Source: Picocystis sp. L7 (Eukaryota > Chlorophyta > Picocystophyceae > Picocystales > Picocystaceae). From it: a stretch of DNA of 64,000 nt. Shown here piece by piece: positions 1 through 64,000 of this stretch. The notes under the pieces are model-generated. The model searched no databases. It was not told where the DNA came from and was given only the letters and a program-made list of their open reading frames with translations. A program made the position numbers and the translations under genes. Position 1 is the first letter of the stretch. The number at the start of each line of letters is the position of its first letter. The stretch is from NCBI GenBank assembly GCA_020975725.1, contig QXJR01000017.1:373001-437000 (forward strand). The letters are read 5' to 3'.

Positions 1-407
1 CAGGGACCGTCCACATCGTACTTGATGTGTAATCACGATGCATGCATTCTTAGCCCAAGGTATAGAGAGTTTCAGGGAAATCCTGTCAGTGTGTTTGATA
101 TGTCACCATGCCAGTTACCCCCCAGCTTGAAGAGGGGAGTTACTAGACCAGAGGCTTTGACAATCTACACTGCCTCCTAGCAATACTCCATGTACATCAA
201 TAAACAAGACCCCATTCTTGGAGTCAATGATCATTCAGAGCAGGAAGGATGTAAAGGTAGGAACCTTCTTTCCTTCCGCATGCCGGCAACAGGGCTGCTA
301 TTCTAATTCTCTTCCTCGTGTGCCATAGTCTACCGTACACGCATTCGACGGCACGAATTGTGTCAAGGCGCATCTTCCATGTTGTTAGTCGATCGTGTAA
401 TCACCAT
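1..407. other. Left-edge intergenic DNA
   Basis: No convincing coding frame is visible here. The stretch lies downstream of the minus-strand DUF2062 gene and may hold its 3' untranslated region or the edge of a gene outside the window. Confidence 0.4.
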
Positions 408-1094
408 TCAGCACATCGATGTGGGTCTGGAAGTTCCCATCCTCATACTGCCCGGACCGGACGGGTCCTCCTTTTCGTGGTCAGGCAGCTTTGCCCGAAC
501 AAATTTCAAAACAGGCGTGAGAATTTTGATGAGCACAAACGCCATGATTGGGCCAATGATCAGCCAACCTATCATCGAGTGAAAAAGGGCAACAACAATT
601 TTTCCAGGAGAGGACCAAATCAAAGATCTGATTTTCTGAACACTCAATGGGAAGGCCGCACTCCCGGTGAGTGTTTCCCCTACTCTCATGAAGGGGACAA
701 ACATGAACAGCGTGAAGGGTGCGGAGACCAGATTTGCGAGCACCAGGAGCGTCATGTTCAACCTCTTCTTGAAGAGCATGGCTGCAAGCACACATAGACC
801 AGTGCTGGCACCTGTCCTCATTTCGTGGGCGAGAAGGTCAGCCGCGTCTTCTTCGTGTCCCGTTCCCTTGTCACCATTCTCTTCTCGTCTTCACGCACCA
901 AATACGGGGAAGAGTCCGATGCAGAATCCAATGGCGAGCGAGTCGGCCACTCGATTCACATCCGCGCCTTTCTGCAACGAGCTGAGGATGGGACGCACGA
1001 GCTTGGCGTGCAAGCTGCGCTTTGCACGCCTCCACAAGGAGTCCATGGCGGATCTTACACGTCCTTCGTCTCTACCTCCACCCGTACGACTCAT
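408..1094 (-). CDS. DUF2062 membrane protein, two exons
   Basis: Exon 1 is 1094..899 and exon 2 is 811..408 on the minus strand. The 87-base intron starts GTGCGT and ends GACAG and keeps the frame. The joined protein runs GFCIGLFPVFGASTGLCVLA across the junction and continues RLNMTLLVLANLVSAPFT, which is the characteristic DUF2062 pattern of G-lFPvfG and N-p-t blocks. About 198 residues are encoded, with hydrophobic segments in the middle and near the C-terminus (WLIIGPIMAFVLIKIL). The family is widespread in bacteria and algae; its biochemical role is not established and the protein is probably an integral membrane protein, perhaps in an organelle. The start is the ATG at 1094; a second ATG at 1046 is possible. 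A CGAGTTAAG motif lies about 100 bases upstream (1196..1204). Confidence 0.75.
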
Positions 1095-2364
1095 TTTCGC
1101 ACGTGGAACGTGGCCATGGCGCTCCTTTTCGCGCGTGTTCGCGTCGGCTTCGAGTCGCGCTTTCGTCTCGTTTCGAAACCCAGAGCCACGTCCGACTTAA
1201 CTCGATCGTAAACATCCATGGGGGAGGAAGGCACCCAAGAGGAATCGGAAAGAGGTCCAGCTGGAGGGAAGCGCAGACAGGCGCAGGTTGGATGTACGAA
1301 TCCCCATGTGTCCTATGGATGGAGCAACGAGCTGGAGATCTGTGCATGGAAGGAGCTTTTCCGAGGCGTGCACCGGCGCCAAGGTGCACATCAACCCTAC
1401 ATAGGAGGTCGACTGGGAAAGGAACACGCGCATGCACAACCTCGAATCTCCACCCACGCCGGACGCTTCTCGGTCGGATTCCGTGCTTGAGTGAGCAGTA
1501 TACCCATATCGTAGTCGAGATGCCCCTTCCGAGACGCTTGTGTTTGGCGTGTTTTCATCGAGCTTCATCGAACCCGTGTTCTAGTGCGGATTCTTGAACG
1601 CCTTTGGAGCCTCGTCGCATCTCGCCGTTTTGTGGCTTGACCACACCGTGATCGCGGTTGCTCTCGCTCCACTTCCTTCGTTCGCGGAACCAACAACGCA
1701 AAATCCTCCCGCGTGCTCAAGAGGACGCATAATGTTCATACTCCAGCCAAGTGCATCGATCGTTCATTCGTCTAAACCCATCCAAAAGCTTGAAGTCGAT
1801 CGCTTTTTGTCGAAGGCTTCCACACGAATCGTGGGCAAGAGAACGAGTGCATGGTTGCGACGCTGGTGAGGGTTTGCGACGCTCGAGTGCGGAGCCACCT
1901 TGGAGCGCAAATCTTGGACCCGGAAGGGCCTTGGAGTCCCGCCCACGGGCAACTTCTATTTTTTTCACACAACGACCTCCCAATGCATTCCACGCGGCCA
2001 CGGTGGGTTTGCATTGCCTTTGACGCGCACTTCGTTAGGGACGAGAACGGGAACAGAGAGAAATCCGTCCTTCCGTTCGCTCCGATGCGTTTCCATCGCC
2101 CATCTTTGGCTCGCGCGTTCGAGTAGCACGCTTTGGACTCGGCGGATTGGCGTGGACCTTGGGATGGACGAGGTTCTCCGTGTCATCTTGGTGCACCTGC
2201 ATCACGTCTCGTGCCTTGGCATCGGACTTTCCTCCCTCCGATCCGCCAGGCTTCCCTGTGGGAGAAGAAACTCCCCCGAGGGACGCCTTCGTGTCCATTC
2301 CGTTTCGCGCGATCGAATCCTTCGCATCAAGGTTCGCAGGTTTGGACGCGGATCGGAGGCGAGG
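1095..2364. other. Divergent intergenic region, DUF2062 / U2AF35
   Basis: This 1.27 kb region separates two divergent genes. I see no recognisable protein in any frame; the open frames here have GC-driven, low-complexity composition. It carries CTTAACTCG at 1196..1204 and GAGAAGAAACTCCCC at 2262..2276, both described separately as recurrent upstream motifs. Confidence 0.5.
2262..2276 (+). promoter_or_regulatory. GAGAARAAACTCCC motif upstream of U2AF35
   Basis: Reads GAGAAGAAACTCCCC and ends 88 bases before the U2AF35 start codon. The same element precedes four other plus-strand genes in this window. It contains a GAG-N6-CTC dyad. Confidence 0.5.
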
Positions 2365-3304
2365 ATGGCGGAGCACTTGGCCACGATCTTTGGAACGGAG
2401 AAGGACCGCGTGAACTGTCCCTTCTACTTCAAGATCGGACGGTGCAGGTGCGTGTGGCGGTGCAGGAAAGGGTGCCGAAAGGGACGGCGGGAGGAACGAA
2501 GCTGACGAAAGATCTGCGGATGCGTGCTGCGCTTGGATGGCGAACAGGCATGGAGAGAGGTGCTCCAGGCAGCACAACCGACCAGCCATCAGTCCCACCC
2601 TGCTGGTGCCGAACATGTACGTGAATCCGTTCGGGAGGAGAAGAGACGTGGATCCAGTGGAGAAACAAGACCACTTCGACGACTTTTACGAAGACGTCTA
2701 TCGCGAAATGTCCAAGCACGGGAAGGTTGAAAGCATGCACGTGTGTGCCAACGAAGCCGAACACATGAACGGAAACATGTACGTCAAGTTCTGCGACGAG
2801 GAAGATGCTGCAGAAGCGCTCAAGGCCATGCAAGCCCAAACCTACGAAGGAAGGCTCCTCCTGCCGGAGTTCTCCCCAGTGACGGACTTTCGAGAAGCCA
2901 CCTGCCGCCAGTACGAAGAAGGAGGATGCAAGAGGGGCGGCTTCTGCAATTTCATGCATCTGTACAAACCCAGTGTGGAGCTTTGCCAGTTCCTGGGGCT
3001 GGATCTTGGCGGGAGCAGAGGTCGTCGTGGGTCCCGGCGGAGAAGCAGCCCAAGGAGGAGGTCGCCCAGCCCGCACAGGAGGCGGCCTTACAGGCGAAGC
3101 CCTAGTCCATACGGCAGAAGGTCCCATCGCAGGTCGCCATCAAGAGAACGAGGGCGGTACAGCAGGAGGGACGAGAGTCGGGAACATCGGGGCCGTAGGC
3201 GTTCCAGGAGTCCCAGCCCTTGGAAGCATCAGAGGGATGAAAGCGAGGAAAGAAGAGCCAAAATTGCACGTTGGAATGCAGAGCGCAACCAAGGTGATCG
3301 GTAG
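2365..3304 (+). CDS. U2AF35: U2AF small subunit (U2AF35), two exons
   Basis: Exon 1 is 2365..2447 and exon 2 is 2548..3304, with a 100-base intron beginning GTGCGTG and ending AACAG. The joined protein (280 residues) starts [20 protein letters not shown], the signature N-terminus of U2AF35. A first CCCH zinc finger (about residues 16-42) spans the junction ([13 protein letters not shown]). A UHM/RRM-like domain follows (about 43-145), then a second CCCH finger ([19 protein letters not shown]), then an RS-rich tail. The family recognises the AG of the 3' splice site with U2AF65. The tail is rich in SPRR and RRSPS repeats, as in plants. Without the splice the first finger would be broken, which confirms the intron. 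TGCAATAAA follows one base after the stop, so the 3' untranslated region may be very short. The next gene is convergent. Confidence 0.95.
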
Positions 3305-3305
3305 G

Positions 3306-3314
3306 TGCAATAAA
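3306..3314 (+). terminator. TGCAATAAA polyadenylation signal (U2AF35)
   Basis: TGCAATAAA begins one base after the U2AF35 stop. The same nine bases lie downstream of QCR9 (8294) and of the 25673 gene (26858). Confidence 0.5.
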
Positions 3315-3406
3315 CAATACAACAGCTGGACTTGTCCACCGATAATGCTGGTACTCCTCTCCCATCTATTCCAAGCTTCAGGAATGTGCTACCCTCTGTG
3401 CATCAG

Positions 3407-4036
3407 TCACCGCTGTCCTCGTGCGACCATGCTGGCAAGGATGGTCAGAGTTGCTACTGAAATGATCCTGGAACTTGGCGTGCTCAGTGAGCGCCCGAGG
3501 GCACTCATCCAACGGGACAGCCTTTCAGACGAGCGCACACGGCTCATCAGAGACTTCTTTGGATGACGAACCCTTTCCTTTCCTTCCCTTTCTTGCGCCC
3601 CTTCTCGCGGGGGAGAAGTAACCACTTCCTCGGACACAGCGGAAGACTCGTCCGACATGGGACCTTTCAGGACGAGCATGCCTCCTGGTCCTAGCTTCAA
3701 TTCTTCCCTGGAACTTCTCACTGATTGATGGCTCCTTGATTTTGATTCCTCTCCAGGCCCAGCCCTTGCCCCCTTTGCTGGCACCGTTTTCCACTCAAAC
3801 TTCTTGTAGGGCTGAAGCTTGACACGGACAGGTCTATCTGAAGATTTCAAAACAAAGAACAGCACATCCACAGCAATGACAATTTGTGTTGATAGACTGG
3901 TCTCAGTGGAGCTGCAACCACGCTTCAAAGGATGGTTTTTGCTGGTCAGTGGATCATTCTCATCCCTCGGATTAGACCAGCTTCGCTTGGACACCATTGT
4001 CGAAGCTTCACTCCCACTGGAACTATCTCTGTACAT
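3407..4036 (-). CDS. Uncharacterised protein with C-terminal hydrophobic segment
   Basis: This is an open frame of 209 residues from the ATG at 4036; upstream codons in the same frame begin only with TTG. The N-terminus is Ser-rich (MYRDSSSGSEASTMVSK). A central stretch, IVIAVDVLFFVLKSSDRPVR, followed by basic segments (VKLQPYKKFEWK) looks like genuine coding sequence. The C-terminus is Arg/Ser-rich, then IISVATLTILASMVA, a possible short membrane anchor. I recognise no family. It is convergent with U2AF35, whose 3' end is about 100 bases away. Undetected introns cannot be excluded. Confidence 0.45.
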   Translation of the reverse strand: MYRDSSSGSEASTMVSKRSWSNPRDENDPLTSKNHPLKRGCSSTETSLSTQIVIAVDVLFFVLKSSDRPVRVKLQPYKKFEWKTVPAKGARAGPGEESKSRSHQSVRSSREELKLGPGGMLVLKGPMSDESSAVSEEVVTSPPREGAQEREGKERVRHPKKSLMSRVRSSERLSRWMSALGRSLSTPSSRIISVATLTILASMVARGQR

Positions 4037-5404
4037 GGAAACTGCAGAGCTCGAAGACAAGAGACAACGCGTACGGAAGCAAACCTTCTTTGCAGAAGGG
4101 TAAGTATATCCCTTCTCTGATGTTCAATCAAGCTTGTAGATTCTTGGCTATCTCACAGTGGTCCTCCTTGCACAGCAGTCCTCCTTCAGAGCTGGATACG
4201 TTCAGATCTACTTCGATTCTGCAGGATCGCGTGCATGCAGCAAATTTTACCTTGGTTGTGCAAAGCGCGCTTTTCAATGCTCACAAGTACATCGTCAGAA
4301 TGCAACGTTCGATACTTTTCTGTTTTTTTTTCTCTTTCGAAGGTATGCTCGGTTCCACGAGCGCTCCAGAACCCGTTGTTTGAATGTTTCGGAATGGCTC
4401 CTTTGTTTCCTCGAGCCGACGTGGCGTTGGGATCCTGGTCTGCTTTCGAGGACCTGTCGATGGATCTTTTCAATTCGTTCCACGGTCCTCCTTCGTGGTG
4501 TTTGGGTTCCGGGATTCCTTGGTGGAAAGATCGATGCAAGGTGTTTGGTCCTTGCTGCTGTCGCACGCGTGTTTCGTCTCCGACCCTGCCTGTTCCAGGT
4601 GGACCGAGCGACCCTGGGATGTCCTGAAGGTCTGACCCCAGCCTGTCACCAATCACAAACGACTACGTCCTCTACTTATAAGGACGGGACCCGAAGGGTG
4701 AGATGTCAAATGAGGATGGAAACTTCAACGGTCGGATGGAAAATGGGAGGGTCCGCGGATGCAATGTGTTGATCGGAGACGTGGCGGCGTTTCACCTCGT
4801 TTGCGAGGTCCGTGCCGCACCGAGAGGGTGACACGTGGACTTTGAAGCCGGACTCATTACCAAGTTGGGTGTACTGGACCGTGATCGCATCGTGGACGAT
4901 GGGTGCGTCACCGAGCGGCACATCGACGTCTGTCATGCTTCCTACGTGCGATTTCTCGTTGGACCTCGTGGTAGTTTCTGTTCTGAACGTTCAGCGCACT
5001 TTACCTCGACGAGGCAAGCAACAGTATGAGGTTCACTAACAAATTGTGTTGGCCCGAGCGAGTCCGCGCACAATCCAATCACGTCCGTCCACCTTCCCGG
5101 TTGCACGATTTCCCTTTCGTAGACTCCCCTCCGTTCCTTTTCCACCAACCATCTAGCTTGTCACGCCTCTTGGCGTCGCCATCGACCGCTCCTTTCCTTG
5201 CACGTGGACCTTCGGGGTCCAAGTGGGGGGTCCCTTTCCCATTCCGGGCATTCGGGCTCCCCTTTCCTTCCCACCCGGGTGAACCCTCGGGTGTGTGGAG
5301 AACAGGGGCAGGTGGAACGAAGTTAACCTCGCGAATGTGGACTTAAACACAGACGGTGGTGGGTGTGGAGGCGGAGTTCAGACGTGTGCGCCGCCTCGAC
5401 GTCG
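4037..5404. other. Intergenic region before the thylakoid-type carrier
   Basis: No convincing coding sequence is visible. A TATA-like ACTTATAAGG lies near 4675. GTTAAC at 5322..5327 is 78 bases before the carrier start. The open frames on both strands have no recognisable domains. Confidence 0.4.
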
Positions 5405-6481
5405 ATGGCGTCGCAAGCGGTGATGCCGGCGCACGTGCGCCGGAAAAAGACCAGAGTGGATCCACACAGACGTCTTGCACGAATTGCATGCGTCGTGGAG
5501 GACGGAGAGAGGACGCAGCCGACGTGGACGCGGCTCCTCGGACGACCCCTGGCCATCCTGGGACTGGTGCCCAGGCCCATCATGCTCTTCACGGCTGGTG
5601 CGGTCGCTGGAGGCGTAGGAAAGACCATCACCGCGCCTTTGGAACGTGCGAAGATCCTGCTTCAGGTCCGTGGTGGACTCCACCAAGGCGCAGTGGCCGC
5701 TGCAGCACAGCAAGGCAACCTCCTCAAATCGCTCACCTGCATTGCAAGGACAGAAGGAATCCTCGCATTCTGGAAAGGCAACACCGCCCAACTGGCGAGG
5801 ATCATACCCTACAGTGCAGCACAGCTGTGTTCCAACGAGGTGTTCAAAGGAATTATGGCCGACAACGAAGGGAAGTTGACGCTGCCGAAACGATTGATGT
5901 GTGGTGCACTGGCGGGAGCATTTGCCACGGTGACGACTTACCCATTGGATACCATTCGCATGAGAATGGCGGTAGATCCTACAGTCAGAAGTATCGGACA
6001 GACCGTAGCTGTCCTACTGAAGGAAGGTGGCGTCAAGTCGCTTTACAGAGGCGTGGTGCCCACACTCGCAGGGATAGCCCCGTACATGGCCATCGAATTG
6101 GCCACGTACGATCTGGTGAAACAAAAGTTGCCAGAAGACCAGCAGGGCAAACCACACACAGGATTTCTCTGCGGAAATATCGCCGCGTTGTGCGCAAGCA
6201 TATGCTGCTATCCTTTGGACACGGTGAGGAGACGAATTCAGCTCCAGATAGCATCGGGCACGACGGTCAGCTCTGCCATGAGAGGGATCATTCAAGAGGA
6301 GGGCGTGCAGGGCCTCTATCGTGGCTTTGTTGCCAATGCAGTCAAAAACCTTCCGAACAAGGGGATACGACTCAGCATCTTCGATGCAGCAAAAGCTGCG
6401 CATGCAGCAGGGAAGATAGCTTATGAGGAAGAATGCCAAGTCGCAACAAAGGCAACAGCACACAACACGAAGATTGCGTAG
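5405..6481 (+). CDS. Mitochondrial-carrier-family protein, thylakoid ADP/ATP carrier (TAAC) type
   Basis: This intronless frame encodes 358 residues from the ATG at 5405; the longer open frame starts with GTG and is not preferred. The three repeats of the SLC25 fold are clear, each with its signature: APLERAKILL, YPLDTIRMRM and YPLDTVRRRI. The overall sequence follows plant TAAC/PAPS-transporter-like carriers: a long N-terminal extension, then LVPRPIMLFTAGAVAGGVGK, IPYSAAQL, VVPTLAGIAPYMAIEL, YDLVKQKLPE and GFVANAVKNLPNKGIRL. Plant relatives exchange ATP, ADP or PAPS/PAP across plastid membranes. The basic N-terminal 50 residues could be a transit peptide. Assignment to this subfamily is inference from pattern similarity; the carrier family itself is certain. 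Confidence 0.9.
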   Translation: MASQAVMPAHVRRKKTRVDPHRRLARIACVVEDGERTQPTWTRLLGRPLAILGLVPRPIMLFTAGAVAGGVGKTITAPLERAKILLQVRGGLHQGAVAAAAQQGNLLKSLTCIARTEGILAFWKGNTAQLARIIPYSAAQLCSNEVFKGIMADNEGKLTLPKRLMCGALAGAFATVTTYPLDTIRMRMAVDPTVRSIGQTVAVLLKEGGVKSLYRGVVPTLAGIAPYMAIELATYDLVKQKLPEDQQGKPHTGFLCGNIAALCASICCYPLDTVRRRIQLQIASGTTVSSAMRGIIQEEGVQGLYRGFVANAVKNLPNKGIRLSIFDAAKAAHAAGKIAYEEECQVATKATAHNTKIA

Positions 6482-6657
6482 AAGGCACGCACTTTGTACA
6501 TACTAGCACAGCAAGCAGCACATTGTGGAAGCCCTGCCTTTCATGTCGATTCGTCATGGAGGGACCCGAGCGCGCACTCCCTGTGGACAGCCGAGATCCT
6601 TTCGAGGCTCCTTTATTTTTACCATTGAATTGAACCCAGCTTCATGTTTTCAACCCT

Positions 6658-7055
6658 TCACATGACACCGTATCCCAAGCAATTGAAGCACTTGTGAACC
6701 TTTCTCCCAAGGCACATGGGACACATCCATTTCTGGTCCACCGGAGCTCCTCTCCGCGGTGCATAGGCAATCGTCCCCATTCCTTGGCAGGATTCGCACG
6801 CGGTCACTTTTCTTCCGCCACAGTTTTGGCACGTCTGTTTCTTGATTCTCTGCACCATTTCGATCGGTGTTCGTGCGTCAGTCGACCGTCTCCGTTTCCT
6901 TCTCTTTCGTCCGTCATCCCTTCCCGTCGCACCTTCTTCAGGATCACCGCCGAGCGGACGGTGGTGATGGTGAGTGCGGTAGATCCTGTGAGGATGGCGG
7001 TTCCCACCAGCAAGGATCCTGCGGTGGTGGCCACGTACAAGAACAGCGGACGCAT
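6658..7055 (-). CDS. DnaJ-type cysteine-rich zinc-finger membrane protein, two exons
   Basis: Exon 1 is 7055..6933 and exon 2 is 6849..6658, with an intron of about 83 bases that starts GTGCGA and ends GTGCAG. An alternative acceptor 15 bases further in (CAG at 6836..6834) also keeps the frame. The N-terminus (MRPLFLYVATTAGSLLVGTA) is hydrophobic and forms one or two membrane segments. The C-terminus has two pairs of CxxC motifs of the DnaJ zinc-binding kind: CQNCGGRKVTACESCQGMGT and CPMCLGRKVHKCFNCLGYG. A short protein with an N-terminal membrane helix and a DnaJ-like finger but no J domain resembles plastid proteins such as LQY1 or PSA2, which act in photosystem repair or assembly. That role is inference. 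It is convergent with the carrier at 5405. Confidence 0.75.
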
Positions 7056-7771
7056 GTCGCGATGGACGAGCCGCCTCGCGTCTGGGTCGATCGAGTTTCG
7101 AAGCCGGGTCTGTGTCCCGATTCCCCAATCAAGGATCTCCGATGGAACCCGGATTCGGTCCGGGACGAGTCCCGTCGATATCTGTGGGGAATCGTATCGA
7201 TCGAGACGGGAAACATCGCGATGAAAGATCGATATCTTCGGGAATGGTGGCGATGGTTCCGCACGGGACGCCTTTCGTTGCGGTCACGGAAAGGATGATT
7301 GGCGCGGAGGAAGACAACAACGGGAAGTTTTTCCCGTCCCGCAATCCCGCGTTCGTATCCGAAGAAGTCCTCCAGGTGGCAGTTGAGGCTTGTCATGTGT
7401 TGAGGGGATGCAAAGGGATTGCGTCCTCGAAGGTAGCGACGGGGGAGGACAACCGGACACAGTGGGAGAGAGAGAGAGAGAACGGGACATGCAGCGACCC
7501 ACGAACAGGCCTGGAAGGCACGTGATCCGTCTTGGACGAGCTCCTAGGCACGTCTTCGCCATGGATGGGGGATGGCATGGGTTTTGTGGGGGGGGGGGTC
7601 GCATCGAGGGGTCGGAGCGGAACACGCATGGGTGGTCGTGATCCGGATGTTTGCTTCCGTGTTTCCATCACGGCGTGTCCATTCCTGCACATTCCTTCGC
7701 CGTGCATGGACGTGAGGCTCGGGAACCCCCTTCCTTCGCCATGCCCCCACCCGGTCCCTTCCCCGACCCCG

Positions 7772-7786
7772 GAGAAGAAACTCCCC
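7772..7786 (+). promoter_or_regulatory. GAGAARAAACTCCC motif upstream of QCR9
   Basis: Reads GAGAAGAAACTCCCC and lies 188 bases before the QCR9 start codon. It is identical over 15 bases to the copy upstream of U2AF35. Confidence 0.5.
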
Positions 7787-7810
7787 CCTCCCCCCTCCCC
7801 TCGAACCCGG

Positions 7811-7828
7811 ACCCTAGGGTTTAGGGTT
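7811..7828. promoter_or_regulatory. Telobox-like repeat upstream of QCR9
   Basis: ACCCTAGGGTTTAGGGTT contains TTTAGGG plant-type telomere units and the telobox AAACCCTA on the other strand. Teloboxes are known promoter elements of housekeeping genes in plants. It lies about 145 bases upstream of the QCR9 start. Confidence 0.5.
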
Positions 7829-7973
7829 CCTCGGGGAGGGGGGCTGCACCTTCGCTTCGATCCTCGTCTTGGTTCCATTTTGGTCGCATCCGATCGCGCG
7901 CTTCTTCCTTCCTTCCTTCTTTCTTTCTTTCTGCGTCGAAGAAACGCTTCGAAACGAGGCCTGGAAGGACGCC

Positions 7974-8259
7974 ATGGCCGCCCTGGACACCCTCTACCGC
8001 ACGGTGATGAAAAGGAACAGCACCTACCTGGCCTTCGTGCTGTGCGGCGCGTTCCTCGGCGAAAAGGTACGTCCATCCGCCCAAAGGAGGAGGTGGTGAA
8101 GGACGCGTTGCGGAAAGGCTGACGCGAAAGGACGCGCGTGCGTGCGTCAAGGCGCTCAGCGGGACCGTGGATGTCCTGTGGGAAAAAAACAACCGTGGGA
8201 AGCTCTACAAACACCTCGAAGGAGGCGTGATCGGCGGTCCCAAAGAAGAAGACGAGTGA
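7974..8259 (+). CDS. QCR9: Cytochrome bc1 complex subunit QCR9/UQCR10, two exons
   Basis: Exon 1 is 7974..8066 (31 codons) and exon 2 is 8152..8259, separated by an 85-base GTACGT...CAAG intron. The 66-residue product begins MAALDTLYRTVMKRNSTYLA and continues FVLCGAFLGEK-ALSGTVDVLWEKNN, then RGKLYKHLEG. This matches the QCR9/UQCR10 family: a short matrix N-terminus, one membrane helix with the F-E pair near its end, and the GKLwkhi motif. The protein is a small structural subunit of respiratory complex III in the mitochondrial inner membrane, near cytochrome c1 and the Rieske protein. Each exon alone is too short to stand out. TGCAATAAA occurs 35 bases after the stop, followed by a run of 12 A. 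Confidence 0.9.
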
Positions 8260-9280
8260 GACGAAGGTGCTGCGAACGTATGGAAGAAGCACGTGCAATA
8301 AAAAACGAGGATCCGACGCAAAAAAAAAAAAGAAAGAAACGCGCCACGCATGGCATCCGTCCTTGCCGAACCGACGATGCGACGAACCGATGCGAGGACG
8401 CAAATCCACGGGAAACGAGAACCCACGCGCCCACGCGAAACCGCGCCGAACGCACGAGCGAAAGGCAGACGCCATCCACGACGCGCCAGGAAGGAAGGCG
8501 TGCGTCGTCGTGGACGGTGGAGATCCACGCACGCCCTCGCGCTGGAACCGTCCAACGCCAAGCGGAGCACGAATGGACGGGAAGACATGGGATCCAGTGC
8601 AGGCAGGAACGCATTTGTCCAGCGTATGAATGCTCGTTTTTGTGTTGGTTCGAACAGGAGGCGACAAGACATCTGCTTGGGAACCCAAGCAAGGGGAGGG
8701 GTCAATCGAGGCAATCAGGTACAGGAAACCCGTTCGTCGGAGGATGGCGTGGGAAACCTCTCCGGTGCATCGTAGCTTACCCTGCCCAACGAACAAGAAG
8801 GGCATCGTCCACCCGCATCGTGATAACCACAGCAAAATCTCACCCCAATAGTGGACATGGCAGGAAATAGCACCCGCACTCTCATCCGCACCAGCACTGG
8901 CGGGTCAGTGAACGCAACCAAGACGCCCCAGCCGTTGCGCTGCACGGGAAGAGACCGGCTTGGCAGGCTGCAATATTCCGCAACGAGCGGCACCGGTTGA
9001 TAACGACCAAAGCGCACGTCGATGGGGGTGACACGATCCTACTTTCCTGCAGAGGGAATGGACTGAAAGTTGGTTTCCTAAAGGGTCTTCGTTTATTCAG
9101 TGCATCAGTGCTATTGAAGGATCCAGAAGGAAGGCTTGCAAAGACGCCGGAAAGGCTGAAACGCCAGCCAGCGACTTCATGGACCTGGGTACCCTTTCAG
9201 CGGGCGTGTGGATGGTGCCAGAAGAGAGGCATCCTGGGTGTGCGTTTCAAATCGCCCCCAACCGGCTGTGCCATTGGTGC
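8260..9280. other. Convergent intergenic region, QCR9 / tRNA-IPT
   Basis: This 1 kb region lies between two convergent genes. It holds the QCR9 polyadenylation signal (8294..8302) and an A12 run (8320..8331). Open frames on both strands look like random high-GC sequence and have no recognisable domain. Confidence 0.4.
8294..8302 (+). terminator. TGCAATAAA polyadenylation signal (QCR9)
   Basis: TGCAATAAA lies 35 bases after the QCR9 stop and is followed 17 bases later by A12. Confidence 0.5.
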
Positions 9281-10585
9281 TCAGAGCACTGAAGATGCCG
9301 GTGATGGGACTGCAACCTCGTGCTTGAAGTGCTGCAGGAGTTGAAGGACCTTGTCTCGTTGTGTCGAGTCTTGAAAGATTCGGAGCTCCGTGCGGTAGGC
9401 TTTCAGGGCCCTCAATTCCTCCTTGTTGACGAGCCCCCTGGTCCCTTGATCTCCTGGACAAGGGCGATCGGCCTTGAATTCTTCAATGATGCGATTGGCC
9501 ACTCCCTCGATGCTATCCTCGTGATCGGTGTCTGGGCTGTCCATCCATCGATAGAGGTTTTCTCCCCGGAACCAGGTCATTTGTTTGGTGGCCAACCTTC
9601 TGGTGTCCTGTTGGTGCTTTAAGAGTGCGTCTTCCACTTCCTTCCAGTCGGGGACTTCTTGGGAGGATTCGAAGTAGCGATCCAGCATCTCCAGCATGTG
9701 TCGATAGCCGATGGATTGCGTGGCGCTGCAGCATCCTGCTCTGAGTCCCTTCTTCCACAGGGAGAAGCTCTCCTGCAGGATTCCTTGCTGCATCATTTGT
9801 TCACACCTGGCATCGATCCTGCGGTACAGCACGATCCGGTTGCTTGGGCAGAGGAAGAAGCATCGAAAATCCATGTCCAGTTCCTCCCAGGTTCCACTCC
9901 TCACGCCGGCCCAATCCCCGTCTTCACGATTGGTCCTTGCCTCGCCTTCGTTCTTGTACCCCGTCCCTTGACCTGCTTTGAAGCTGGACATGGGTCTTCC
10001 TGTTTCCAGCACCACTTCCAGCGCTCTCCTGAGCCTGCGATAATCGTTGTTTTTGAGCTGTTCCGCGTACTCCGGATCCCCAGCTTGGACCAGCACTTGC
10101 TTGGCGGCTTCCCATCGGTCTTCTTCGCTGGCATTGTCTTCCAGTTCTTCGTGCGCCTTCTCGATGGCCGTTTGTGCTTTTCGTTCTCCTTTCGGATCGG
10201 AAGGAGGTGCTTTCGGCGCACCGTGCACGAACCACCTCAGGTACATCCCGCTTCCACCGACGGCGATGGGCACCTTTCCACGTTCGGCGATGGTCTTGGC
10301 CGTCTCCCTGGCGCGTTGTGCGAAGGTCCCAGCGCTGAACCTTTCCTTATCTCCAGGATCCACGAGATCGATCATGTGGTGCTTGGCGCGACGTCGTTGT
10401 TGCGTGTCGGCCTTGTCTGCGCCGACGTCCATCCCTCGGAACACCTGGGCCGAATCTGCGGAGATGATCTCGCCTTGCATCTTTTCCGCCAGTCGGAGTG
10501 CCAGTGCGGTCTTCCCGCTCGCCGTGGGTCCGGAGAGCACCAGCACGCGCGGTCGCAACGCGCTTCGCGTCGCATGCGACGCCAT
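9281..10585 (-). CDS. tRNA dimethylallyltransferase (MiaA/tRNA-IPT)
   Basis: This intronless frame encodes 434 residues from the ATG at 10585; the longer frame starts with GTG. The enzyme transfers a dimethylallyl group to A37 of tRNAs that read codons starting with U; in plants its products also yield cis-zeatin cytokinins. Visible motifs are the P-loop GPTASGKT (residues 19-26), DSAQVFRGMDVGADK, HHMIDLVDP, GGSGMYLRW, NDYRRLRRALEVV, QSIGYR and ATKQMTWFR. These cover the full MiaA core. An insert around residues 195-240 is Gly/Arg-rich. No C-terminal zinc finger of the eukaryotic cytosolic/mitochondrial type (MOD5) is seen, so this resembles the bacterial or plant IPT9-like form. A TTTAGGG telobox lies 57 bases upstream of the start. 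Confidence 0.93.
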   Translation of the reverse strand: MASHATRSALRPRVLVLSGPTASGKTALALRLAEKMQGEIISADSAQVFRGMDVGADKADTQQRRRAKHHMIDLVDPGDKERFSAGTFAQRARETAKTIAERGKVPIAVGGSGMYLRWFVHGAPKAPPSDPKGERKAQTAIEKAHEELEDNASEEDRWEAAKQVLVQAGDPEYAEQLKNNDYRRLRRALEVVLETGRPMSSFKAGQGTGYKNEGEARTNREDGDWAGVRSGTWEELDMDFRCFFLCPSNRIVLYRRIDARCEQMMQQGILQESFSLWKKGLRAGCCSATQSIGYRHMLEMLDRYFESSQEVPDWKEVEDALLKHQQDTRRLATKQMTWFRGENLYRWMDSPDTDHEDSIEGVANRIIEEFKADRPCPGDQGTRGLVNKEELRALKAYRTELRIFQDSTQRDKVLQLLQHFKHEVAVPSPASSVL

Positions 10586-10641
10586 GTCCACGTCCAAAAC
10601 CCATCCATGGACCACCTGTGTGGAAACGAAGGTCCATTCGT

Positions 10642-10654
10642 CTAGGGTTTAGGG
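10642..10654. promoter_or_regulatory. Telobox-like repeat upstream of tRNA-IPT
   Basis: CTAGGGTTTAGGG is the same 13-base core as the telobox upstream of QCR9. It lies 57 bases upstream of the minus-strand tRNA-IPT start. Confidence 0.5.
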
Positions 10655-11112
10655 CTCCTCCTCCCAAGGCCGAGTCCTCCGCCCAAGGGGAAGGGTCGAT
10701 CGACCGCTCGACACGTGGATCGACGACGACACGACCAGCGACGAACAAACGTCGTGCAAGAACGAACACACGAGTTCGACATGCGACTGTCGAATTCACT
10801 CGAGTATACCAATGAGAATACATTGGACGGAATCAAACACCTGCGACTGTTTCAGAGCGCAGTGCATGCCTTGTAATACAGAACTTGGACGAAGTCACCA
10901 TCTCCACACCAGAATTCTCCTGTCATCGAGCCAACGCAGCAAAACCCGTTGTCGAAGGACAAAGAACACGTCGAAGAAGCAGGAAAGGGGATCAATCACC
11001 CCGCGCAGTAGCGAAAGACATACCGTACAGCGATTCACAACCACGTCACAACAGTGCGTGGAACACAGAGTAAAAAGTCAGAGAAATCGATATTTATAAC
11101 AACCTGTCCCCT

Positions 11113-11280
11113 TCCAATGGGGGGGAGAGACACAGAAAGGGCCTTGTCCTTCCTACTTCTTCCAATGGAGGGGAGAGACAGAAAGGGCCTCGTCCTTCCT
11201 ACTTCTTCCAACGTGGGAGAGACACAGAAAGGGCCTTGTTCTACTTACTCTACCCATGGGGGAGAGACAGAAAGGGCCTT
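11113..11280. repeat. Four-copy tandem repeat, period about 44-48 bases
   Basis: The unit contains GGAGAGACASAGAAAGGGCC followed by a T/C-rich part (TTGTCCTTCCTACTTCTTCC). Units begin near 11113, 11161, 11207 and 11251 and diverge slightly. It sits in the divergent promoter region upstream of the carrier gene at 11752. Confidence 0.8.
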
Positions 11281-11535
11281 CTCGTTGTGCTCCATATCGT
11301 TCGATCGGTTCGGATCGATCCAGTCGGGTTTCCCCTGGTTCGGATTCCACGGTTCGGTTCGAGATCGGATGGGAGGGGTTCGCGCTTGGGTTGGGCACGA
11401 GCCGAGACTCGACGAGTGGATCGCGCCAGCTGCTCCAACCACGCCCAGGGGAGCTCGTCCATCCCCCTCGGCCGCGCTCCTGATCGCCCATCCGCCAGGA
11501 CCTGCCGTGCCAAGCGCCGCTTCGCACACGCCATC

Positions 11536-11550
11536 GAGAAAAAACTCCCC
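11536..11550 (+). promoter_or_regulatory. GAGAARAAACTCCC motif upstream of carrier
   Basis: Reads GAGAAAAAACTCCCC and ends 201 bases before the carrier start codon. Confidence 0.5.
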
Positions 11551-11751
11551 TCCCTCGATCCTCGTCGCGCCCCGTCCTCCTCCCCCCGATCCCCTCCCTC
11601 CATCCCCGGTTCGTGCGACCTTCCCGGTCCGGTCCCCGCCGAGGATCTCCGCCCGTCGGTCCTCCTCGTCGGCACGCGTTTCTCGACCCCGGGTCTCCGC
11701 TCCCCCTTCCCTCGCGTTTCGGAGGTCTCCTTCGACGATCGAGGAGGAGCG

Positions 11752-12723
11752 ATGGCGTCGGCGCATCGTCCGACGCGCGTCCAGGCGGCGGCGTTGGACA
11801 TGGCGTGTGGCGGGATGGCGGGATTGGCGGCCAAGACGGCGGAGGCACCCGTGGATCGCATGAAGGTGCTCTTCCAGACCGGTCCGGACGCGTTCACGTG
11901 GCGCAGCGGCGCCCAAGTGATGGGCGAGGTGGTGCGACGAGAAGGATGGCGCGGATTGTGGAAAGGGAACGTGGTGGCCGCAGCCAGGCAGGTGCCCTTC
12001 GCAGGCATCAATTACGCCGCCAGGGAAGCCATCAAAACCGCCATGATCGAAAGGAGACCGGAAGGTAGGGAAAGGATCGCAGGAGGGAACCTCACCCTGT
12101 CGCCTTGGGAAAAACTGGCCTCTGGCGCGTGCTCTGGTGCCGCTTCCACCATGCTCACCTATCCGCTGGAAGTGGCCAGAGTGCGCATGCAAGCGGCCAG
12201 ACCCGGTGCAAAGGTCGATCTCCGCGCCATCTTCGAAGAAATGTATCGATCCATGCGCGGTGACGCACAAGCCAGGGTGCCCATGGCGGGACTGGGACCG
12301 ACGCTGCTCGGCATGATGGCGTACGCAGGCGTCACGTGGACGGTCTTCGAAACCTTGCAGGAAAGAAGAGCACGTGCCTTGGGAACGGATCCGCGAGAAA
12401 CCAATCCCATGCAGAACGCCATGTACGGCGGTGCAGCGGGACTGGTGGGACAAACCGTCGTGTATCCCATCGAAACCGTCCGACGTCGCATCCAAGTCAT
12501 GAAGCGACAGGCGCTCCATGCACGAGAAGGAGAGCTCGTCGTCGCCACCAATGCGACGCGCGTCTTCTTCCGCGTGTGGAAGGAAGAAGGTACGCGAGGA
12601 CTCTACAAAGGTCTCAGCATCAATTTTGTCAAGGGCCCGCTGGCACTGGCCACCAGCTTCACCGTGTTCCACTGGACCAAGAACGCAATCAGCGATCGTG
12701 GTACACGAGGGTCCGACACCTAA
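11752..12723 (+). CDS. Mitochondrial carrier family protein (CoA/adenine nucleotide carrier-like)
   Basis: This intronless frame encodes 323 residues from the ATG at 11752, near the usual SLC25 length of about 300. The three repeats carry APVDRMKVLFQ, YPLEVARVRMQ and YPIETVRRRIQ, the PxD/ExxK/R signatures. GLWKGNVVAAARQVPFAGIN and LYKGLSINFVKGPLALATSF are the matching even-helix ends. The FQ...WKGN...R.P..AIN pattern resembles the SLC25A16/A42/Leu5 group, which moves CoA, ADP or PAP across the inner mitochondrial membrane, but the substrate is not settled here. The open frame extends upstream to 11236, but that part is Arg/Pro/Ser-rich promoter sequence, so I use the MASAHRPTRVQAAALDMACG start. 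Confidence 0.88.
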   Translation: MASAHRPTRVQAAALDMACGGMAGLAAKTAEAPVDRMKVLFQTGPDAFTWRSGAQVMGEVVRREGWRGLWKGNVVAAARQVPFAGINYAAREAIKTAMIERRPEGRERIAGGNLTLSPWEKLASGACSGAASTMLTYPLEVARVRMQAARPGAKVDLRAIFEEMYRSMRGDAQARVPMAGLGPTLLGMMAYAGVTWTVFETLQERRARALGTDPRETNPMQNAMYGGAAGLVGQTVVYPIETVRRRIQVMKRQALHAREGELVVATNATRVFFRVWKEEGTRGLYKGLSINFVKGPLALATSFTVFHWTKNAISDRGTRGSDT

Positions 12724-13265
12724 CTTTCGATCGGGTCGCTCGCACCCATCCAAGGAAAAGGATTCGGTCCTTTCGAAAACAAATTCCTGGCCTTCCCCTC
12801 GGAAATGGGACTGCCAAGCCTTCGCACAAGAGGAAATGCCCGTGCTCGTCCGCATCCACTCCTGCAAAATAAGTAGCACGGTGGAAAACTGTTCAGGGAC
12901 GGTGGCGATCTCTCCACTACAACCCCTCCGCCGGGCCTGGCGGGGGATTTGGATCATTCTTCGGCGGAAATGGACGAGCCCACGTCCAGAATCCGAGCCA
13001 ACCCGTGGCCCTGGGCGGTCACCTTGCACGCACGTGCTGCACATGTCAGGTAGGGTCGAGCCATGAACATCCTGCACCCCGCAACGGGATTTCGTTGCTC
13101 CGCCAAGCAGGGAGGGCAAGGTTGCTCCAAAGTGTCGACAGACAGGCAAGGTTCATTTTTTCCGATTTCGATGGGGTGGCGCAGAAACTTCCACGCCATG
13201 ACCCTTAAAGATTCATTTATTCACCACGAACAGATTTATGGTTCAAATAGCGGAAAAAACGCGGG
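12724..13265. other. Convergent intergenic region, carrier / SET protein
   Basis: No coding sequence is recognised. A 634-residue minus-strand open frame runs through here and across the carrier gene; it is a shadow of the carrier. CATTTATTCACC near 13213 could supply a minus-strand polyadenylation signal (GAATAAATG) for the SET gene. Confidence 0.4.
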
Positions 13266-14657
13266 CTAGCGAAAAAAGTCTTCGAACGTGGAGCCACCGT
13301 CGTCGTTCAGGAGTCCCAAGCGCTTGAGCCTGCGCTCTTGGTAGTACTCGATCTCGTCCAGCTCTTGCAGCACCTCATTGAAGAACCCTATTCCCGTCTG
13401 CAACGCCTGCTTCTCTCCCATGCGCAGTCGTATGGCAATTTCCAGTGCGCTTCCTTCCTGGACCTGTCCCTTGGCCAGCAGGGCGAAATCCTCCTCGAAG
13501 GTTGTAGGATAGGCTTCGAGCGCCTGTTCGAGGGCCTGCGCGATGCTTGCACACGCCATTTCTTCGTTCTCTCGGCTCACAGGCAGGCTGATCAAATCCC
13601 ACGCCTGATCTCGGAAGAGCGCTTCTAGTAGGAACGCATCCGTCCCTCCCAAGTGGATCAGACGGAGCATGGTGCGCAGGTCTTCTGGTGGCAGCTTCCC
13701 ATCTTGTATGGCGAACGTGACGCTTTCTCCCGAATACCCTGCCACTTCCAGGACGTCCATCTTGTCCTCCCGGAACGGATCTTCTTCGGGTATGCTCAGT
13801 CCGATTTCAAATGTCCCTTGGGGCGTTTGTGTGTCCATCACCCCGTGTTCTGCGAACAATCTTGAATCCCCGCGCCCTTGTCCTTGGTCCCAGTCCATGC
13901 AAATGGGTTGGTCGCATGGGATTTCCTTCGTGGCCACCAATTGGACACGTGCACCAAACCAACCCCCTTTGACCTGCAGCTGTGCGTTGGCACCATTGCC
14001 ACGTGCGTGATCGGACAGGTGCAGGAGCGGCACCAAAGCAGGTTTTCCGCCTTCCTCCACGTCCAAGCATGCCGCACGGACCGCCAAGAAGCTCGAGGTG
14101 GACGCAGGCGCGTCGCTCAAGGCGCTTTCGACGAGAGCAGAGGCCCGTTTCCGAGACGCGTCCACCATCGCCAAGGCCTGCGTGCCTTCCATGGCGCTTC
14201 GAAGCGGATCCTCTTCGCTTTCCAAACCTTCCAACAATCCGATCAGGAGATCGAAAGCGCCCGAAACGCCGTTCGCGTCGTCGAATTGCGCTTTGGAAAG
14301 GTGCATGGCGCCACGAGCTTGTGGATCCTCGAGCGCAAGCGTGGCGATGCGGAGCCATTCGGGCGCGTTTCGCCAGGCCGTCGCGTCTGCCACTTGTACC
14401 TTCACCTTCTGCACGTCCTTAGGATCGCGCATCCACGCGTCTGCGCTCGCTTCGAGCACGGTTTCGCCGCGCTTGACGTCTCTCGTGGCGAGGATCCTCC
14501 TTCCATCGGGGCTGGGCGCGCAGCACGGGATCCGCACGCCGCGTGCTTCCGCCCAGGCCCGCGTGAGACCTTCCTGCTTCGCTCCCAACGCTCCACGGAC
14601 GCTCCAACGACGACGAACGCGCGCCTGATGCACGCGAACGCGCGCCATAGCCGACAT
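13266..14657 (-). CDS. SET-domain, Rubisco-LSMT-like protein methyltransferase
   Basis: The protein has 463 residues from the ATG at 14657; the frame is open to 14768 but only with a GTG start. The N-terminus (MARVRVHQARVRRRWSVRGA) is Arg/Ala-rich, like a plastid or mitochondrial transit peptide. The split SET part shows RRILATRDVKRGETVLEA near the start, then VPLLHLSDHARGNGANAQLQ (the family usually has ...D..NH) and VATKEIPCDQPICMDWDQGQ, with LFAEHGVMDTQTPQGTFEIG. The Rubisco-LSMT substrate-binding domain makes up the C-terminal third (EDPFREDKMDVLEVAG to the end). Plastid relatives methylate Rubisco large subunit or aldolase, or act in plastid transcription (PTAC14). The canonical NH motif reads SDHARGN here, so activity is uncertain. 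Two GTTAAC motifs lie 28 and 47 bases upstream. Confidence 0.75.
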   Translation of the reverse strand: MSAMARVRVHQARVRRRWSVRGALGAKQEGLTRAWAEARGVRIPCCAPSPDGRRILATRDVKRGETVLEASADAWMRDPKDVQKVKVQVADATAWRNAPEWLRIATLALEDPQARGAMHLSKAQFDDANGVSGAFDLLIGLLEGLESEEDPLRSAMEGTQALAMVDASRKRASALVESALSDAPASTSSFLAVRAACLDVEEGGKPALVPLLHLSDHARGNGANAQLQVKGGWFGARVQLVATKEIPCDQPICMDWDQGQGRGDSRLFAEHGVMDTQTPQGTFEIGLSIPEEDPFREDKMDVLEVAGYSGESVTFAIQDGKLPPEDLRTMLRLIHLGGTDAFLLEALFRDQAWDLISLPVSRENEEMACASIAQALEQALEAYPTTFEEDFALLAKGQVQEGSALEIAIRLRMGEKQALQTGIGFFNEVLQELDEIEYYQERRLKRLGLLNDDGGSTFEDFFR

Positions 14658-15897
14658 CGCCTCCGTACGCTTCGACGCCAGGAAGTTAACCACGAAACCG
14701 CGAGTTAACCGAACGGGAAACCCCGAGACGGACCTCGATGGTGTCGGCGATTGGACCCGAGGGATCACCCAGGGTGCCAGTTGTACTCATGGGTTGTGTG
14801 GGGACGCTCGTTTCGTTCGATTGGTAGGGAGGGGCGGGGAGGGGGCGAAACCTCGTACAAAAGGAGGATACCTAGGCGTAAGACCCACCACACAAATGGG
14901 GAGAAAATAGAACGTGGAGCGGGACTCGAGAGTAGGTGACATGGCTAAAGAATCAGGCGCTCATCTCTGCAGAGTCGATCGCGGAACGTTCGTGACAACG
15001 AACGAACGAACGAACGAACAAGCGGATACGTTCATGGAAGGGAACGAAGGTCCCTCCATGCAAACTACATGCCGCCCAAGTGTGCGTCACGAACAAATGG
15101 AAGGGAAGACCCCCTCCGTGCGAGTTTGTGGATTCAACATGGAATGCCTAAGCCCTTGCATGCAACGCAAACATGAAGTTGGCAAACCGATGTCCAAGAT
15201 TGTTGGGCGTAGGCTGAAACGTCGCACATCATCACGTTTAGTCCTGCTCGAACAGCGTGGCAAACTACAACACGAAAGAGATGGTAAGCTCGTTTGGAGG
15301 TACGAAATGCAACTCGGCTTTGTGATTTCTCCGGAGGTTGCAATCGAATGAGCAATGAAAAACAATGTTTCCAAACAAGCCATGGACACGCCCAAGCAAG
15401 CGTAGTAAATGTGCCTTGCACAAAGGGATAAGCAAGATGCAAAGCATCGGCACAATCGTGCGTTTGACGATGATCCTCGGAAACCTGCGGAGGGTTTTGG
15501 GACTTTGGCTACAACATTTCCTTGCAAACTTAATTGTATCGTTGAATCAAGGAAGAAGTTCCTCTTTCCTCTTGGAGCCATACTTTGCAACAGGCCAGGT
15601 GCAATCCACGCACTTTGCATGATTGGTGAAGCTCGTGCGCTAGCCACGGCAAATGGTGAGGTCGTACAACATAGTTTGGGAATATGTTCGTGTGTGGGGC
15701 ATGGCCAATCCAGCCTAGCGCTTTTACTACGACAACGGCCTTCCCACATGGATTTTGCACTGTCCCGGCGGCATGCATAGTGGCTGCAGGCATTCTTTTT
15801 GGCAGCGGGCAAGACATCGCGCCACTGTCGCCTGTGCTGGTGTATGGGTCAGTAGCTTAGAAATTCGTGGGGATGAGTACATGCTGCCTTCCACGAA
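14658..15897. other. Gene-poor stretch with (GAAC)n microsatellite
   Basis: It contains GTTAAC at 14685 and 14704 (SET gene promoter) and an (AACG)n microsatellite near 14996..15019. From about 15000 to 15800 the sequence is less GC-rich and holds several medium open frames on both strands without any family I recognise. It could be decayed mobile DNA, but no diagnostic domain is visible. Confidence 0.4.
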
Positions 15898-17460
15898 TCA
15901 AATCGAGAGTGTGCTGCTGTGATGGCGGATCCACAGGCGTTCCCGCTGGTGCGTGAGCGCCACATAAAGTTCCTCCTGCAGCGTTCGTGCTGGAGGACCG
16001 CCAAAAGGATCAAAAGGACGCAGCAGGACCACATGCAAGGTCACACGCAACAAGGGGTGCTCTGAAGTCCCCGTTGCGCGATCTCCGTGGGCCATGCGCA
16101 CCTCCAAACCGACCACCTCATGATGCAATGTTTGTCTGCTGGCCTGCAGGCGAACCCAATGCTGCAGCTCGGACACAATAGCGGCAGGACCATGACACTT
16201 ACGGGATGACACTTGGCCGGTAGAAACAGCACGATAAGATCGATGCAAAGCTTCCAAACAGGTGGTGCAACAACCCAGCTGATCCCGTAAGGTGTAGTGA
16301 CGAGCAACAAACGCACGTGCCAATTCCCAGAGGCGAGCCTTGAATGTTTGTGTACCCAGGCGGTGGGACTCCAAGGTAACTGGAACTCGAGGACCCATCA
16401 TGAAAGGATGCTTCAGGAGTTTTTGGGCAGAGGGACGTCTTGAGATGTCACGGTCCAAGGCCACAGAGACGAAGTCTCGGAAGTCAGCTGGGAAGCATTT
16501 GGGCACAGTCGGTGTTGGTTCGCTCAAAATGTCCACCATGACACTCATGGGGCTGCCGCTTGAGCGGTAAGGGCATAGACCCGTTGCGCATTCCAGCACG
16601 GAAATGCCCAAGCTCCAGATGTCTGCGTTTGCATTGTGAGTCCCATGTTCAAGATATTCAGGAGGCATGTAGACCATGGTGCCGACGGTAGTCTCCCCAG
16701 GCGATCCGGTACTACTGACTGCAGTTGCCAGCCCAAAGTCTCCTAACTTTGCCCTACCTGCATGGTCCAGCAAGATATTTCCAGGCTTCACATCCCTATG
16801 AACCACTCCCATCTCAGCGTGCATCGAGTGGAGGCCTTCCAGGACGTCTTTCGTCACGGATGCAAGTTGCTGCAGCGGTATCCTCCCTTTCTTCTTCTTC
16901 AGCGCGGCCAGATCTCCTCCGCTCATGTACTCCATGACCAGGACTTGCTTCCCACTCTCTGGGGATCGGTACCAACCATAGTACTGCACCAGACCGGGCC
17001 TTCCCCTCGCGGCTTCCAGGGCTTGAATTTCCTCCACGCCCACATTCGCATCGCTGGATTCGTTTTCCCTTGTCTCTTTCAAGGCCACTGCCTTACCTGT
17101 GCTCCTCAGGACTCCCATGTGCACCACGCTGTTCGCTCCTCTTGCCATGGGTTCGAACCTCTTGACGTCTGACCACTCCAGCTGGGTCGGATCCGCGCCG
17201 TGGACCATCCCCGTCGCCAATTCGTTCCACGCCCTTTTTTTCCTCGCCGTGCATAGTGCTCTTTCCTCTCCTTTGTCCTCCTCGCATCGTCCTTTGTGCA
17301 TCCAATGGACCTCCTGTCCATCCGAACCGTCGGTCAGCCTCGCTCGACCATCTCGATCCCACGTCCTGGGGTCTCCCTTTCGCCCTTTTTTCAGCACCTT
17401 CAGGTCTTCTGCGGTGTGGCAGGAATGGCAGGACGTGTCCACGGTGAGTTCGGGAAGCAT
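15898..17460 (-). CDS. MAP kinase kinase, MKK3-like, with NTF2-like C-terminal domain
   Basis: The protein kinase domain spans about residues 95-365. Its landmarks are ARGANSVVHMG (Gly loop), AVALKE (Lys), VMEYMSGGDL (hinge), VVHRDVKPGNILLD (catalytic loop), KLGDFGLA (DFG), GTMVYMPPE (activation/P+1) and ADIWSLGISVLECATG. This is the STE/MAPKK style. After HPFMM, the tail FKARLWELARAFVARHYTLR to the end fits an NTF2-like fold: AFVxxYY, YRAVSTGQ, AIVSELQ, then alternating strands. A MAPKK with an NTF2 tail is the plant MKK3 architecture, which relays stress and hormone signals to MAPKs. The ATG at 17460 is the first in frame; the residues before 'MVHGADPTQLEW' (ATG at 17208) look unstructured and may not be translated. 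Neighbours are unrelated in function. Confidence 0.82.
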   Translation of the reverse strand: MLPELTVDTSCHSCHTAEDLKVLKKGRKGDPRTWDRDGRARLTDGSDGQEVHWMHKGRCEEDKGEERALCTARKKRAWNELATGMVHGADPTQLEWSDVKRFEPMARGANSVVHMGVLRSTGKAVALKETRENESSDANVGVEEIQALEAARGRPGLVQYYGWYRSPESGKQVLVMEYMSGGDLAALKKKKGRIPLQQLASVTKDVLEGLHSMHAEMGVVHRDVKPGNILLDHAGRAKLGDFGLATAVSSTGSPGETTVGTMVYMPPEYLEHGTHNANADIWSLGISVLECATGLCPYRSSGSPMSVMVDILSEPTPTVPKCFPADFRDFVSVALDRDISRRPSAQKLLKHPFMMGPRVPVTLESHRLGTQTFKARLWELARAFVARHYTLRDQLGCCTTCLEALHRSYRAVSTGQVSSRKCHGPAAIVSELQHWVRLQASRQTLHHEVVGLEVRMAHGDRATGTSEHPLLRVTLHVVLLRPFDPFGGPPARTLQEELYVALTHQRERLWIRHHSSTLSI

Positions 17461-18147
17461 GGCGATGGCGTGTGCGCGCAGATGCGCGTCCACATGCGAC
17501 GTTTCAGACAGGGTCCGACCACGTCCAGGGTATCCCTGGGATCCATCGGATCGGTCTCCCTTTCATCGCATGGGTTCGAAAGGAGAGATTGATCCCAATC
17601 GAAAGGAAAGATCCGAACGGGGAGTAAGCCGAGGCACCAGGGGGAACGAAGAGGAAAAATACCCCCCTCTCGACCAGGGGAAAGACAGGGGTGGTGGATG
17701 GGCGTGCTGCGGACGTCGAGCCGCGGAACGCCTGACCTTGCTTGGCGTCCATTAGAAACCAAGTCGGTCTGGACCTCCCTCGAACGATCGGTGCCCGAAA
17801 CGTCCACCGAAAGCCGCTCCAGCGATCCACGTCCGATCCGCTTCCGCGTCCCAGTCAAGAAGGGAGTCTATTTCCCCGGGAACCCGAGGATCCCCCATGG
17901 AAGACGGTTGTCCTCCCTTGGGTTAACTCGGTCACGAAACTTCGGACCTGGAGAGACAAACCCAACGGGTCCGGTCCAGCTTGGAGCATGGGGGGACGTT
18001 TCAACTCCTTCGTGGATGAGAACGAAAAGACCTCGCATCGGGCACGGCAAAGTGAACGGCACGAAGGTCAGAAGGTGGTTAAGGTATTATTACTTGGGCA
18101 GGAAGCCCGCGCGATGCAAGACAACGTGCAAAGAGGCCACGAAGAAG
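17461..18147. other. Intergenic region upstream of the kinase
   Basis: This GC-rich promoter region has GTTAAC at 17922..17927. No coding sequence is recognised; the long plus-strand frames are Arg/Ser/Pro-rich. Confidence 0.4.
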
Positions 18148-19238
18148 CTACACAGGGGTGTCCGTGTGCATGCTCTTCTTCAACTTGGCAATTGCCTTCC
18201 CGGGATTCAGACCTTTGGGACAGGCACGGGAGCAATTCATGATTGTGTGGCAGCGATAGAGCTTGTACATGTCGTCAAGCTGGGCGAGTCGTTCCTCCGT
18301 GAACTGATCACGGCTGTCGATTATCCACCTGTACGCTTGCAGCAAAACTGCAGGACCAAGATACTTGTCCTGATTCCACCAGTAGCTCGGGCAGCTGGTG
18401 CTGCAACAAGCGCAAAGAATGCACTCGTACAGTCCATCTAGTTTCTTGCGATCCTCCTTTGACTGCAGGTATTCCTTACCGCCCGGCCTGCATCGCACAA
18501 CCAGATCGGCCATGTCAAGGAATGACGAGCGTAAACAAACGTCAGTAAAGCGGTACGCAAGCATCCCAACGCATGGCGAACGCAAACCCCCGCACGTACG
18601 GTGATGTCCTGGTCTGAAGAAAAGGCTTGATTGACTTGTACTGAGCGTAGAAGTTGCTCATGTCAACCACCAGATCCTTCACAACATACATGTGTGGGAG
18701 AGGCGTGATTTTTGTTGGTTTGCTGGTGTCCATGTTCACCTTGCTCAAACAGGCCAAATGGTTCTGTCCGTCAATATTCATGGCACAAGAGCCGCAGATT
18801 CCCTCTCTGGCGTCCAGTCAAATGCGTCATTGGTTGCGACAGGAGCGAGGCCGCGTTATTCCGTGCCGGGTCAGCATCTCATACGGGTTCGTTTTCCGTT
18901 CGGGTGTGGCCTGTCAGCTTGCATCGCTTTTTCCAAGTCTCTCACCTGCAGGATCTTCGGAAGGACAGCGATGGATCCAGACCCTTGATTTTGAAGAGCA
19001 CGTCCAGCACCATGGGTCCGCATTCGGTCAGGTCAACCTTGTAGGGCACCATTTTCGGTTTTCCTCCTTCTTCTGGATTCCAACGGTAGACCTGGAAGAC
19101 CTTCTCGAGTTTGTTTCCCGCATCGTTTGTGGCTTGCGACGAGGCCGCCACTGCGGACGCCGCCACGGCCGTCGAGGACACGTTCGCCGCCCTCGTCGGG
19201 AACAGCCGCAGCGCTCCACCAACCGCTCTGGCGAACAT
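18148..19238 (-). CDS. SDH2: Succinate dehydrogenase iron-sulfur subunit, three exons
   Basis: Exons are 19238..18946, 18806..18600 and 18487..18148, with introns of 139 and 112 bases (GTGAGA...CCAG and GTACGT...GCAG). Lengths 293+207+340 give 279 residues plus stop in one frame. The N-terminus [20 protein letters not shown] is a mitochondrial presequence. The [2Fe-2S] site is [12 protein letters not shown]...CL, with its Arg-Glu pair split by intron 1. The [4Fe-4S] site is [16 protein letters not shown] and the [3Fe-4S] site is [20 protein letters not shown]. All cluster ligands are present. The protein carries electrons from SDH1-bound FAD to ubiquinone in complex II of the inner mitochondrial membrane. 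It is divergent from the CTD phosphatase gene. Confidence 0.95.
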
Positions 19239-19976
19239 CTTCCTTCCGCGAGAAACCCTCCCTTTCGCACGCTACGGTTCCGCTGCCGGTTCTTGGTTTC
19301 GCTCGGAGGTCCCGTCTGCTGCTTCTCCAGGTCCTGGTGCGCCTCGCAGTCTCGCTTTCGCTCTTCTCTTTCGCTTGGTGCGCGTCGATGGGCCGAACGC
19401 GTGCTTCGCGCTCTCAAAACGTGACACGTCTTCGACAGCTTTCTCAACCTCTTCGTCCCCTCTCCGGAGGGGCCCGAAAAAGGGGGGGCGAAGGAATATC
19501 CGCCTATGTCCTCGTGACGAACCGGGGATTATTTCGAAGGAATTGTTGTGAGGCGATGCTGGGAGTAAAGAAGGGGAGAAAAGGAAAGACGCGGAATATC
19601 GGATCGATCGGACGCACCCTCCCGCCTCCCCGGACGAGGGAGGGACCCATCCCACGTCCCGTGCCCGTCGAGGAACGGTTCGTCTTGCTCCCCCCTATTT
19701 CCCTTTGGAACCGCTCGAGATTCCTCCGCGGGGATCGGGAGGATCCTCTCCGGGAGATGGAGGGGGAGGGACCTGGCCGAACCGATTGGATTCATTTCTG
19801 CGATCGTGCTCGAGCACGATCGTGCTGCGCGTGCTGCGCTCCAAAGCGCACGCGCGACGCCTCCGAAGCCGCACGAGGGCGGTGGTGGAGCACCTAGACG
19901 TGAAAAAGAGGGCGAGGGAAGGGCGGAAGGACTCTCGGCCACGCCGTCCGAACGAGAAAGAACGACGCCACCCGCC
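19239..19976. other. Divergent intergenic region, SDH2 / CTD phosphatase
   Basis: No coding sequence is recognised. It includes a CGATCGTGCTCGAGCACGATCG palindrome near 19799..19820, a long dyad that could be a binding site. Confidence 0.4.
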
Positions 19977-22350
19977 ATGGCGGCAGCGACCGTGCCTTCG
20001 CCGTACGTGGAAGACGTGGAGGATGGAGAGATCGAAGGTGCCATGTTGGACACCACGATCCTGGCCTCGTCCGTGCAACAAGGGCAAGACGTGAGCAAAA
20101 ACGTGGGCAAGCTGATGTACGAGATTCAAAACCTCGTCACGGACGGGGACGTCCGAGAACATCCCCAACTCGAAACCCGAGAGGCATGCGCCCACCTAGT
20201 GAAAGCCTTGCAGAAAACGATCAGCGTGCAAAGATTCAACCTAGAACAGGATACACATCGGAAACCGAGAAGAATCATCGGAGAAGTCTTCACGAAAATG
20301 GAACGAGTTTGGCAACGTACTTGTACGAAAGGTAGGTTTGGATCCGCTGATGATAAAGGACACGTCGCGAACATGCTAGCACTAGCCGTCAAGGACGGTC
20401 CCGTCGTCTTTGAACCGTCTCAACGGGAACTCTTGACGCAAATGCACTCGGTGTTGCAGAAGAGCACAGACAGTCCAACCAGACTGTCTGCAAAGAATGC
20501 CCAACCCACGGGCTCCCAACAGGTAGGGACAACCCTATCTAGCCCCTCTTACGATGCTATCCCACAGCCCACTCCCCACAACGGTCTACTCGATAGCTCT
20601 GCTGCCGGCGCTAGCAGGGTTCCACTAGACCTCAACATCGACCCCAACCGTAGAGACACCTCCTCAATGCAAGCATATGATTTCAATGCTAATGCACGAG
20701 GAGTGGAGTCAACCCATGCACCGAGAAAGGGCGGCGTTGCTGAACTGCAGGATCCTCTAATTCCTGATGATCCCAACACGGAAACATGGGACTGCGTTTG
20801 TGTCCCTTGTGGGTATGCTCGGATTCTTGGATTCCGTGCCCCTTCTGGTTCCACTCCTGCTCAAATTCGTGCAAAGAATGCTGATGCAAGCATGATCAAA
20901 ACGCATCTCGGGGGTAAACGCCACACTAGTAACGCTGGCCGGAAGCCAGCTGATCTCTGTCTCGAATGGGTCAGGCACGAACAGTGGTTGGCCAGGAAAA
21001 AAAAACGAAATCAACGCAGCAGCTCCCAACAAGAGGTCTCGTGTTGATAGAGAGATGGGGGGGAAGCAGTATGAATCGCTGTACACATCCTATGGTGTAC
21101 AAGAAGGTAGATCCAACACATACCATGGCCAGCAGCATGACCTGGCATTCAGGAATCGACCACGGCGTGATTACCAAGAAAATGCCTACCTGTCTCCCGC
21201 TAGCACCTCCGAATCACCACCGGAAGGTGAGGATGAAAAAGCAGGAGGGTGCTGCGATGCCCCGCTCTCACCCTCGACTGCAGACAAGGCAAGAAGGTTC
21301 GACGAAGTTCGGAAGATGCTTTTCAAGAGGAAGCTCTGTCTTGTGCTTGACTTGGACCACACGCTTCTCAATTCCATCAAAGTGACAGACCTCAGCCCCG
21401 AAGAACTGGAAGCAATCAAAAGAGTGTCTGATCAAGAGGCTCACCTTCCTGTCAGCAAGCGGACACTGCACTATGTCCCAGAGCTCAACATGTGGACGAA
21501 GTTGCGTCCGGGCGTTCAAAATTTCCTGGACATTACTTCACGTCTGTACAATTTGCATGTTTACACAATGGGTACCAAGGCGTATGCCCACCTAATGGCA
21601 GGCATTTTGGATCCGAAGAACAACTTGTTTCAGGGCCGCATCATCAGCAGAGGGGACGATGCAATCATCTCAGAAGACAACCGATCCTCTCACGTGAAAG
21701 ATTTTGAGGGAGTCATGGGTTTAGAGACGGCTGCATTGGTGATCGACGATACGGACCAAGTTTGGCCCAACCATCCAGACAACCTCATTACCATTGAGCG
21801 GTACGTCTATTTTAGTGCAAGTGGAAGAAAGCTCGGCCACCAGGGGTTATCCCTCTTGGCACGCGACTGCGACGAGAGTGCTGAAAGTGGGCAGCTCGCA
21901 ATCATCTTGAGGCTGTTGGCAAACATCCACAGTCGCGTGTTTGGTGCATTGGAGCGTTCGTGTGGCAGCTCAAAGTGGCCACCAACCAAGAAGGGCTCTG
22001 TTGCTGTCCTACCAGAAGCTTCAGGGTGTTGGGATGTGCGGGAGATACTTCAAGCAGAGCGTAAAACTATCCTGAAGAATGTCAAGATTCTCTTCAGTAG
22101 AATCTTTCCACTTCATGTAGTTCCGGAAGAGCAGCCACTTTGGAGACTTGCGGAGTGCCTCGGGGCAACATGTGTCAAAGAGATGGCTCCAGATGTGACC
22201 CACGTAGTTGCAGAATCCAGGGTGACAGACAAGGCGGTTTGGGCCGAGCGGACTGGGAAATTTTTGGTCACTGCAGACTGGCTACGCTGTTGCAGTGTAC
22301 TGTGGAAACGTGAATCGGAGACCAACTTCCCAGTGCTGGCTGCTCACTGA
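19977..22350 (+). CDS. FCP1/CPL3-like RNA polymerase II CTD phosphatase with BRCT domain, frame break inside
   Basis: Two open frames seem to form one gene. The first (19977..21047) begins MAAATVPSPYVEDVEDGEIE; the DVEDGEIE motif is typical of plant CPL3. It includes a C2H2-like segment (CVPCGY...THLGGKRH). The second frame, from about 21001, reads PNKRSRVDREMGGKQYE and then the phosphatase: LCLVLDLDHTLLNS (DxDxT), LRPGVQNFLD, VYTMGTKAYA, ALVIDDTDQVWPNH, ending in a BRCT domain (about 22090..22340). FCP1 enzymes remove phosphate from the polymerase II C-terminal repeat. The frames join if one base is lost or gained in the A9 run at 20997..21005, or if a small intron is removed. Sequencing error, real mutation or splicing cannot be told apart here. 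A start at 21055 with only the second half (431 residues) is also possible. Confidence 0.8.
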
Positions 22351-22571
22351 CTCGCCTACACTGGCAGGGGCATCGTTACGAAACACACAGGGGGGGGCTG
22401 GGTGGGGAGCACGAATCACGACGGAGGATGGATGGATCGCACGTTCACGCAGAGAGAGGGTCGTCGACAAGAAGGCACAGGGCTTGGGTGAAACCTTACC
22501 GGTGAGGCCTTCCTCAGCAGGTGGGCCAAGCCTTCTGCGGTGGGTTGCTTCTATTTGCAGGTCATCCACCA

Positions 22572-23237
22572 TCAAAAGTCGTAGACATCTGCAATCCCCA
22601 GATTGCTGAGCGTTATCCTGATCTGGTCCACGAAGTTGGCACCGGTGGCAAACTCCGTCATCATGCCTACCAGCATCCCGAACATCACCCATCTCCCGTT
22701 TCGGATTTCGTTCTTGGCCGTCCATCCGAAGACTTTGGCGTCTTCCACAGCTTTGTCGTACGCCAGGTCTTCGAAGTACTTTCGCATGGCTTTGGCGGCC
22801 TGGCGTTGTTCTTCCACCGTCACGACGCGTTTCGTCTTCGTTTCTGGCGAGCTTGGACGCATGGGTGCGTTGGCAGGTTCGGCACGCACGGTGCTGCGCA
22901 AGGAAGCGCCACTGCGTCTGTACGTCCTGGAACTCGACACTGCACGCACACGTGGGGTCGGGGAAGCGTCCGGACGTGCCGTCGCACGTCAGCGCTTGTA
23001 ATCCGTCGTGCGCTTTTGCCTTTTTTTCCTCTCGCTCGTCCGCCTCCGCCTGCTCCCTTTGCAGCTCCGACCTCGGCGTTCGTGGACGTCCCACGTCTCC
23101 CAGATCTCGAAGTTCGCTTTTTCCCGCGATGCCCATTTCCGTTCTCTCCTTTTTCCTTCGATCCGACCCTCTTCTCCTCGTCTCGGACGCACGTGCGACG
23201 CACCTTTTGCCGCGGACATCACCGCCATCGTCGCCAT
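22572..23237 (-). CDS. One-helix chlorophyll-binding (HLIP/OHP-like) protein, two exons
   Basis: Exon 1 is 23237..23204 (MATMAVMSAAK plus one base) and exon 2 is 22939..22572. The intron of about 264 bases starts GTGCGT and ends GTGCAG; the phase joins to give V-SSSRTYRRSGASL. The 133-residue product has a Ser/Arg-rich plastid transit peptide, a charged helix (VEEQRQAAKAMRKYFEDLAY) and one LHC-type membrane helix, WTAKNEIRNGRWVMFGMLVG, with the ExxxGRxxM chlorophyll-binding motif, followed by MMTEFATGANFVDQIRITLS. Family members sit in the thylakoid membrane and protect or help assemble photosystems under strong light. The helix motif is clear; the exact subfamily and the first exon are inferred. 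It is convergent with the CTD phosphatase gene. Confidence 0.8.
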
Positions 23238-23442
23238 CGTGGACGTGTCTGCGCCACCCCTTTCCCCCCTCCCCCCGAGGTCTCGATCCCCCATCGAGAT
23301 CTCTCAGAGATATCGATACCCTCCCCCCTTTCCCCCTGGATAGGGTGGTACGGTTCTCCCTCCCCCCCATCCAGCCTTATCAGTACCCCTGGACTTCCAT
23401 CCCTGACATCCCTCGGTTGTGGGGCGTGTTTCCCCTGGGAAT

Positions 23443-23513
23443 GCGCCGGTAGTACAGTGGCAATATACCACCCTGCCACGGTGGAGACCCGGGTTCGATT
23501 CCCGGCCGGCGCA
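23443..23513 (+). tRNA. tRNA-Gly (GCC)
   Basis: A 71-base cloverleaf: acceptor stem GCGCCGG/CCGGCGC, A box TAGTACAGTGG, anticodon stem-loop CCACC-CTGCCAC-GGTGG with anticodon GCC at 23475..23477, and T arm GGGTTCGATTCC. The discriminator base is A. There is no intron and CCA is not encoded, as expected for a nuclear tRNA gene. Confidence 0.97.
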
Positions 23514-23703
23514 AGTGTCGGACCAACACCGTTCCTCTTCCTGAAGACACCGAGAAGAGAGGTACCTGAACTTGCACAGCGCATTCCAGAGTTTCCCTTT
23601 TGTGGGATGGGGAGGGGAGGGTGCCCTTGGGTCCGTGAAGGGGACTCCTTTTGTGGCCGGGCGAACGCAGGGTCGGAGGTGGAGGATGGACAGGGACGTG
23701 GTA

Positions 23704-24948
23704 TCAAGCTTCCCATTCCAAACTTGCACCCAGAGCGAACAGCAGACGCTCCTCGTGATGAAGGACTGAAAAGCGGGGAGTGAGGGTCGTGCCCTCCCCA
23801 ACGTCCACCTTCAAAAATGCTTCGGCACGCCAGGCGTGTGAATCGTGCTTCCCGGAAGTCGGGAATGGCCATGTGCCACAAGGCAACGTGCTCACGCGGC
23901 CAACAGACAATCCCCACAGCTGGTTGTCGTACCCCGGTGTCGTGCCTGTGATCGACAGTCCAAACAAAGATTGGTGAAGTTCAAAAGGCCAGGATGAGGG
24001 GGAATCGGAATGGACCGCAAGGCAGGTTGCAGGAGGACGTGGACCCAAGCTCCCACCTGACACGAGGTCGGATGGCCCCGAACTCTTGTTCGTGATTCCG
24101 TCGTGACCCTCCCCAGAGTGCATGCTGCTGCTGTGCACGTCTTCCCCAACCCCTGCCTTCCAAGGCACACTCATCCATGCAGAGGCAGCGAGATCTTCTG
24201 TCAGGGTGGCGGCGGCTTGCATCCCAAAAGCACGCGCATGCGTCTGGACCTTGCCCAAGCCGTGTTGCGCGGCGCACAGGGCAAGGGCCAGCCTTCCTTC
24301 TGCGGCACGTGCCGTCACCTGTCCAAACAAGTTTTTATTGTTATTTTGCACGCTGTTCGGTTTCCGTCCCGGAGATCTTCCTTCAAATGCACCAAGGCAG
24401 CATTGGAAGTGTTCGGTGGGGTCCATCCAGTGCCACGCCAAAGCACCCCCCCCTTGGCAGGCCTGGTGCAATGCGTTGCCCATCCTTCCATCCCTCCCGT
24501 TCCCGTCTTCGGCCACGTGGAGGGTCGGAGCGAGTTCTGTAACGTGTACACCACGTGCCGCCAAATGCAATTTGCTTCCACGAGGCAGTTCCGCTTCGAT
24601 CACCATCCTATGGAGATCCAGATTCCCATCCTTCCATCCTTCCACGGCCCACTCCACGTCCATCCGTCCATCCGTTCGGCTGTATTTTTGCGTCAGGATC
24701 GCACACGCTTCCTTCCCATCGACGTGTATCGCCCCCGAGCGTTGGGAATCCATCTTCGTACCGATCCTGGCGCGTTCCTGTGCGTCGGACTTGGCTCTGC
24801 TGGCCACCAAGGCGTCCACACGGGTTCGCAGGGCCATGAGATCGGCGAAGGCGTCTCGCAGCAATCTCTTGATCACGTCCACGTCTCCTTCCTTCGCCTT
24901 GTGACGCCGCCTTCCATCCTGGAATCGCGCCAGCCAACCGCCGTCCAT
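23704..24948 (-). CDS. Uncharacterised 414-residue protein
   Basis: This single open frame runs from the ATG at 24948 with no visible intron. The N-terminal 75 residues are helical and charged (KEGDVDVIKRLLRDAFADLM, then TRVDALVASRAKSDAQERAR) and may form a short coiled coil. The rest alternates polar and hydrophobic residues in short runs (KLHLAARGVHVTELAPTLHV, RLALALCAAQHGLGKV, GLSITGTTPGYDNQLWGLSV) and ends LLFALGASLEWEA. That pattern suggests a beta-sheet or beta-barrel fold, possibly an organelle outer-membrane protein, but I recognise no family. The length of the open frame and the absence of a plausible opposite-strand gene support it as real. It is divergent from the next gene across a repeat-rich promoter. 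Confidence 0.55.
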   Translation of the reverse strand: MDGGWLARFQDGRRRHKAKEGDVDVIKRLLRDAFADLMALRTRVDALVASRAKSDAQERARIGTKMDSQRSGAIHVDGKEACAILTQKYSRTDGRMDVEWAVEGWKDGNLDLHRMVIEAELPRGSKLHLAARGVHVTELAPTLHVAEDGNGRDGRMGNALHQACQGGGALAWHWMDPTEHFQCCLGAFEGRSPGRKPNSVQNNNKNLFGQVTARAAEGRLALALCAAQHGLGKVQTHARAFGMQAAATLTEDLAASAWMSVPWKAGVGEDVHSSSMHSGEGHDGITNKSSGPSDLVSGGSLGPRPPATCLAVHSDSPSSWPFELHQSLFGLSITGTTPGYDNQLWGLSVGRVSTLPCGTWPFPTSGKHDSHAWRAEAFLKVDVGEGTTLTPRFSVLHHEERLLFALGASLEWEA

Positions 24949-25672
24949 GCCGACACTGCCACCACGTCGGCTTCCACACCCTCTTTTTCAGCAGATACAC
25001 CCCCGAATGGGGGCAGAACGAGGGGCAGGAGCGGTCTCCCAGTCACACCCACCCTTTCAAGACGCACACCCCAGGATTCCGCCCAATGAGAAGGGGAGCT
25101 GTGCCAGTTTGTGTGTTGGATGGTGTCTCCTTCCCTAGATGGGAGTGGTGATGGTGGTGGAACAATGCATGGAGGCATGCATTGGTGCGATGGGATGGCA
25201 CGTGCCCCGTTGGATTCGGAGCTTTGGGAATTCACCTATCCCATCCGCCTCGCTCTCCTCCTGTCCATCCGTTCTATCCGACGTGTTCTTTCACCTTTGT
25301 CGGCTTCTCCTGGTGGTTGGACCAGGTGGGATGTCGATGGGGTCCGGTCCAAAGACCACCGCTTTCGCTTCCATCGCCGCCTCCCAAGGATGCATCCACG
25401 TCCGGAAGAGATGTTGTACCCTCACCGCCACGTCCGAACCTCGCCACACCGCCGCTTGCTTGCCCATTTCGCTCCCGTCATCGACCTTCCAACCTTGGGC
25501 ACCTTCGTGGTCCAACCATCCTCCCTCCAATTCATCCTCGAGTTAACCCCATCCGGTTCCTGCAATTAAGCATCGAGTTAACCCCATCCTCCCTCGGATT
25601 CATCCTCGAGTTAACCTCATCCGGTTCCTGCAATTAACCATCGAGTTAACCCCATCCGGTTTGGGACCGACG
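24949..25672. other. Divergent intergenic region with CGAGTTAAC repeats
   Basis: This 0.72 kb promoter region lies between two uncharacterised genes. Its plus-strand end is a 68-base tandem repeat carrying four CGAGTTAAC elements. No coding sequence is recognised. Confidence 0.5.
25530..25660. repeat. 68-base tandem repeat with four CGAGTTAAC sites
   Basis: Two copies start near 25530 and 25598. Each has ATTCATCCTCGAGTTAACC, CCGGTTCCTGCAATTAA and a second CATCGAGTTAACCCCATCC. GTTAAC falls at 25542, 25577, 25610 and 25645; the last is 23 bases before the downstream ATG. It looks like a promoter module that has been duplicated. Confidence 0.8.
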
Positions 25673-26785
25673 ATGGCGATGCATCGCGCGGCGATGTCCG
25701 CGCCTTCCACGCGCGCACACGCGCGTTCTCTTCGTCCTGGTGCCAAGGGAGAAGGCGTAGGATGCGTGCAAGAGACCTGCAAAGGATCCAGAGTGAAAAG
25801 CGCGTGGTTTGGGATCGCAGTGGCTGCGGCATGGACCTTGGCTGCCGAAGCTCGTGGTGCCGGACTCGCCGTCCAAGCGCAGGAGGAGCTGCGCGCACGA
25901 CTGGAAGCCATGCCCAGCGAACAAGCCAGAAAAGTGCTGGAGAAGATGTCGGTGGACGAATTGGTCGACATGTATCGCGCCACCCGCCAAAACGCACCCG
26001 ACACCGTGGAGAGGGAAAAGGAGGAGGAAGAATTCGTGCAGGAGGACTGGAGAAGAGCCTTCGAACAAGAATGGCAGACAGAGAAACGAGAGGGGATGAA
26101 GGAAGAAGAAAGCAAAGTAAACGAGGGAGACGTGTGGGAAGCGCCGGTGGAGGGTGCTGGATTCGGATGGGATGCCAGGACGGCCATGCAAAAGGTGGAG
26201 AGGACGGTGCCAGGAATTGCTGCTCTCCTGGCCGTGTCAGCAGCAGCGTTCGTGCTGATAAGAGAAGGTGGAAACGCTCTCCTCGAGATGGCCAGGGATT
26301 CGAAAGGTGAGGATGGAGGAGGCCACGATGAAGCATCCATTCCCAATCCAGCCAATCCGATCGACAACGTGCAGGAACAGGAATCTGAAAACGGCGATGC
26401 GAAGCAGACAAGAATGTCAGAGGAATCAGAAAGGGTCGAAGAGAAACAAGAACTTGCGGCACCAGAAGAAAGCCAGAAGGCCGAGGTATCACTCGAAAGA
26501 CCTGCTGCTGGGGGGCGGGTTCTGTGGACTCGTGAGGATGGGAATGAGGATGAGGATGCATTTCCACAGCGACAAAAATCCAGTACCGCGCGGCAACCAC
26601 AGCCACGCCCTCCTTCCCGCAGAGAGCTGAAAAAAAGCCTGGACATACGAACTGTGCCACGAGAGAAGGTGGAATCTGTGCTCAGAAAGGCGCTAGAAGG
26701 ATCGTGGCAAAAAGACAGTGCAGGACAACGTTACGCCAAAGAAGATCCGTGGAAGACTGTGTTTCAAGAAGACGAACCAGAGTAA
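25673..26785 (+). CDS. Uncharacterised protein, acidic, with one membrane segment
   Basis: 370 residues from the ATG at 25673; a longer frame starts with TTG. The N-terminus (MAMHRAAMSAPSTRAHARSL) is Arg/Ser/Ala-rich like a plastid transit peptide. A hydrophobic stretch, SAWFGIAVAAAWTLAAEARG, ending ARGAGLAVQAQ, could be a thylakoid signal. A helical acidic region follows (AQEELRARLEAMPSEQARKV). A membrane helix, VPGIAALLAVSAAAFVLIRE, lies near residue 190, then a long Glu-rich, probably disordered tail. I recognise no family. It is probably organellar, by inference. TGCAATAAA lies 72 bases after the stop. Confidence 0.6.
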   Translation: MAMHRAAMSAPSTRAHARSLRPGAKGEGVGCVQETCKGSRVKSAWFGIAVAAAWTLAAEARGAGLAVQAQEELRARLEAMPSEQARKVLEKMSVDELVDMYRATRQNAPDTVEREKEEEEFVQEDWRRAFEQEWQTEKREGMKEEESKVNEGDVWEAPVEGAGFGWDARTAMQKVERTVPGIAALLAVSAAAFVLIREGGNALLEMARDSKGEDGGGHDEASIPNPANPIDNVQEQESENGDAKQTRMSEESERVEEKQELAAPEESQKAEVSLERPAAGGRVLWTREDGNEDEDAFPQRQKSSTARQPQPRPPSRRELKKSLDIRTVPREKVESVLRKALEGSWQKDSAGQRYAKEDPWKTVFQEDEPE

Positions 26786-27080
26786 AGCTATAATGCTAAC
26801 CTGCTTTCTACGCGTTTTCTCATTTAGCAGTGTGCAGTGATTCCCGTACTATTTTCATGCAATAAAGGCAAGCACAAATGTTTTGTTCTCACAAACTATT
26901 TGCAAGCAAGCTGATCCGGCAACCACGCCCTCTGAAGTTGAAACGATGGACATCCGTGCTGGTCTGCTTTGACGCTTTCAAGTACCACCTGCTACTTGTG
27001 CAGTCACAGGTGCACTATGTCACAAGGCATCAAGAACGGCATCACAGACAAAAGAAACAACCTGCCTACGATCGATACCG
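26786..27080. other. Convergent 3' region
   Basis: Short, AT-richer 3' region between the 25673 gene and the MYB gene. It holds TGCAATAAA at 26858..26866 and no other feature that I can support. Confidence 0.4.
26858..26866 (+). terminator. TGCAATAAA polyadenylation signal
   Basis: Third copy of the nine-base signal, 72 bases after the stop of the 25673 gene. Confidence 0.5.
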
Positions 27081-27953
27081 TCACAAGGAACATGAAGGAA
27101 AGCTTGGCATTCCCTGCAAACGGCTTTCCGATGACGGAAAGTGCCAGGTTCGGTCTGACCCCAAGCAGTCGATTGGCTGTGAGGACATGAAACTTTCGAG
27201 CTCTTTGGTAAAGATGGCAATGTCCTGGTTTTGAAGGCCTGCGGGATAGAGGGGGGGACTTCGCAGTTGACCATTGGCATCGAAAAAGTGCCTGTCTCTT
27301 GAGTGGCCGCTGTAGGCATTCCCTGGGGCATTCGATGGACTATCCGAAGGACCTGTACATCGTGAAACCTTCTCGTCAACCCGCAGCATGTCCCCTTTCT
27401 TTGAACCTGCCAGGCGTGGATGGTTTCCACGATCTGCTCCCCCGCGGGCAGTGGGCACACAGATATCGCATGATGTGTCCACTGAGGTGCATTCTTTTCC
27501 TATTTCATGTCTAGCACCTAAGATGTAGTTTCGAAGCACCGTAGTTTCGCTTTTGAGGACGAGCCTCGTGTTCTTGCGACGCATGACTGCATTCCAGTGG
27601 TTCTTGACTGCATTCTCAGATCTCCCTTCCAAGCACTGAGCAATGAAGGACCACTTGTTTCCATACATCAGATGAGCTCCTACGAATATCTCTTCTTCCT
27701 GGTCAGTCCAAGGATCGTTTCTTATGCTGGGTTTCAGCTGGTTCTTCCACTTCTCCCGACATTGCTTCCCAGTTTTGTTGCCCAGCTGCTCGGCCAGAAC
27801 CTTCCATCGACCTTCCCCATGGATCTCTACTAGCTCCACCAACTTTCTTTCCTCGTCTTTTGTCCAGCTGGACCTCCCACGATTCGGCTGGGGTCCTTCT
27901 TTGTCTACGCGATGCGCCATTGTCCAGGCCCAACCACCCTCCCTTCCCGCCAT
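27081..27953 (-). CDS. R2R3-MYB transcription factor
   Basis: The two MYB repeats are complete. R2 begins GRSSWTKDEERKLVELVEIH and ends CREKWKNQLKPSI; R3 begins RNDPWTDQEEEIFVGAHLMY and ends AVKNHWNAVMRRK. Each holds three regularly spaced Trp, and R3 keeps Trp in its first position, as in MYB3R or MYB98-type factors rather than the large plant R2R3 group, where it is often Phe or Ile. The remaining C-terminus has no known domain. The frame is open to an ATG at 28265, but those upstream residues look untranslated and contain a telobox (AAACCCTA at 28188..28195). I therefore prefer the ATG at 27953 (MAGREGGWAWTM) or 27920. A nuclear DNA-binding role is expected; its targets are unknown. Confidence 0.88.
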   Translation of the reverse strand: MAGREGGWAWTMAHRVDKEGPQPNRGRSSWTKDEERKLVELVEIHGEGRWKVLAEQLGNKTGKQCREKWKNQLKPSIRNDPWTDQEEEIFVGAHLMYGNKWSFIAQCLEGRSENAVKNHWNAVMRRKNTRLVLKSETTVLRNYILGARHEIGKECTSVDTSCDICVPTARGGADRGNHPRLAGSKKGDMLRVDEKVSRCTGPSDSPSNAPGNAYSGHSRDRHFFDANGQLRSPPLYPAGLQNQDIAIFTKELESFMSSQPIDCLGSDRTWHFPSSESRLQGMPSFPSCSL

Positions 27954-29290
27954 CTTGCGTCTCCCTCGCCGTTCTAGGATCCAGCCCTGCCCTTTCAGAC
28001 CCGGGAGAGGCGCCCTTCTGAACCCGAAAGGACTGGGTTCAAGGATCCCTTTCTGCTCCGTTGGAACGCCGGGGTCGACGTCGATCGATCCGGATCGAGC
28101 GAAAAGGGGGGCAGACGAAGACGAATCGTCGTGCGCGGGGATGAGACGAGCAATGCCCCCCTTCGAATCGTACGAACGAAGCGTCTGAAACCCTACCAGC
28201 ACCAGGGAAGGCCTGAGATCTGGCAGGTTCCGAGACCGTCCGAAGGCGGGAAGGATGTACGCCATGTCGAAGGTGTAGGAGGGTGTCGTCGAAAGCAGTT
28301 CATCGGCTCGTTCGCCGACAGGGCAGCGTGTCGTGCCTCGTCACGTGCTACTCGAGATCCAGTTCTGCGTCTTCACTGCCGGGCAACCACCGACCGACCG
28401 TCGAATTGGCACCCCATGCCCACACAGACGGATTTCAGACGACGCGATCTCGAAACGGATTGCACCCGGGTCGCCCCCATTCCCCCCCGGGCCATTGTAT
28501 GTCGCTTTCACAACTGGCTCCCCATCCCGCCCCCCCACGGGTCTCGGAAGGTCCGAGGGGAAGACAACGCGTCATCCTGGGAAGCGGACGTGTACCCTTC
28601 AAGGACGAGCCTCCGAGGCCGTCGAATCGAAGAGCTGCACCTTCCATAGACCTTTCAACCGCACAGGGCACGAGACCTCTGGGAGATCCTCGTTCGGCGC
28701 AGAGAGGATCAGTTGGAAGGTGTCGTCGGATGGCGGATCGTGCTCGAAGCAGTGCAGCATCGATGCAAGGACGCTCGAGGCGTCGAGCAGGGACGAGCGT
28801 CGATCGTGTGATGCAGATTCGATTCTTACGAGGTGTCATTTCGTCTTGACCGACGGGATGCCGCCAGGATTCTCGGTCCCACGTGTCGCATCGAGCGAAA
28901 GTGCTTGTTCAACGTCCTCCACCTCTTGATGCTGGGACGCGGATCTCGAGCCACGGCTTCCTCTGATGCGGAGGAAACAGCACGAGCATCTTCATCCAGC
29001 AGATCGCGTGGCAAAAGGATGTGGTGGCGTCCGCACCGTGCCATCCGAGTCCCACAAACGAAGCGGGTCCCACAACCGTCCAGCGATCCGTTTCGCACGC
29101 GTATCGCCGACACCGGTTTCCACAAACCGGCCACATCCGTTCCGAATCGCATCGGGCGAGACGAGACCGCAGGCACCGCCGCTCGGAGAGAAGAAACTCC
29201 CTTCTTCGAGTTAAGTGGATCGGATCCGGGTTAACCGGTTCGGCTGGGATCGACAGGCGAAGACCGACGTCCTTCGTCGGAGCGGATGCG
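27954..29290. other. Divergent intergenic region, MYB / sulfotransferase
   Basis: This 1.3 kb divergent region has AAACCCTA at 28188..28195, GAGAAGAAACTCCC at 29188..29201, CGAGTTAAG at 29208..29216 and GTTAAC at 29230..29235. Several open frames of 130-200 codons exist on both strands, but none has recognisable domains. Confidence 0.45.
29188..29201 (+). promoter_or_regulatory. GAGAARAAACTCCC motif upstream of sulfotransferase
   Basis: Reads GAGAAGAAACTCCC and ends 89 bases before the start codon. CGAGTTAAG and GTTAAC follow within 35 bases, so both recurrent motifs occur together here. Confidence 0.5.
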
Positions 29291-30463
29291 ATGGGTTCCT
29301 TTGAGAATCAGGCGCGTCTTTTCGGATCGATTCTGGCAAAGGTGTCGATCGTAGGGATGGGAACCGCCCTGGCGGTGGTGCTGGTGGTGACCCTGGGAGC
29401 GACCTCGTCCGACGTGTGGACACGAAGAGGTCCCAAGGTGTGGAATGGTAGCAGGCTGGCGAGCTTCCAATCCTTCGAGGAAACGAGCGACAGACGCGCA
29501 AACGTGACGGAAGGGCCTCGTCTGAAGGGAGAACCGTCGAAGGGACCTTACCTCCGGAACGAGAATTTGAAGGTGCTGCTTCGCAACACGGAACCCAAAA
29601 CCGGAACCACGGCACTCGAATGGACCTTCCTCGCCCTCTTCAGAGAAGCGTGTGCAGAGTTCTGGAGATCCAATCAAGGAAGTTCCGGGAATTGCTCGGT
29701 GCACCAAGACAAAGATCAGAGGATGTACAGCATGGAACTGAATGGATCCAAGATCACGTTCAGCGCATTGCATAAGCACTTCCTTGAATTCCAAGGATTC
29801 GTATATCCCATGCGGGCCGTAGTTAGTCTGACCAAGGCATGCATGGACGTTGGACTTTCCGGATGGTCGGAGTCTTGCGCGGGATTCGCCAAGTCTCGCA
29901 TACCTGACTTTCATCCAGTTCCAGGGGAGCAAAGTCTCTATCTGAACATCTATCGTGATCCCATTGCTGCAACCACCTCCTGGGTCAACTATCGGTCCGA
30001 ACAAGAATTGAGCAAACAGGAACTGAATCGAAGGGTTTTGGAAGACTGCGCTGCTGTTGCAGCTCGTATTGGCTTGCGAGCGCGTATCGCTTGGAAGATC
30101 CTCCCCAGCAAGGGTTATCCCGTGTATTCTTACGCTTACGAGTCCATGGTAGAGGAGCAGGAGAAATGGGCGGCGGATCTCCTTCATGTCGTTGGTTTGC
30201 ACATGAGTGGGGAATCGGTTCAGAAAGCACTGGACAGCGTCAGTCCTGCCAGCATGAAGCACGTGTTGGAAGATGCAAAGAAAGGTCTGGTCACGGACCT
30301 CCCGGCAGGATTGGAATTGACCGGAGTCAACAGTCGCAAGGTCGGCACGGCCACCGCTAGGGGGTACAGCTCTGACCTGTCCACCGAGACCTTGGCTTCC
30401 TGCCGTCGTGCATCTCTGAAGCACCTTCCCTTGGCCATGGCTTTGAAGTACCAGGTGGGCTGA
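29291..30463 (+). CDS. Membrane-anchored sulfotransferase-family protein
   Basis: 390 residues from the ATG at 29291. The N-terminus is short and cytosolic, then SIVGMGTALAVVLVVTLGAT forms one membrane helix, giving the type II topology of Golgi sulfotransferases. The 5'-phosphosulfate-binding motif is LLRNTEPKTGTTALEW (family PKxGTT). The 3'-phosphate motif is LNIYRDPIAATTSWVNYR (RDP...S). The middle contains Cys residues typical of luminal domains. The substrate cannot be told; carbohydrate or protein tyrosine are options. It lies tail-to-head with the PHAX gene, 268 bases apart. Confidence 0.8.
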   Translation: MGSFENQARLFGSILAKVSIVGMGTALAVVLVVTLGATSSDVWTRRGPKVWNGSRLASFQSFEETSDRRANVTEGPRLKGEPSKGPYLRNENLKVLLRNTEPKTGTTALEWTFLALFREACAEFWRSNQGSSGNCSVHQDKDQRMYSMELNGSKITFSALHKHFLEFQGFVYPMRAVVSLTKACMDVGLSGWSESCAGFAKSRIPDFHPVPGEQSLYLNIYRDPIAATTSWVNYRSEQELSKQELNRRVLEDCAAVAARIGLRARIAWKILPSKGYPVYSYAYESMVEEQEKWAADLLHVVGLHMSGESVQKALDSVSPASMKHVLEDAKKGLVTDLPAGLELTGVNSRKVGTATARGYSSDLSTETLASCRRASLKHLPLAMALKYQVG

Positions 30464-30576
30464 ACCACCGCCTTCGGAAGGGGTCTGTTTTTGTCTCCCC
30501 ATCACGGCCATTTCGATTCCCACGCTCAAACGAGGGGGTCCCACTGCATCTTCATTCCCTGAATGTGGGTCTGGTT

Positions 30577-30690
30577 GCCTGGGTGAGGGTGTGGTTGAGT
30601 GTCAGTGGTTGAGGGAGGGTGTGGTTGAGTGTCAGTGTTTGAGGGAGGGAGTGTCTGGGAGGGTGTGAGGGAGGGGGGGAAGGGGCTTCA
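30577..30690. repeat. 28-base GT-rich tandem repeat
   Basis: About two and a half units of GTGTGGTTGAGTGTCAGTG followed by KTTGAGGGAGG, then degenerate GGGAGGGTGTGAGGG. It lies in the short gap between the sulfotransferase and PHAX genes. Confidence 0.7.
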
Positions 30691-30731
30691 AAATTCACTC
30701 CAGCTTCATTTGGAGGGAAACGAGGTGCGCG

Positions 30732-31665
30732 ATGGCGTCCGTGCTGCGCTCTTCTGCGACGTTGGAGGCCGAGATTCGGAGACATGGAGGGATGGAAGGA
30801 AGGAGACGCGAGAGGAGGAAGTCGTGGCTGACCGATCCATGGCAGATCGCACACGGACAGGAAAGAGAGATGGACGTGAAGGAGGGTGACCAGCAGGAAG
30901 AAGGAGAAATCCTGCAACCACACGTCGATGAGATGGATCTAGGTGAGAAGGAGTGGAACGTGAGCACGCCAGAGATCGCAGGGAACGGTGAGTGTGGATC
31001 CGAAGAAAAGAGACCGTCGTGAACGCTCGCCACCAACCTCTCTGTGAAATACGAACGTCGTGCACGTGGACTGACGTAAAGAGGCGATTCGGCATGCAGG
31101 TCCCTCGAATCGCTTGCGTGGAGAGGAACCTCGATCGGAGATGGAGGATGAAGAGAAGAGAACGCACCGAAGGGATGGGAAACCGCCGCTGAAAAGAAGG
31201 CTGCTCGGATCGCCACCGACCAAGTCGGTGAGGAAGCCATCGAGCCAAGGACTACTGGACGTAGGAAGATTCGTCAAGAAGATATGCATGGAGCTGAACG
31301 AACCGAAACAACCCTTGATGAGACGTTGCGTGGATCGCCTAGGCATCGACTACGTGCAGGAACTCCTGGATGAGGTTCAAAAGGTGGAAAGAGACGGAGG
31401 GCAAATGACTAGCGACGGAGACCGAAAACGGACACCCGGTGGTGTGTTTTGGAACCTTCTGAAGCAGAGGTTGGCAACAGAGGAGTGGGACCACATTTAC
31501 GCCGAAGAAAAGGAGAGGCAGAAGGCGATCAAGCGGAGGCAGCACAGCCTTCGACGCCGCAGAAAGAGCGGCAATATGGACGTGGACGAAGTGTCTCCTC
31601 CCATCACTCCAACATCAAGGGATGGCAAGACTTTCGCGGAGGCTGTCTGCGCGAGTGGCATGTGA
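30732..31665 (+). CDS. PHAX RNA-binding-domain protein, two exons
   Basis: Exon 1 is 30732..30987 and exon 2 is 31100..31665; the 112-base intron starts GTGAGT and ends TGCAG and keeps phase (IAGN-G-PSNRLRG). About 273 residues. The PHAX RNA-binding domain is clear in exon 2: DVGRFVKKICMELNEPKQPL, MRRCVDRLGIDYVQELLDEV and GGQMTSDGDRKRTPGGVFWN. PHAX bridges capped snRNA to CBC and the CRM1 exporter in animals; green-lineage homologs are less studied. The N-terminus is acidic (EGDQQEEGEI) and could hold export or cap-complex binding parts. The C-terminus is basic (KRRQHSLRRRRKSG). Convergent with COX6A. Confidence 0.85.
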
Positions 31666-31923
31666 AATCTTTCTAGCCTCAGACACAATAGGAATTGCCT
31701 TCTGATCCGTGCCTGAAGGTCAGGGATGGGGAACGGCCGAAAGTGGCCCGAGCACAAGACACATCAATCAAGCTAGTGCATTGTAAGGATTGTACATCGT
31801 TCGCTACTACGATTCTAGGGAGGCAATCACCAATCTGTGCGTTTTGCTTTTCGCCATCGAAATTACTGGTCGCAGGCTATGCCACGCTGCGAGCCACTGG
31901 ATGGCACGGAGAGCTGCAACCAT

Positions 31924-32424
31924 TCACTCCTCTTTGCAGTTGAACTCGAACAGTCCGCACTTGCCCCACGGAAAGTCTTTGTTCCGGATGCGGAGGTACG
32001 AGTATGGCGGGCTCTCCGCTTCCTCCTCGTGGTGACCAGAGAGGTTGTACGCCGCCAGCAGCCCACACAAGGGGATGGCAGCGATGGTGATGGTCCTCCA
32101 CTTTTTCATCTCGGCTGCGCACGTGCCAGCCAACCGAACGAAGTCGTGCGCGTCGTCGCGGCGCAGCAAGGCAACCGTTTCGTACGTGCACGTCAGAACG
32201 CGTCCATCCCAGCAGACCTCGCGTCAGTCCACTGCTTCGACGAGGCTTTCGACGCAGGCGCACGCGGTTCCTTCGAACGAAGCCACTTTCGCGTCTTCGT
32301 GCGGTGGTTTCCACGCACCGATCTCCTCTTCGTGCGACGCGCCGGACGACATGGCCCGTTTCGCTCCGTCCCGCCACGCGGCGCGAGCTGCAGGCAGCAG
32401 GGACCTTCGCAGTGCCGCAGACAT
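31924..32424 (-). CDS. COX6A: Cytochrome c oxidase subunit 6a, two exons
   Basis: Exon 1 is 32424..32319 and exon 2 is 32114..31924, with a 204-base intron (GTGCGT...GCGCAG). The 98-residue product starts MSAALRRSLLPAARAAWRDG, a mitochondrial presequence, then ASHEEEI-AEMKKWRTITIA across the junction. A single membrane helix (ITIAAIPLCGLLAAYNLSGH) is followed by the family hallmark SYLRIRNKDFPWGKCGLFEF. COX6a is a nuclear-encoded inner-membrane subunit of complex IV; it helps regulate and dimerise the enzyme in animals. Length fits the plant form (about 100 residues). It is the third respiratory-chain subunit gene in this window after QCR9 and SDH2. Confidence 0.93.
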
Positions 32425-33428
32425 CTTCCAAAGGCGTGTCACGGACCTCCTCGACGCGTGCGCGCGCGTGAAAGAGGCGCGCTTCGTGCAGCACGAACGT
32501 CGCCTTGGCTTCCACACCGTTTCGTTGGGATGGAACACCGGGACTGAACCGGACGACCTCCGGGTTCAGAAGGAGGGTCGAACCCCGATGGAAAGGGAGG
32601 CGCGGTCGGTTGGGGGCCCGGATGCGAGCCCGTTCGACAGGACCTGGGTGAAAGGGCGTGTTCGTTCGAAAGAGGGAGTGGCAAAGGGGGGGGGGGATTG
32701 GGCATGGACCAGATGGACTTGGTGTCCCACATCCAAGTCCACAGGAGGATCCCAGGAGGAGACCCCGGTGGGTAAGGATGCCATGTCCATGAACCAATCC
32801 GCGGAAAAGGACGCACAAACGCAATGGCACGTGTGTTCCATGGCAGCTTTAAGGGTCAATACAATGCATCCCACGAAGGAACGAATGGCACACGAAAGCC
32901 AGGAAGGCCCGGCAGCACGAAGTGATGGACGGTGCGGCAACATGAGTCGTATGAACGAATCAGGTGTGTCGACTTGCATGGGATTGCCGCAACCAGTGTG
33001 CCGAGGGAAAATGTGAGATGGAGTCCGATCGAGCTTGAAAAGCCTCTGTGTCAGCTTCGCAGGGGCACCGCTGGTGCAGAGCACGTGAAGTATGCCTCTC
33101 CTGAGCACAGACATGATCCCACAGGCCAGGCAGAGATTGAACTTGTGTTTTCTTACCTCAAGCTACCATGGTCGGGCATGGATCTGTGACCCTTACGGTG
33201 AGTGGTCGTGATACAAGCCGTGGCATTCGCCACAACATAGTATGCCCAACAAAAGGCACGCCCGAAAGAGACCGGGAGGGGGGCTTTACGAAACGTTGAA
33301 GTAATTGGTCCAAGTCAGAGTCTCATGCAGTGGTATGCTAACAGATGTAAGAAATGCTTTACTGGTCGCATTCTAGACGCTTATAAACCCTGTGTCGCAC
33401 CGACGGACACACTTAAGACAGCGGTATC
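32425..33428. other. Intergenic region upstream of COX6A
   Basis: About 1 kb with a G-run (32687..32696) and AT-richer sequence after 33000. Open frames here show no known domain. It separates two minus-strand genes, so the COX6A promoter should lie near 32430. Confidence 0.4.
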
Positions 33429-34529
33429 TTATTCGTCGGCTATTTTCCTCTTCTCCTGCACTCTTTCTTCCAATTTCGCGTACAGTGCTGCATGCAAGCT
33501 ATCTGCATTCTTCATGTGACCTTTGATGTGGCTCTGTCCAGTTGACGGGCTGTAGGAATATGTTTTGCCACAAACTAAGCACTGCACGGTGGACTTGCTA
33601 CCTGGCGTGGTTCCTGCGCCATTCTCCTCTACTATCTTTTCAAAAAATGCCCACACTGGGGCGAGGCCTGTGTTTTTCCTAGTTGGGTGCTGCTTGCAGC
33701 TATTCTCCCACACTCTCAAAAAGTTTGTAAGTACGAATTCGCTGACTTCAACGTGCGCCATTTCTCCTGTTTTTGTCCTCTTCCGACTCTGACAGGATCC
33801 AGTCTCTGAACTCCGTTGCAGGAGTGCCACTTCAACTTGGAGGTGCTTGTATAGTAGTGGGTGATTGCTTGCATGCTCCAAAATCCCTTTGGTATCTTTG
33901 TTTGTACACTCAATGGTCTTTCTGCAGCTCAGGCACTCGAAACAGGATGACCCATTGTTCCCTTTCTCCACGACTATTCCCCATGCAGCGTCTACTTCGG
34001 GGTTCTCGTGTTTATTGGACCATTCCTTCCAGTTGTCCAGATAGATGGACAAGTCTCCGGTTCGCTTGCTGGGTTGGGTCCCATCTCCAGTGATGCTTTG
34101 GGCTCCGATTTCCCCCGTGATGGTACGTTTCAGTTCCCTTTCGGGCGCTTTGACGTGCGGCTGTGTTCCCCCCCCACACTGTGCTTTCTTCTCTCCTACA
34201 ACGCTTGGATTGGCGTCCATTCGCTTCTTGGCTGCGATGGAGGCTTCTACGCTCCGGTAGAGCTTCTCGTGGAGCGGGCAGCTCCTCAGCATGTGGTTGG
34301 TGATGTGGTGCTGTCCCGTGGATGGCTTGTACGAGTAAACTTTGTCGCAGATGACGCATTTCACCTTGGTGCGTGTCCCATCACTAGCTCGTCCGTCCGA
34401 TACTTCCTGGAAGAACGCCCACACGGCGCTCAGTCCCACGTTCTTGCGGGTCGGATGGTTGCGACACCGTTCCTGCCACAGCTGCAGGTAGGCGTTGGCG
34501 TCCACGGAGATCCCTCGCACGTTCGACAT
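33429..34529 (-). CDS. Protein with two BED-type zinc fingers and a third degenerate copy
   Basis: 366 residues from the ATG at 34529. Two copies of one module are clear. Copy 1 (about residues 18-92) has HPTRKNVGLSAVWAFF and the BED ligands C58-x2-C61...H75-x3-H79. Copy 2 (about 270-350) has HPTRKNTGLAPVWAFF and C317-x2-C320...H334-x3-H338. A middle module (about 175-230) has CFECLSCRKT and HASNH and looks like a drifted third copy. BED fingers bind DNA and are common in hAT transposases and in regulators derived from them. No transposase catalytic domain is present, so this is either a transcription factor or a domesticated remnant. The copies are near-identical in key stretches, so the internal duplication is recent or constrained. 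Confidence 0.75.
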   Translation of the reverse strand: MSNVRGISVDANAYLQLWQERCRNHPTRKNVGLSAVWAFFQEVSDGRASDGTRTKVKCVICDKVYSYKPSTGQHHITNHMLRSCPLHEKLYRSVEASIAAKKRMDANPSVVGEKKAQCGGGTQPHVKAPERELKRTITGEIGAQSITGDGTQPSKRTGDLSIYLDNWKEWSNKHENPEVDAAWGIVVEKGNNGSSCFECLSCRKTIECTNKDTKGILEHASNHPLLYKHLQVEVALLQRSSETGSCQSRKRTKTGEMAHVEVSEFVLTNFLRVWENSCKQHPTRKNTGLAPVWAFFEKIVEENGAGTTPGSKSTVQCLVCGKTYSYSPSTGQSHIKGHMKNADSLHAALYAKLEERVQEKRKIADE

Positions 34530-36873
34530 CGCCTTTGTAGGCGACGTCGTACGTCGTGCAACGCGTCACGACAGACACGTTGGTTGTGAGACGTGGTGGG
34601 TTCGTACCTCTCGTAAGGCCATCCCATCTCATCCCCCTTTCACATTCGTGGCTTGACCGGAACAGTAGGAGAAGCGTACCGGTAGGACCGGAGCATGCAA
34701 GCAAAAGAGAACGGGACCGAAAGACCCGATCGAACGAGAAAGATTCCGTCGAAGAACGCAGAGGACGGGTCCAGCCACCAGGGGCAAGGGGCCCCGGGCC
34801 TGCCTCTGCGGGAGGTGAAAGATCGCCAGCTGGCGGTCTCCCCGAACCCAACCGGGATCCCTTCGGGTTCGATCGGAGACGAAGGCAAGGACAGACCGGG
34901 GTGCGTTCCGGTCTGTGCGATCCGGAAGAAAGTATCTCTGCCCACGTGTCACCCGGCTACGTGACCGCAAAAAACAGCGATATTCGAGAACAGCGAAACA
35001 GAGGCGAAGGACCGCGTGGACCGTTTTGGGGCGGAGGCGCAGCTGCAAGACCGATCTGCTTGGAAGGATGGGGTTCGGCTCATCTGGACCACAAGTGTTG
35101 GTCCTGCACCACGAAAAGGAAAGGGAGGCGCCGCCAAACACGGTCGGATACGTCCCAGGCGCCGCCCACGTGGCCAGACGCGCCTCCCCCGCAGGAAGGT
35201 TCGTGCGGACGTCGCTTTTGTCCGGTGGGAACGCCGAGGTACGCTTCCGTTCCGAGCCGAAGGTCCTTCGACGGCGTGGAAACCCACGTGATCCGATGTC
35301 GAAACGGAAAGGACCCTGGGGCGGATCTCGACCATGCATTCCAAGAGGGGTGGGGGAGGGAAAGACAACCACACACCAGGCTTCCTGCCTCGTTGTCCAG
35401 GCAAGTCAAGCCCGCATATGGGACAGCCCCAGGGCCAGGATTCAGATCCGTCACAAAGAAGGAAGGTGTGCCTCTACGGCAGAACGGCACTGCAACATGG
35501 ATATCATGGAGTGAAGAGATGGAGGTGCTGCTGTGGCCAAGAGTCGGGGCGGCAGAATGGTATTCGGAAGGATTCACCAGGACGGGAAGGTCCAGGCCTG
35601 CACCATTGATCGACTGCTCCTAGGACACCGACTTCCTTGTCAAGGTCGCAAAACACAGCGGCCGGCGCAGGACCACCCTCAGCCCAACAGTCAAACCCTT
35701 ATTGGTCTACAAAGTGGGCAGAAAGGCAATTTTGCGGGCGCCGACCCCCTTCCACACAGAGACACACGAACATCTGTTCTTTGTGCTCTTGCGTGCTCAG
35801 TCGTACTATGGACAGGTTGCAGGAGGCAGCAACTGGGACGTGGAAGGCTCATCGGTGCAGCCTAGGGAGGATAGACAGCTGAATCCACGTTCTCCAAGGA
35901 ACCTTCGCGGAGGACAGCCTCATGCTGCAGAGTGGGCAATCGCCTGCCAACAAGCCCTGTGTTTGCCGTCTGCACGGGACTGTCCTACCCGACCGCAGGA
36001 AGCTGGAGGCGGGACGCTGATACGTCATCGCCACCCTCGTTCCAAGCACAGAGATCCGGTCCCGCCTCCATTTACCCGCACCGGTTCGCACGTCATTCTG
36101 GATCTTTTTTGCTCGCTCCAGAATGTGCCTAAGCACTCCCTTCCGGTCCTGGTGCGTGTTCATCGATTTGGAATCTCGTTCCTTGGATCTACCACCGGAT
36201 CCTTGCCACCCTCGGACACCGCACACCTTGGATGCCACCTCCACGAACCCTCCAATCGATGCCACGTGTAAATTGCAGGTCGACCTTCCTGCCTCCCCGC
36301 CTCCCCTTCTCGGATCGGTCCGAACCCAGGGACGTCGGTGGCGTCGATCCTATCGATGTCTCACGAGATGATATCGAGATTCCTCGCACTTCGGTTCGAG
36401 ATCTCTACCGGGACGGCACGGTCCAAGGAACTTCCTTCCCTCGGACCTCGGTCGCTTCGGTTTCCGCTCCCGATCGGTCGGGATGCTGAACCCAGGCGTT
36501 GAAAGGGAAGCCCGACTAAGCCTCCCCTTTCCGAACGGTTCGGACGGGATCTCGGGGAGCTGGATCCTCGACGCCCCCGTTCCATTTTCCGCCTTCGCAC
36601 GGAAACCGTCCCCTACCCGTGTCCCTTTCGCACCCGATGCCGCAGAGGGGATTGGCGGTTCCAAGGTTCGGCCGTCGAGCTTCGCCTTCGCCTTTTGTCG
36701 CGGTCTTTGGCACGCTCGCCGCCGATCTGGACGCACCGGATCGATCGTGTGGACCACGTGCAGGACCTCAGGAGGTCGTGTGAAAAAGAAAGAGAAGCTA
36801 AAGGAGGCTCGATCGATCGATCGAACTGAAGAGGCGAAGGTGGTACGAACCGACGCACGCCTTTCACCAGCAA
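34530..36873. other. 2.3 kb orphan region, possible unresolved gene
   Basis: No single convincing gene. Several plus-strand frames between 35270 and 36270 look partly coding and shift frame, as if spliced. One candidate exon begins after CTGCTCCTAG at 35624 and reads DTDFLVKVAKHSGRRRTTLS, then a stretch with VYKVGRKAILRAPTPFHTET and HEHLFFVLLRAQSYYGQVAG. I could not assign a family or a full exon chain. The last 600 bases before 36874 should be the promoter of the LRR gene. Confidence 0.35.
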
Positions 36874-37854
36874 ATGGCACGGTTTGGAAAGAGATTCCTG
36901 GCCACACTGGTCGTGGGATGGGGGTGTTGGATTGGTACAGTGACTGCGTACACCGATCCAGACGAGCTGGACAGGCTGCTTATGCTCAGAGACAGCCTTA
37001 GGAACAAATATTCTGCAGGATGGGACTATGCGATGAGCACCTGGACCTGTCCAGGTGAGCCCGAACATCAAGGACCTCCCGGAGATCTGGTCATCCAGTG
37101 GGACGGCCAAATTGGACAAGCATGCGATCCTTGCGGTTCAGAGCTAGATAGCTGGGGCAACTGGGCGGAGTTGGCCTGTTTCGGAGATACGGGAGCCCCT
37201 CCAGGATACGTGACCAACATACACATCACAGACTTGATCACCGGCATCAGGGGAGGGCCCCAAACCGAAATTCCCCCAGAGTTCTGTTTGCTTTCACAGC
37301 TGCGTGAATTGGACTTGGATGGCAACCACTTGCTAGGTAAGATCCCAGACTGGATACCGGCGTGCTTCCCGTACCTGGATGAACTGGACCTTAGCTACAA
37401 CAAGCTGTCAGGATCCATTCCATCTTGGATGGACCAGTTGCCCTTTGCAGAGGAATTTAAACTAGAGCATAACCTTTTGACAGGACGCATCCCTGAAGGG
37501 TTCAGCAAAATGGAAAGTATCCGCGTGATCCGCCTGGAGCACAACCAGCTGGCAGGCAGGCTTCCAGATGACTTCAGCGGTTTCGAAATCGAAGCACTGT
37601 GGCTGCATGAAAACCCAGATCTCTGCGGTCCAATGGAAGCGATACCGGCGAGCCGTTGTAAGTTTTCAGAATGCGGCATCAATACTAAGAACACGGGCAT
37701 TGGAAGAGAATGTCCCGCAGATGCACCACAGGAGGCGGAGATTACCCCAGTTGAAGAGCTTGTACCATGTACGTTCAAAACCAAGTATGGTAGGCCTATG
37801 ACAATGGATCTTCCCGCTGGAGCATGCCCCATACTGCAAAATGTTTATCCTTGA
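36874..37854 (+). CDS. Secreted leucine-rich-repeat protein, plant type
   Basis: 326 residues. The signal peptide is MARFGKRFLATLVVGWGCWI, with cleavage near TVTAY. A Cys-containing N-cap follows (WTCPG...ACDPCGSE), like the plant LRRNT. Four to five repeats of the plant-specific LxxLxLxxNxLxGxIP type are visible: LRELDLDGNHLLGKIPDWIP, LDELDLSYNKLSGSIPSWMD, AEEFKLEHNLLTGRIPEGFS, IRVIRLEHNQLAGRLPDDFS. ALWLHENPDLCGP ends the array, with a Cys-rich C-cap. There is no membrane helix or kinase after it, so this is an extracellular or secretory-pathway LRR protein, perhaps an adhesion or recognition factor. No intron is needed. Confidence 0.88.
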   Translation: MARFGKRFLATLVVGWGCWIGTVTAYTDPDELDRLLMLRDSLRNKYSAGWDYAMSTWTCPGEPEHQGPPGDLVIQWDGQIGQACDPCGSELDSWGNWAELACFGDTGAPPGYVTNIHITDLITGIRGGPQTEIPPEFCLLSQLRELDLDGNHLLGKIPDWIPACFPYLDELDLSYNKLSGSIPSWMDQLPFAEEFKLEHNLLTGRIPEGFSKMESIRVIRLEHNQLAGRLPDDFSGFEIEALWLHENPDLCGPMEAIPASRCKFSECGINTKNTGIGRECPADAPQEAEITPVEELVPCTFKTKYGRPMTMDLPAGACPILQNVYP

Positions 37855-38575
37855 TTGGATGGCTGGCGTGCTTGGAGGTGCATAAAATGCAAACTGATAT
37901 TTGTAGGGCTTCAGCGAAGGGATGATGTAATGCATGAAGCAATGTGCCTTGGTCTTGAAAGTTCTTGCAATCGCGAAAGACATCCTAAGCGCAATATGTA
38001 CCAAAACTTGCAAGCACGGAGAATATTTGAGTCGTGGTCCGCAACATTGAGGCATCGCCCCACCCTCTGGCCGCACACAAATACCATGTTGCTCGTCCTG
38101 GTACGGTGTGCGCTTCACATCCAGTCTGACTGCGGCAGCCTGTGGTTGAGTGCGCTTTTCATTCGCAAGACCAGCTGCCAAAGTCTTCTCCACCTTACAA
38201 TGCTATGGATACATGTAAGAATAGTGCAGAGGATTGGCACTGAGCTGTGGGTACAACAGCTTCAATTATTCCCACGCCGTACAGAGCTCCTCAAGCACAT
38301 GCCTGCAGCTCCTATCCGAAAAGCACCATGAAGCACAAGTGTTCTGCACAACTATTGCTGGAAGGCTTTCTCGCTCATTCGACAACATACAGGAAAGTAA
38401 CAGAGGGAGCAAAATGCCGTGAAGTAACGTCAATGTATTACCAACCCTAGAGGCGAGGCTCAGAGCGCCTCGTTCCAATCAAATATCAGAAGTGTACATA
38501 TTTAGTTCAAACTTTTCTCTAGTGCCTTCAAACATTGTGCACAATCAGATGTGGCCTCAGGCTGCGCATGTTGGG
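37855..38575. other. Convergent 3' region
   Basis: About 0.7 kb, AT-richer than the neighbouring genes, between the LRR gene and the first OSBP gene. No coding sequence is recognised. Confidence 0.4.
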
Positions 38576-40231
38576 TCAGCCAGCCGCAGGCGGAATCTCG
38601 CGCAGTGAGTGTTTCTCCGATGATTTGATCGGTTTTGACATTGAATTGTTTGCCCAAAGTTTGCTGAAGTAACTCTTTCTCTTTTTCCTTGCATCTTCTG
38701 TTTCCTCTTGACACTTTGTCTCTCTGGAAACCCCTACAGACGTTGGCTTCTTTCCCTTTGCACCTGCGCTGAGAGAATTTCCTTCACAATCTGAAAAAGA
38801 GGAGGCCTTGATGAAAACTCGGCGAAAGCTACCAAACTTACCAACTGTATGTTTTTCTAGCATTTCATGCTGAGTTTTTGCCTTGCGCAGCATCTTATCC
38901 TCCATGTAGTATGACCTAAAACCACATTCCCTCCCTTCGGCCTCATTGCTAGGCTTGGACTTCCGGAACCATCCCAGTGGGGAGGATAAAGTCCGTCGGG
39001 GAGAAAAGGTGTCCTCTTCAGGCAAGGGGTGTGATTTAAGAGTGCAAAGCCCTGGAAGCATGCCCATTTTAGCAGGCATACAGCACGGACAATGGACCCG
39101 CCATTTCCCTCCAGCAACATCCATGGTATGTTCTAGGAGCTGGTGGGTTTTAATTGTCCAAACATCGATGGTCTCCCCAGACCAGGCCATTCCAGATTCT
39201 TTAGTGAATAGACGAGGCGTCCAAGTTGTAGCTGTAGACTTCCTGTGCTTACGCAGTGCTCTTTCTCTTGCCTCGACTTTTTGCTTCTCCTGTCCAGCCA
39301 ATTCCCCATTCCCTGCAAACAGGGCCCTTGTAAGGCCAGCCCAAACATACCGAGAGCTTTTCTCATCGTCTAAGTTCAAAGGTTCTGTGAAGTCCGCACG
39401 GAAAATGGGATCAAACTTGGTTTTGTATGAACAGTCCACCAGGACATCCCCCACGTTGAGCCCCACCTCACAGGAGCTGTGCGTGACCACGATCTTTCCT
39501 TTCCAAGAGCCTTTGAAGGACATCAAGATGGAATTTCCTGCAGCTGAAGGTGAGCAAGGATCCTTGTTGTAGCGGAAGACAGTGCCTCGAACGACGTTCC
39601 ATGAGCCAGTCGGATTCATGGTTCTTGGCTTGAATTCCAGCTGGGTGCACAGCTTGGTATCCCTACACAAAATCCTCGTTTTTCCCACCCATTCAGCACC
39701 CATGGGTGGTAGGAGCCGAAAGTGCAAGCTTAGGAGGGGCAATTCATACTTTTCCTCTTCCATCAGGCAAATGGAATTCCTGCCAATCATGCGAACCATG
39801 ACTCCTACACCCGTGAAAGTGGCCCGTGGTTCGAATTGCCCAGAGTATCTGACCTTTCCTTGCTCATCCTCAGCATAGTATGCAGTCACGGGCGGATGGT
39901 GTGAGACTTGCTCTGCGACCACATAGGCGTCCTTAGCCTTGAACATGTGTGTTTCCCCCAGAATAGGATTGTACGGTTTCTTCAGGTAGGCCGGCGTAGA
40001 AACGGAGTGCAGGAACCATTGTAGGACGCCAACCATCCTTTCCTCGGACGTCGGCAGCTGTGCTGGTCGACCTATCGTGTGCGTTTCGCTTCCAGCGTAG
40101 AACACGTCTTCCAGGACCTGCAGTGCACTCCTGGGCACCAGAAACTTCGAAGGCAGGGCCACGTCGTGTCTCAGCTCCTTACCAGGTCGCAGGGACTTCT
40201 TCAGGTCCACCTCGTCGTCCGTTGCGACCAT
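38576..40231 (-). CDS. Oxysterol-binding protein-related protein (copy 1)
   Basis: 551 residues from the ATG at 40231 without introns. The lipid-binding ORD is complete: YLKKPYNPILGETHMF (lid and entrance) and the signature EQVSHHPPVTAYYAED, then KGSWKGKIVVTHSSC. There is no PH domain or clear FFAT motif; the protein is of the short plant ORP type. These proteins move sterols or PI4P between membranes at contact sites. The C-terminal 170 residues are novel: a Cys-rich patch (WRVHCPCCMPAKMG) and a basic, Ser/Lys-rich tail. The second copy starts 1.9 kb upstream in the same orientation, so the pair is a tandem duplication. Four GTTAAC motifs lie 150-345 bases upstream. Confidence 0.92.
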   Translation of the reverse strand: MVATDDEVDLKKSLRPGKELRHDVALPSKFLVPRSALQVLEDVFYAGSETHTIGRPAQLPTSEERMVGVLQWFLHSVSTPAYLKKPYNPILGETHMFKAKDAYVVAEQVSHHPPVTAYYAEDEQGKVRYSGQFEPRATFTGVGVMVRMIGRNSICLMEEEKYELPLLSLHFRLLPPMGAEWVGKTRILCRDTKLCTQLEFKPRTMNPTGSWNVVRGTVFRYNKDPCSPSAAGNSILMSFKGSWKGKIVVTHSSCEVGLNVGDVLVDCSYKTKFDPIFRADFTEPLNLDDEKSSRYVWAGLTRALFAGNGELAGQEKQKVEARERALRKHRKSTATTWTPRLFTKESGMAWSGETIDVWTIKTHQLLEHTMDVAGGKWRVHCPCCMPAKMGMLPGLCTLKSHPLPEEDTFSPRRTLSSPLGWFRKSKPSNEAEGRECGFRSYYMEDKMLRKAKTQHEMLEKHTVGKFGSFRRVFIKASSFSDCEGNSLSAGAKGKKPTSVGVSRETKCQEETEDARKKRKSYFSKLWANNSMSKPIKSSEKHSLREIPPAAG

Positions 40232-42139
40232 GGTTACCTCCTACGCCTCTCGGCAATGCGCCTGCACCGCTGGTTGCCACCACAGTTGTGTTCCATGAAC
40301 TCTGCCACGTGTTCCCTTGTTCGCCCCATAATTCGTGGCTCCCAGGCCACCCCCCCTCGTCGACGATCCACTTCACTCCAGAGGTTAACCGGAATAAAAA
40401 ATACGAGGGTGGGGGTCGACACAGAGGATGGTTTGACAAACCCGGTGGTAAACCCGAGTTAACTCGCACGAGGGAGGGGGAGGGACAGGGTGGAAGGATC
40501 CCCCAGCCCTTCGGTTAACTCCTGGTCGTTCGAACCGGGTTCGTAGGACGTACACAGGGGCTCCTTCGAGTTAACCGAAATGTAACATAGGCGAACGAGG
40601 TACGGAACCCGAGGGGCGGGACTGGCTGTAGCAGGGCGGGGTGGCCCCGACATGGGGGGCCGATCTGGCGGGAAGGGATTGGATTGGATGGATCGGGTCC
40701 GACCGGGAGGGTGGTTGAAACGAAGGGTACGGCCCATCCACGTCATGTAGAAGACCACTTCGACGGTGGTCGATAGATATAGTGGAAAGCCATACGTGAG
40801 TGCTGTGTGGAAGCAAGGAACCCCTCCAGCACAAGGAGAACTGCCCTACTTCTCCATGGTTAACGTACAAGGGATGCACGCACATGCACGCTTGGATGCG
40901 TCTTCTCCAGGCCATAATCATGGACCTCAAAAAGGTGGCTGCAGAAGGAGCAGTCGTCTCTCTACTGGAATCCTGCGGGATTCTAGGAAGGCATGCCCGA
41001 TAGGATGAATGCCAAGACTTGCAATTCTTGCTCTTAACTGCATCGTGTCTGCTGCTTTCATGGAATGGGAAGCGCAGAATGTGCTGGTAGGGGAACGCTT
41101 CGAGCACGCAGCGTAGTTGCGAAACTCGGATTGAAGTACACCGAACCAGGAAGCATGCCTGTATGCGTTGGACGGTTGGTCGGGTACATCTCTTTCTACC
41201 AGCACAGAACAATGTTGTATCATGGCGATCCGGCCATGCCTATATGTATGTGGGACTCGTCGCACTGTTCTAGGTTGGCGGCAGGATTGCACGAGCATCG
41301 CCCAAGACCATTTGAAACGCCCATATTCCATTCGATGGCACCCAAAGGAATTTCACTGTACTGAACGCGAATGCATGGCACAGGTTCTTGTTCACCTGCA
41401 CTGTGAAAGTGTAACGCATTGGATTCCATTACTTACAACAAAGTGATAGGAGAGGTATTCAAGTCCTCTGTGCACTCTACAATATTCTGATCAAGGGTAA
41501 ATACATGGGACAACAGTTCAAGGCAGGGGCATTCTACCTACCACTGAACCACCTTTCTGGCAGTCACGCACCTGGGAATCAACATCATTTTGACGACCAA
41601 GAAGGACGAGCAGTGGCTCCTGAGTGCTAGCCAAGAGCAACCGATTGGTCGAGCTGAATAGGAAGCCCCAACTATGATAGAGCAGGGCGTGGAGTTCGTA
41701 TGAAAAATGTTCCGATGAAGAATAAGAACCGTCAGAGATTTCGACAGAGAAGTGGATTGTACATCAGATCAAATGCAGTGGAAGAAGAAAGGATGAAAAG
41801 AATCTTCCTTTCCTAAAGGCCAAGCTCCTAGACTTATCAAGGCTGACATCAGAAAGCCTGGGACGTTCGTAAGTACTTGTATTGAGAGTTAAGGTCATCA
41901 AAACACCGGAAGGGGGAAGACTCTCCTGCACAAATTACCGAACAACATGTCCTAAGAAGGACAGAAAAATCCTTAATTAACCAGCAGGCAAACCATTTTG
42001 CGGTCTATACAAATTGGACATTCTTGCGAGCAGGGTAGAGGATATCATTCATGTAGTCTAACTGTTGCGTGCCCTTGCATGCCAGCTTCTGCAGTGCCAG
42101 CAAACACTCATGTCAAAATTTACCGACCCCAACATGCAA
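40232..42139. other. 1.9 kb spacer between OSBP paralogs
   Basis: The first 350 bases form the promoter of copy 1, with GTTAAC at 40384, 40458 (in the perfect palindrome CGAGTTAACTCG, 40455..40466), 40514 and 40570. From about 40750 to 42050 the DNA is AT-richer and holds no recognisable gene; short frames on the plus strand have no known domain. Confidence 0.45.
40455..40466. promoter_or_regulatory. CGAGTTAACTCG palindrome in OSBP copy 1 promoter
   Basis: A perfect 12-base palindrome about 225 bases upstream of the start. The half-site CGAGTTAAC recurs upstream of six other genes here. Confidence 0.45.
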
Positions 42140-43612
42140 CTATTTCTTGCCGGAGCTCCCTTTATTGCTTATTTTCTTTGACGTCTTGCCTTGACTTGTA
42201 GGTTCAGCACTTTCCGAACCTGTATTCCCCTTTTCCACCTCTGGCTCTTGTTTCTGTTTTCCGCGCCCCAGTTTCTTGAACATTCGCAGCGGAGAAGACA
42301 CTGCTTTAGTCGACGTTGAACTTTCGTTCTCTTCCTCTGCCAAGCCCAGGAGAGGGTGAGAGCGCAAAGTGCACGATGCTTCAGATGGCCTAAACTTGAA
42401 CAACTCGCAGCACGGACAATGAAATGGCCACACGCCACCACCTACCGACTTGAGATACTCCGACAATTCATGGGATCTAAGCTTCCAGATCGTGATCTTT
42501 TCTCCGCTCATGGCATGCCCTTCTGTAGGTTCAAAAAAGCGAGGACACCATTCTACTCCGCTCTCTTTCCGCCACTTTCTAAGTTTCCTCTCATACTGTT
42601 CAACTTTATGTTTCTCTGTCCCACTCGCTACATTATCCCCATCGTAGAGTGCAAGAGTAAGCTTCCTCCAGACTGCAGTGGAGCTCTTCTCGTCTTCTTT
42701 GTTCAGCACTTCAGTGAATTCAGGTCCAACGTCGGGGTTAACATCATACTTGTACTTGCCATCGACTATGACATCACCCTCAGCAGGATATCCTGCATAG
42801 TTGTTGTATGTCACAGCAACTTTTTCCATCCAGGATCCCCTGAACTGTAAGAGGATTTCCTCTCCCTTTCCATTCTTATTGGCACTGCTAGTTGGCAACC
42901 TTGAAATCTTCCCACTCACCACATTCCAGGATCCTCCTGGCAAAATTCCACGCGGCTTGAATTCAAGAGTGGTGCACAGTCCCGTCGCTTCACAGTGAAT
43001 CCTGACTTTTCCCACCCACTCCGCCCCTAGGGGTGGCAAGAGCCTCAGGTGCAAGCCGACCTGTGGCATCTCGTACAATTCTTTCCCTCTTATTTCTATG
43101 GAGCTCTTTCCTGTCATTCGGATGAGGATTCCCACCCCCGTAAACGTCGCATGAGGTTCGTACTGTCCCCAATACTTTGTGTTCCCGGAGAGATCTTCCC
43201 CGTAGAACGCGGTCACTGGTGGATGGTGAGACACTTGTTCTTCCAACATGTATCCATCTTGGGCTTTGAACACGTGTGTTTCTCCTAGTATGGGATTGTA
43301 GGGTTTCCTGAGATAGGGCGGTGCCGTGACCGTGTGGAGGTACCATCGGACCAAGCTCAACATTCTTCCTTCGGGTGTGGCTTGCAGTCCAATGCTGCTG
43401 AGTCCGTTTCGGGTCTCTCCTGCGTAGTACATGTCCTCCATCACCTCGAGCGCGCTCCTGGGCAGGAGCATCTTGGAGGGAACCGCAGTATCGTACCTCA
43501 CGGACTTTCCGGGACGCACGCCACGCAACACTTGTTTCATCACCGACAGCAGCGCTCCCCAGTTGTTGCTTCCACCTTCGCCATTCCTACCTTTTGCTTC
43601 CCTGGCCGACAT
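42140..43612 (-). CDS. Oxysterol-binding protein-related protein (copy 2)
   Basis: 490 residues from the ATG at 43612 (MSAREAKGRNGEGGSNNWGA). The frame is open to 43915, but only from a TTG, and the extra N-terminus is Pro/Arg-rich promoter-like sequence. The ORD matches copy 1 closely: YLRKPYNPILGETHVF, EQVSHHPPVTAFYGED, FTGVGILIRMTGKSSIEIRG, RGSWMEKVAVTYNNYAGYPA. The same C-terminal Cys patch is present (WPFHCPCCELFKF), as is a Lys/Ser-rich tail, so the novel tail predates the duplication. It has an extra acidic/basic end (KLGRGKQKQEPEVEKG). Predicted role as for copy 1. The ORD is highly similar between the copies, the tails much less. Confidence 0.92.
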   Translation of the reverse strand: MSAREAKGRNGEGGSNNWGALLSVMKQVLRGVRPGKSVRYDTAVPSKMLLPRSALEVMEDMYYAGETRNGLSSIGLQATPEGRMLSLVRWYLHTVTAPPYLRKPYNPILGETHVFKAQDGYMLEEQVSHHPPVTAFYGEDLSGNTKYWGQYEPHATFTGVGILIRMTGKSSIEIRGKELYEMPQVGLHLRLLPPLGAEWVGKVRIHCEATGLCTTLEFKPRGILPGGSWNVVSGKISRLPTSSANKNGKGEEILLQFRGSWMEKVAVTYNNYAGYPAEGDVIVDGKYKYDVNPDVGPEFTEVLNKEDEKSSTAVWRKLTLALYDGDNVASGTEKHKVEQYERKLRKWRKESGVEWCPRFFEPTEGHAMSGEKITIWKLRSHELSEYLKSVGGGVWPFHCPCCELFKFRPSEASCTLRSHPLLGLAEEENESSTSTKAVSSPLRMFKKLGRGKQKQEPEVEKGNTGSESAEPTSQGKTSKKISNKGSSGKK

Positions 43613-44129
43613 CTTCGCTTTCCCTTGCCTTTCTTCCTTCGATTCAGCTCCGTTCCATCCGTGATTCGCTTCCCGAAATCGCCTCCCACAGCCGCGAAGA
43701 TGCGCCAATCGTTGTGCGACACGAACCCGTCGGATGCAGTCGGCACGCTTCGCATCTGGTGGTTTCCTTTCCATTGGGGTTGGAAAGGGTTCGTTTGATC
43801 GAAGGGATTGGAAGGGGATCCTCGATGGATCCCGAGGAGAACCCACGACGAAAGGGAACAACAGGAAAAGAGGAGGCTCCACCAGGACAAGGGGAGGAAC
43901 CACGGCTGGAGACAAGAAGCGACCGTGTGTGGTGAAACCAACACCTCAAGCGACGGTTCAACAGCCACGGAGAAGGAAAGACAACTTTTAGTGAAAAAAT
44001 TCACACAACCCATGGTCGTGCTTCGTGCAAAAACGTGCATGTTAGCAAGAAAGGTAGGGGTATCCTGCAAGGGGCAAGGACTTACCCAAAAGATCTGGAT
44101 GAGGTATCGCCACACCCCTGCTCCTTCGT
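43613..44129. other. Intergenic region upstream of OSBP copy 2
   Basis: 0.5 kb between two minus-strand genes, containing the OSBP copy 2 promoter. No coding sequence is recognised. Confidence 0.4.
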
Positions 44130-45653
44130 TCAGTTCATTCCAGTTGCCCAAGCCACAATGCCCAGAACACCAGACATGACCACAGCAATAGGGGCCAGTA
44201 AAATCTTGAGAAGGTGGTGCCTGGGCTGCAGTAGGTTGGCCACCGCATACGCCAAAATTCCTATACAGATCGTTGCGTTAGGAAAAGAAGAGTTGGCTCG
44301 AACACGAAATGTCATTGTAAAAGCCGACGCCAAGATCAGTCCAACTGCAGAAGCGTTAAGGCCCGGCAGAGCCCTCCTGTACAGCTGGAAGCTGCAAAAT
44401 TTTCCCCAGAAAGGCAGGATGCCAAATATGAGGATGATGCCTGGACCAAACAGACCCAACCAACAAGTAATCACCCCAACCAGGAAATTCTCACCAGCTC
44501 GGTATGCAATTACCGATCCCAAGTAAGCCGAAAAATTGAACAAGGGACCCGGCATGGCTTGTGCCAGTCCAAGACCAGCATAAAACTGCTTGCTAGTGAC
44601 CCACGAGTCGGCTTTTTCTACTTCGAAACAATTGGTCCCCTCGATTTCGCTTGATCTTGGCGGGGCAGCAGCACCGTCTTCGAGGCATACTCTTTCAGTC
44701 TGGACTACCCTGTCCAGCAGGAGTGGAAGAACCACCTGACCTCCCCCAAAGATGATGCTACCAGTCTCGTAAAAGGTTGCAAACCAGTGGAGGGGGGGCG
44801 AATCATCATAAGAAATCTCGCTCGAAAGGACGATAGCAAGAACAAGGACAACCACCCACAGCACGATCAAGACCCCGCCACCAATCATGCCCAGGCCAAA
44901 CCTATCTATGTGAGCATCTGCATTATGCACATCTACGCTTTGTTTCCACCTTGTGACAATGGTGAAAAGACCACCGCATACAATCAATGTAGGAAAGAGC
45001 CATGCCGTCTGGTAATAGAATGCTATCACAGCCGTAATCACACACAGCGCCTTTCCTTCCCATTCCGTGCACATTTTTTCTGTCAGGTTCTTTACTGCAC
45101 CCCAAATTAAGGCCACCCCTCCTGCTGCCAATCCGTCGGCAAAGCCATCCACAACTGGTACAGGATCATCCAAAGCCCTTGCTGCTGCCAGCAATCCCAA
45201 TCCTGCCATCATCAGCAACCCAGGGTATTGAAAGAGCATTCCGGACAGAAGTCCTCCCTTCACGCCCTTCTTGGCTACTCCTATGGCAAAGGACATCTGT
45301 GTGGAGGTGGGACCTGGCATGCACTGGCCCAGGGCGACGAGCTCTGCAAAGACAGAGGATGTGATCCAGTTCTTGGTCTCCACAAAGAGTCGGTAGAAGA
45401 GTCCAATATGTGCCCCTGGACCTCCAAAAGCAGTCCATCCCATGAGTGCAAAGGAGCGAAAGATGTCCTTGTAGCTTGCTGGAGCGGTGCTTCCCAATCG
45501 TTCCGTTTTGACCACCTCTTCCACTGTAGATCCCGGCGGATCTCCCTTCCCATTCGCTTCGACATCTGCCTCGCTGCACTGCCCATCCTTCCCGTCCTCC
45601 AGCAGCTGTGTTTCGCTGCTGCTGGCGTGTGGTGGACGTGTATGGTCGTCCAT
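44130..45653 (-). CDS. Chromate transporter (CHR/ChrA family), two-domain
   Basis: 507 residues from the ATG at 45653 (MDDHTRPPHASSSETQLLED). The N-terminal 60 residues are acidic and Ser/Glu-rich. Two duplicated CHR domains follow. Domain 1: MGWTAFGGPGAHIGLFYRLF and LGQCMPGPTSTQMSFAIGVA. Domain 2: IIFGGGQVVLPLLLDRVVQ and LGLAQAMPGPLFNFSAYLGS. Each has multiple membrane helices, about 10-12 in total. The family exports chromate in bacteria; in green algae (Chlamydomonas) it is linked to sulfate starvation and chromate tolerance. A plasma-membrane role in sulfate or chromate transport is inferred. There is no intron, and the gene reads as one long frame. Confidence 0.92.
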   Translation of the reverse strand: MDDHTRPPHASSSETQLLEDGKDGQCSEADVEANGKGDPPGSTVEEVVKTERLGSTAPASYKDIFRSFALMGWTAFGGPGAHIGLFYRLFVETKNWITSSVFAELVALGQCMPGPTSTQMSFAIGVAKKGVKGGLLSGMLFQYPGLLMMAGLGLLAAARALDDPVPVVDGFADGLAAGGVALIWGAVKNLTEKMCTEWEGKALCVITAVIAFYYQTAWLFPTLIVCGGLFTIVTRWKQSVDVHNADAHIDRFGLGMIGGGVLIVLWVVVLVLAIVLSSEISYDDSPPLHWFATFYETGSIIFGGGQVVLPLLLDRVVQTERVCLEDGAAAPPRSSEIEGTNCFEVEKADSWVTSKQFYAGLGLAQAMPGPLFNFSAYLGSVIAYRAGENFLVGVITCWLGLFGPGIILIFGILPFWGKFCSFQLYRRALPGLNASAVGLILASAFTMTFRVRANSSFPNATICIGILAYAVANLLQPRHHLLKILLAPIAVVMSGVLGIVAWATGMN

Positions 45654-46334
45654 GGTCGTCGACTGGAGAACGTATGAGAGCCTGCTCACTCGAAGGACCG
45701 CTCAGACCGTTCCCTTCCGCTTGTGCATGCAGAGGATATCGACAGCGCTGGACAGCAGATCCTCGACGGTATCGGACGATTGGCGGGGGAGGGACGGATC
45801 CGGTGGAACCACGGCATCCGATCGGACGGCGTGCGTGTGATTTCGAAACGCTCCGAACGATACTTACCGTCCGATCGAAGAATATTCCAAAGGAAGTTTA
45901 TTCTCTTCCAGGGGGGATGTGTCGGCTGGTTCTACCATTCAGGGCGCTCGTGCACCGTGAGCTTTCGTCCTATCTTTCTTCTGGAGGCGTGGATGTCCTT
46001 CTATCGCATCTTTCATTCGTGGGGGCTGCAACGAGCACCTGATTCCTATGCATGTTTCGTCCATCATACCTCCACGCTTCCCGATCCCTGGTCCTTGGCC
46101 AGGTCCTCGACCCCACCACACCCTTCCCAGTCCCCACACCCCGGGGAGAGAAAAAACTCCCTCTTCCCTCGGTGGGCTCCTGGGCCCATCCCTCCTCACC
46201 CCCAAAGAGAGGGAGAGAAAAAACTCCCTCTTCCCTCGGTGGGCTCCTGGGCCCATCCCTCCTCACCCCCAAAGAGAGGGAGAGAAAAAACTCCCTTGGA
46301 CGGAGGACGCCATAGCCACGCCGATTCGGAGTCG
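45654..46334. other. Divergent intergenic region with 67-base repeat
   Basis: Divergent promoter region between the chromate transporter and the CIR-N gene. The CIR-N side is filled by a 67-base tandem repeat with three GAGAAAAAACTCCC copies. Confidence 0.5.
46147..46294. repeat. 67-base tandem repeat with GAGAAAAAACTCCC
   Basis: The block AGAGAAAAAACTCCCTCTTC, then CCTCGGTGGGCTCCTGGGCC and CATCCCTCCTCACCCCCAAAG, repeats with period 67: starts at 46147, 46214 and 46281 (third copy partial). The two full copies appear identical. Copies of the GAGAAAAAACTCCC element lie at 46148, 46215 and 46282, the last 40 bases before the CIR-N start codon. Confidence 0.9.
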
Positions 46335-47021
46335 ATGGCGGGCGCACAAGCTTTCCTGCGTGGGAAATCGTGGCACACGCAGACCCGAAAGAACAGAAAC
46401 TTGAAGGAAGAAAAGGAAAAGGAAGAAGAACAAAGGGACAGGAAGAGAAAGACGCTCGAGAAAGAACTGCAAAAGGGTGCCGAAGAATTGGCCAACGCAA
46501 AAGACGCACGTGCAGATGTAGCGTTCATGTACGTGCCGCCACCCACCACCTCCGGAGCCGAAGGTAGGGAAAAGGAAGGTGGGAACATGCGGAACAGGGA
46601 CGGGACGCGTCGAGAGACCCAAGATATGCACGAGCACAGAGGGGATGGAAAAAAACGTTGGGAAGGTTGGGAAGATCCGATGCGAGAACTGGGACACCGA
46701 GAAAGAAACAAACCGGTGGGAGGAGGGAGCTGGGAAGCAGAGAACCAACAGCTCATCTTGGATGAAGACCGACTAGATGGAGACAAAGACGAAATAGTTT
46801 CCCCAGAAGCATTCCAAGCCATGCCCAGGAAAGAACAGCGAAGACTGCTGCGTATGTATCGAAAACGCGCTCGATCACTGGAGAAACAAGAGACAAACGA
46901 ACGGCACCAAAGTCGAGCATGGAAAAGAGATCTTCAACCGGACCCACAAGGTTTTAGGGATGCACAAGAGAACCACCCGAAAAAAAAGCGTAACAAGGAT
47001 AGCCAGCTTGGTGTGTATTGA
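46335..47021 (+). CDS. CIR-N domain protein (CIR1/CWC25-like)
   Basis: 228 residues from the ATG at 46335; the frame is open upstream to 45723 but through the repeat array, so a later start is preferred. The N-terminus reads MAGAQAFLRGKSWHTQTRKN, a CIR-N motif (KSWHxxxxxN), followed by a Lys/Glu-rich helix with EEKEKEEEQRDRKRKTLEKE and then ADVAFMYVPPPTTSG (family: LNFMYEPPPG). CIR-N proteins include CIR1, CWC25 and LENG1, which act in or around the spliceosome. The rest is highly charged and probably unstructured, with nuclear-localisation-like KKKRNK at the end. Membership of the CIR-N group is fairly safe; the subgroup is open. Confidence 0.75.
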   Translation: MAGAQAFLRGKSWHTQTRKNRNLKEEKEKEEEQRDRKRKTLEKELQKGAEELANAKDARADVAFMYVPPPTTSGAEGREKEGGNMRNRDGTRRETQDMHEHRGDGKKRWEGWEDPMRELGHRERNKPVGGGSWEAENQQLILDEDRLDGDKDEIVSPEAFQAMPRKEQRRLLRMYRKRARSLEKQETNERHQSRAWKRDLQPDPQGFRDAQENHPKKKRNKDSQLGVY

Positions 47022-47121
47022 ATGATTGCCTCAGGCCATGTAGGTGGGACCCCGCAAAAGGCTTTCGTTCTCCCTGTGTTCAAGTTTCAATTCAAAGGTG
47101 TGTGCAGGAAAATGGTAATGA

Positions 47122-48074
47122 TCAGGATTTTGCGATCATTCCCGTTTGTCGGGCATACTTGAAAAGCCCCCCCGCATCGATGACTGGTCCCGCATCGCCC
47201 AGTGGTAGTAATTTGTACACCTTTCCCTTGTCCGGCACGCGCAACTCGTCGTTGTCCATATCCAGCTCCACAGTTTCCCCTGTCTTGATCTCTTCACACA
47301 AGCGTACAGGTGTCTCGTAAGGATAAAGCTCCCCTGTCGAGACACAGTTGCGGAAGTAGATGCGTGCGTATGATTCTGCCACCACGGCCTTGGTCCCACT
47401 GGCACCCATGGCGATGGGTGCATGCTCCCTGGATGAACCGCACCCAAAGTTCCTGCCACCAATGATGATAGGAAACTGGGTTTTCAAGGCTCCTTCTGCT
47501 ACATACGGCTCTGGATACAGCGCGGTAGGCAATCCACACATGGCATAACTGCCTAGCTTTTCGTACTCATCCACCTGGAGAGTTACAATCGCAGAAGAAG
47601 AACACGTTGATGGTCGATTCGGTCAGCTCTCATCTTCTCCATCCACCGCCATTTTCGCGTTTTTCTAGGCATTTGGGATCAGCAGCCAAGCGTACACGCA
47701 AGTCCTTCTCACACGCAGCCGCCGTTTGCTTTTTTGTTGCTTTTGATCCGAAAGGCGGCTGCGGCTCAAAACGTGTTCTATCATCGTTTCCCCACCTCTA
47801 CGTCCCATCTCCCCTTCCTCCACTGTTCTCTGCACCTATCTGGCGAAGAAAGGGTGGGAGCTGGGACGTCCGTGTCACGCACGTTCGCACTTTCGCGCAC
47901 CTTGGTGGGCACGAGTGTCAAGTACTCGGCCGGGATGATCTGGTCGGTGTCGATGTTGTCCTGCACCACGTAGGCTGGTCCACGCACCACGCGTGCCTGG
48001 GCACGCACACGAGACGACAACAGGCTCGAACGAGAGGAGGGACGCCAGCACGTGGCGCGCACGCGCGTGGCCAT
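47122..48074 (-). CDS. 3-isopropylmalate dehydratase small subunit, two exons
   Basis: Exon 1 is 48074..47901 and exon 2 is 47574..47122, with a 326-base intron beginning GTGCGC and ending CTCCAG. Lengths 174+453 give 208 residues. The N-terminus [20 protein letters not shown] is a plastid or mitochondrial targeting peptide. Diagnostic parts are [20 protein letters not shown], then [34 protein letters not shown] and [16 protein letters not shown]. The small subunit is the swivel domain of isopropylmalate isomerase, which with the large subunit converts 2- to 3-isopropylmalate in leucine synthesis, in the plastid in plants. The partner large-subunit gene is not in the window. Confidence 0.93.
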
Positions 48075-50666
48075 CGCGTTGGAATGCGTCGCGAACCGGC
48101 CGCCTTCCCACAACGTCCCTCGTGGAATTGACCACAAAAATACCACGGCCGGTAATTTTTCCAAGAATGTGTGTGAGAAAAATACACGCGAAAAAACTAG
48201 ATGGAAGGGATTTGGAGGGTAAAGAGTTTCTTCTCTACCAGCGCGAGGGGGGACCGTTTCTCGAGGTGGAGTGGGATGCATGGAGACAAGCCATCAAAGG
48301 TCCCACACAAGTTCCTTGGTGTCCGATGGTTCTCGTGGGTGCCATTTCCCATTGTGGAAGCCGACATGGTAGATCCGAAGAAGATATCTCTGAGATGGGC
48401 GCCATCGGGTCGACCCAACCGCAAAACGAGTCTACCATGCCCCTCGTCTAAGCTCCACACTTGATCGGCTACAAAGCCTTGGGAGCGGCATGACCCACGT
48501 ATAATGATCGAATCAAACATGCATTTCCAAGGATTTCAACAATAAATGTTGTCTATGGAACGGAGTGGTAGATGGACGGGATGGACATTGAAAGAAAGTT
48601 CAACTTGTGTGCACATCACGAAACAAAGTCGCTCGTACCTGCGGAAATGTTCATACATGGAATGAAAGGACTTATCCTACAACTCGATAGGTAAGAAATA
48701 GTACAATCCGGTGAATCATCGGACGAAACTTTAGAACACCATTAAAAATTCCTACAACAGAGCGGATGATGACATCTTCAACGCATACAAACTTACTATT
48801 GGTGAAGGAGTGCTGAATGGTCTTACTGTCAAGAAATTTAAGGATGAGACGGCATCGCCGTTTGCTTTGGCGATTCGCCCAATTCACAGCGGTAACAATG
48901 ACCACCCAATGAGGATACTTTAGATTGCTCGGTAGGCCACAATGGTTTTTATATGAGAGGCACCCTTGACTTCGTTGTTTCTATCTTCTTTCCCTCAATT
49001 ACTACACAAAGATCCGAAAAAAGAGAAAGTGAAGACTCGATCAAGAGAACGAAAGCTCACACGTTTGCGCTGAGCAATTCACCCCTTGCGGAGACTAAAC
49101 ACAACTTGTATAACTCCGTGATCGCGTAGCAAGGTGATTCCTACCTAATTGCACAAGGGCAAAGAAGATGAGGGGCGATCTCTTTTTAGTTCTTGACAAC
49201 CTTGTGGGCCCACATGTTCTCTTGGAAAAATGAGGTTCGGTAAATATGAATCGTCAACATTGAGTTTGCCGCGGCCGGTCTTCGGTAACAACGTGCCCTT
49301 GTGTAAGAATCCTTAGTCTATTGGGCAGCGATCCTACGAGGGATACGTCTACTTCAAACGACGGCCTTTGAATCTTGAAAATCGGCTTTGTCCGAAGGGC
49401 ATAGTCCAATCATATCATCTTCCCAATACTCAAGCAAAGAAGGTAGGTCGGTATCTACCTATGGACCAAATGACCGCCATCTTCCCATCTAGCCAACACC
49501 TCCCTTCTACGCTTACATACATATGAGCGTAGGTGGACCTATTGTGCTCAGCTGTCCTACCTCACGAAAGGAACGCGATGGGTCCCCGAAACCCAACAAT
49601 GGATGACTCTGGTGTATGAAGCAAGGCTTGCTCGACAATTTGAGATAGTAAACGGTCTTTTTCCTTGCTCCTACGGGATTCGCTTAAGTAGATTGACACG
49701 TTTCCCATCATCCTAGGGATTTCAATTTGGTCCCTCGGCGAAGTGCACAACATAGGTTGTAGTTCGACAATGACCAGCTTCGGTTTGCAAGAGTTCTTGA
49801 TCATGTGATGAAGGCCAGGTTTTGATACAACACCTTTGAAACGCTAGCATTGATCCGTGGGTCCCAAAAGAAGCCAAAGACATCATTTCTATCGAAGAAA
49901 CTGTTAAAAGATATCTTTGTCACTTTTTGTGGCTTTGCGCAAGTACTATCAAGCATGGTGTTCTGAATATTGGTCGCCGGCGCAACCCCATTGGTCAAAG
50001 CTTGGTTGCTCTACATGGAGCAACTCTTGCGAGAAGGCCACACTTTTCGGCTCTCAATCAAGAGATCATACGAGATCCTCATATGCAACAACATTCCTTA
50101 CTTTGCATCACAGCAAGTTCACGACATCGAAATGCACTCAAAAGCAGTTTTACTCAATCAAACATGATGACCGCCAACTCCAAAGCATTTTTTCCTTGCC
50201 TATGTCCTTCCGGTGTCCCTACCATGCATGCAATTACGCCCTTTTCGCATTCAAACATGACGAGGAGTGGTAGGCATCGAAATGTGCTCGCAAGTAGGCA
50301 CGCTATCTGGAATTAGTACCCGCTTTTGGTTCCTCACCCGTTCGGACCCTCTAATGCATGAATATTCCTCGCTGAAATAGATGAATAAATCCTCCGATCT
50401 ACACTTTGTTGTTCAATCGATCCTAAGCTTGAAGGCGAAAACGTCTCCCGCGCACATCCACGACCTCAAACACAACTCCCTACACCCCGAAGGAGCTCAA
50501 GAACTAGAGAGCTCACACACAATACAAGCGAGGACCTCTCAAGGAGCAAAGAGAAGGAACTTCGGTGTGCAACTCGTTATTTGCATTTCAACCACGCCAA
50601 GTCTTCTACCTCTTGCCTTCCTTCAAGATTTTAGTAACACTGTCGTCCTAGATTGTATACTCTATT
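48075..50666. other. AT-richer, gene-poor left flank of the inverted repeat
   Basis: The first few hundred bases should be the promoter of the isopropylmalate dehydratase gene. From about 48500 to the repeat edge the DNA is clearly AT-richer than the gene regions. I see no open frame above about 140 codons and no recognisable domain. Confidence 0.55.
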
Positions 50667-52493
50667 CTTCCCCAACTCACACGAAGCAAGTTTGGCCGTG
50701 GGTTCAATTAAGGTCTTTGGTGAAGCACCCCTGGCTCCGCGCGGTCTCTTGCAACCCTACCTTGACGTCTCGCTCCTTTGCTTTCAATAGGAAACCGACA
50801 AGAGCATAGAGGTTGTTGTCCCTAAGAAGCAACATCCCTCAAGGTACGTCGTTGATTCGGGACCAAAACCTTGCCATGGCATCGAGGAACTCCGCCTTGT
50901 CGCCCAAGTTGTTTGCGTACTGGCTTCTATAAAGTTGATGCGGGGTTGGCCCATGGTGAGGGATGCAATCCAAGAGAAGATGGACGCAATGGTAACGGGG
51001 CACAAAAAGGGCGTTCTCGAATCCGGGGATTCCATCTTCGTGGTCTCGTTCCCACATGGAGTAGAAGACTAGGATAGCGATCTTGCTTCCTACAACACGG
51101 ATGCCATGACGGCTTCCCTCGTGGGTAATCCTATTGCTCGGTCCGCTCGAGACTCCTATCCCAAGTCCTTTCTTCGTCGATTTCTCCGTCGCATGTGGGG
51201 GCAAAAGCCGCAAAGTCCAACACCGAGGCGACGGCCGTTGAGGCCGAGCGGCTTGCATGGACGCAACAAGCCCTCCCCCTACCCCCCCGCGCTCCTCCAC
51301 ACCGGTCGAGGAGGGACCCGTCCTTCAAGACTAGGTGGAATCCACGCCCTCGAGGAAATCTAAAGATGACACCGAGGCACTTTCCACGTGCATGGACGGC
51401 CGTGTCTCGCAAGTAGGAGAAGCCTGCACGGGGACCCACGGAGTACGGACGGCCCAAGCGTTCGGAGGTTTTCTTGCGCGAGGAACCTCCTATACGCCTA
51501 GTTTTGTTGAGGGAGAAAGCAAGCAAATTTTCGCCAAGCCCTCTTTCCCGCGCGAATTGCGATCGTTCTAGGCGAACAAAGCATTTGAACATAGGGACGT
51601 CATGACGTTTCGGACCACCCCCTCCATGTGCCCGTAGGGATACCACAGGAGGACGCCGCCCTCCAAGAAAAGCTAAAAGACGAGCACGCGTGTGGGCGTT
51701 GCGTGGTTGCCTTGACCCACCCGGCCAACCAACGCTTGCGTGAAGAGGGCGCGGGGTGCACATGGAGGGATCCTTGACTTGACGGGTGGATGATGCCCGT
51801 CAAAGGGCCGGACCTACTCCTTGTCCAGGCCCGTCCACTAAGGCGTTACCAAGATTGGCACGGAGGGATGCACTCCCGGAGTCCTCGACAACCGAACGTG
51901 AGGACCCATGGCATGCGCTTGGGCGCAAGTTCACGTTGAACCTCCCTACTTTGCGTTTGGGAACGATGCGCGAATCGAGCAAGCGAGACCATGCTGGTGT
52001 GGGACGCTTGTCCACGCGGAAACGAGAAGGTCCCTCCTTCCAATAATCCCAACACCTCGGGGCAGCACGCCCCCCTTCCGATCACGCAAGGTGAATCTTT
52101 CAAACACACGAAGAGAGGTCTGAAGTGCTCGAGGGCATCCTCGTGGAAGGCCTCGTCTTTTGCCGCCGTGCAAGGACCGGATGGAAGAGAGTCGAACCGA
52201 CCCCTTGAACATGCTCCCCTTTAATGGTAGTTGAAGTCCCCCTTCCCCGCCCTACATCACAAACACCACCCCACATCGCCACCAACTCCGTCGTCCCCAT
52301 GGGAACACGTGCCAAACACACAAGCCAACATCATGCGGACCATGAAGGGTGCAAGGCCGCACGAGCCGAGGGGCCCGAGGCTAACAATGCACCTTTGAGG
52401 GAGCGTCCGGGGCCAAGGGGGGGGCAGGAGGCTTGGGATCTACGCACAAAAAACAACGTACTACTAGCTTACAGATTGTCCGATGCCTGCATC
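50667..52493. other. Outer 1.8 kb of left arm, no assigned gene
   Basis: GC-rich, downstream of the left amine oxidase gene. A minus-strand open frame of 210 codons (51131..51763, mirrored at 59172..59804) and another of 153 codons (50839..51300, mirrored at 59635..60096) exist, but arm identity makes their shared openness uninformative. No domain is recognised. Confidence 0.4.
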
Positions 52494-54875
52494 TCAAGCG
52501 TTGGCCGCAAAGGTGGAAGGAATGTTGTCAAAGGAAGGAATGCACCCACCCTCGTTCGCCCATTCCATGATCTTGGGCAACGGCTTCTCCTCGTCCGGCA
52601 CGTTTCCGTCCGCGCCGAAGAGATCAGACACGTCCATGGCAGCATTCTCATCAAAGTAGTTGAAGGGGATCAAAGTGAACCCGGCCCTGTTGCCGTGGGT
52701 GGTGGGCGTCACGGGCACGTCCTCCGAGTGAGGGATGTGGTAGGTCCCACTCGTGATCCAGAGGACCAAATCCTCTCCCACAATGTTCTCCTCGTCCAGG
52801 TAGGTATCAAAATCAAGAGCAGGGGCGCCAGGGAAGATGTCGTCTTGCTCCAGGGAGGACGTCCACTCCTGCTCGCTACGCTTGGTCACCGCCACGTTGT
52901 ACTTGGTCCAAGCAAAGCTGGCAAGGGCCGGATCATCATCGGGATACACCTGGTGATGCGGGGTGGCATGCAGAGCGTACCCACGGGGGGTGCCCCAGCT
53001 GTTGGTCTGCTCTGTGCTCTGGACCACAAACTTCATCGGCGTGGCCGGGTTCATGTTCATGCCAAACTCCGTCTCCGCAATCATCTTGTTCAGCCTCTTG
53101 GTGGTCCACAGGCGCCCGGCCTGATCCTCGAAACGCCAGGGCACAACATAGTCCATCTCGATCTGGTTGGAGGTGCCTCCGATGTCCAGGTCCACCTTCC
53201 AGTTCATCGTGTGATCGTGCAGCGCGCTGGCCATGCCATAGTGCACCTGATTGCCAAAGGCCTGGGACACCGTGGGCACGTAGCTGGAACCCTGCATGTA
53301 TCCGGACAGGATGGCGTTCACGTCCATGCTGCCGTCCAGGTTGAGCTGGAGCTGTTGGATGTAGTCGTAGTTTCCAATGGTCAACTTGGTGCGGATGATC
53401 AGGGCCGTGTTGCGCACGCCGCCTCCACCGACACCGGCGGTGAAGTCATGGATCACCAGGGGCAGCGCCGTGTCGTACTCAAACACGCACCAGGCCCTCC
53501 TTCCAATGCGTCCCTCGCCGTCTCCGCCAAGGGCTTGGAAGGCATCGATGTACGCGGCATTCAAGGCACAGTCGATGCCCGGCACCATCTCCGATCCGCG
53601 GTACCCCTGAGAGTAGGTCACCCCGTCGTAGTACTGGGTGTGATGCAGGCCGCTGTCGTGTCCCCCGTAGGCAGCAAAGGCCTCTTGGTGGGAGATCTCG
53701 TACGCAATCCTCTCTCCCTTGAACATGATGTTGTACAGCTTGGGGCCGCGCTTGCTCTCGGCAAGCTCCAGCTCCCACCCCATCCAGTTCACTTTGTTGC
53801 GGTCAATCTGGTAACGCGCGCCATAAGGATCGAACGAGATGGCGGCCAAAGGCTTGTCTGGGCTCCTGGAAGGTCCGGGCCTGGGCTGGAAGGTGGCGTA
53901 CAAGGCCTCCTCCTGGGTGTCAAACAAGGGAATGGTCCACGACTTCCACTCCTCATTGGCAGGGTCGTCCCACGCCGCCAGGACCTCCTCCACGCTGGGG
54001 TACACCGTTCCCATGAGGTTGATGCCCACCAGCTGGGGGCCGCCCTCCGCGAAGGTGTGGAAGTCAAAGGTGATGTGGCTCAAACGATGAAGGTGGTTCC
54101 CTTGGAAGGAACGGGTTTCACCGCCGTCGATCCCTGGAAGGACACGCATCAACCCATAGGTCGTGAACACATCAAACTGGCTGCGATCCCCGATCTCGGG
54201 CACGACCTGGTGGGGTCCCACCTGACGGATGCTCATACACTTGGTCGTGCAGTTGGGGTCCAGCGGGCTGGCATCCTCGTACACGTGGCTGATGATGGGG
54301 TAGAGGTCCCCGTTCACCAGTTCGGTGACCATGTCCATCATGGGCGTGGTGTGGTCGTCGGATGTGACGCCAAGTTCCTGGTGGAACACTTCCTCACGTC
54401 CCTGGATGACGGGAATACGCTCCCAAGAGCTGGGCTCGGGCAGGTCCACCTTCAAGGCAATGCGGGCCAAGCTTCCGTCCTCCTTCTCCACCACCATGTC
54501 GGCGCGGGCCGCACGGGGAGGCGCTGCACCGTCCCCGTCCAGGTAGGCCAGAACATCCGCCTTGGGGGGATCAAAGCGTTCAATGGAGATCCAGGAGGAG
54601 AAGTTGAGGGGAGCCCAGGCACCCGAATCGTTCTCTTCCAAGAGGTACATACGGACAGCGTTGTACTCTTCCATGCTCAGGCTCTCGAAGAAGTTGGGCT
54701 CTGGCGACATGCAGCTGACCCGATCCGGATGGTCCAAGCTGCTGCATGGGTCCGGGGATGCACAGAAAGCCCCATTGGCGGCCGTGAGGTCCGAACCGTT
54801 CTCTTCCGTTTGAGCATGGGCTTGGTGGAGTCCAAGGAGGGCCATTCCGGCCAGGATCCACGTCGTCTTCACCAT
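52494..54875 (-). CDS. Copper amine oxidase, left copy
   Basis: 793 residues from the ATG at 54875 (MVKTTWILAGMALLGLHQAH), which starts a clean signal peptide cleaved near QAHAQ. The frame is open 168 codons further upstream, but that part is promoter-like. The enzyme is a primary-amine oxidase: it oxidises amines to aldehydes with release of H2O2 and ammonia, using copper and TPQ. The TPQ site TIGNYDY (Tyr503) fits T-x-x-N-Y-D/E-Y. Copper ligands are H553 and H555 in LHDHTMNWKVDLDIGG and probably H727 in TTHGNRAGFTLIPFNYF. The N2/N3-like regions lie before residue 320. The protein is probably secreted or vacuolar. It has no intron. It differs from the right copy at 11 residues over the 961-codon frame. 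Confidence 0.93.
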   Translation of the reverse strand: MVKTTWILAGMALLGLHQAHAQTEENGSDLTAANGAFCASPDPCSSLDHPDRVSCMSPEPNFFESLSMEEYNAVRMYLLEENDSGAWAPLNFSSWISIERFDPPKADVLAYLDGDGAAPPRAARADMVVEKEDGSLARIALKVDLPEPSSWERIPVIQGREEVFHQELGVTSDDHTTPMMDMVTELVNGDLYPIISHVYEDASPLDPNCTTKCMSIRQVGPHQVVPEIGDRSQFDVFTTYGLMRVLPGIDGGETRSFQGNHLHRLSHITFDFHTFAEGGPQLVGINLMGTVYPSVEEVLAAWDDPANEEWKSWTIPLFDTQEEALYATFQPRPGPSRSPDKPLAAISFDPYGARYQIDRNKVNWMGWELELAESKRGPKLYNIMFKGERIAYEISHQEAFAAYGGHDSGLHHTQYYDGVTYSQGYRGSEMVPGIDCALNAAYIDAFQALGGDGEGRIGRRAWCVFEYDTALPLVIHDFTAGVGGGGVRNTALIIRTKLTIGNYDYIQQLQLNLDGSMDVNAILSGYMQGSSYVPTVSQAFGNQVHYGMASALHDHTMNWKVDLDIGGTSNQIEMDYVVPWRFEDQAGRLWTTKRLNKMIAETEFGMNMNPATPMKFVVQSTEQTNSWGTPRGYALHATPHHQVYPDDDPALASFAWTKYNVAVTKRSEQEWTSSLEQDDIFPGAPALDFDTYLDEENIVGEDLVLWITSGTYHIPHSEDVPVTPTTHGNRAGFTLIPFNYFDENAAMDVSDLFGADGNVPDEEKPLPKIMEWANEGGCIPSFDNIPSTFAANA

Positions 54876-56055
54876 CTTCCCAGGGGCTCGGGCGCTCGTC
54901 GGAGCACTGGAGCACCTGCAAGGGGACGCGTCCAGGAACGCGTGCTCGTCGCGAGCAGGAAGAAGTGACGGCTCATCTTCCATCCGCCCTTCATTGGACC
55001 CTCCTTGGGGTGGGCCATGGGACCAGGAGGACCACCACGTGGCAACCGTAGGAGAGGGCGGACACGCCTTCCGGATCACGTGATCGATCCCCCCCTCGCA
55101 TGGTCGGTTCACGTCATCGGGAGAGGCACAGGCAGGGCGGATCCTTTTGCCCATGGACGGACCACGTGCGTCTCCGTACGATGGATCCCTTCCCGTCCTC
55201 GGACGGATCGAGGGTTCGCCCCGTTCGGTGATCGGGTTTCGACGTTTCCTTTCCACCCCGCCGGTTCGCCTCCCCATCCCTGGGTTCGGTGCTGCACGTG
55301 GGTTCAACGACCGAGGATCACGTGATCCCCTGGGGACGGGGGCGATGGAACGAGGGCAACCGAACCCCCCCCCAAACAAGATCGGGACTTGCGGTGGAAA
55401 CGGTGTTTGGAATCTCTGGGAGATACGAAACGCCCCGTCCGAGTGTTCTCATGATGGACCGGAGATCGCACGTGACACTTCGAATCGAGGGTTAGGACCC
55501 TGCAGATACGGAGAATCCTTGCTCTAAAGATGTGGACCGCAAGTCTCGATCTTGTTTGGGGGGGGGTTCGGTTGCCCTCGTTCCATCGCCCCCGTCCCCA
55601 GGGGATCACGTGATCCTCGGTCGTTGAACCCACGTGCAGCACCGAACCCAGGGATGGGGAGGCGAACCGGCGGGGTGGAAAGGAAACGTCGAAACCCGAT
55701 CACCGAACGGGGCGAACCCTCGATCCGTCCGAGGACGGGAAGGGATCCATCGTACGGAGACGCACGTGGTCCGTCCATGGGCAAAAGGATCCGCCCTGCC
55801 TGTGCCTCTCCCGATGACGTGAACCGACCATGCGAGGGGGGGATCGATCACGTGATCCGGAAGGCGTGTCCGCCCTCTCCTACGGTTGCCACGTGGTGGT
55901 CCTCCTGGTCCCATGGCCCACCCCAAGGAGGGTCCAATGAAGGGCGGATGGAAGATGAGCCGTCACTTCTTCCTGCTCGCGACGAGCACGCGTTCCTGGA
56001 CGCGTCCCCTTGCAGGTGCTCCAGTGCTCCGACGAGCGCCCGAGCCCCTGGGAAG
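54876..56055. promoter_or_regulatory. Palindromic divergent promoter of the amine oxidase pair
   Basis: The 1180 bases between the two start codons consist of the inner ends of both arms around a unique spacer (55395..55536). Both genes are therefore read outward from the same near-identical promoter sequence. GATCACGTGATC palindromes (CACGTG E-box core) occur in both arms (for example 55077..55084 and 55317..55325 regions). Confidence 0.6.
55395..55536. other. 142-base spacer at inverted-repeat centre
   Basis: Unique sequence between the arms; it contains CTCATGATGGACC and CGAGGGTTAGGACCCTGC but no dyad with the arms. It is the likely hairpin loop if the repeat folds. Confidence 0.75.
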
Positions 56056-58437
56056 ATGGTGAAGACGACGTGGATCCTGGCCGGAATGGCCCTCCTTGGA
56101 CTCCACCAAGCCCATGCTCAAACGGAAGAGAACGGTTCGGACCTCACGGCCGCCAACGGGGCTTTCTGTGCATCCCCGGACCCATGCAGCAGCTTGGACC
56201 ATCCGGATCGGGTCAGCTGCATGTCGCCAGAGCCCAACTTCTTCGAGAGCCTGACCATGGAAGAGTACAACGCTGTCCGTACGTACCTCCTGGAAGAGAA
56301 CGATTCGGGTGCCTGGGCTCCCCTCAACTTCTCCTCCTGGATCTCCATTGAACGCTTTGATCCCCCCAAGGCGGATGTTCTGGCCTACCTGGACGGGGAC
56401 GGTGCAGCGCCTCCCCGTGCGGCCCGCGCCGACATGGTGGTGGAGAAGGAGGATGGAAGCTTGGCCCGCATTGCCTTGAAGGTGGACCTGCCCGAGCCCA
56501 GCTCTTGGGAGCGTATTCCCGTCATCCAGGGACGTGAGGAAGTGTTCCACCAGGAACTCGGCGTCACATCCGACGACCACACCACGCCCATGATGGACAT
56601 GGTCACCGAACTGGTGAACGGGGACCTCTACCCCATCATCAGCCACGTGTACGAGGATGCCAGCCCGCTGGACCCCAACTGCACGACCAAGTGCATCAAC
56701 GTCCGTCAGGTGGGACCCCACCAGGTTGTGCCCGAGATCGGGGATCGCAGCCAGTTTGATGTGTTCACGACCTATGGGTTGGAACGCGTGCTACCGGGGA
56801 TTGATGGTGGAGAGACCCGTTCCTTCCAAGGCAGTTACCTTCATCGTTTGAGCCACATCACCTTTGACTTCCACACCTTCGCGGAGGGCGGCCCCCAGCT
56901 GGTGGGCATCAACCTCATGGGAACGGTGTACCCCAGCGTGGAGGAGGTCCTGGCGGCGTGGGACGACCCTGCCAATGAGGAGTGGAAGTCGTGGACCATT
57001 CCCTTGTTTGACACCCAGGAGGAGGCCTTGTACGCCACCTTCCAGCCCAGATCTGGACCTTCCAGGAGCCCAGACAAGCCTTTGGCCGCCATCTCGTTCG
57101 ATCCTTATGGCGCGCGTTACCAGATTGACCGCAACAAAGTGAACTGGATGGGGTGGGAGCTGGAGCTTGCCGAGAGCAAGCGCGGCCCCAAGCTGTACAA
57201 CATCATGTTCAAGGGAGAGAGGATTGCGTACGAGATCTCCCACCAAGAGGCCTTTGCTGCCTACGGGGGACACGACAGCGGCCTGCATCACACCCAGTAC
57301 TACGACGGGGTGACCTACTCTCAGGGGTACCGCGGATCGGAGATGGTGCCGGGCATCGACTGTGCCTTGAATGCCGCGTACATCGATGCCTTCCAAGCCC
57401 TTGGCGGAGACGGCGAGGGACGCATTGGAAGGAGGGCCTGGTGCGTGTTTGAGTACGACACGGCGCTGCCCCTGGTGATCCATGACTTCACCGCCGGTGT
57501 TGGTGGAGGCGGCGTGCGCAACACGGCCCTGATCATCCGCACCAAGTTGACCATTGGAAACTACGACTACATCCAACAGCTCCAGCTCAACCTGGACGGC
57601 AGCATGGACGTGAACGCCATCCTGTCCGGATACATGCAGGGGTCCAGCTACGTGCCCACGGTGTCCCAGGCCTTTGGCAATCAGGTGCACTATGGCATGG
57701 CCAGCGCGCTGCACGATCACACGATGAACTGGAAGGTGGACCTGGACATCGGAGGCACCTCCAACCAGATCGAGATGGACTATGTTGTGCCCTGGCGTTT
57801 CGAGGATCAGGCCGGGCGCCTGTGGACCACCAAGAGGCTGAACAAGATGATTGCGGAGACGGAGTTTGGCATGAACATGAACCCGGCCACGCCGATGAAG
57901 TTCGTGGTCCAGAGCACAGAGCAGACCAACAGCTGGGGCACCCCGCGTGGGTACGCTCTGCATGCCACCCCGCATCACCAGGTGTATCCCGATGATGACC
58001 CGGCCCTTGCCAGCTTTGCTTGGACCAAGTACAACGTGGCGGTGACCAAGCGTAGCGAGCAGGAGTGGACGTCCTCCCTGGAGCAAGACGACATCTTCCC
58101 TGGCGCCCCTGCTCTTGATTTTGATACCTACCTGGACGAGGAGAACATTGTGGGAGAGGATTTGGTCCTCTGGATCACGAGTGGGACCTACCACATCCCT
58201 CACTCGGAGGACGTGCCCGTGACGCCTACCACCCACGGCAACAGGGCCGGGTTCACTTTGATCCCCTTCAACTACTTTGACGAGAATGCTGCCATGGATG
58301 TGTCTGATCTCTTCAGCGCGGATGGAAACGTGCCGGACGAGGAGAAGCCGTTGCCCAAGATCATGGAATGGGCAAACGAGGGTGGGTGCATTCCTTCCTT
58401 TGACAACATTCCTTCGACCTTTGCGGTGAACGCTTGA
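56056..58437 (+). CDS. Copper amine oxidase, right copy
   Basis: 793 residues; the same signal peptide, TPQ site (codon 57562) and copper ligands as the left copy. Differences from the left copy include SLTMEEYNAVRTY (left SLSMEEYNAVRMY), CINVRQVG (left CMSIRQVG), YGLERVLPG (left YGLMRVLPG), GSYLHR (left GNHLHR), RSGPS (left RPGPS), LFSADG (left LFGADG) and FAVNA (left FAANA). None touches a cofactor residue, so both copies look functional. Several substitutions fall in two dense patches in the N2/N3 region rather than being spread evenly. Transcribed divergently from the left copy. Confidence 0.93.
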   Translation: MVKTTWILAGMALLGLHQAHAQTEENGSDLTAANGAFCASPDPCSSLDHPDRVSCMSPEPNFFESLTMEEYNAVRTYLLEENDSGAWAPLNFSSWISIERFDPPKADVLAYLDGDGAAPPRAARADMVVEKEDGSLARIALKVDLPEPSSWERIPVIQGREEVFHQELGVTSDDHTTPMMDMVTELVNGDLYPIISHVYEDASPLDPNCTTKCINVRQVGPHQVVPEIGDRSQFDVFTTYGLERVLPGIDGGETRSFQGSYLHRLSHITFDFHTFAEGGPQLVGINLMGTVYPSVEEVLAAWDDPANEEWKSWTIPLFDTQEEALYATFQPRSGPSRSPDKPLAAISFDPYGARYQIDRNKVNWMGWELELAESKRGPKLYNIMFKGERIAYEISHQEAFAAYGGHDSGLHHTQYYDGVTYSQGYRGSEMVPGIDCALNAAYIDAFQALGGDGEGRIGRRAWCVFEYDTALPLVIHDFTAGVGGGGVRNTALIIRTKLTIGNYDYIQQLQLNLDGSMDVNAILSGYMQGSSYVPTVSQAFGNQVHYGMASALHDHTMNWKVDLDIGGTSNQIEMDYVVPWRFEDQAGRLWTTKRLNKMIAETEFGMNMNPATPMKFVVQSTEQTNSWGTPRGYALHATPHHQVYPDDDPALASFAWTKYNVAVTKRSEQEWTSSLEQDDIFPGAPALDFDTYLDEENIVGEDLVLWITSGTYHIPHSEDVPVTPTTHGNRAGFTLIPFNYFDENAAMDVSDLFSADGNVPDEEKPLPKIMEWANEGGCIPSFDNIPSTFAVNA

Positions 58438-60268
58438 GATGCAGGCATCGGACCATCTGTAAGCAAGTAGTACGTTCTGTTCTTTCTGTGCGTAGATCCC
58501 AAGCCTCCTGCCCCCCCCTTCCTTGGCCCCGGACGCTCCCTCAAAGGTGCATTGTTAGCCTCGGGCCCCTCGGCTCGTGCGGCCTTGCACCCTTCATGGT
58601 CCGCGTGACGTTGGCTTGTGTGTTTGGCACGTGTTCCCATGGGGATGACGGAGTTGGTGGCGATGTGGGGTGGTGTTTGTGATGTAGGGCGGGGAAGGGG
58701 GACTTCAACTACCATTATAGGGGAGCATGTTCGAGGGGTCAGTTCGACTCTCTTCCATCCGGCCCTTGCACGGCGGCAAAAGACGAGGCCTTCCAGGGGG
58801 ATGCCCTCGAGCACTTCAGACCTCTCTTCGTGTGTTTGAAAGATTCACCTTGCGTGATCGGAAGGGGGGGCGTGCTGCCCCGAGGTGTTGGGATTATTGG
58901 AAGGAGGGACCTTCTCGTTTCCGCGTGGACAAGCGTTCCACACCAGCATGGTCTCGCTTGCTCGATTCGCGCATCGTTCCCAAACGCAAAGTAGGGAGGT
59001 TCAACGTGAACTTGCGCCCAAGCGCATGCCATGGGTCCTCACGTTCGGTTGTCGAGGACTCCGGGAGTGCATCCCTCCGTGCCAATCTTGGTAACGCCTT
59101 AGTGGACGGGCCTGGACAAGGAGTAGGTCCGGCCCTTTGACGGGCATCATCCACCCGTCAAGGATCCCTCCATGTGCACCCCGCGCCCTCTACACGCAAG
59201 CGTTGGTTGGCCATGTGGGTCAAGGCAACCACGCAACGCCCACACGCGTGCTCGTCTTTTAGCTTTTCTTGGAGGGCGGCGTCCTCCTGTGGTATCCCGA
59301 CGGGCACATGGAGGGGGTGGTCCGAAACGTCATGACGTCCCTATGTTCAAATGCTTTGTTCGCCTAGAACGATCGCAATTCGCGCGGGAAAGAGGGCTTG
59401 GCGAAAATTTGCTTGCTTTCTCCCTCAACAAAACTAGGCGTATAGGAGATTCCTCGCCCAACAAAACCTCCGAACGCTTGGGCCGTCCATACTCCGTGGG
59501 TCCCCGTTCGGGCTTCTCCTACTTGCAAGACACGGCCGTCCATGCACGTGGAAAGTGCCTCGGTGTCATCTTTAGATTTCCTCGGGGGCGTGGATTCCAC
59601 CTAGTCTTGAAGGACGGGTCCCTCCTCAACCGGTGTGGAGGAGCGCGGGGGGGTAGGGGGAGGGCTTGTTGCGTCCATGCAAGCCGCTCGGCCTCAACGG
59701 CCGTCGCCTCGGTGTTGGACTTTGCGGCTTTTGCCCCAACATGCGACGGAGAAATCGACGAAGAAAGAACTTGGGATAGGAGTCTCGAGCGGACCGAGCA
59801 ATAGGATTACCCACGAGGGAAGCCGTCATGGCATCCGTGTTGTAGGAAGCAAGATCGCTCTCCTAGTCTTCTACTCCATGTGGGAACGAGACCACGAAGA
59901 TGGAATCCCCGGTTTCGAGAACGTCCTTTTTGTTCCCCGTTACCGTTGCGTCCATCTTCTCTTGGATTGCATCCCCCACTATGGGCCAACCCCGCGTCAA
60001 GTAAATAGAAGCTTATACGCGAACAACTTGGGCGACAAGGCGGAGTTCCTCGATGCCATGGCAAGGTTTTGGTCCCGAATCAACGACGTACCTTGAGGGG
60101 TGTTGCTTCTTAGGGACAACAACCTCTATGCTCTTGTCGGTTTCCTATTGAAAGCAAAGGAGCGAGACGTCAAGGCAGGGTTGCAAGAGACCGCGCGGAG
60201 CCACGGGTGCTTCACCAAAGACCTAAATTGAACCCATGGCCAAACTTGCTTCGTGTGAGTTGGGGAAG
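58438..60268. other. Outer 1.8 kb of right arm, no assigned gene
   Basis: Mirror of 50667..52493. The plus-strand frames 59172..59804 (210 codons) and 59635..60096 (153 codons) have no known domain. Confidence 0.4.
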
Positions 60269-61690
60269 TTTTTTTACACGCCATGACTGAGATTGGCATT
60301 GCCAGATAAAAATTATTTTGAAGGCACAAGGTCCCACCCATCAACATTGAACCAATCACCCGGTGCAGGAGTTGCTTGAGTGTTCTTGCCAATCTTCCCC
60401 AGACGTCTTCCATCTCTCTTACCTGTGATATGCTCTTGGCCCACAAGAAAGTCAAACAAAGTTTGCATGCGGCGCCTTGTGGTCACAGTTGTCATGGACA
60501 ACATCTCGGGGACTCGTTTCGAACCTTGTGTCCGTGAATGGGAATTGTATCGAGAGCGATTTTGAATCGCAGGCTCCATGGTATCACGACGAATGTAAGC
60601 ATCGCACATCTTAGGATTTGTTCCCTCCTCTCATCTTGCAAGGGCAACGTGTAGCCTTTGCGGCTAGCTCACTCTCTCTTTGCAAGACCCAACATTGAAA
60701 AATTTGTATGTGAAGGGGAGCGCTATTCACGACATCATATTTGGTGATCCTTGCGTGAAGAAGCAAAAGTTAAAATCGATGGGTGGTAGGAGTTCAATCA
60801 AAATGGCGACTTTCCTTTCTTAGGGAGAACCAAGTTAATGCTCGTGTTGCACAATCGTCCGTCCCGATTTCCTTCTCTATCGTGTGAATTTGAAGAGTCT
60901 CCTCTCTTGGAAACGTCGTTGTGGAACTTTAGCCTCTTTCGTACACTCTTACACATTGAAAGTCTTCAACTTGGATGGGGGGTGAGGAAGGGAAATGCTC
61001 TAGTCGATTGGATGAAATTAAGCCAAGTAAGCGACCATTTCTTGTGCTCCTTGGTAAGATCAACCATGCCGTAAAAGGTAAAAGGAAGCGCTTGATGGGA
61101 GAGTAAGGAAATACATCGATAGTTCAAGGATACAACTTGTACGAGATGCTATATGGCGCACATACCAATCTTGTGCATGTTGGCTAGACCATCGATGTCG
61201 CCATACATAGCTTTTAAAACATTGACTCGTCCTTTCAGGCCACTACGTTGCCACGGTTGTGGACGACAACGCCATTCCACATTCCTTCTTCCCAAGCAAG
61301 AAGTTCCGAAGTGATGAATACCATGCGGAATTTTGTTTCGAAGAGTCGACCTTTTCAAGGTTAAGTACAACGGGTGCAGTTCTCGTCGAAGAAGTCCTCG
61401 ACGTGGTGCTTTCCCCGGTTGTCAATAAAAACGGTCTGCTCTTCTTATCCATGAATAGACCGTTTGCGAATCACAAGTCGTCTTCATAAAGGGTAGGCAT
61501 GCCATATAGATTCCCTTAAAGGTCTCTCCTCACTCCTCCGACTCCATGCAAGGGGGAATTTCTTTGAGAAAGACCATGTGGCGATCCCGAGGTTGCTACC
61601 ATCTTTTCGACTTCGCAAATACACCGCCCATTGTAGAGCGGTTGGCCTTTCGTGCGACCTACATAGGTGCTAATTGTACAAATCCCCATG
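60269..61690. other. AT-richer right flank of the inverted repeat
   Basis: AT-richer and gene-poor, like the left flank but not a mirror of it. One minus-strand frame of 98 codons (60313..60609; TRRRMQTLFDFLVGQEHITG) reads smoothly and might be a piece of a gene or element; I cannot assign it. Confidence 0.45.
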
Positions 61691-61741
61691 TGTCCTATAT
61701 ATAGGACAATAAGGGGTTTATTGTCCTATATATAGGACAAT
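61691..61741. repeat. Doubled perfect palindrome TGTCCTATATATAGGACA
   Basis: TGTCCTATATATAGGACA at 61691..61708 and TTGTCCTATATATAGGACAA at 61721..61740 (the match extends one more base each side, 61720..61741). Both are perfect palindromes, separated by 12 bases of ATAAGGGGTTTA type sequence. Confidence 0.9.
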
Positions 61742-63244
61742 CTTCGTGATTGGAGGACTTTTTTGAAGATCGCCCAATTTTAAACAAAGGTTTGATGAAA
61801 AGATACCCAAGACATGGAGCATTCATGGGACGGCTTTCCGAAGGGCATGTTTGGTTTCGATTTCCGAGGGAACGGGGGTTGACGTTACGACCAAGGGTTT
61901 TTTGACGTTTTGGTGCATGATCCGATCGAAGCGGCGAAAGCCGCAGTCGCGTCAAAACGAGCTTGTTGGAGTGCGCGTTTGCATTCCAGCAAGAGAGTTT
62001 GGAGAGGAATGGGCCCGCCAGACGCATGGTGACGCGTGGAACTCCACGTCGTACATGAAAGGGACTTTGGGTCCCAGGCCCCCCTACGAGGAGCCTCGGT
62101 CTCCCCTCCATCCTGGGTCACCCAACCAAGGGCCCCAGGATTCGGTTATACTAGCTTATGCGTGGGTGGTCCCCTCTGGCTTGATTGGAGACAGACAGTC
62201 CCCCCCCACCCCACCGCCACTTTTTCTTCATAGGGAGAGAGGGGCTGTCGCTGTGGGATCCGTGGAGCCTCGGGTGGACCTCTCCAGACGTTGCTCCTCC
62301 AATCGAAGTTGTAGAGCACTCCGTGTTGAGGGGTTTGGATCGATGGACCCCGACCTGGTTCGACCCGTGCAAGAGCAGGGAGGCCCGTGCACGTCCCAGG
62401 GTCTTTCGGGGCTGGATCCTGCCTCGTTTCCCCTGGCGGGTGCTCCTTCCTTTCGACGCGCGTATCTCTTCGAATATGGGTTCAAATCGAGCGAACGATA
62501 GCTCGTTGGATAGGTCTCGGCGCGTTCTTTCGAACGGTGCTCTCAAAATGCCCAAATTCTGCCTGGCACGAGTTCTAGAGTCGAAAAACCACCGGCAGGT
62601 GGTGGGGACCCCAAACGGCACCGCTGCTCAACACCTCCCCGAGGGCAGCCAGGCATCCACATAGAACCGGACCGCCAAACTTTAGGAGAGGAAAGAGAGA
62701 AAGATAGGACACCTTCAGGAGAAAAAGCACATCGAGAGTCGATGCTCCTGGTGCCATGAAGCGCATGTTCAACCGCCTGGCCAAAACGCCCCAAAAAGGG
62801 TGAATTTTGGAACACCCCCGAGCCAGCCGCGCCGAGTTCACCGGAAAGACGAACGATCCAGGACCAACCAAGCTCAGATTCGGATTCTCCTCGTCGAATC
62901 ACCCAGAAACACCACAAAAAAGAAGGGGGAACAGGCCTGATGTGAAGAAAAAGCCAGAGGACTCACGCTTCCCCGAAGTGGCGGTGGGGTGGGTACGTGG
63001 GGGGCGTTTCGGGATCTGCTGGATTGGGGGGGGCGTGGCGCCCGAAGTACGAGGTTTCTGGTCCTGAAATTCAAACCGTAGTTGATCCGGACGATGTACA
63101 ATTCACCTGCCAAATCTCGTTGTCCTGCCGTCACTCAGCGAGTGGCAGTGCCCCCGAGAGTCACCGCTGGTAGGTATGGCAGGTTTGGAGGGGGGGTGCT
63201 GTCAACTCCCCTCCCCCAGCACACAGGGTGAGCAAGGGAGGATT
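61742..63244. other. Gene-poor stretch before the transposase
   Basis: Mixed-composition DNA without a recognisable gene. Frames at 61851..62501 and 62185..62664 have no known domain. The 5' terminal inverted repeat of the downstream transposon should lie in the last few hundred bases but cannot be defined without the other end. Confidence 0.4.
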
Positions 63245-64000
63245 ATGGGGTGGAATCGAAAGAGGAAAGACCAAATACAGCACCGACCGGAGTTCAAGGC
63301 AAAGCGCTTCGTGATGGGGAAGAAGCGCACAAAAAAGCCATCACCAGGCCTCATGGAGGAAGCGGCCATCCAGGCCACCAAAGCGGCGTACAAGGTGCTG
63401 AGTGGGAATCTCTCCGCCACGTCCAAGGTTATGAAGCGGAGTTGGGTGACAGTGAAGTCTTGGGTGAAGGATCGTAAGCCCAAAGCTCCTTCCTCTTCAA
63501 AACGTCGTTCCCTCTCTTATGCCCGTGGTCATGGCAAGTGGCTGTGCAACTTGCTCAAGTCTCGTGCACTTGAAGGCCAGGCCATGGGAACAAGGGACGT
63601 CATGAGCGAGTGGGAAGCACGGTACGGACGGAGAGTACCGTTGAGGACCTTGCAACGGCTGTTGAAGGATTTGGGGGTGAAGACCAAGGTCCAAAAAAAG
63701 GTGATGAAGTTGCAGGCCTCGCACAAGGCCAATAGAGTGAAGTTTGCGGAACGGCACTTGGGGGATGATTTTGGGCGGGTTCTTTTCACGGATGCCCACC
63801 AAATTTACCTGGGAACCACCAAGCACAAAGGCTCCAAACGAACCCTGGTCCCTCCTGGTACCACACCCCTCGTGGAGTACAACATGGCCCCCCCACGAAT
63901 CAAAGTGTATGGTGGGGTGTGTGCCCGTGGACTCACAGGCCTGTTGACAGTCACGGGGACCACCGGGCAGCCCAGTGACTTCAAGGATGGACAAGGGAAG
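63245..64000 (+). CDS. Tc1/mariner-like DDE transposase, cut by window end
   Basis: An open frame of 252 codons from the ATG at 63245 (another at 63314), with no stop before the window ends. The N-terminal third is helical and basic, fitting a helix-turn-helix DNA-binding region (SATSKVMKRSWVTVKSWVKD and MSEWEARYGRRVPLRTLQRL, LKDLGVKTK). The catalytic part starts HKANRVKFAERHLGDDFGRV and has LFTDAHQIYLG (first catalytic Asp) and RIKVYGGVCARGLTGLLTVT, the beta-strand block before the second Asp of Tc1/mariner enzymes. The second Asp and third residue lie beyond the window. The unbroken frame suggests a young or still active copy of a cut-and-paste DNA transposon. Confidence 0.8.
   Translation, partial: MGWNRKRKDQIQHRPEFKAKRFVMGKKRTKKPSPGLMEEAAIQATKAAYKVLSGNLSATSKVMKRSWVTVKSWVKDRKPKAPSSSKRRSLSYARGHGKWLCNLLKSRALEGQAMGTRDVMSEWEARYGRRVPLRTLQRLLKDLGVKTKVQKKVMKLQASHKANRVKFAERHLGDDFGRVLFTDAHQIYLGTTKHKGSKRTLVPPGTTPLVEYNMAPPRIKVYGGVCARGLTGLLTVTGTTGQPSDFKDGQGK

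Follow-up and report, generated by a model that had tools for sequence, protein, structure and literature searches.

A 9.6 kb inverted duplication with two outward-reading copper amine oxidase genes in the alga Picocystis sp. L7, probably homogenised by gene conversion between its arms

A palindromic pair of copper amine oxidase genes

We analysed a stretch of 64,000 nucleotides (the window, C15:373001-437000) from the Picocystis sp. L7 assembly, which comprises 20.5 Mb in 30 contigs. The window contains a palindrome in which two long inverted arms with intact genes flank a unique spacer (Table 1). An inverted-repeat search returned four inverted pairs that jointly cover both arms with a complementarity of 97-100%. 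The original prediction had described mirrored arms of about 4.73 kb, which the alignment bears out, around a spacer of 142 bases, which we measure at 140. A global alignment of the arms has 4,724 ungapped columns, of which 94 are substitutions (98.0% identity), and four indel events; blastn gives 97.8% identity over 4,740 columns. The substitutions comprise 62 transitions and 32 transversions. This length and identity exclude a chance origin of the likeness between the arms. The edges are sharp: outside 50667 and 60268, similarity between the two flanks is at the level that the aligner returns for unrelated DNA. The palindrome is the sole inverted pair among the 40 longest matches listed, down to 545 bp, in a self-comparison of 210 kb of C15.

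Table 1. Features of the palindrome, in window coordinates.
Feature	Coordinates	Strand	Evidence or remark
Left arm of inverted repeat	50667..55395	-	Inverted-repeat search and arm alignment
Copper amine oxidase gene, left copy, 793 codons	52494..54875	-	PF01179, E 1.1e-92
Divergent region between the start codons, 520 bp per arm plus spacer	54876..56055	.	11 CACGTG boxes
Central spacer, 140 bp	55396..55535	.	Inverted-repeat search and genome search; one genomic place
Right arm of inverted repeat	55536..60268	+	Inverted-repeat search, arm alignment and whole-arm genome search
Longest perfect arm-to-arm identity, 610 bp	55547..56156 (mirror in left arm 54775-55384)	+	Reached in 1 of 20,000 random placements
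Copper amine oxidase gene, right copy, 793 codons	56056..58437	+	PF01179, E 1.1e-92; amine oxidases in the PDB
Divergent island in coding sequence, codons 213-261	56694..56836 (mirror 54095-54237)	+	Core codons 243-261 at 56782-56838, silent sites saturated
Candidate open frame in outer arm, 210 codons	59172..59804 (mirror 51131-51763, -)	+	7 silent and 8 replacement differences
Second divergent island, outer arm	59924..60024	+	13 differences within 100 bp; 0 of 5,000 random placements

Each arm carries an intact open frame of 961 codons, running from 55379 to 52494 on the minus strand and from 55552 to 58437 on the plus strand, and the likely ATG gives 793 codons in each case. The expectation of two complete head-to-head genes of 793 codons, read outward, is thereby confirmed with both frames intact. 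The coding sequences differ at 44 nucleotides and the proteins at 11 of 793 residues (67, 76, 214, 215, 216, 243, 260, 261, 333, 754 and 791). The count of 11 had been anticipated, although it was expressed there per 961 codons.

Both copies match the Cu_amine_oxid profile (Pfam accession PF01179) at 311.5 bits against a cut-off of 27, with residues 348-747 covering profile positions 4-407 of 407, which places them in the copper amine oxidase family. The residues N502-Y505 (NYDY), H553/H555 and D417 are invariant across seven aligned proteins and align with solved amine oxidases. We take NYDY to be the topa-quinone motif, the HxH histidines to be the copper pair and the aspartate to be catalytic. 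The encoded enzymes thus resemble topa-quinone amine oxidases in their catalytic domain, NYDY motif, HxH pair and catalytic aspartate. The closest relatives of the right copy in the PDB are animal liver and membrane amine oxidases, followed by lysyl oxidase 1n9e and a diamine oxidase; plant, bacterial and yeast peroxisomal amine oxidases rank lower.

Neither copy has a Pfam match to the N-terminal N2 domain, which is weakly detected in a related protein, P0004. By eye, the amine oxidase copies have a hydrophobic N-terminus that forms a putative signal peptide, and the enzyme is probably secreted. Judged from their sequence, both genes look functional. A structure prediction had a mean pLDDT of 38.8 and was left unused. 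The right copy of the 210-codon open frame in the outer arm has no Pfam match and is a candidate only, not demonstrably a gene.

The start codons are 1,180 bp apart, and this interval contains 11 copies of CACGTG, of which each arm has five and the spacer one (at 55036, 55077, 55163, 55295, 55319, 55469, 55607, 55631, 55763, 55849 and 55890). This is the densest such cluster in the 210 kb examined. The 520 bp of a single arm hold five copies against 0.36 expected from the 210 kb; none of 2,000 dinucleotide shuffles reaches five, and neither does any other 520 bp stretch of the 210 kb. CACGTG is a bHLH/bZIP (G-box) site. The natural inference is that both copies would be jointly regulated and their output doubled. 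A dosage benefit, or nitrogen scavenging through the use of amines, may follow from such an arrangement; any gain could also lie in the peroxide that the enzyme releases.

Genomic setting, paralogues and assembly

The palindrome lies in the interior of C15, a contig of 681,679 bases whose right end is a telomere-like TTTAGGG repeat; the left end does not have this repeat. A neighbouring gene encodes a chromate transporter that is 99% identical to a protein of JGI source (P0008). Among the 120 of its 606 relatives that were listed, those with an organism given come from green algae and from some liverworts and mosses, at 42-53% identity. Elsewhere in the window, 38576-40231 and 42140-43915 each contain an oxysterol-binding-protein gene, both on one strand.

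Several repeats occupy the same contig. Positions 61672-62055 of the window form a repeat of about 380 bp that has five other genomic places (on C27, twice on C3, on C20 and on C18) at 85-100% identity, and a 49 bp section of it matches in the reverse direction too, a layout like that of small inverted-repeat transposons. About 1.8 kb beyond the right arm, an LTR retrotransposon starts (window 62056-64000, C15:435056-448837). Its first LTR is interrupted by 6.4 kb of tandem Tc1/mariner-like DNA with three 787 bp repeats and two transposase frames, and its second LTR copy starts at C15:448233. This LTR family is also present elsewhere, including six pairs spaced 6,765 bp apart. Further along the contig, a 4.78 kb repeat is arrayed head to tail in almost five copies at C15:488347-511091, with partial copies from 483733 and to 512927. 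Long self-matches of this repeat have 97.7-99.4% identity, and in the one copy that was read an open frame codes for type I polyketide synthase domains.

Contig C12 carries two more amine oxidase genes (C12:604934-606161 and C12:611953-614220). The third genome member of the family, on C12, has 81% protein identity to the palindromic genes over residues 36-790, with a putative membrane anchor and a proline-rich linker of SPTPGP type recognised by eye. Part of its protein is identical to P0004, which is of JGI source. This match and that of the chromate transporter to P0008 make it probable that the JGI material included this species or a very near relative. A fourth, distant amine oxidase lies about 6 kb from the C12 paralogue and was matched in two pieces, at 27% and 40%. 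One relative protein, P0003, shares 92% identity with the right copy, and a search with residues 205-290 returned only P0003 and P0004 among 28 candidates.

The assembly was searched for further copies of the right arm, the spacer and both flanks. The right arm, searched in two overlapping pieces, occurs in two places, which are the two arms, and matches the C12 paralogue at 74% in the coding part only. The spacer occurs in one place. Searched with the left flank (48550-50800), the genome returned the flank itself, 134 bp that belong to the opposite arm, and three brief matches at 69-82%. The right flank (60100-62200) matched itself, 168 bp of the opposite arm and, from about 1.4 kb outside the arm, repeat families (40 of 88 candidates scored). 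These genome searches returned no second haplotype copy of the arms, the flanks or the spacer.

These results bear on whether the palindrome is an assembly artefact, in which two alleles, or a chimeric foldback contig, were joined head to head. A join of two alleles had been put forward as the main alternative, and both foldback chimeras and allelic joins are known failure modes of assembly. Alleles would be expected to have related outer flanks, whereas the flanks here are unrelated, the edges are sharp and a second haplotype copy was not found, which weakens the allelic join and sets it aside as the main reading. The arms of a foldback chimera of one read should be nearly identical, rather than separated by 94 substitutions with, in the coding part, a bias towards silent sites (dN/dS of about 0.1). 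The mix of transitions and transversions, together with the four indel events, is unlike long-read error. Also against an artefact are the single genomic place of the spacer and the position of the site inside a 682 kb contig. We regard an artefact as quite improbable.

Two other origins were rejected. A mobile element built of the arms does not fit, as the whole right arm matches only the two arms and the C12 paralogue and the spacer occurs once. A viral origin was set aside because the amine oxidase patterns had no match in a viral collection.

A mosaic of identical and divergent tracts

Differences between the arms are not evenly spread. Their spacing is overdispersed to a degree that none of 5,000 random placements reaches, with or without the coding island. 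The two long identical runs measure 610 and 446 bp, whereas in random placements the longest run averages 233 bp (p 5e-05), and the 610 bp run retains a p of 0.00075 when 56690-56840 is excluded. This run takes in the first 33 codons and, apart from its first 11 bp, the whole of the 520 bp upstream part. The upstream part as a whole has a single difference, and the outermost 464 bp have 20.

At the other extreme, 16 of the 57 nucleotides in the core of the coding island differ. About 12 (11.7) of the 14 silent sites in this core are changed, as opposed to 18 of 494 outside codons 213-261 (Fisher p 1.4e-14). The silent divergence of the core (pS) is 0.83 between the arms, and 0.83 and 0.845 between each arm and the C12 paralogue. 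By comparison, silent sites are only 1.8% diverged across codons 262-500. Over the whole gene, silent divergence is 0.063 and dN/dS is 0.107; outside codons 213-261, pS is 0.036 and dN/dS is 0.077. These low ratios suggest either purifying selection on both copies or conversion that keeps them alike. A burst of mutation was rejected as the origin of the island because about 12 of the 16 core changes are silent, whereas a burst free of selection should leave about a quarter of its changes silent (p 3e-5).

The second divergent island lies in outer-arm DNA in which no gene was recognised. Its only genomic places are the two arms, and it has no similarity to the C12 paralogue.

Identical tracts thus stand beside divergent tracts beyond what chance would produce. 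This mosaic, which the original prediction had not described, is the main evidence that homogenisation has been recent or is ongoing. The earlier view that the arms are no trivial duplicate of one read is likewise supported. Runs of concordant sites among those variable relative to the C12 paralogue point the same way, the longest run having a p of 0.022 over all sites and of 0.0099 over the silent ones. The silent-site test is not significant without codons 213-261 (p 0.094).

Four codons set the arms apart in their likeness to other proteins: there, the right copy has the residue of the C12 paralogue and the left copy that of P0003 (left/right: 67 S/T, 243 M/E, 260 N/S and 261 H/Y); the reverse occurs at none. 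Among the 16 core differences, the C12 paralogue agrees with the right copy at seven, with the left at three and with neither at six. For the 44 differences of the whole gene, the corresponding numbers are 16, 12 and 16. The four-codon pattern fits an old split between the arms, after which nearly everything was overwritten by conversion. It also fits a patch that was copied from a C12-like gene into the right arm. The second island, in DNA without similarity to the C12 paralogue, favours the old split over such a patch. In its present form, the C12 gene is rejected as the donor of the island, as six of the 16 core differences match it in neither copy and a genome search with 39 bases of the right-arm island, tolerating up to three mismatches, gave a single place.

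A patch of this kind is part of a rival history. In that history, a single inverted duplication arose recently by a foldback or template switch, silent divergence has since reached about 2-4%, and the right arm later acquired the island by conversion from a third amine oxidase gene, now lost or located outside the assembly, with no continuing conversion between the arms. The failure of the silent-run test to reach significance without codons 213-261 agrees with this account, as do the right-arm island residues E243, S260 and Y261, which are shared with the C12 paralogue, and the greater agreement of that paralogue with the right copy in the core. So does P0003, which at the 11 differing residues equals the left copy at eight, the right at two and neither at one; the same result would be expected if the gene had simply been duplicated recently and the right copy had then changed. 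This history must, however, accommodate a 39-base piece that is unique in the genome and core differences that disqualify the present C12 gene as donor. It must also contend with a second island in DNA that has no C12 counterpart, and it leaves the 610 bp identical central run unexplained. We consider it unlikely.

A further possibility is that the duplication is old and that the centre owes its identity not to conversion but to purifying selection that acts on promoter and signal peptide. The dense CACGTG boxes of the upstream part, unmatched in 210 kb, are what such constraint might look like. Selection would not easily hold silent sites at 1.8% divergence in codons 262-500, directly beside the saturated codons 243-261. 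The first 33 codons are identical between the arms, yet against P0003 they show three substitutions and two indels at the protein level. Purifying selection as the sole keeper of the centre is therefore highly improbable, and upstream constraint could be a partial cause of the central identity.

Gene conversion, stability and comparison with known palindromes

Conversion between the arms accounts best for these observations. We consider it probable (roughly 0.68), on the strength of sequence comparison, that the palindrome is a real inverted duplication, that it has been homogenised by arm-to-arm gene conversion that missed the islands, and that it is older than its average divergence suggests. 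Both the conversion and the age are read from one assembly. The duplication, of 9.6 kb in total, would have taken in the upstream region, the amine oxidase gene, the 3' region and distal DNA of lower GC content on a nuclear chromosome. A seed repeat from a foldback-type origin would by now belong to the arms. The arms would then have repaired each other by non-allelic gene conversion, aided by their close inverted layout. Conversion would have passed lately over the centre, where 610 bp are identical, and over other stretches, and would have missed the islands. As one island in the coding sequence and one in the outer arm appear to carry older divergence, the average difference of 2% would under-state the age of the duplication.

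How far back the duplication reaches is a more tentative matter. Protein identity between the arms is 98.6%, compared with 92% to P0003, a comparison with a single relative protein. Possibly, though at rather less than even odds, the palindrome is older than the split from the species of P0003. It would then form a self-correcting two-copy unit, in which conversion preserves a shared promoter and secreted enzymes and the islands retain M-N-H in one copy and E-S-Y in the other (residues 243, 260 and 261).

The original prediction reasoned that long palindromes are unstable and took one with two intact genes as a sign of recent duplication, ongoing homogenisation or selection for dosage. A review (PMC7999016) states that longer and more similar arms raise the risk, that longer spacers lower it, and that a 52 bp spacer abolished frequent fork stalling in eukaryotic cells. 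This effect of spacers weakens the argument from instability: with a spacer of 140 bp, long survival is plausible, if not certain.

Gene palindromes are discussed mostly for sex chromosomes, asexual animals and cancer. Those of the Y chromosome are far larger than the algal one, with longer spacers. PMC5490193 describes gene palindromes in the human Y chromosome, in Adineta vaga (17) and in Folsomia candida (11). All are gene-bearing inverted duplications, for which conversion is shown in the case of the Y and discussed for the others (PMC5490193). The algal palindrome differs from these in its single gene, arms of 4.7 kb, spacer of 140 bp and islands.

Closer parallels are found in Drosophila, where the Amy-p/Amy-d and Hsp70 genes form palindromic pairs that evolve in concert, with ectopic gene conversion inferred (review PMC3924832). 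Like the algal genes, they are two linked palindromic copies with inferred conversion. In the Amy genes of the melanogaster group, homogenisation is confined to the coding sequence according to the same review, whereas in the alga it includes the central upstream region. The Amy3/Amy4 pair of D. kikkawai is closer to the algal palindrome, as both coding and non-coding sequence are homogeneous; PMC3924832 leaves conversion and duplication undecided for this pair. Among the literature matches listed, judged by title and start of abstract, there was no comparable nuclear gene palindrome in an alga, and a copper amine oxidase survey across the tree of life (PMC12058724) mentions green algae. The arrangement is uncommon, yet of a kind that is already known.

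For the alga, two genes that read outward from a shared, nearly mirror-identical upstream region would be co-regulated and would supply a doubled output of topa-quinone amine oxidase. The substrate would be an amine, converted with O2 and H2O to an aldehyde, NH3 and H2O2. More broadly, the locus cautions that average identity cannot date inverted duplicates. A compact, gene-bearing algal palindrome with a readable mosaic would be a tractable system for measuring conversion tracts and the stability of palindromes in a small eukaryote.
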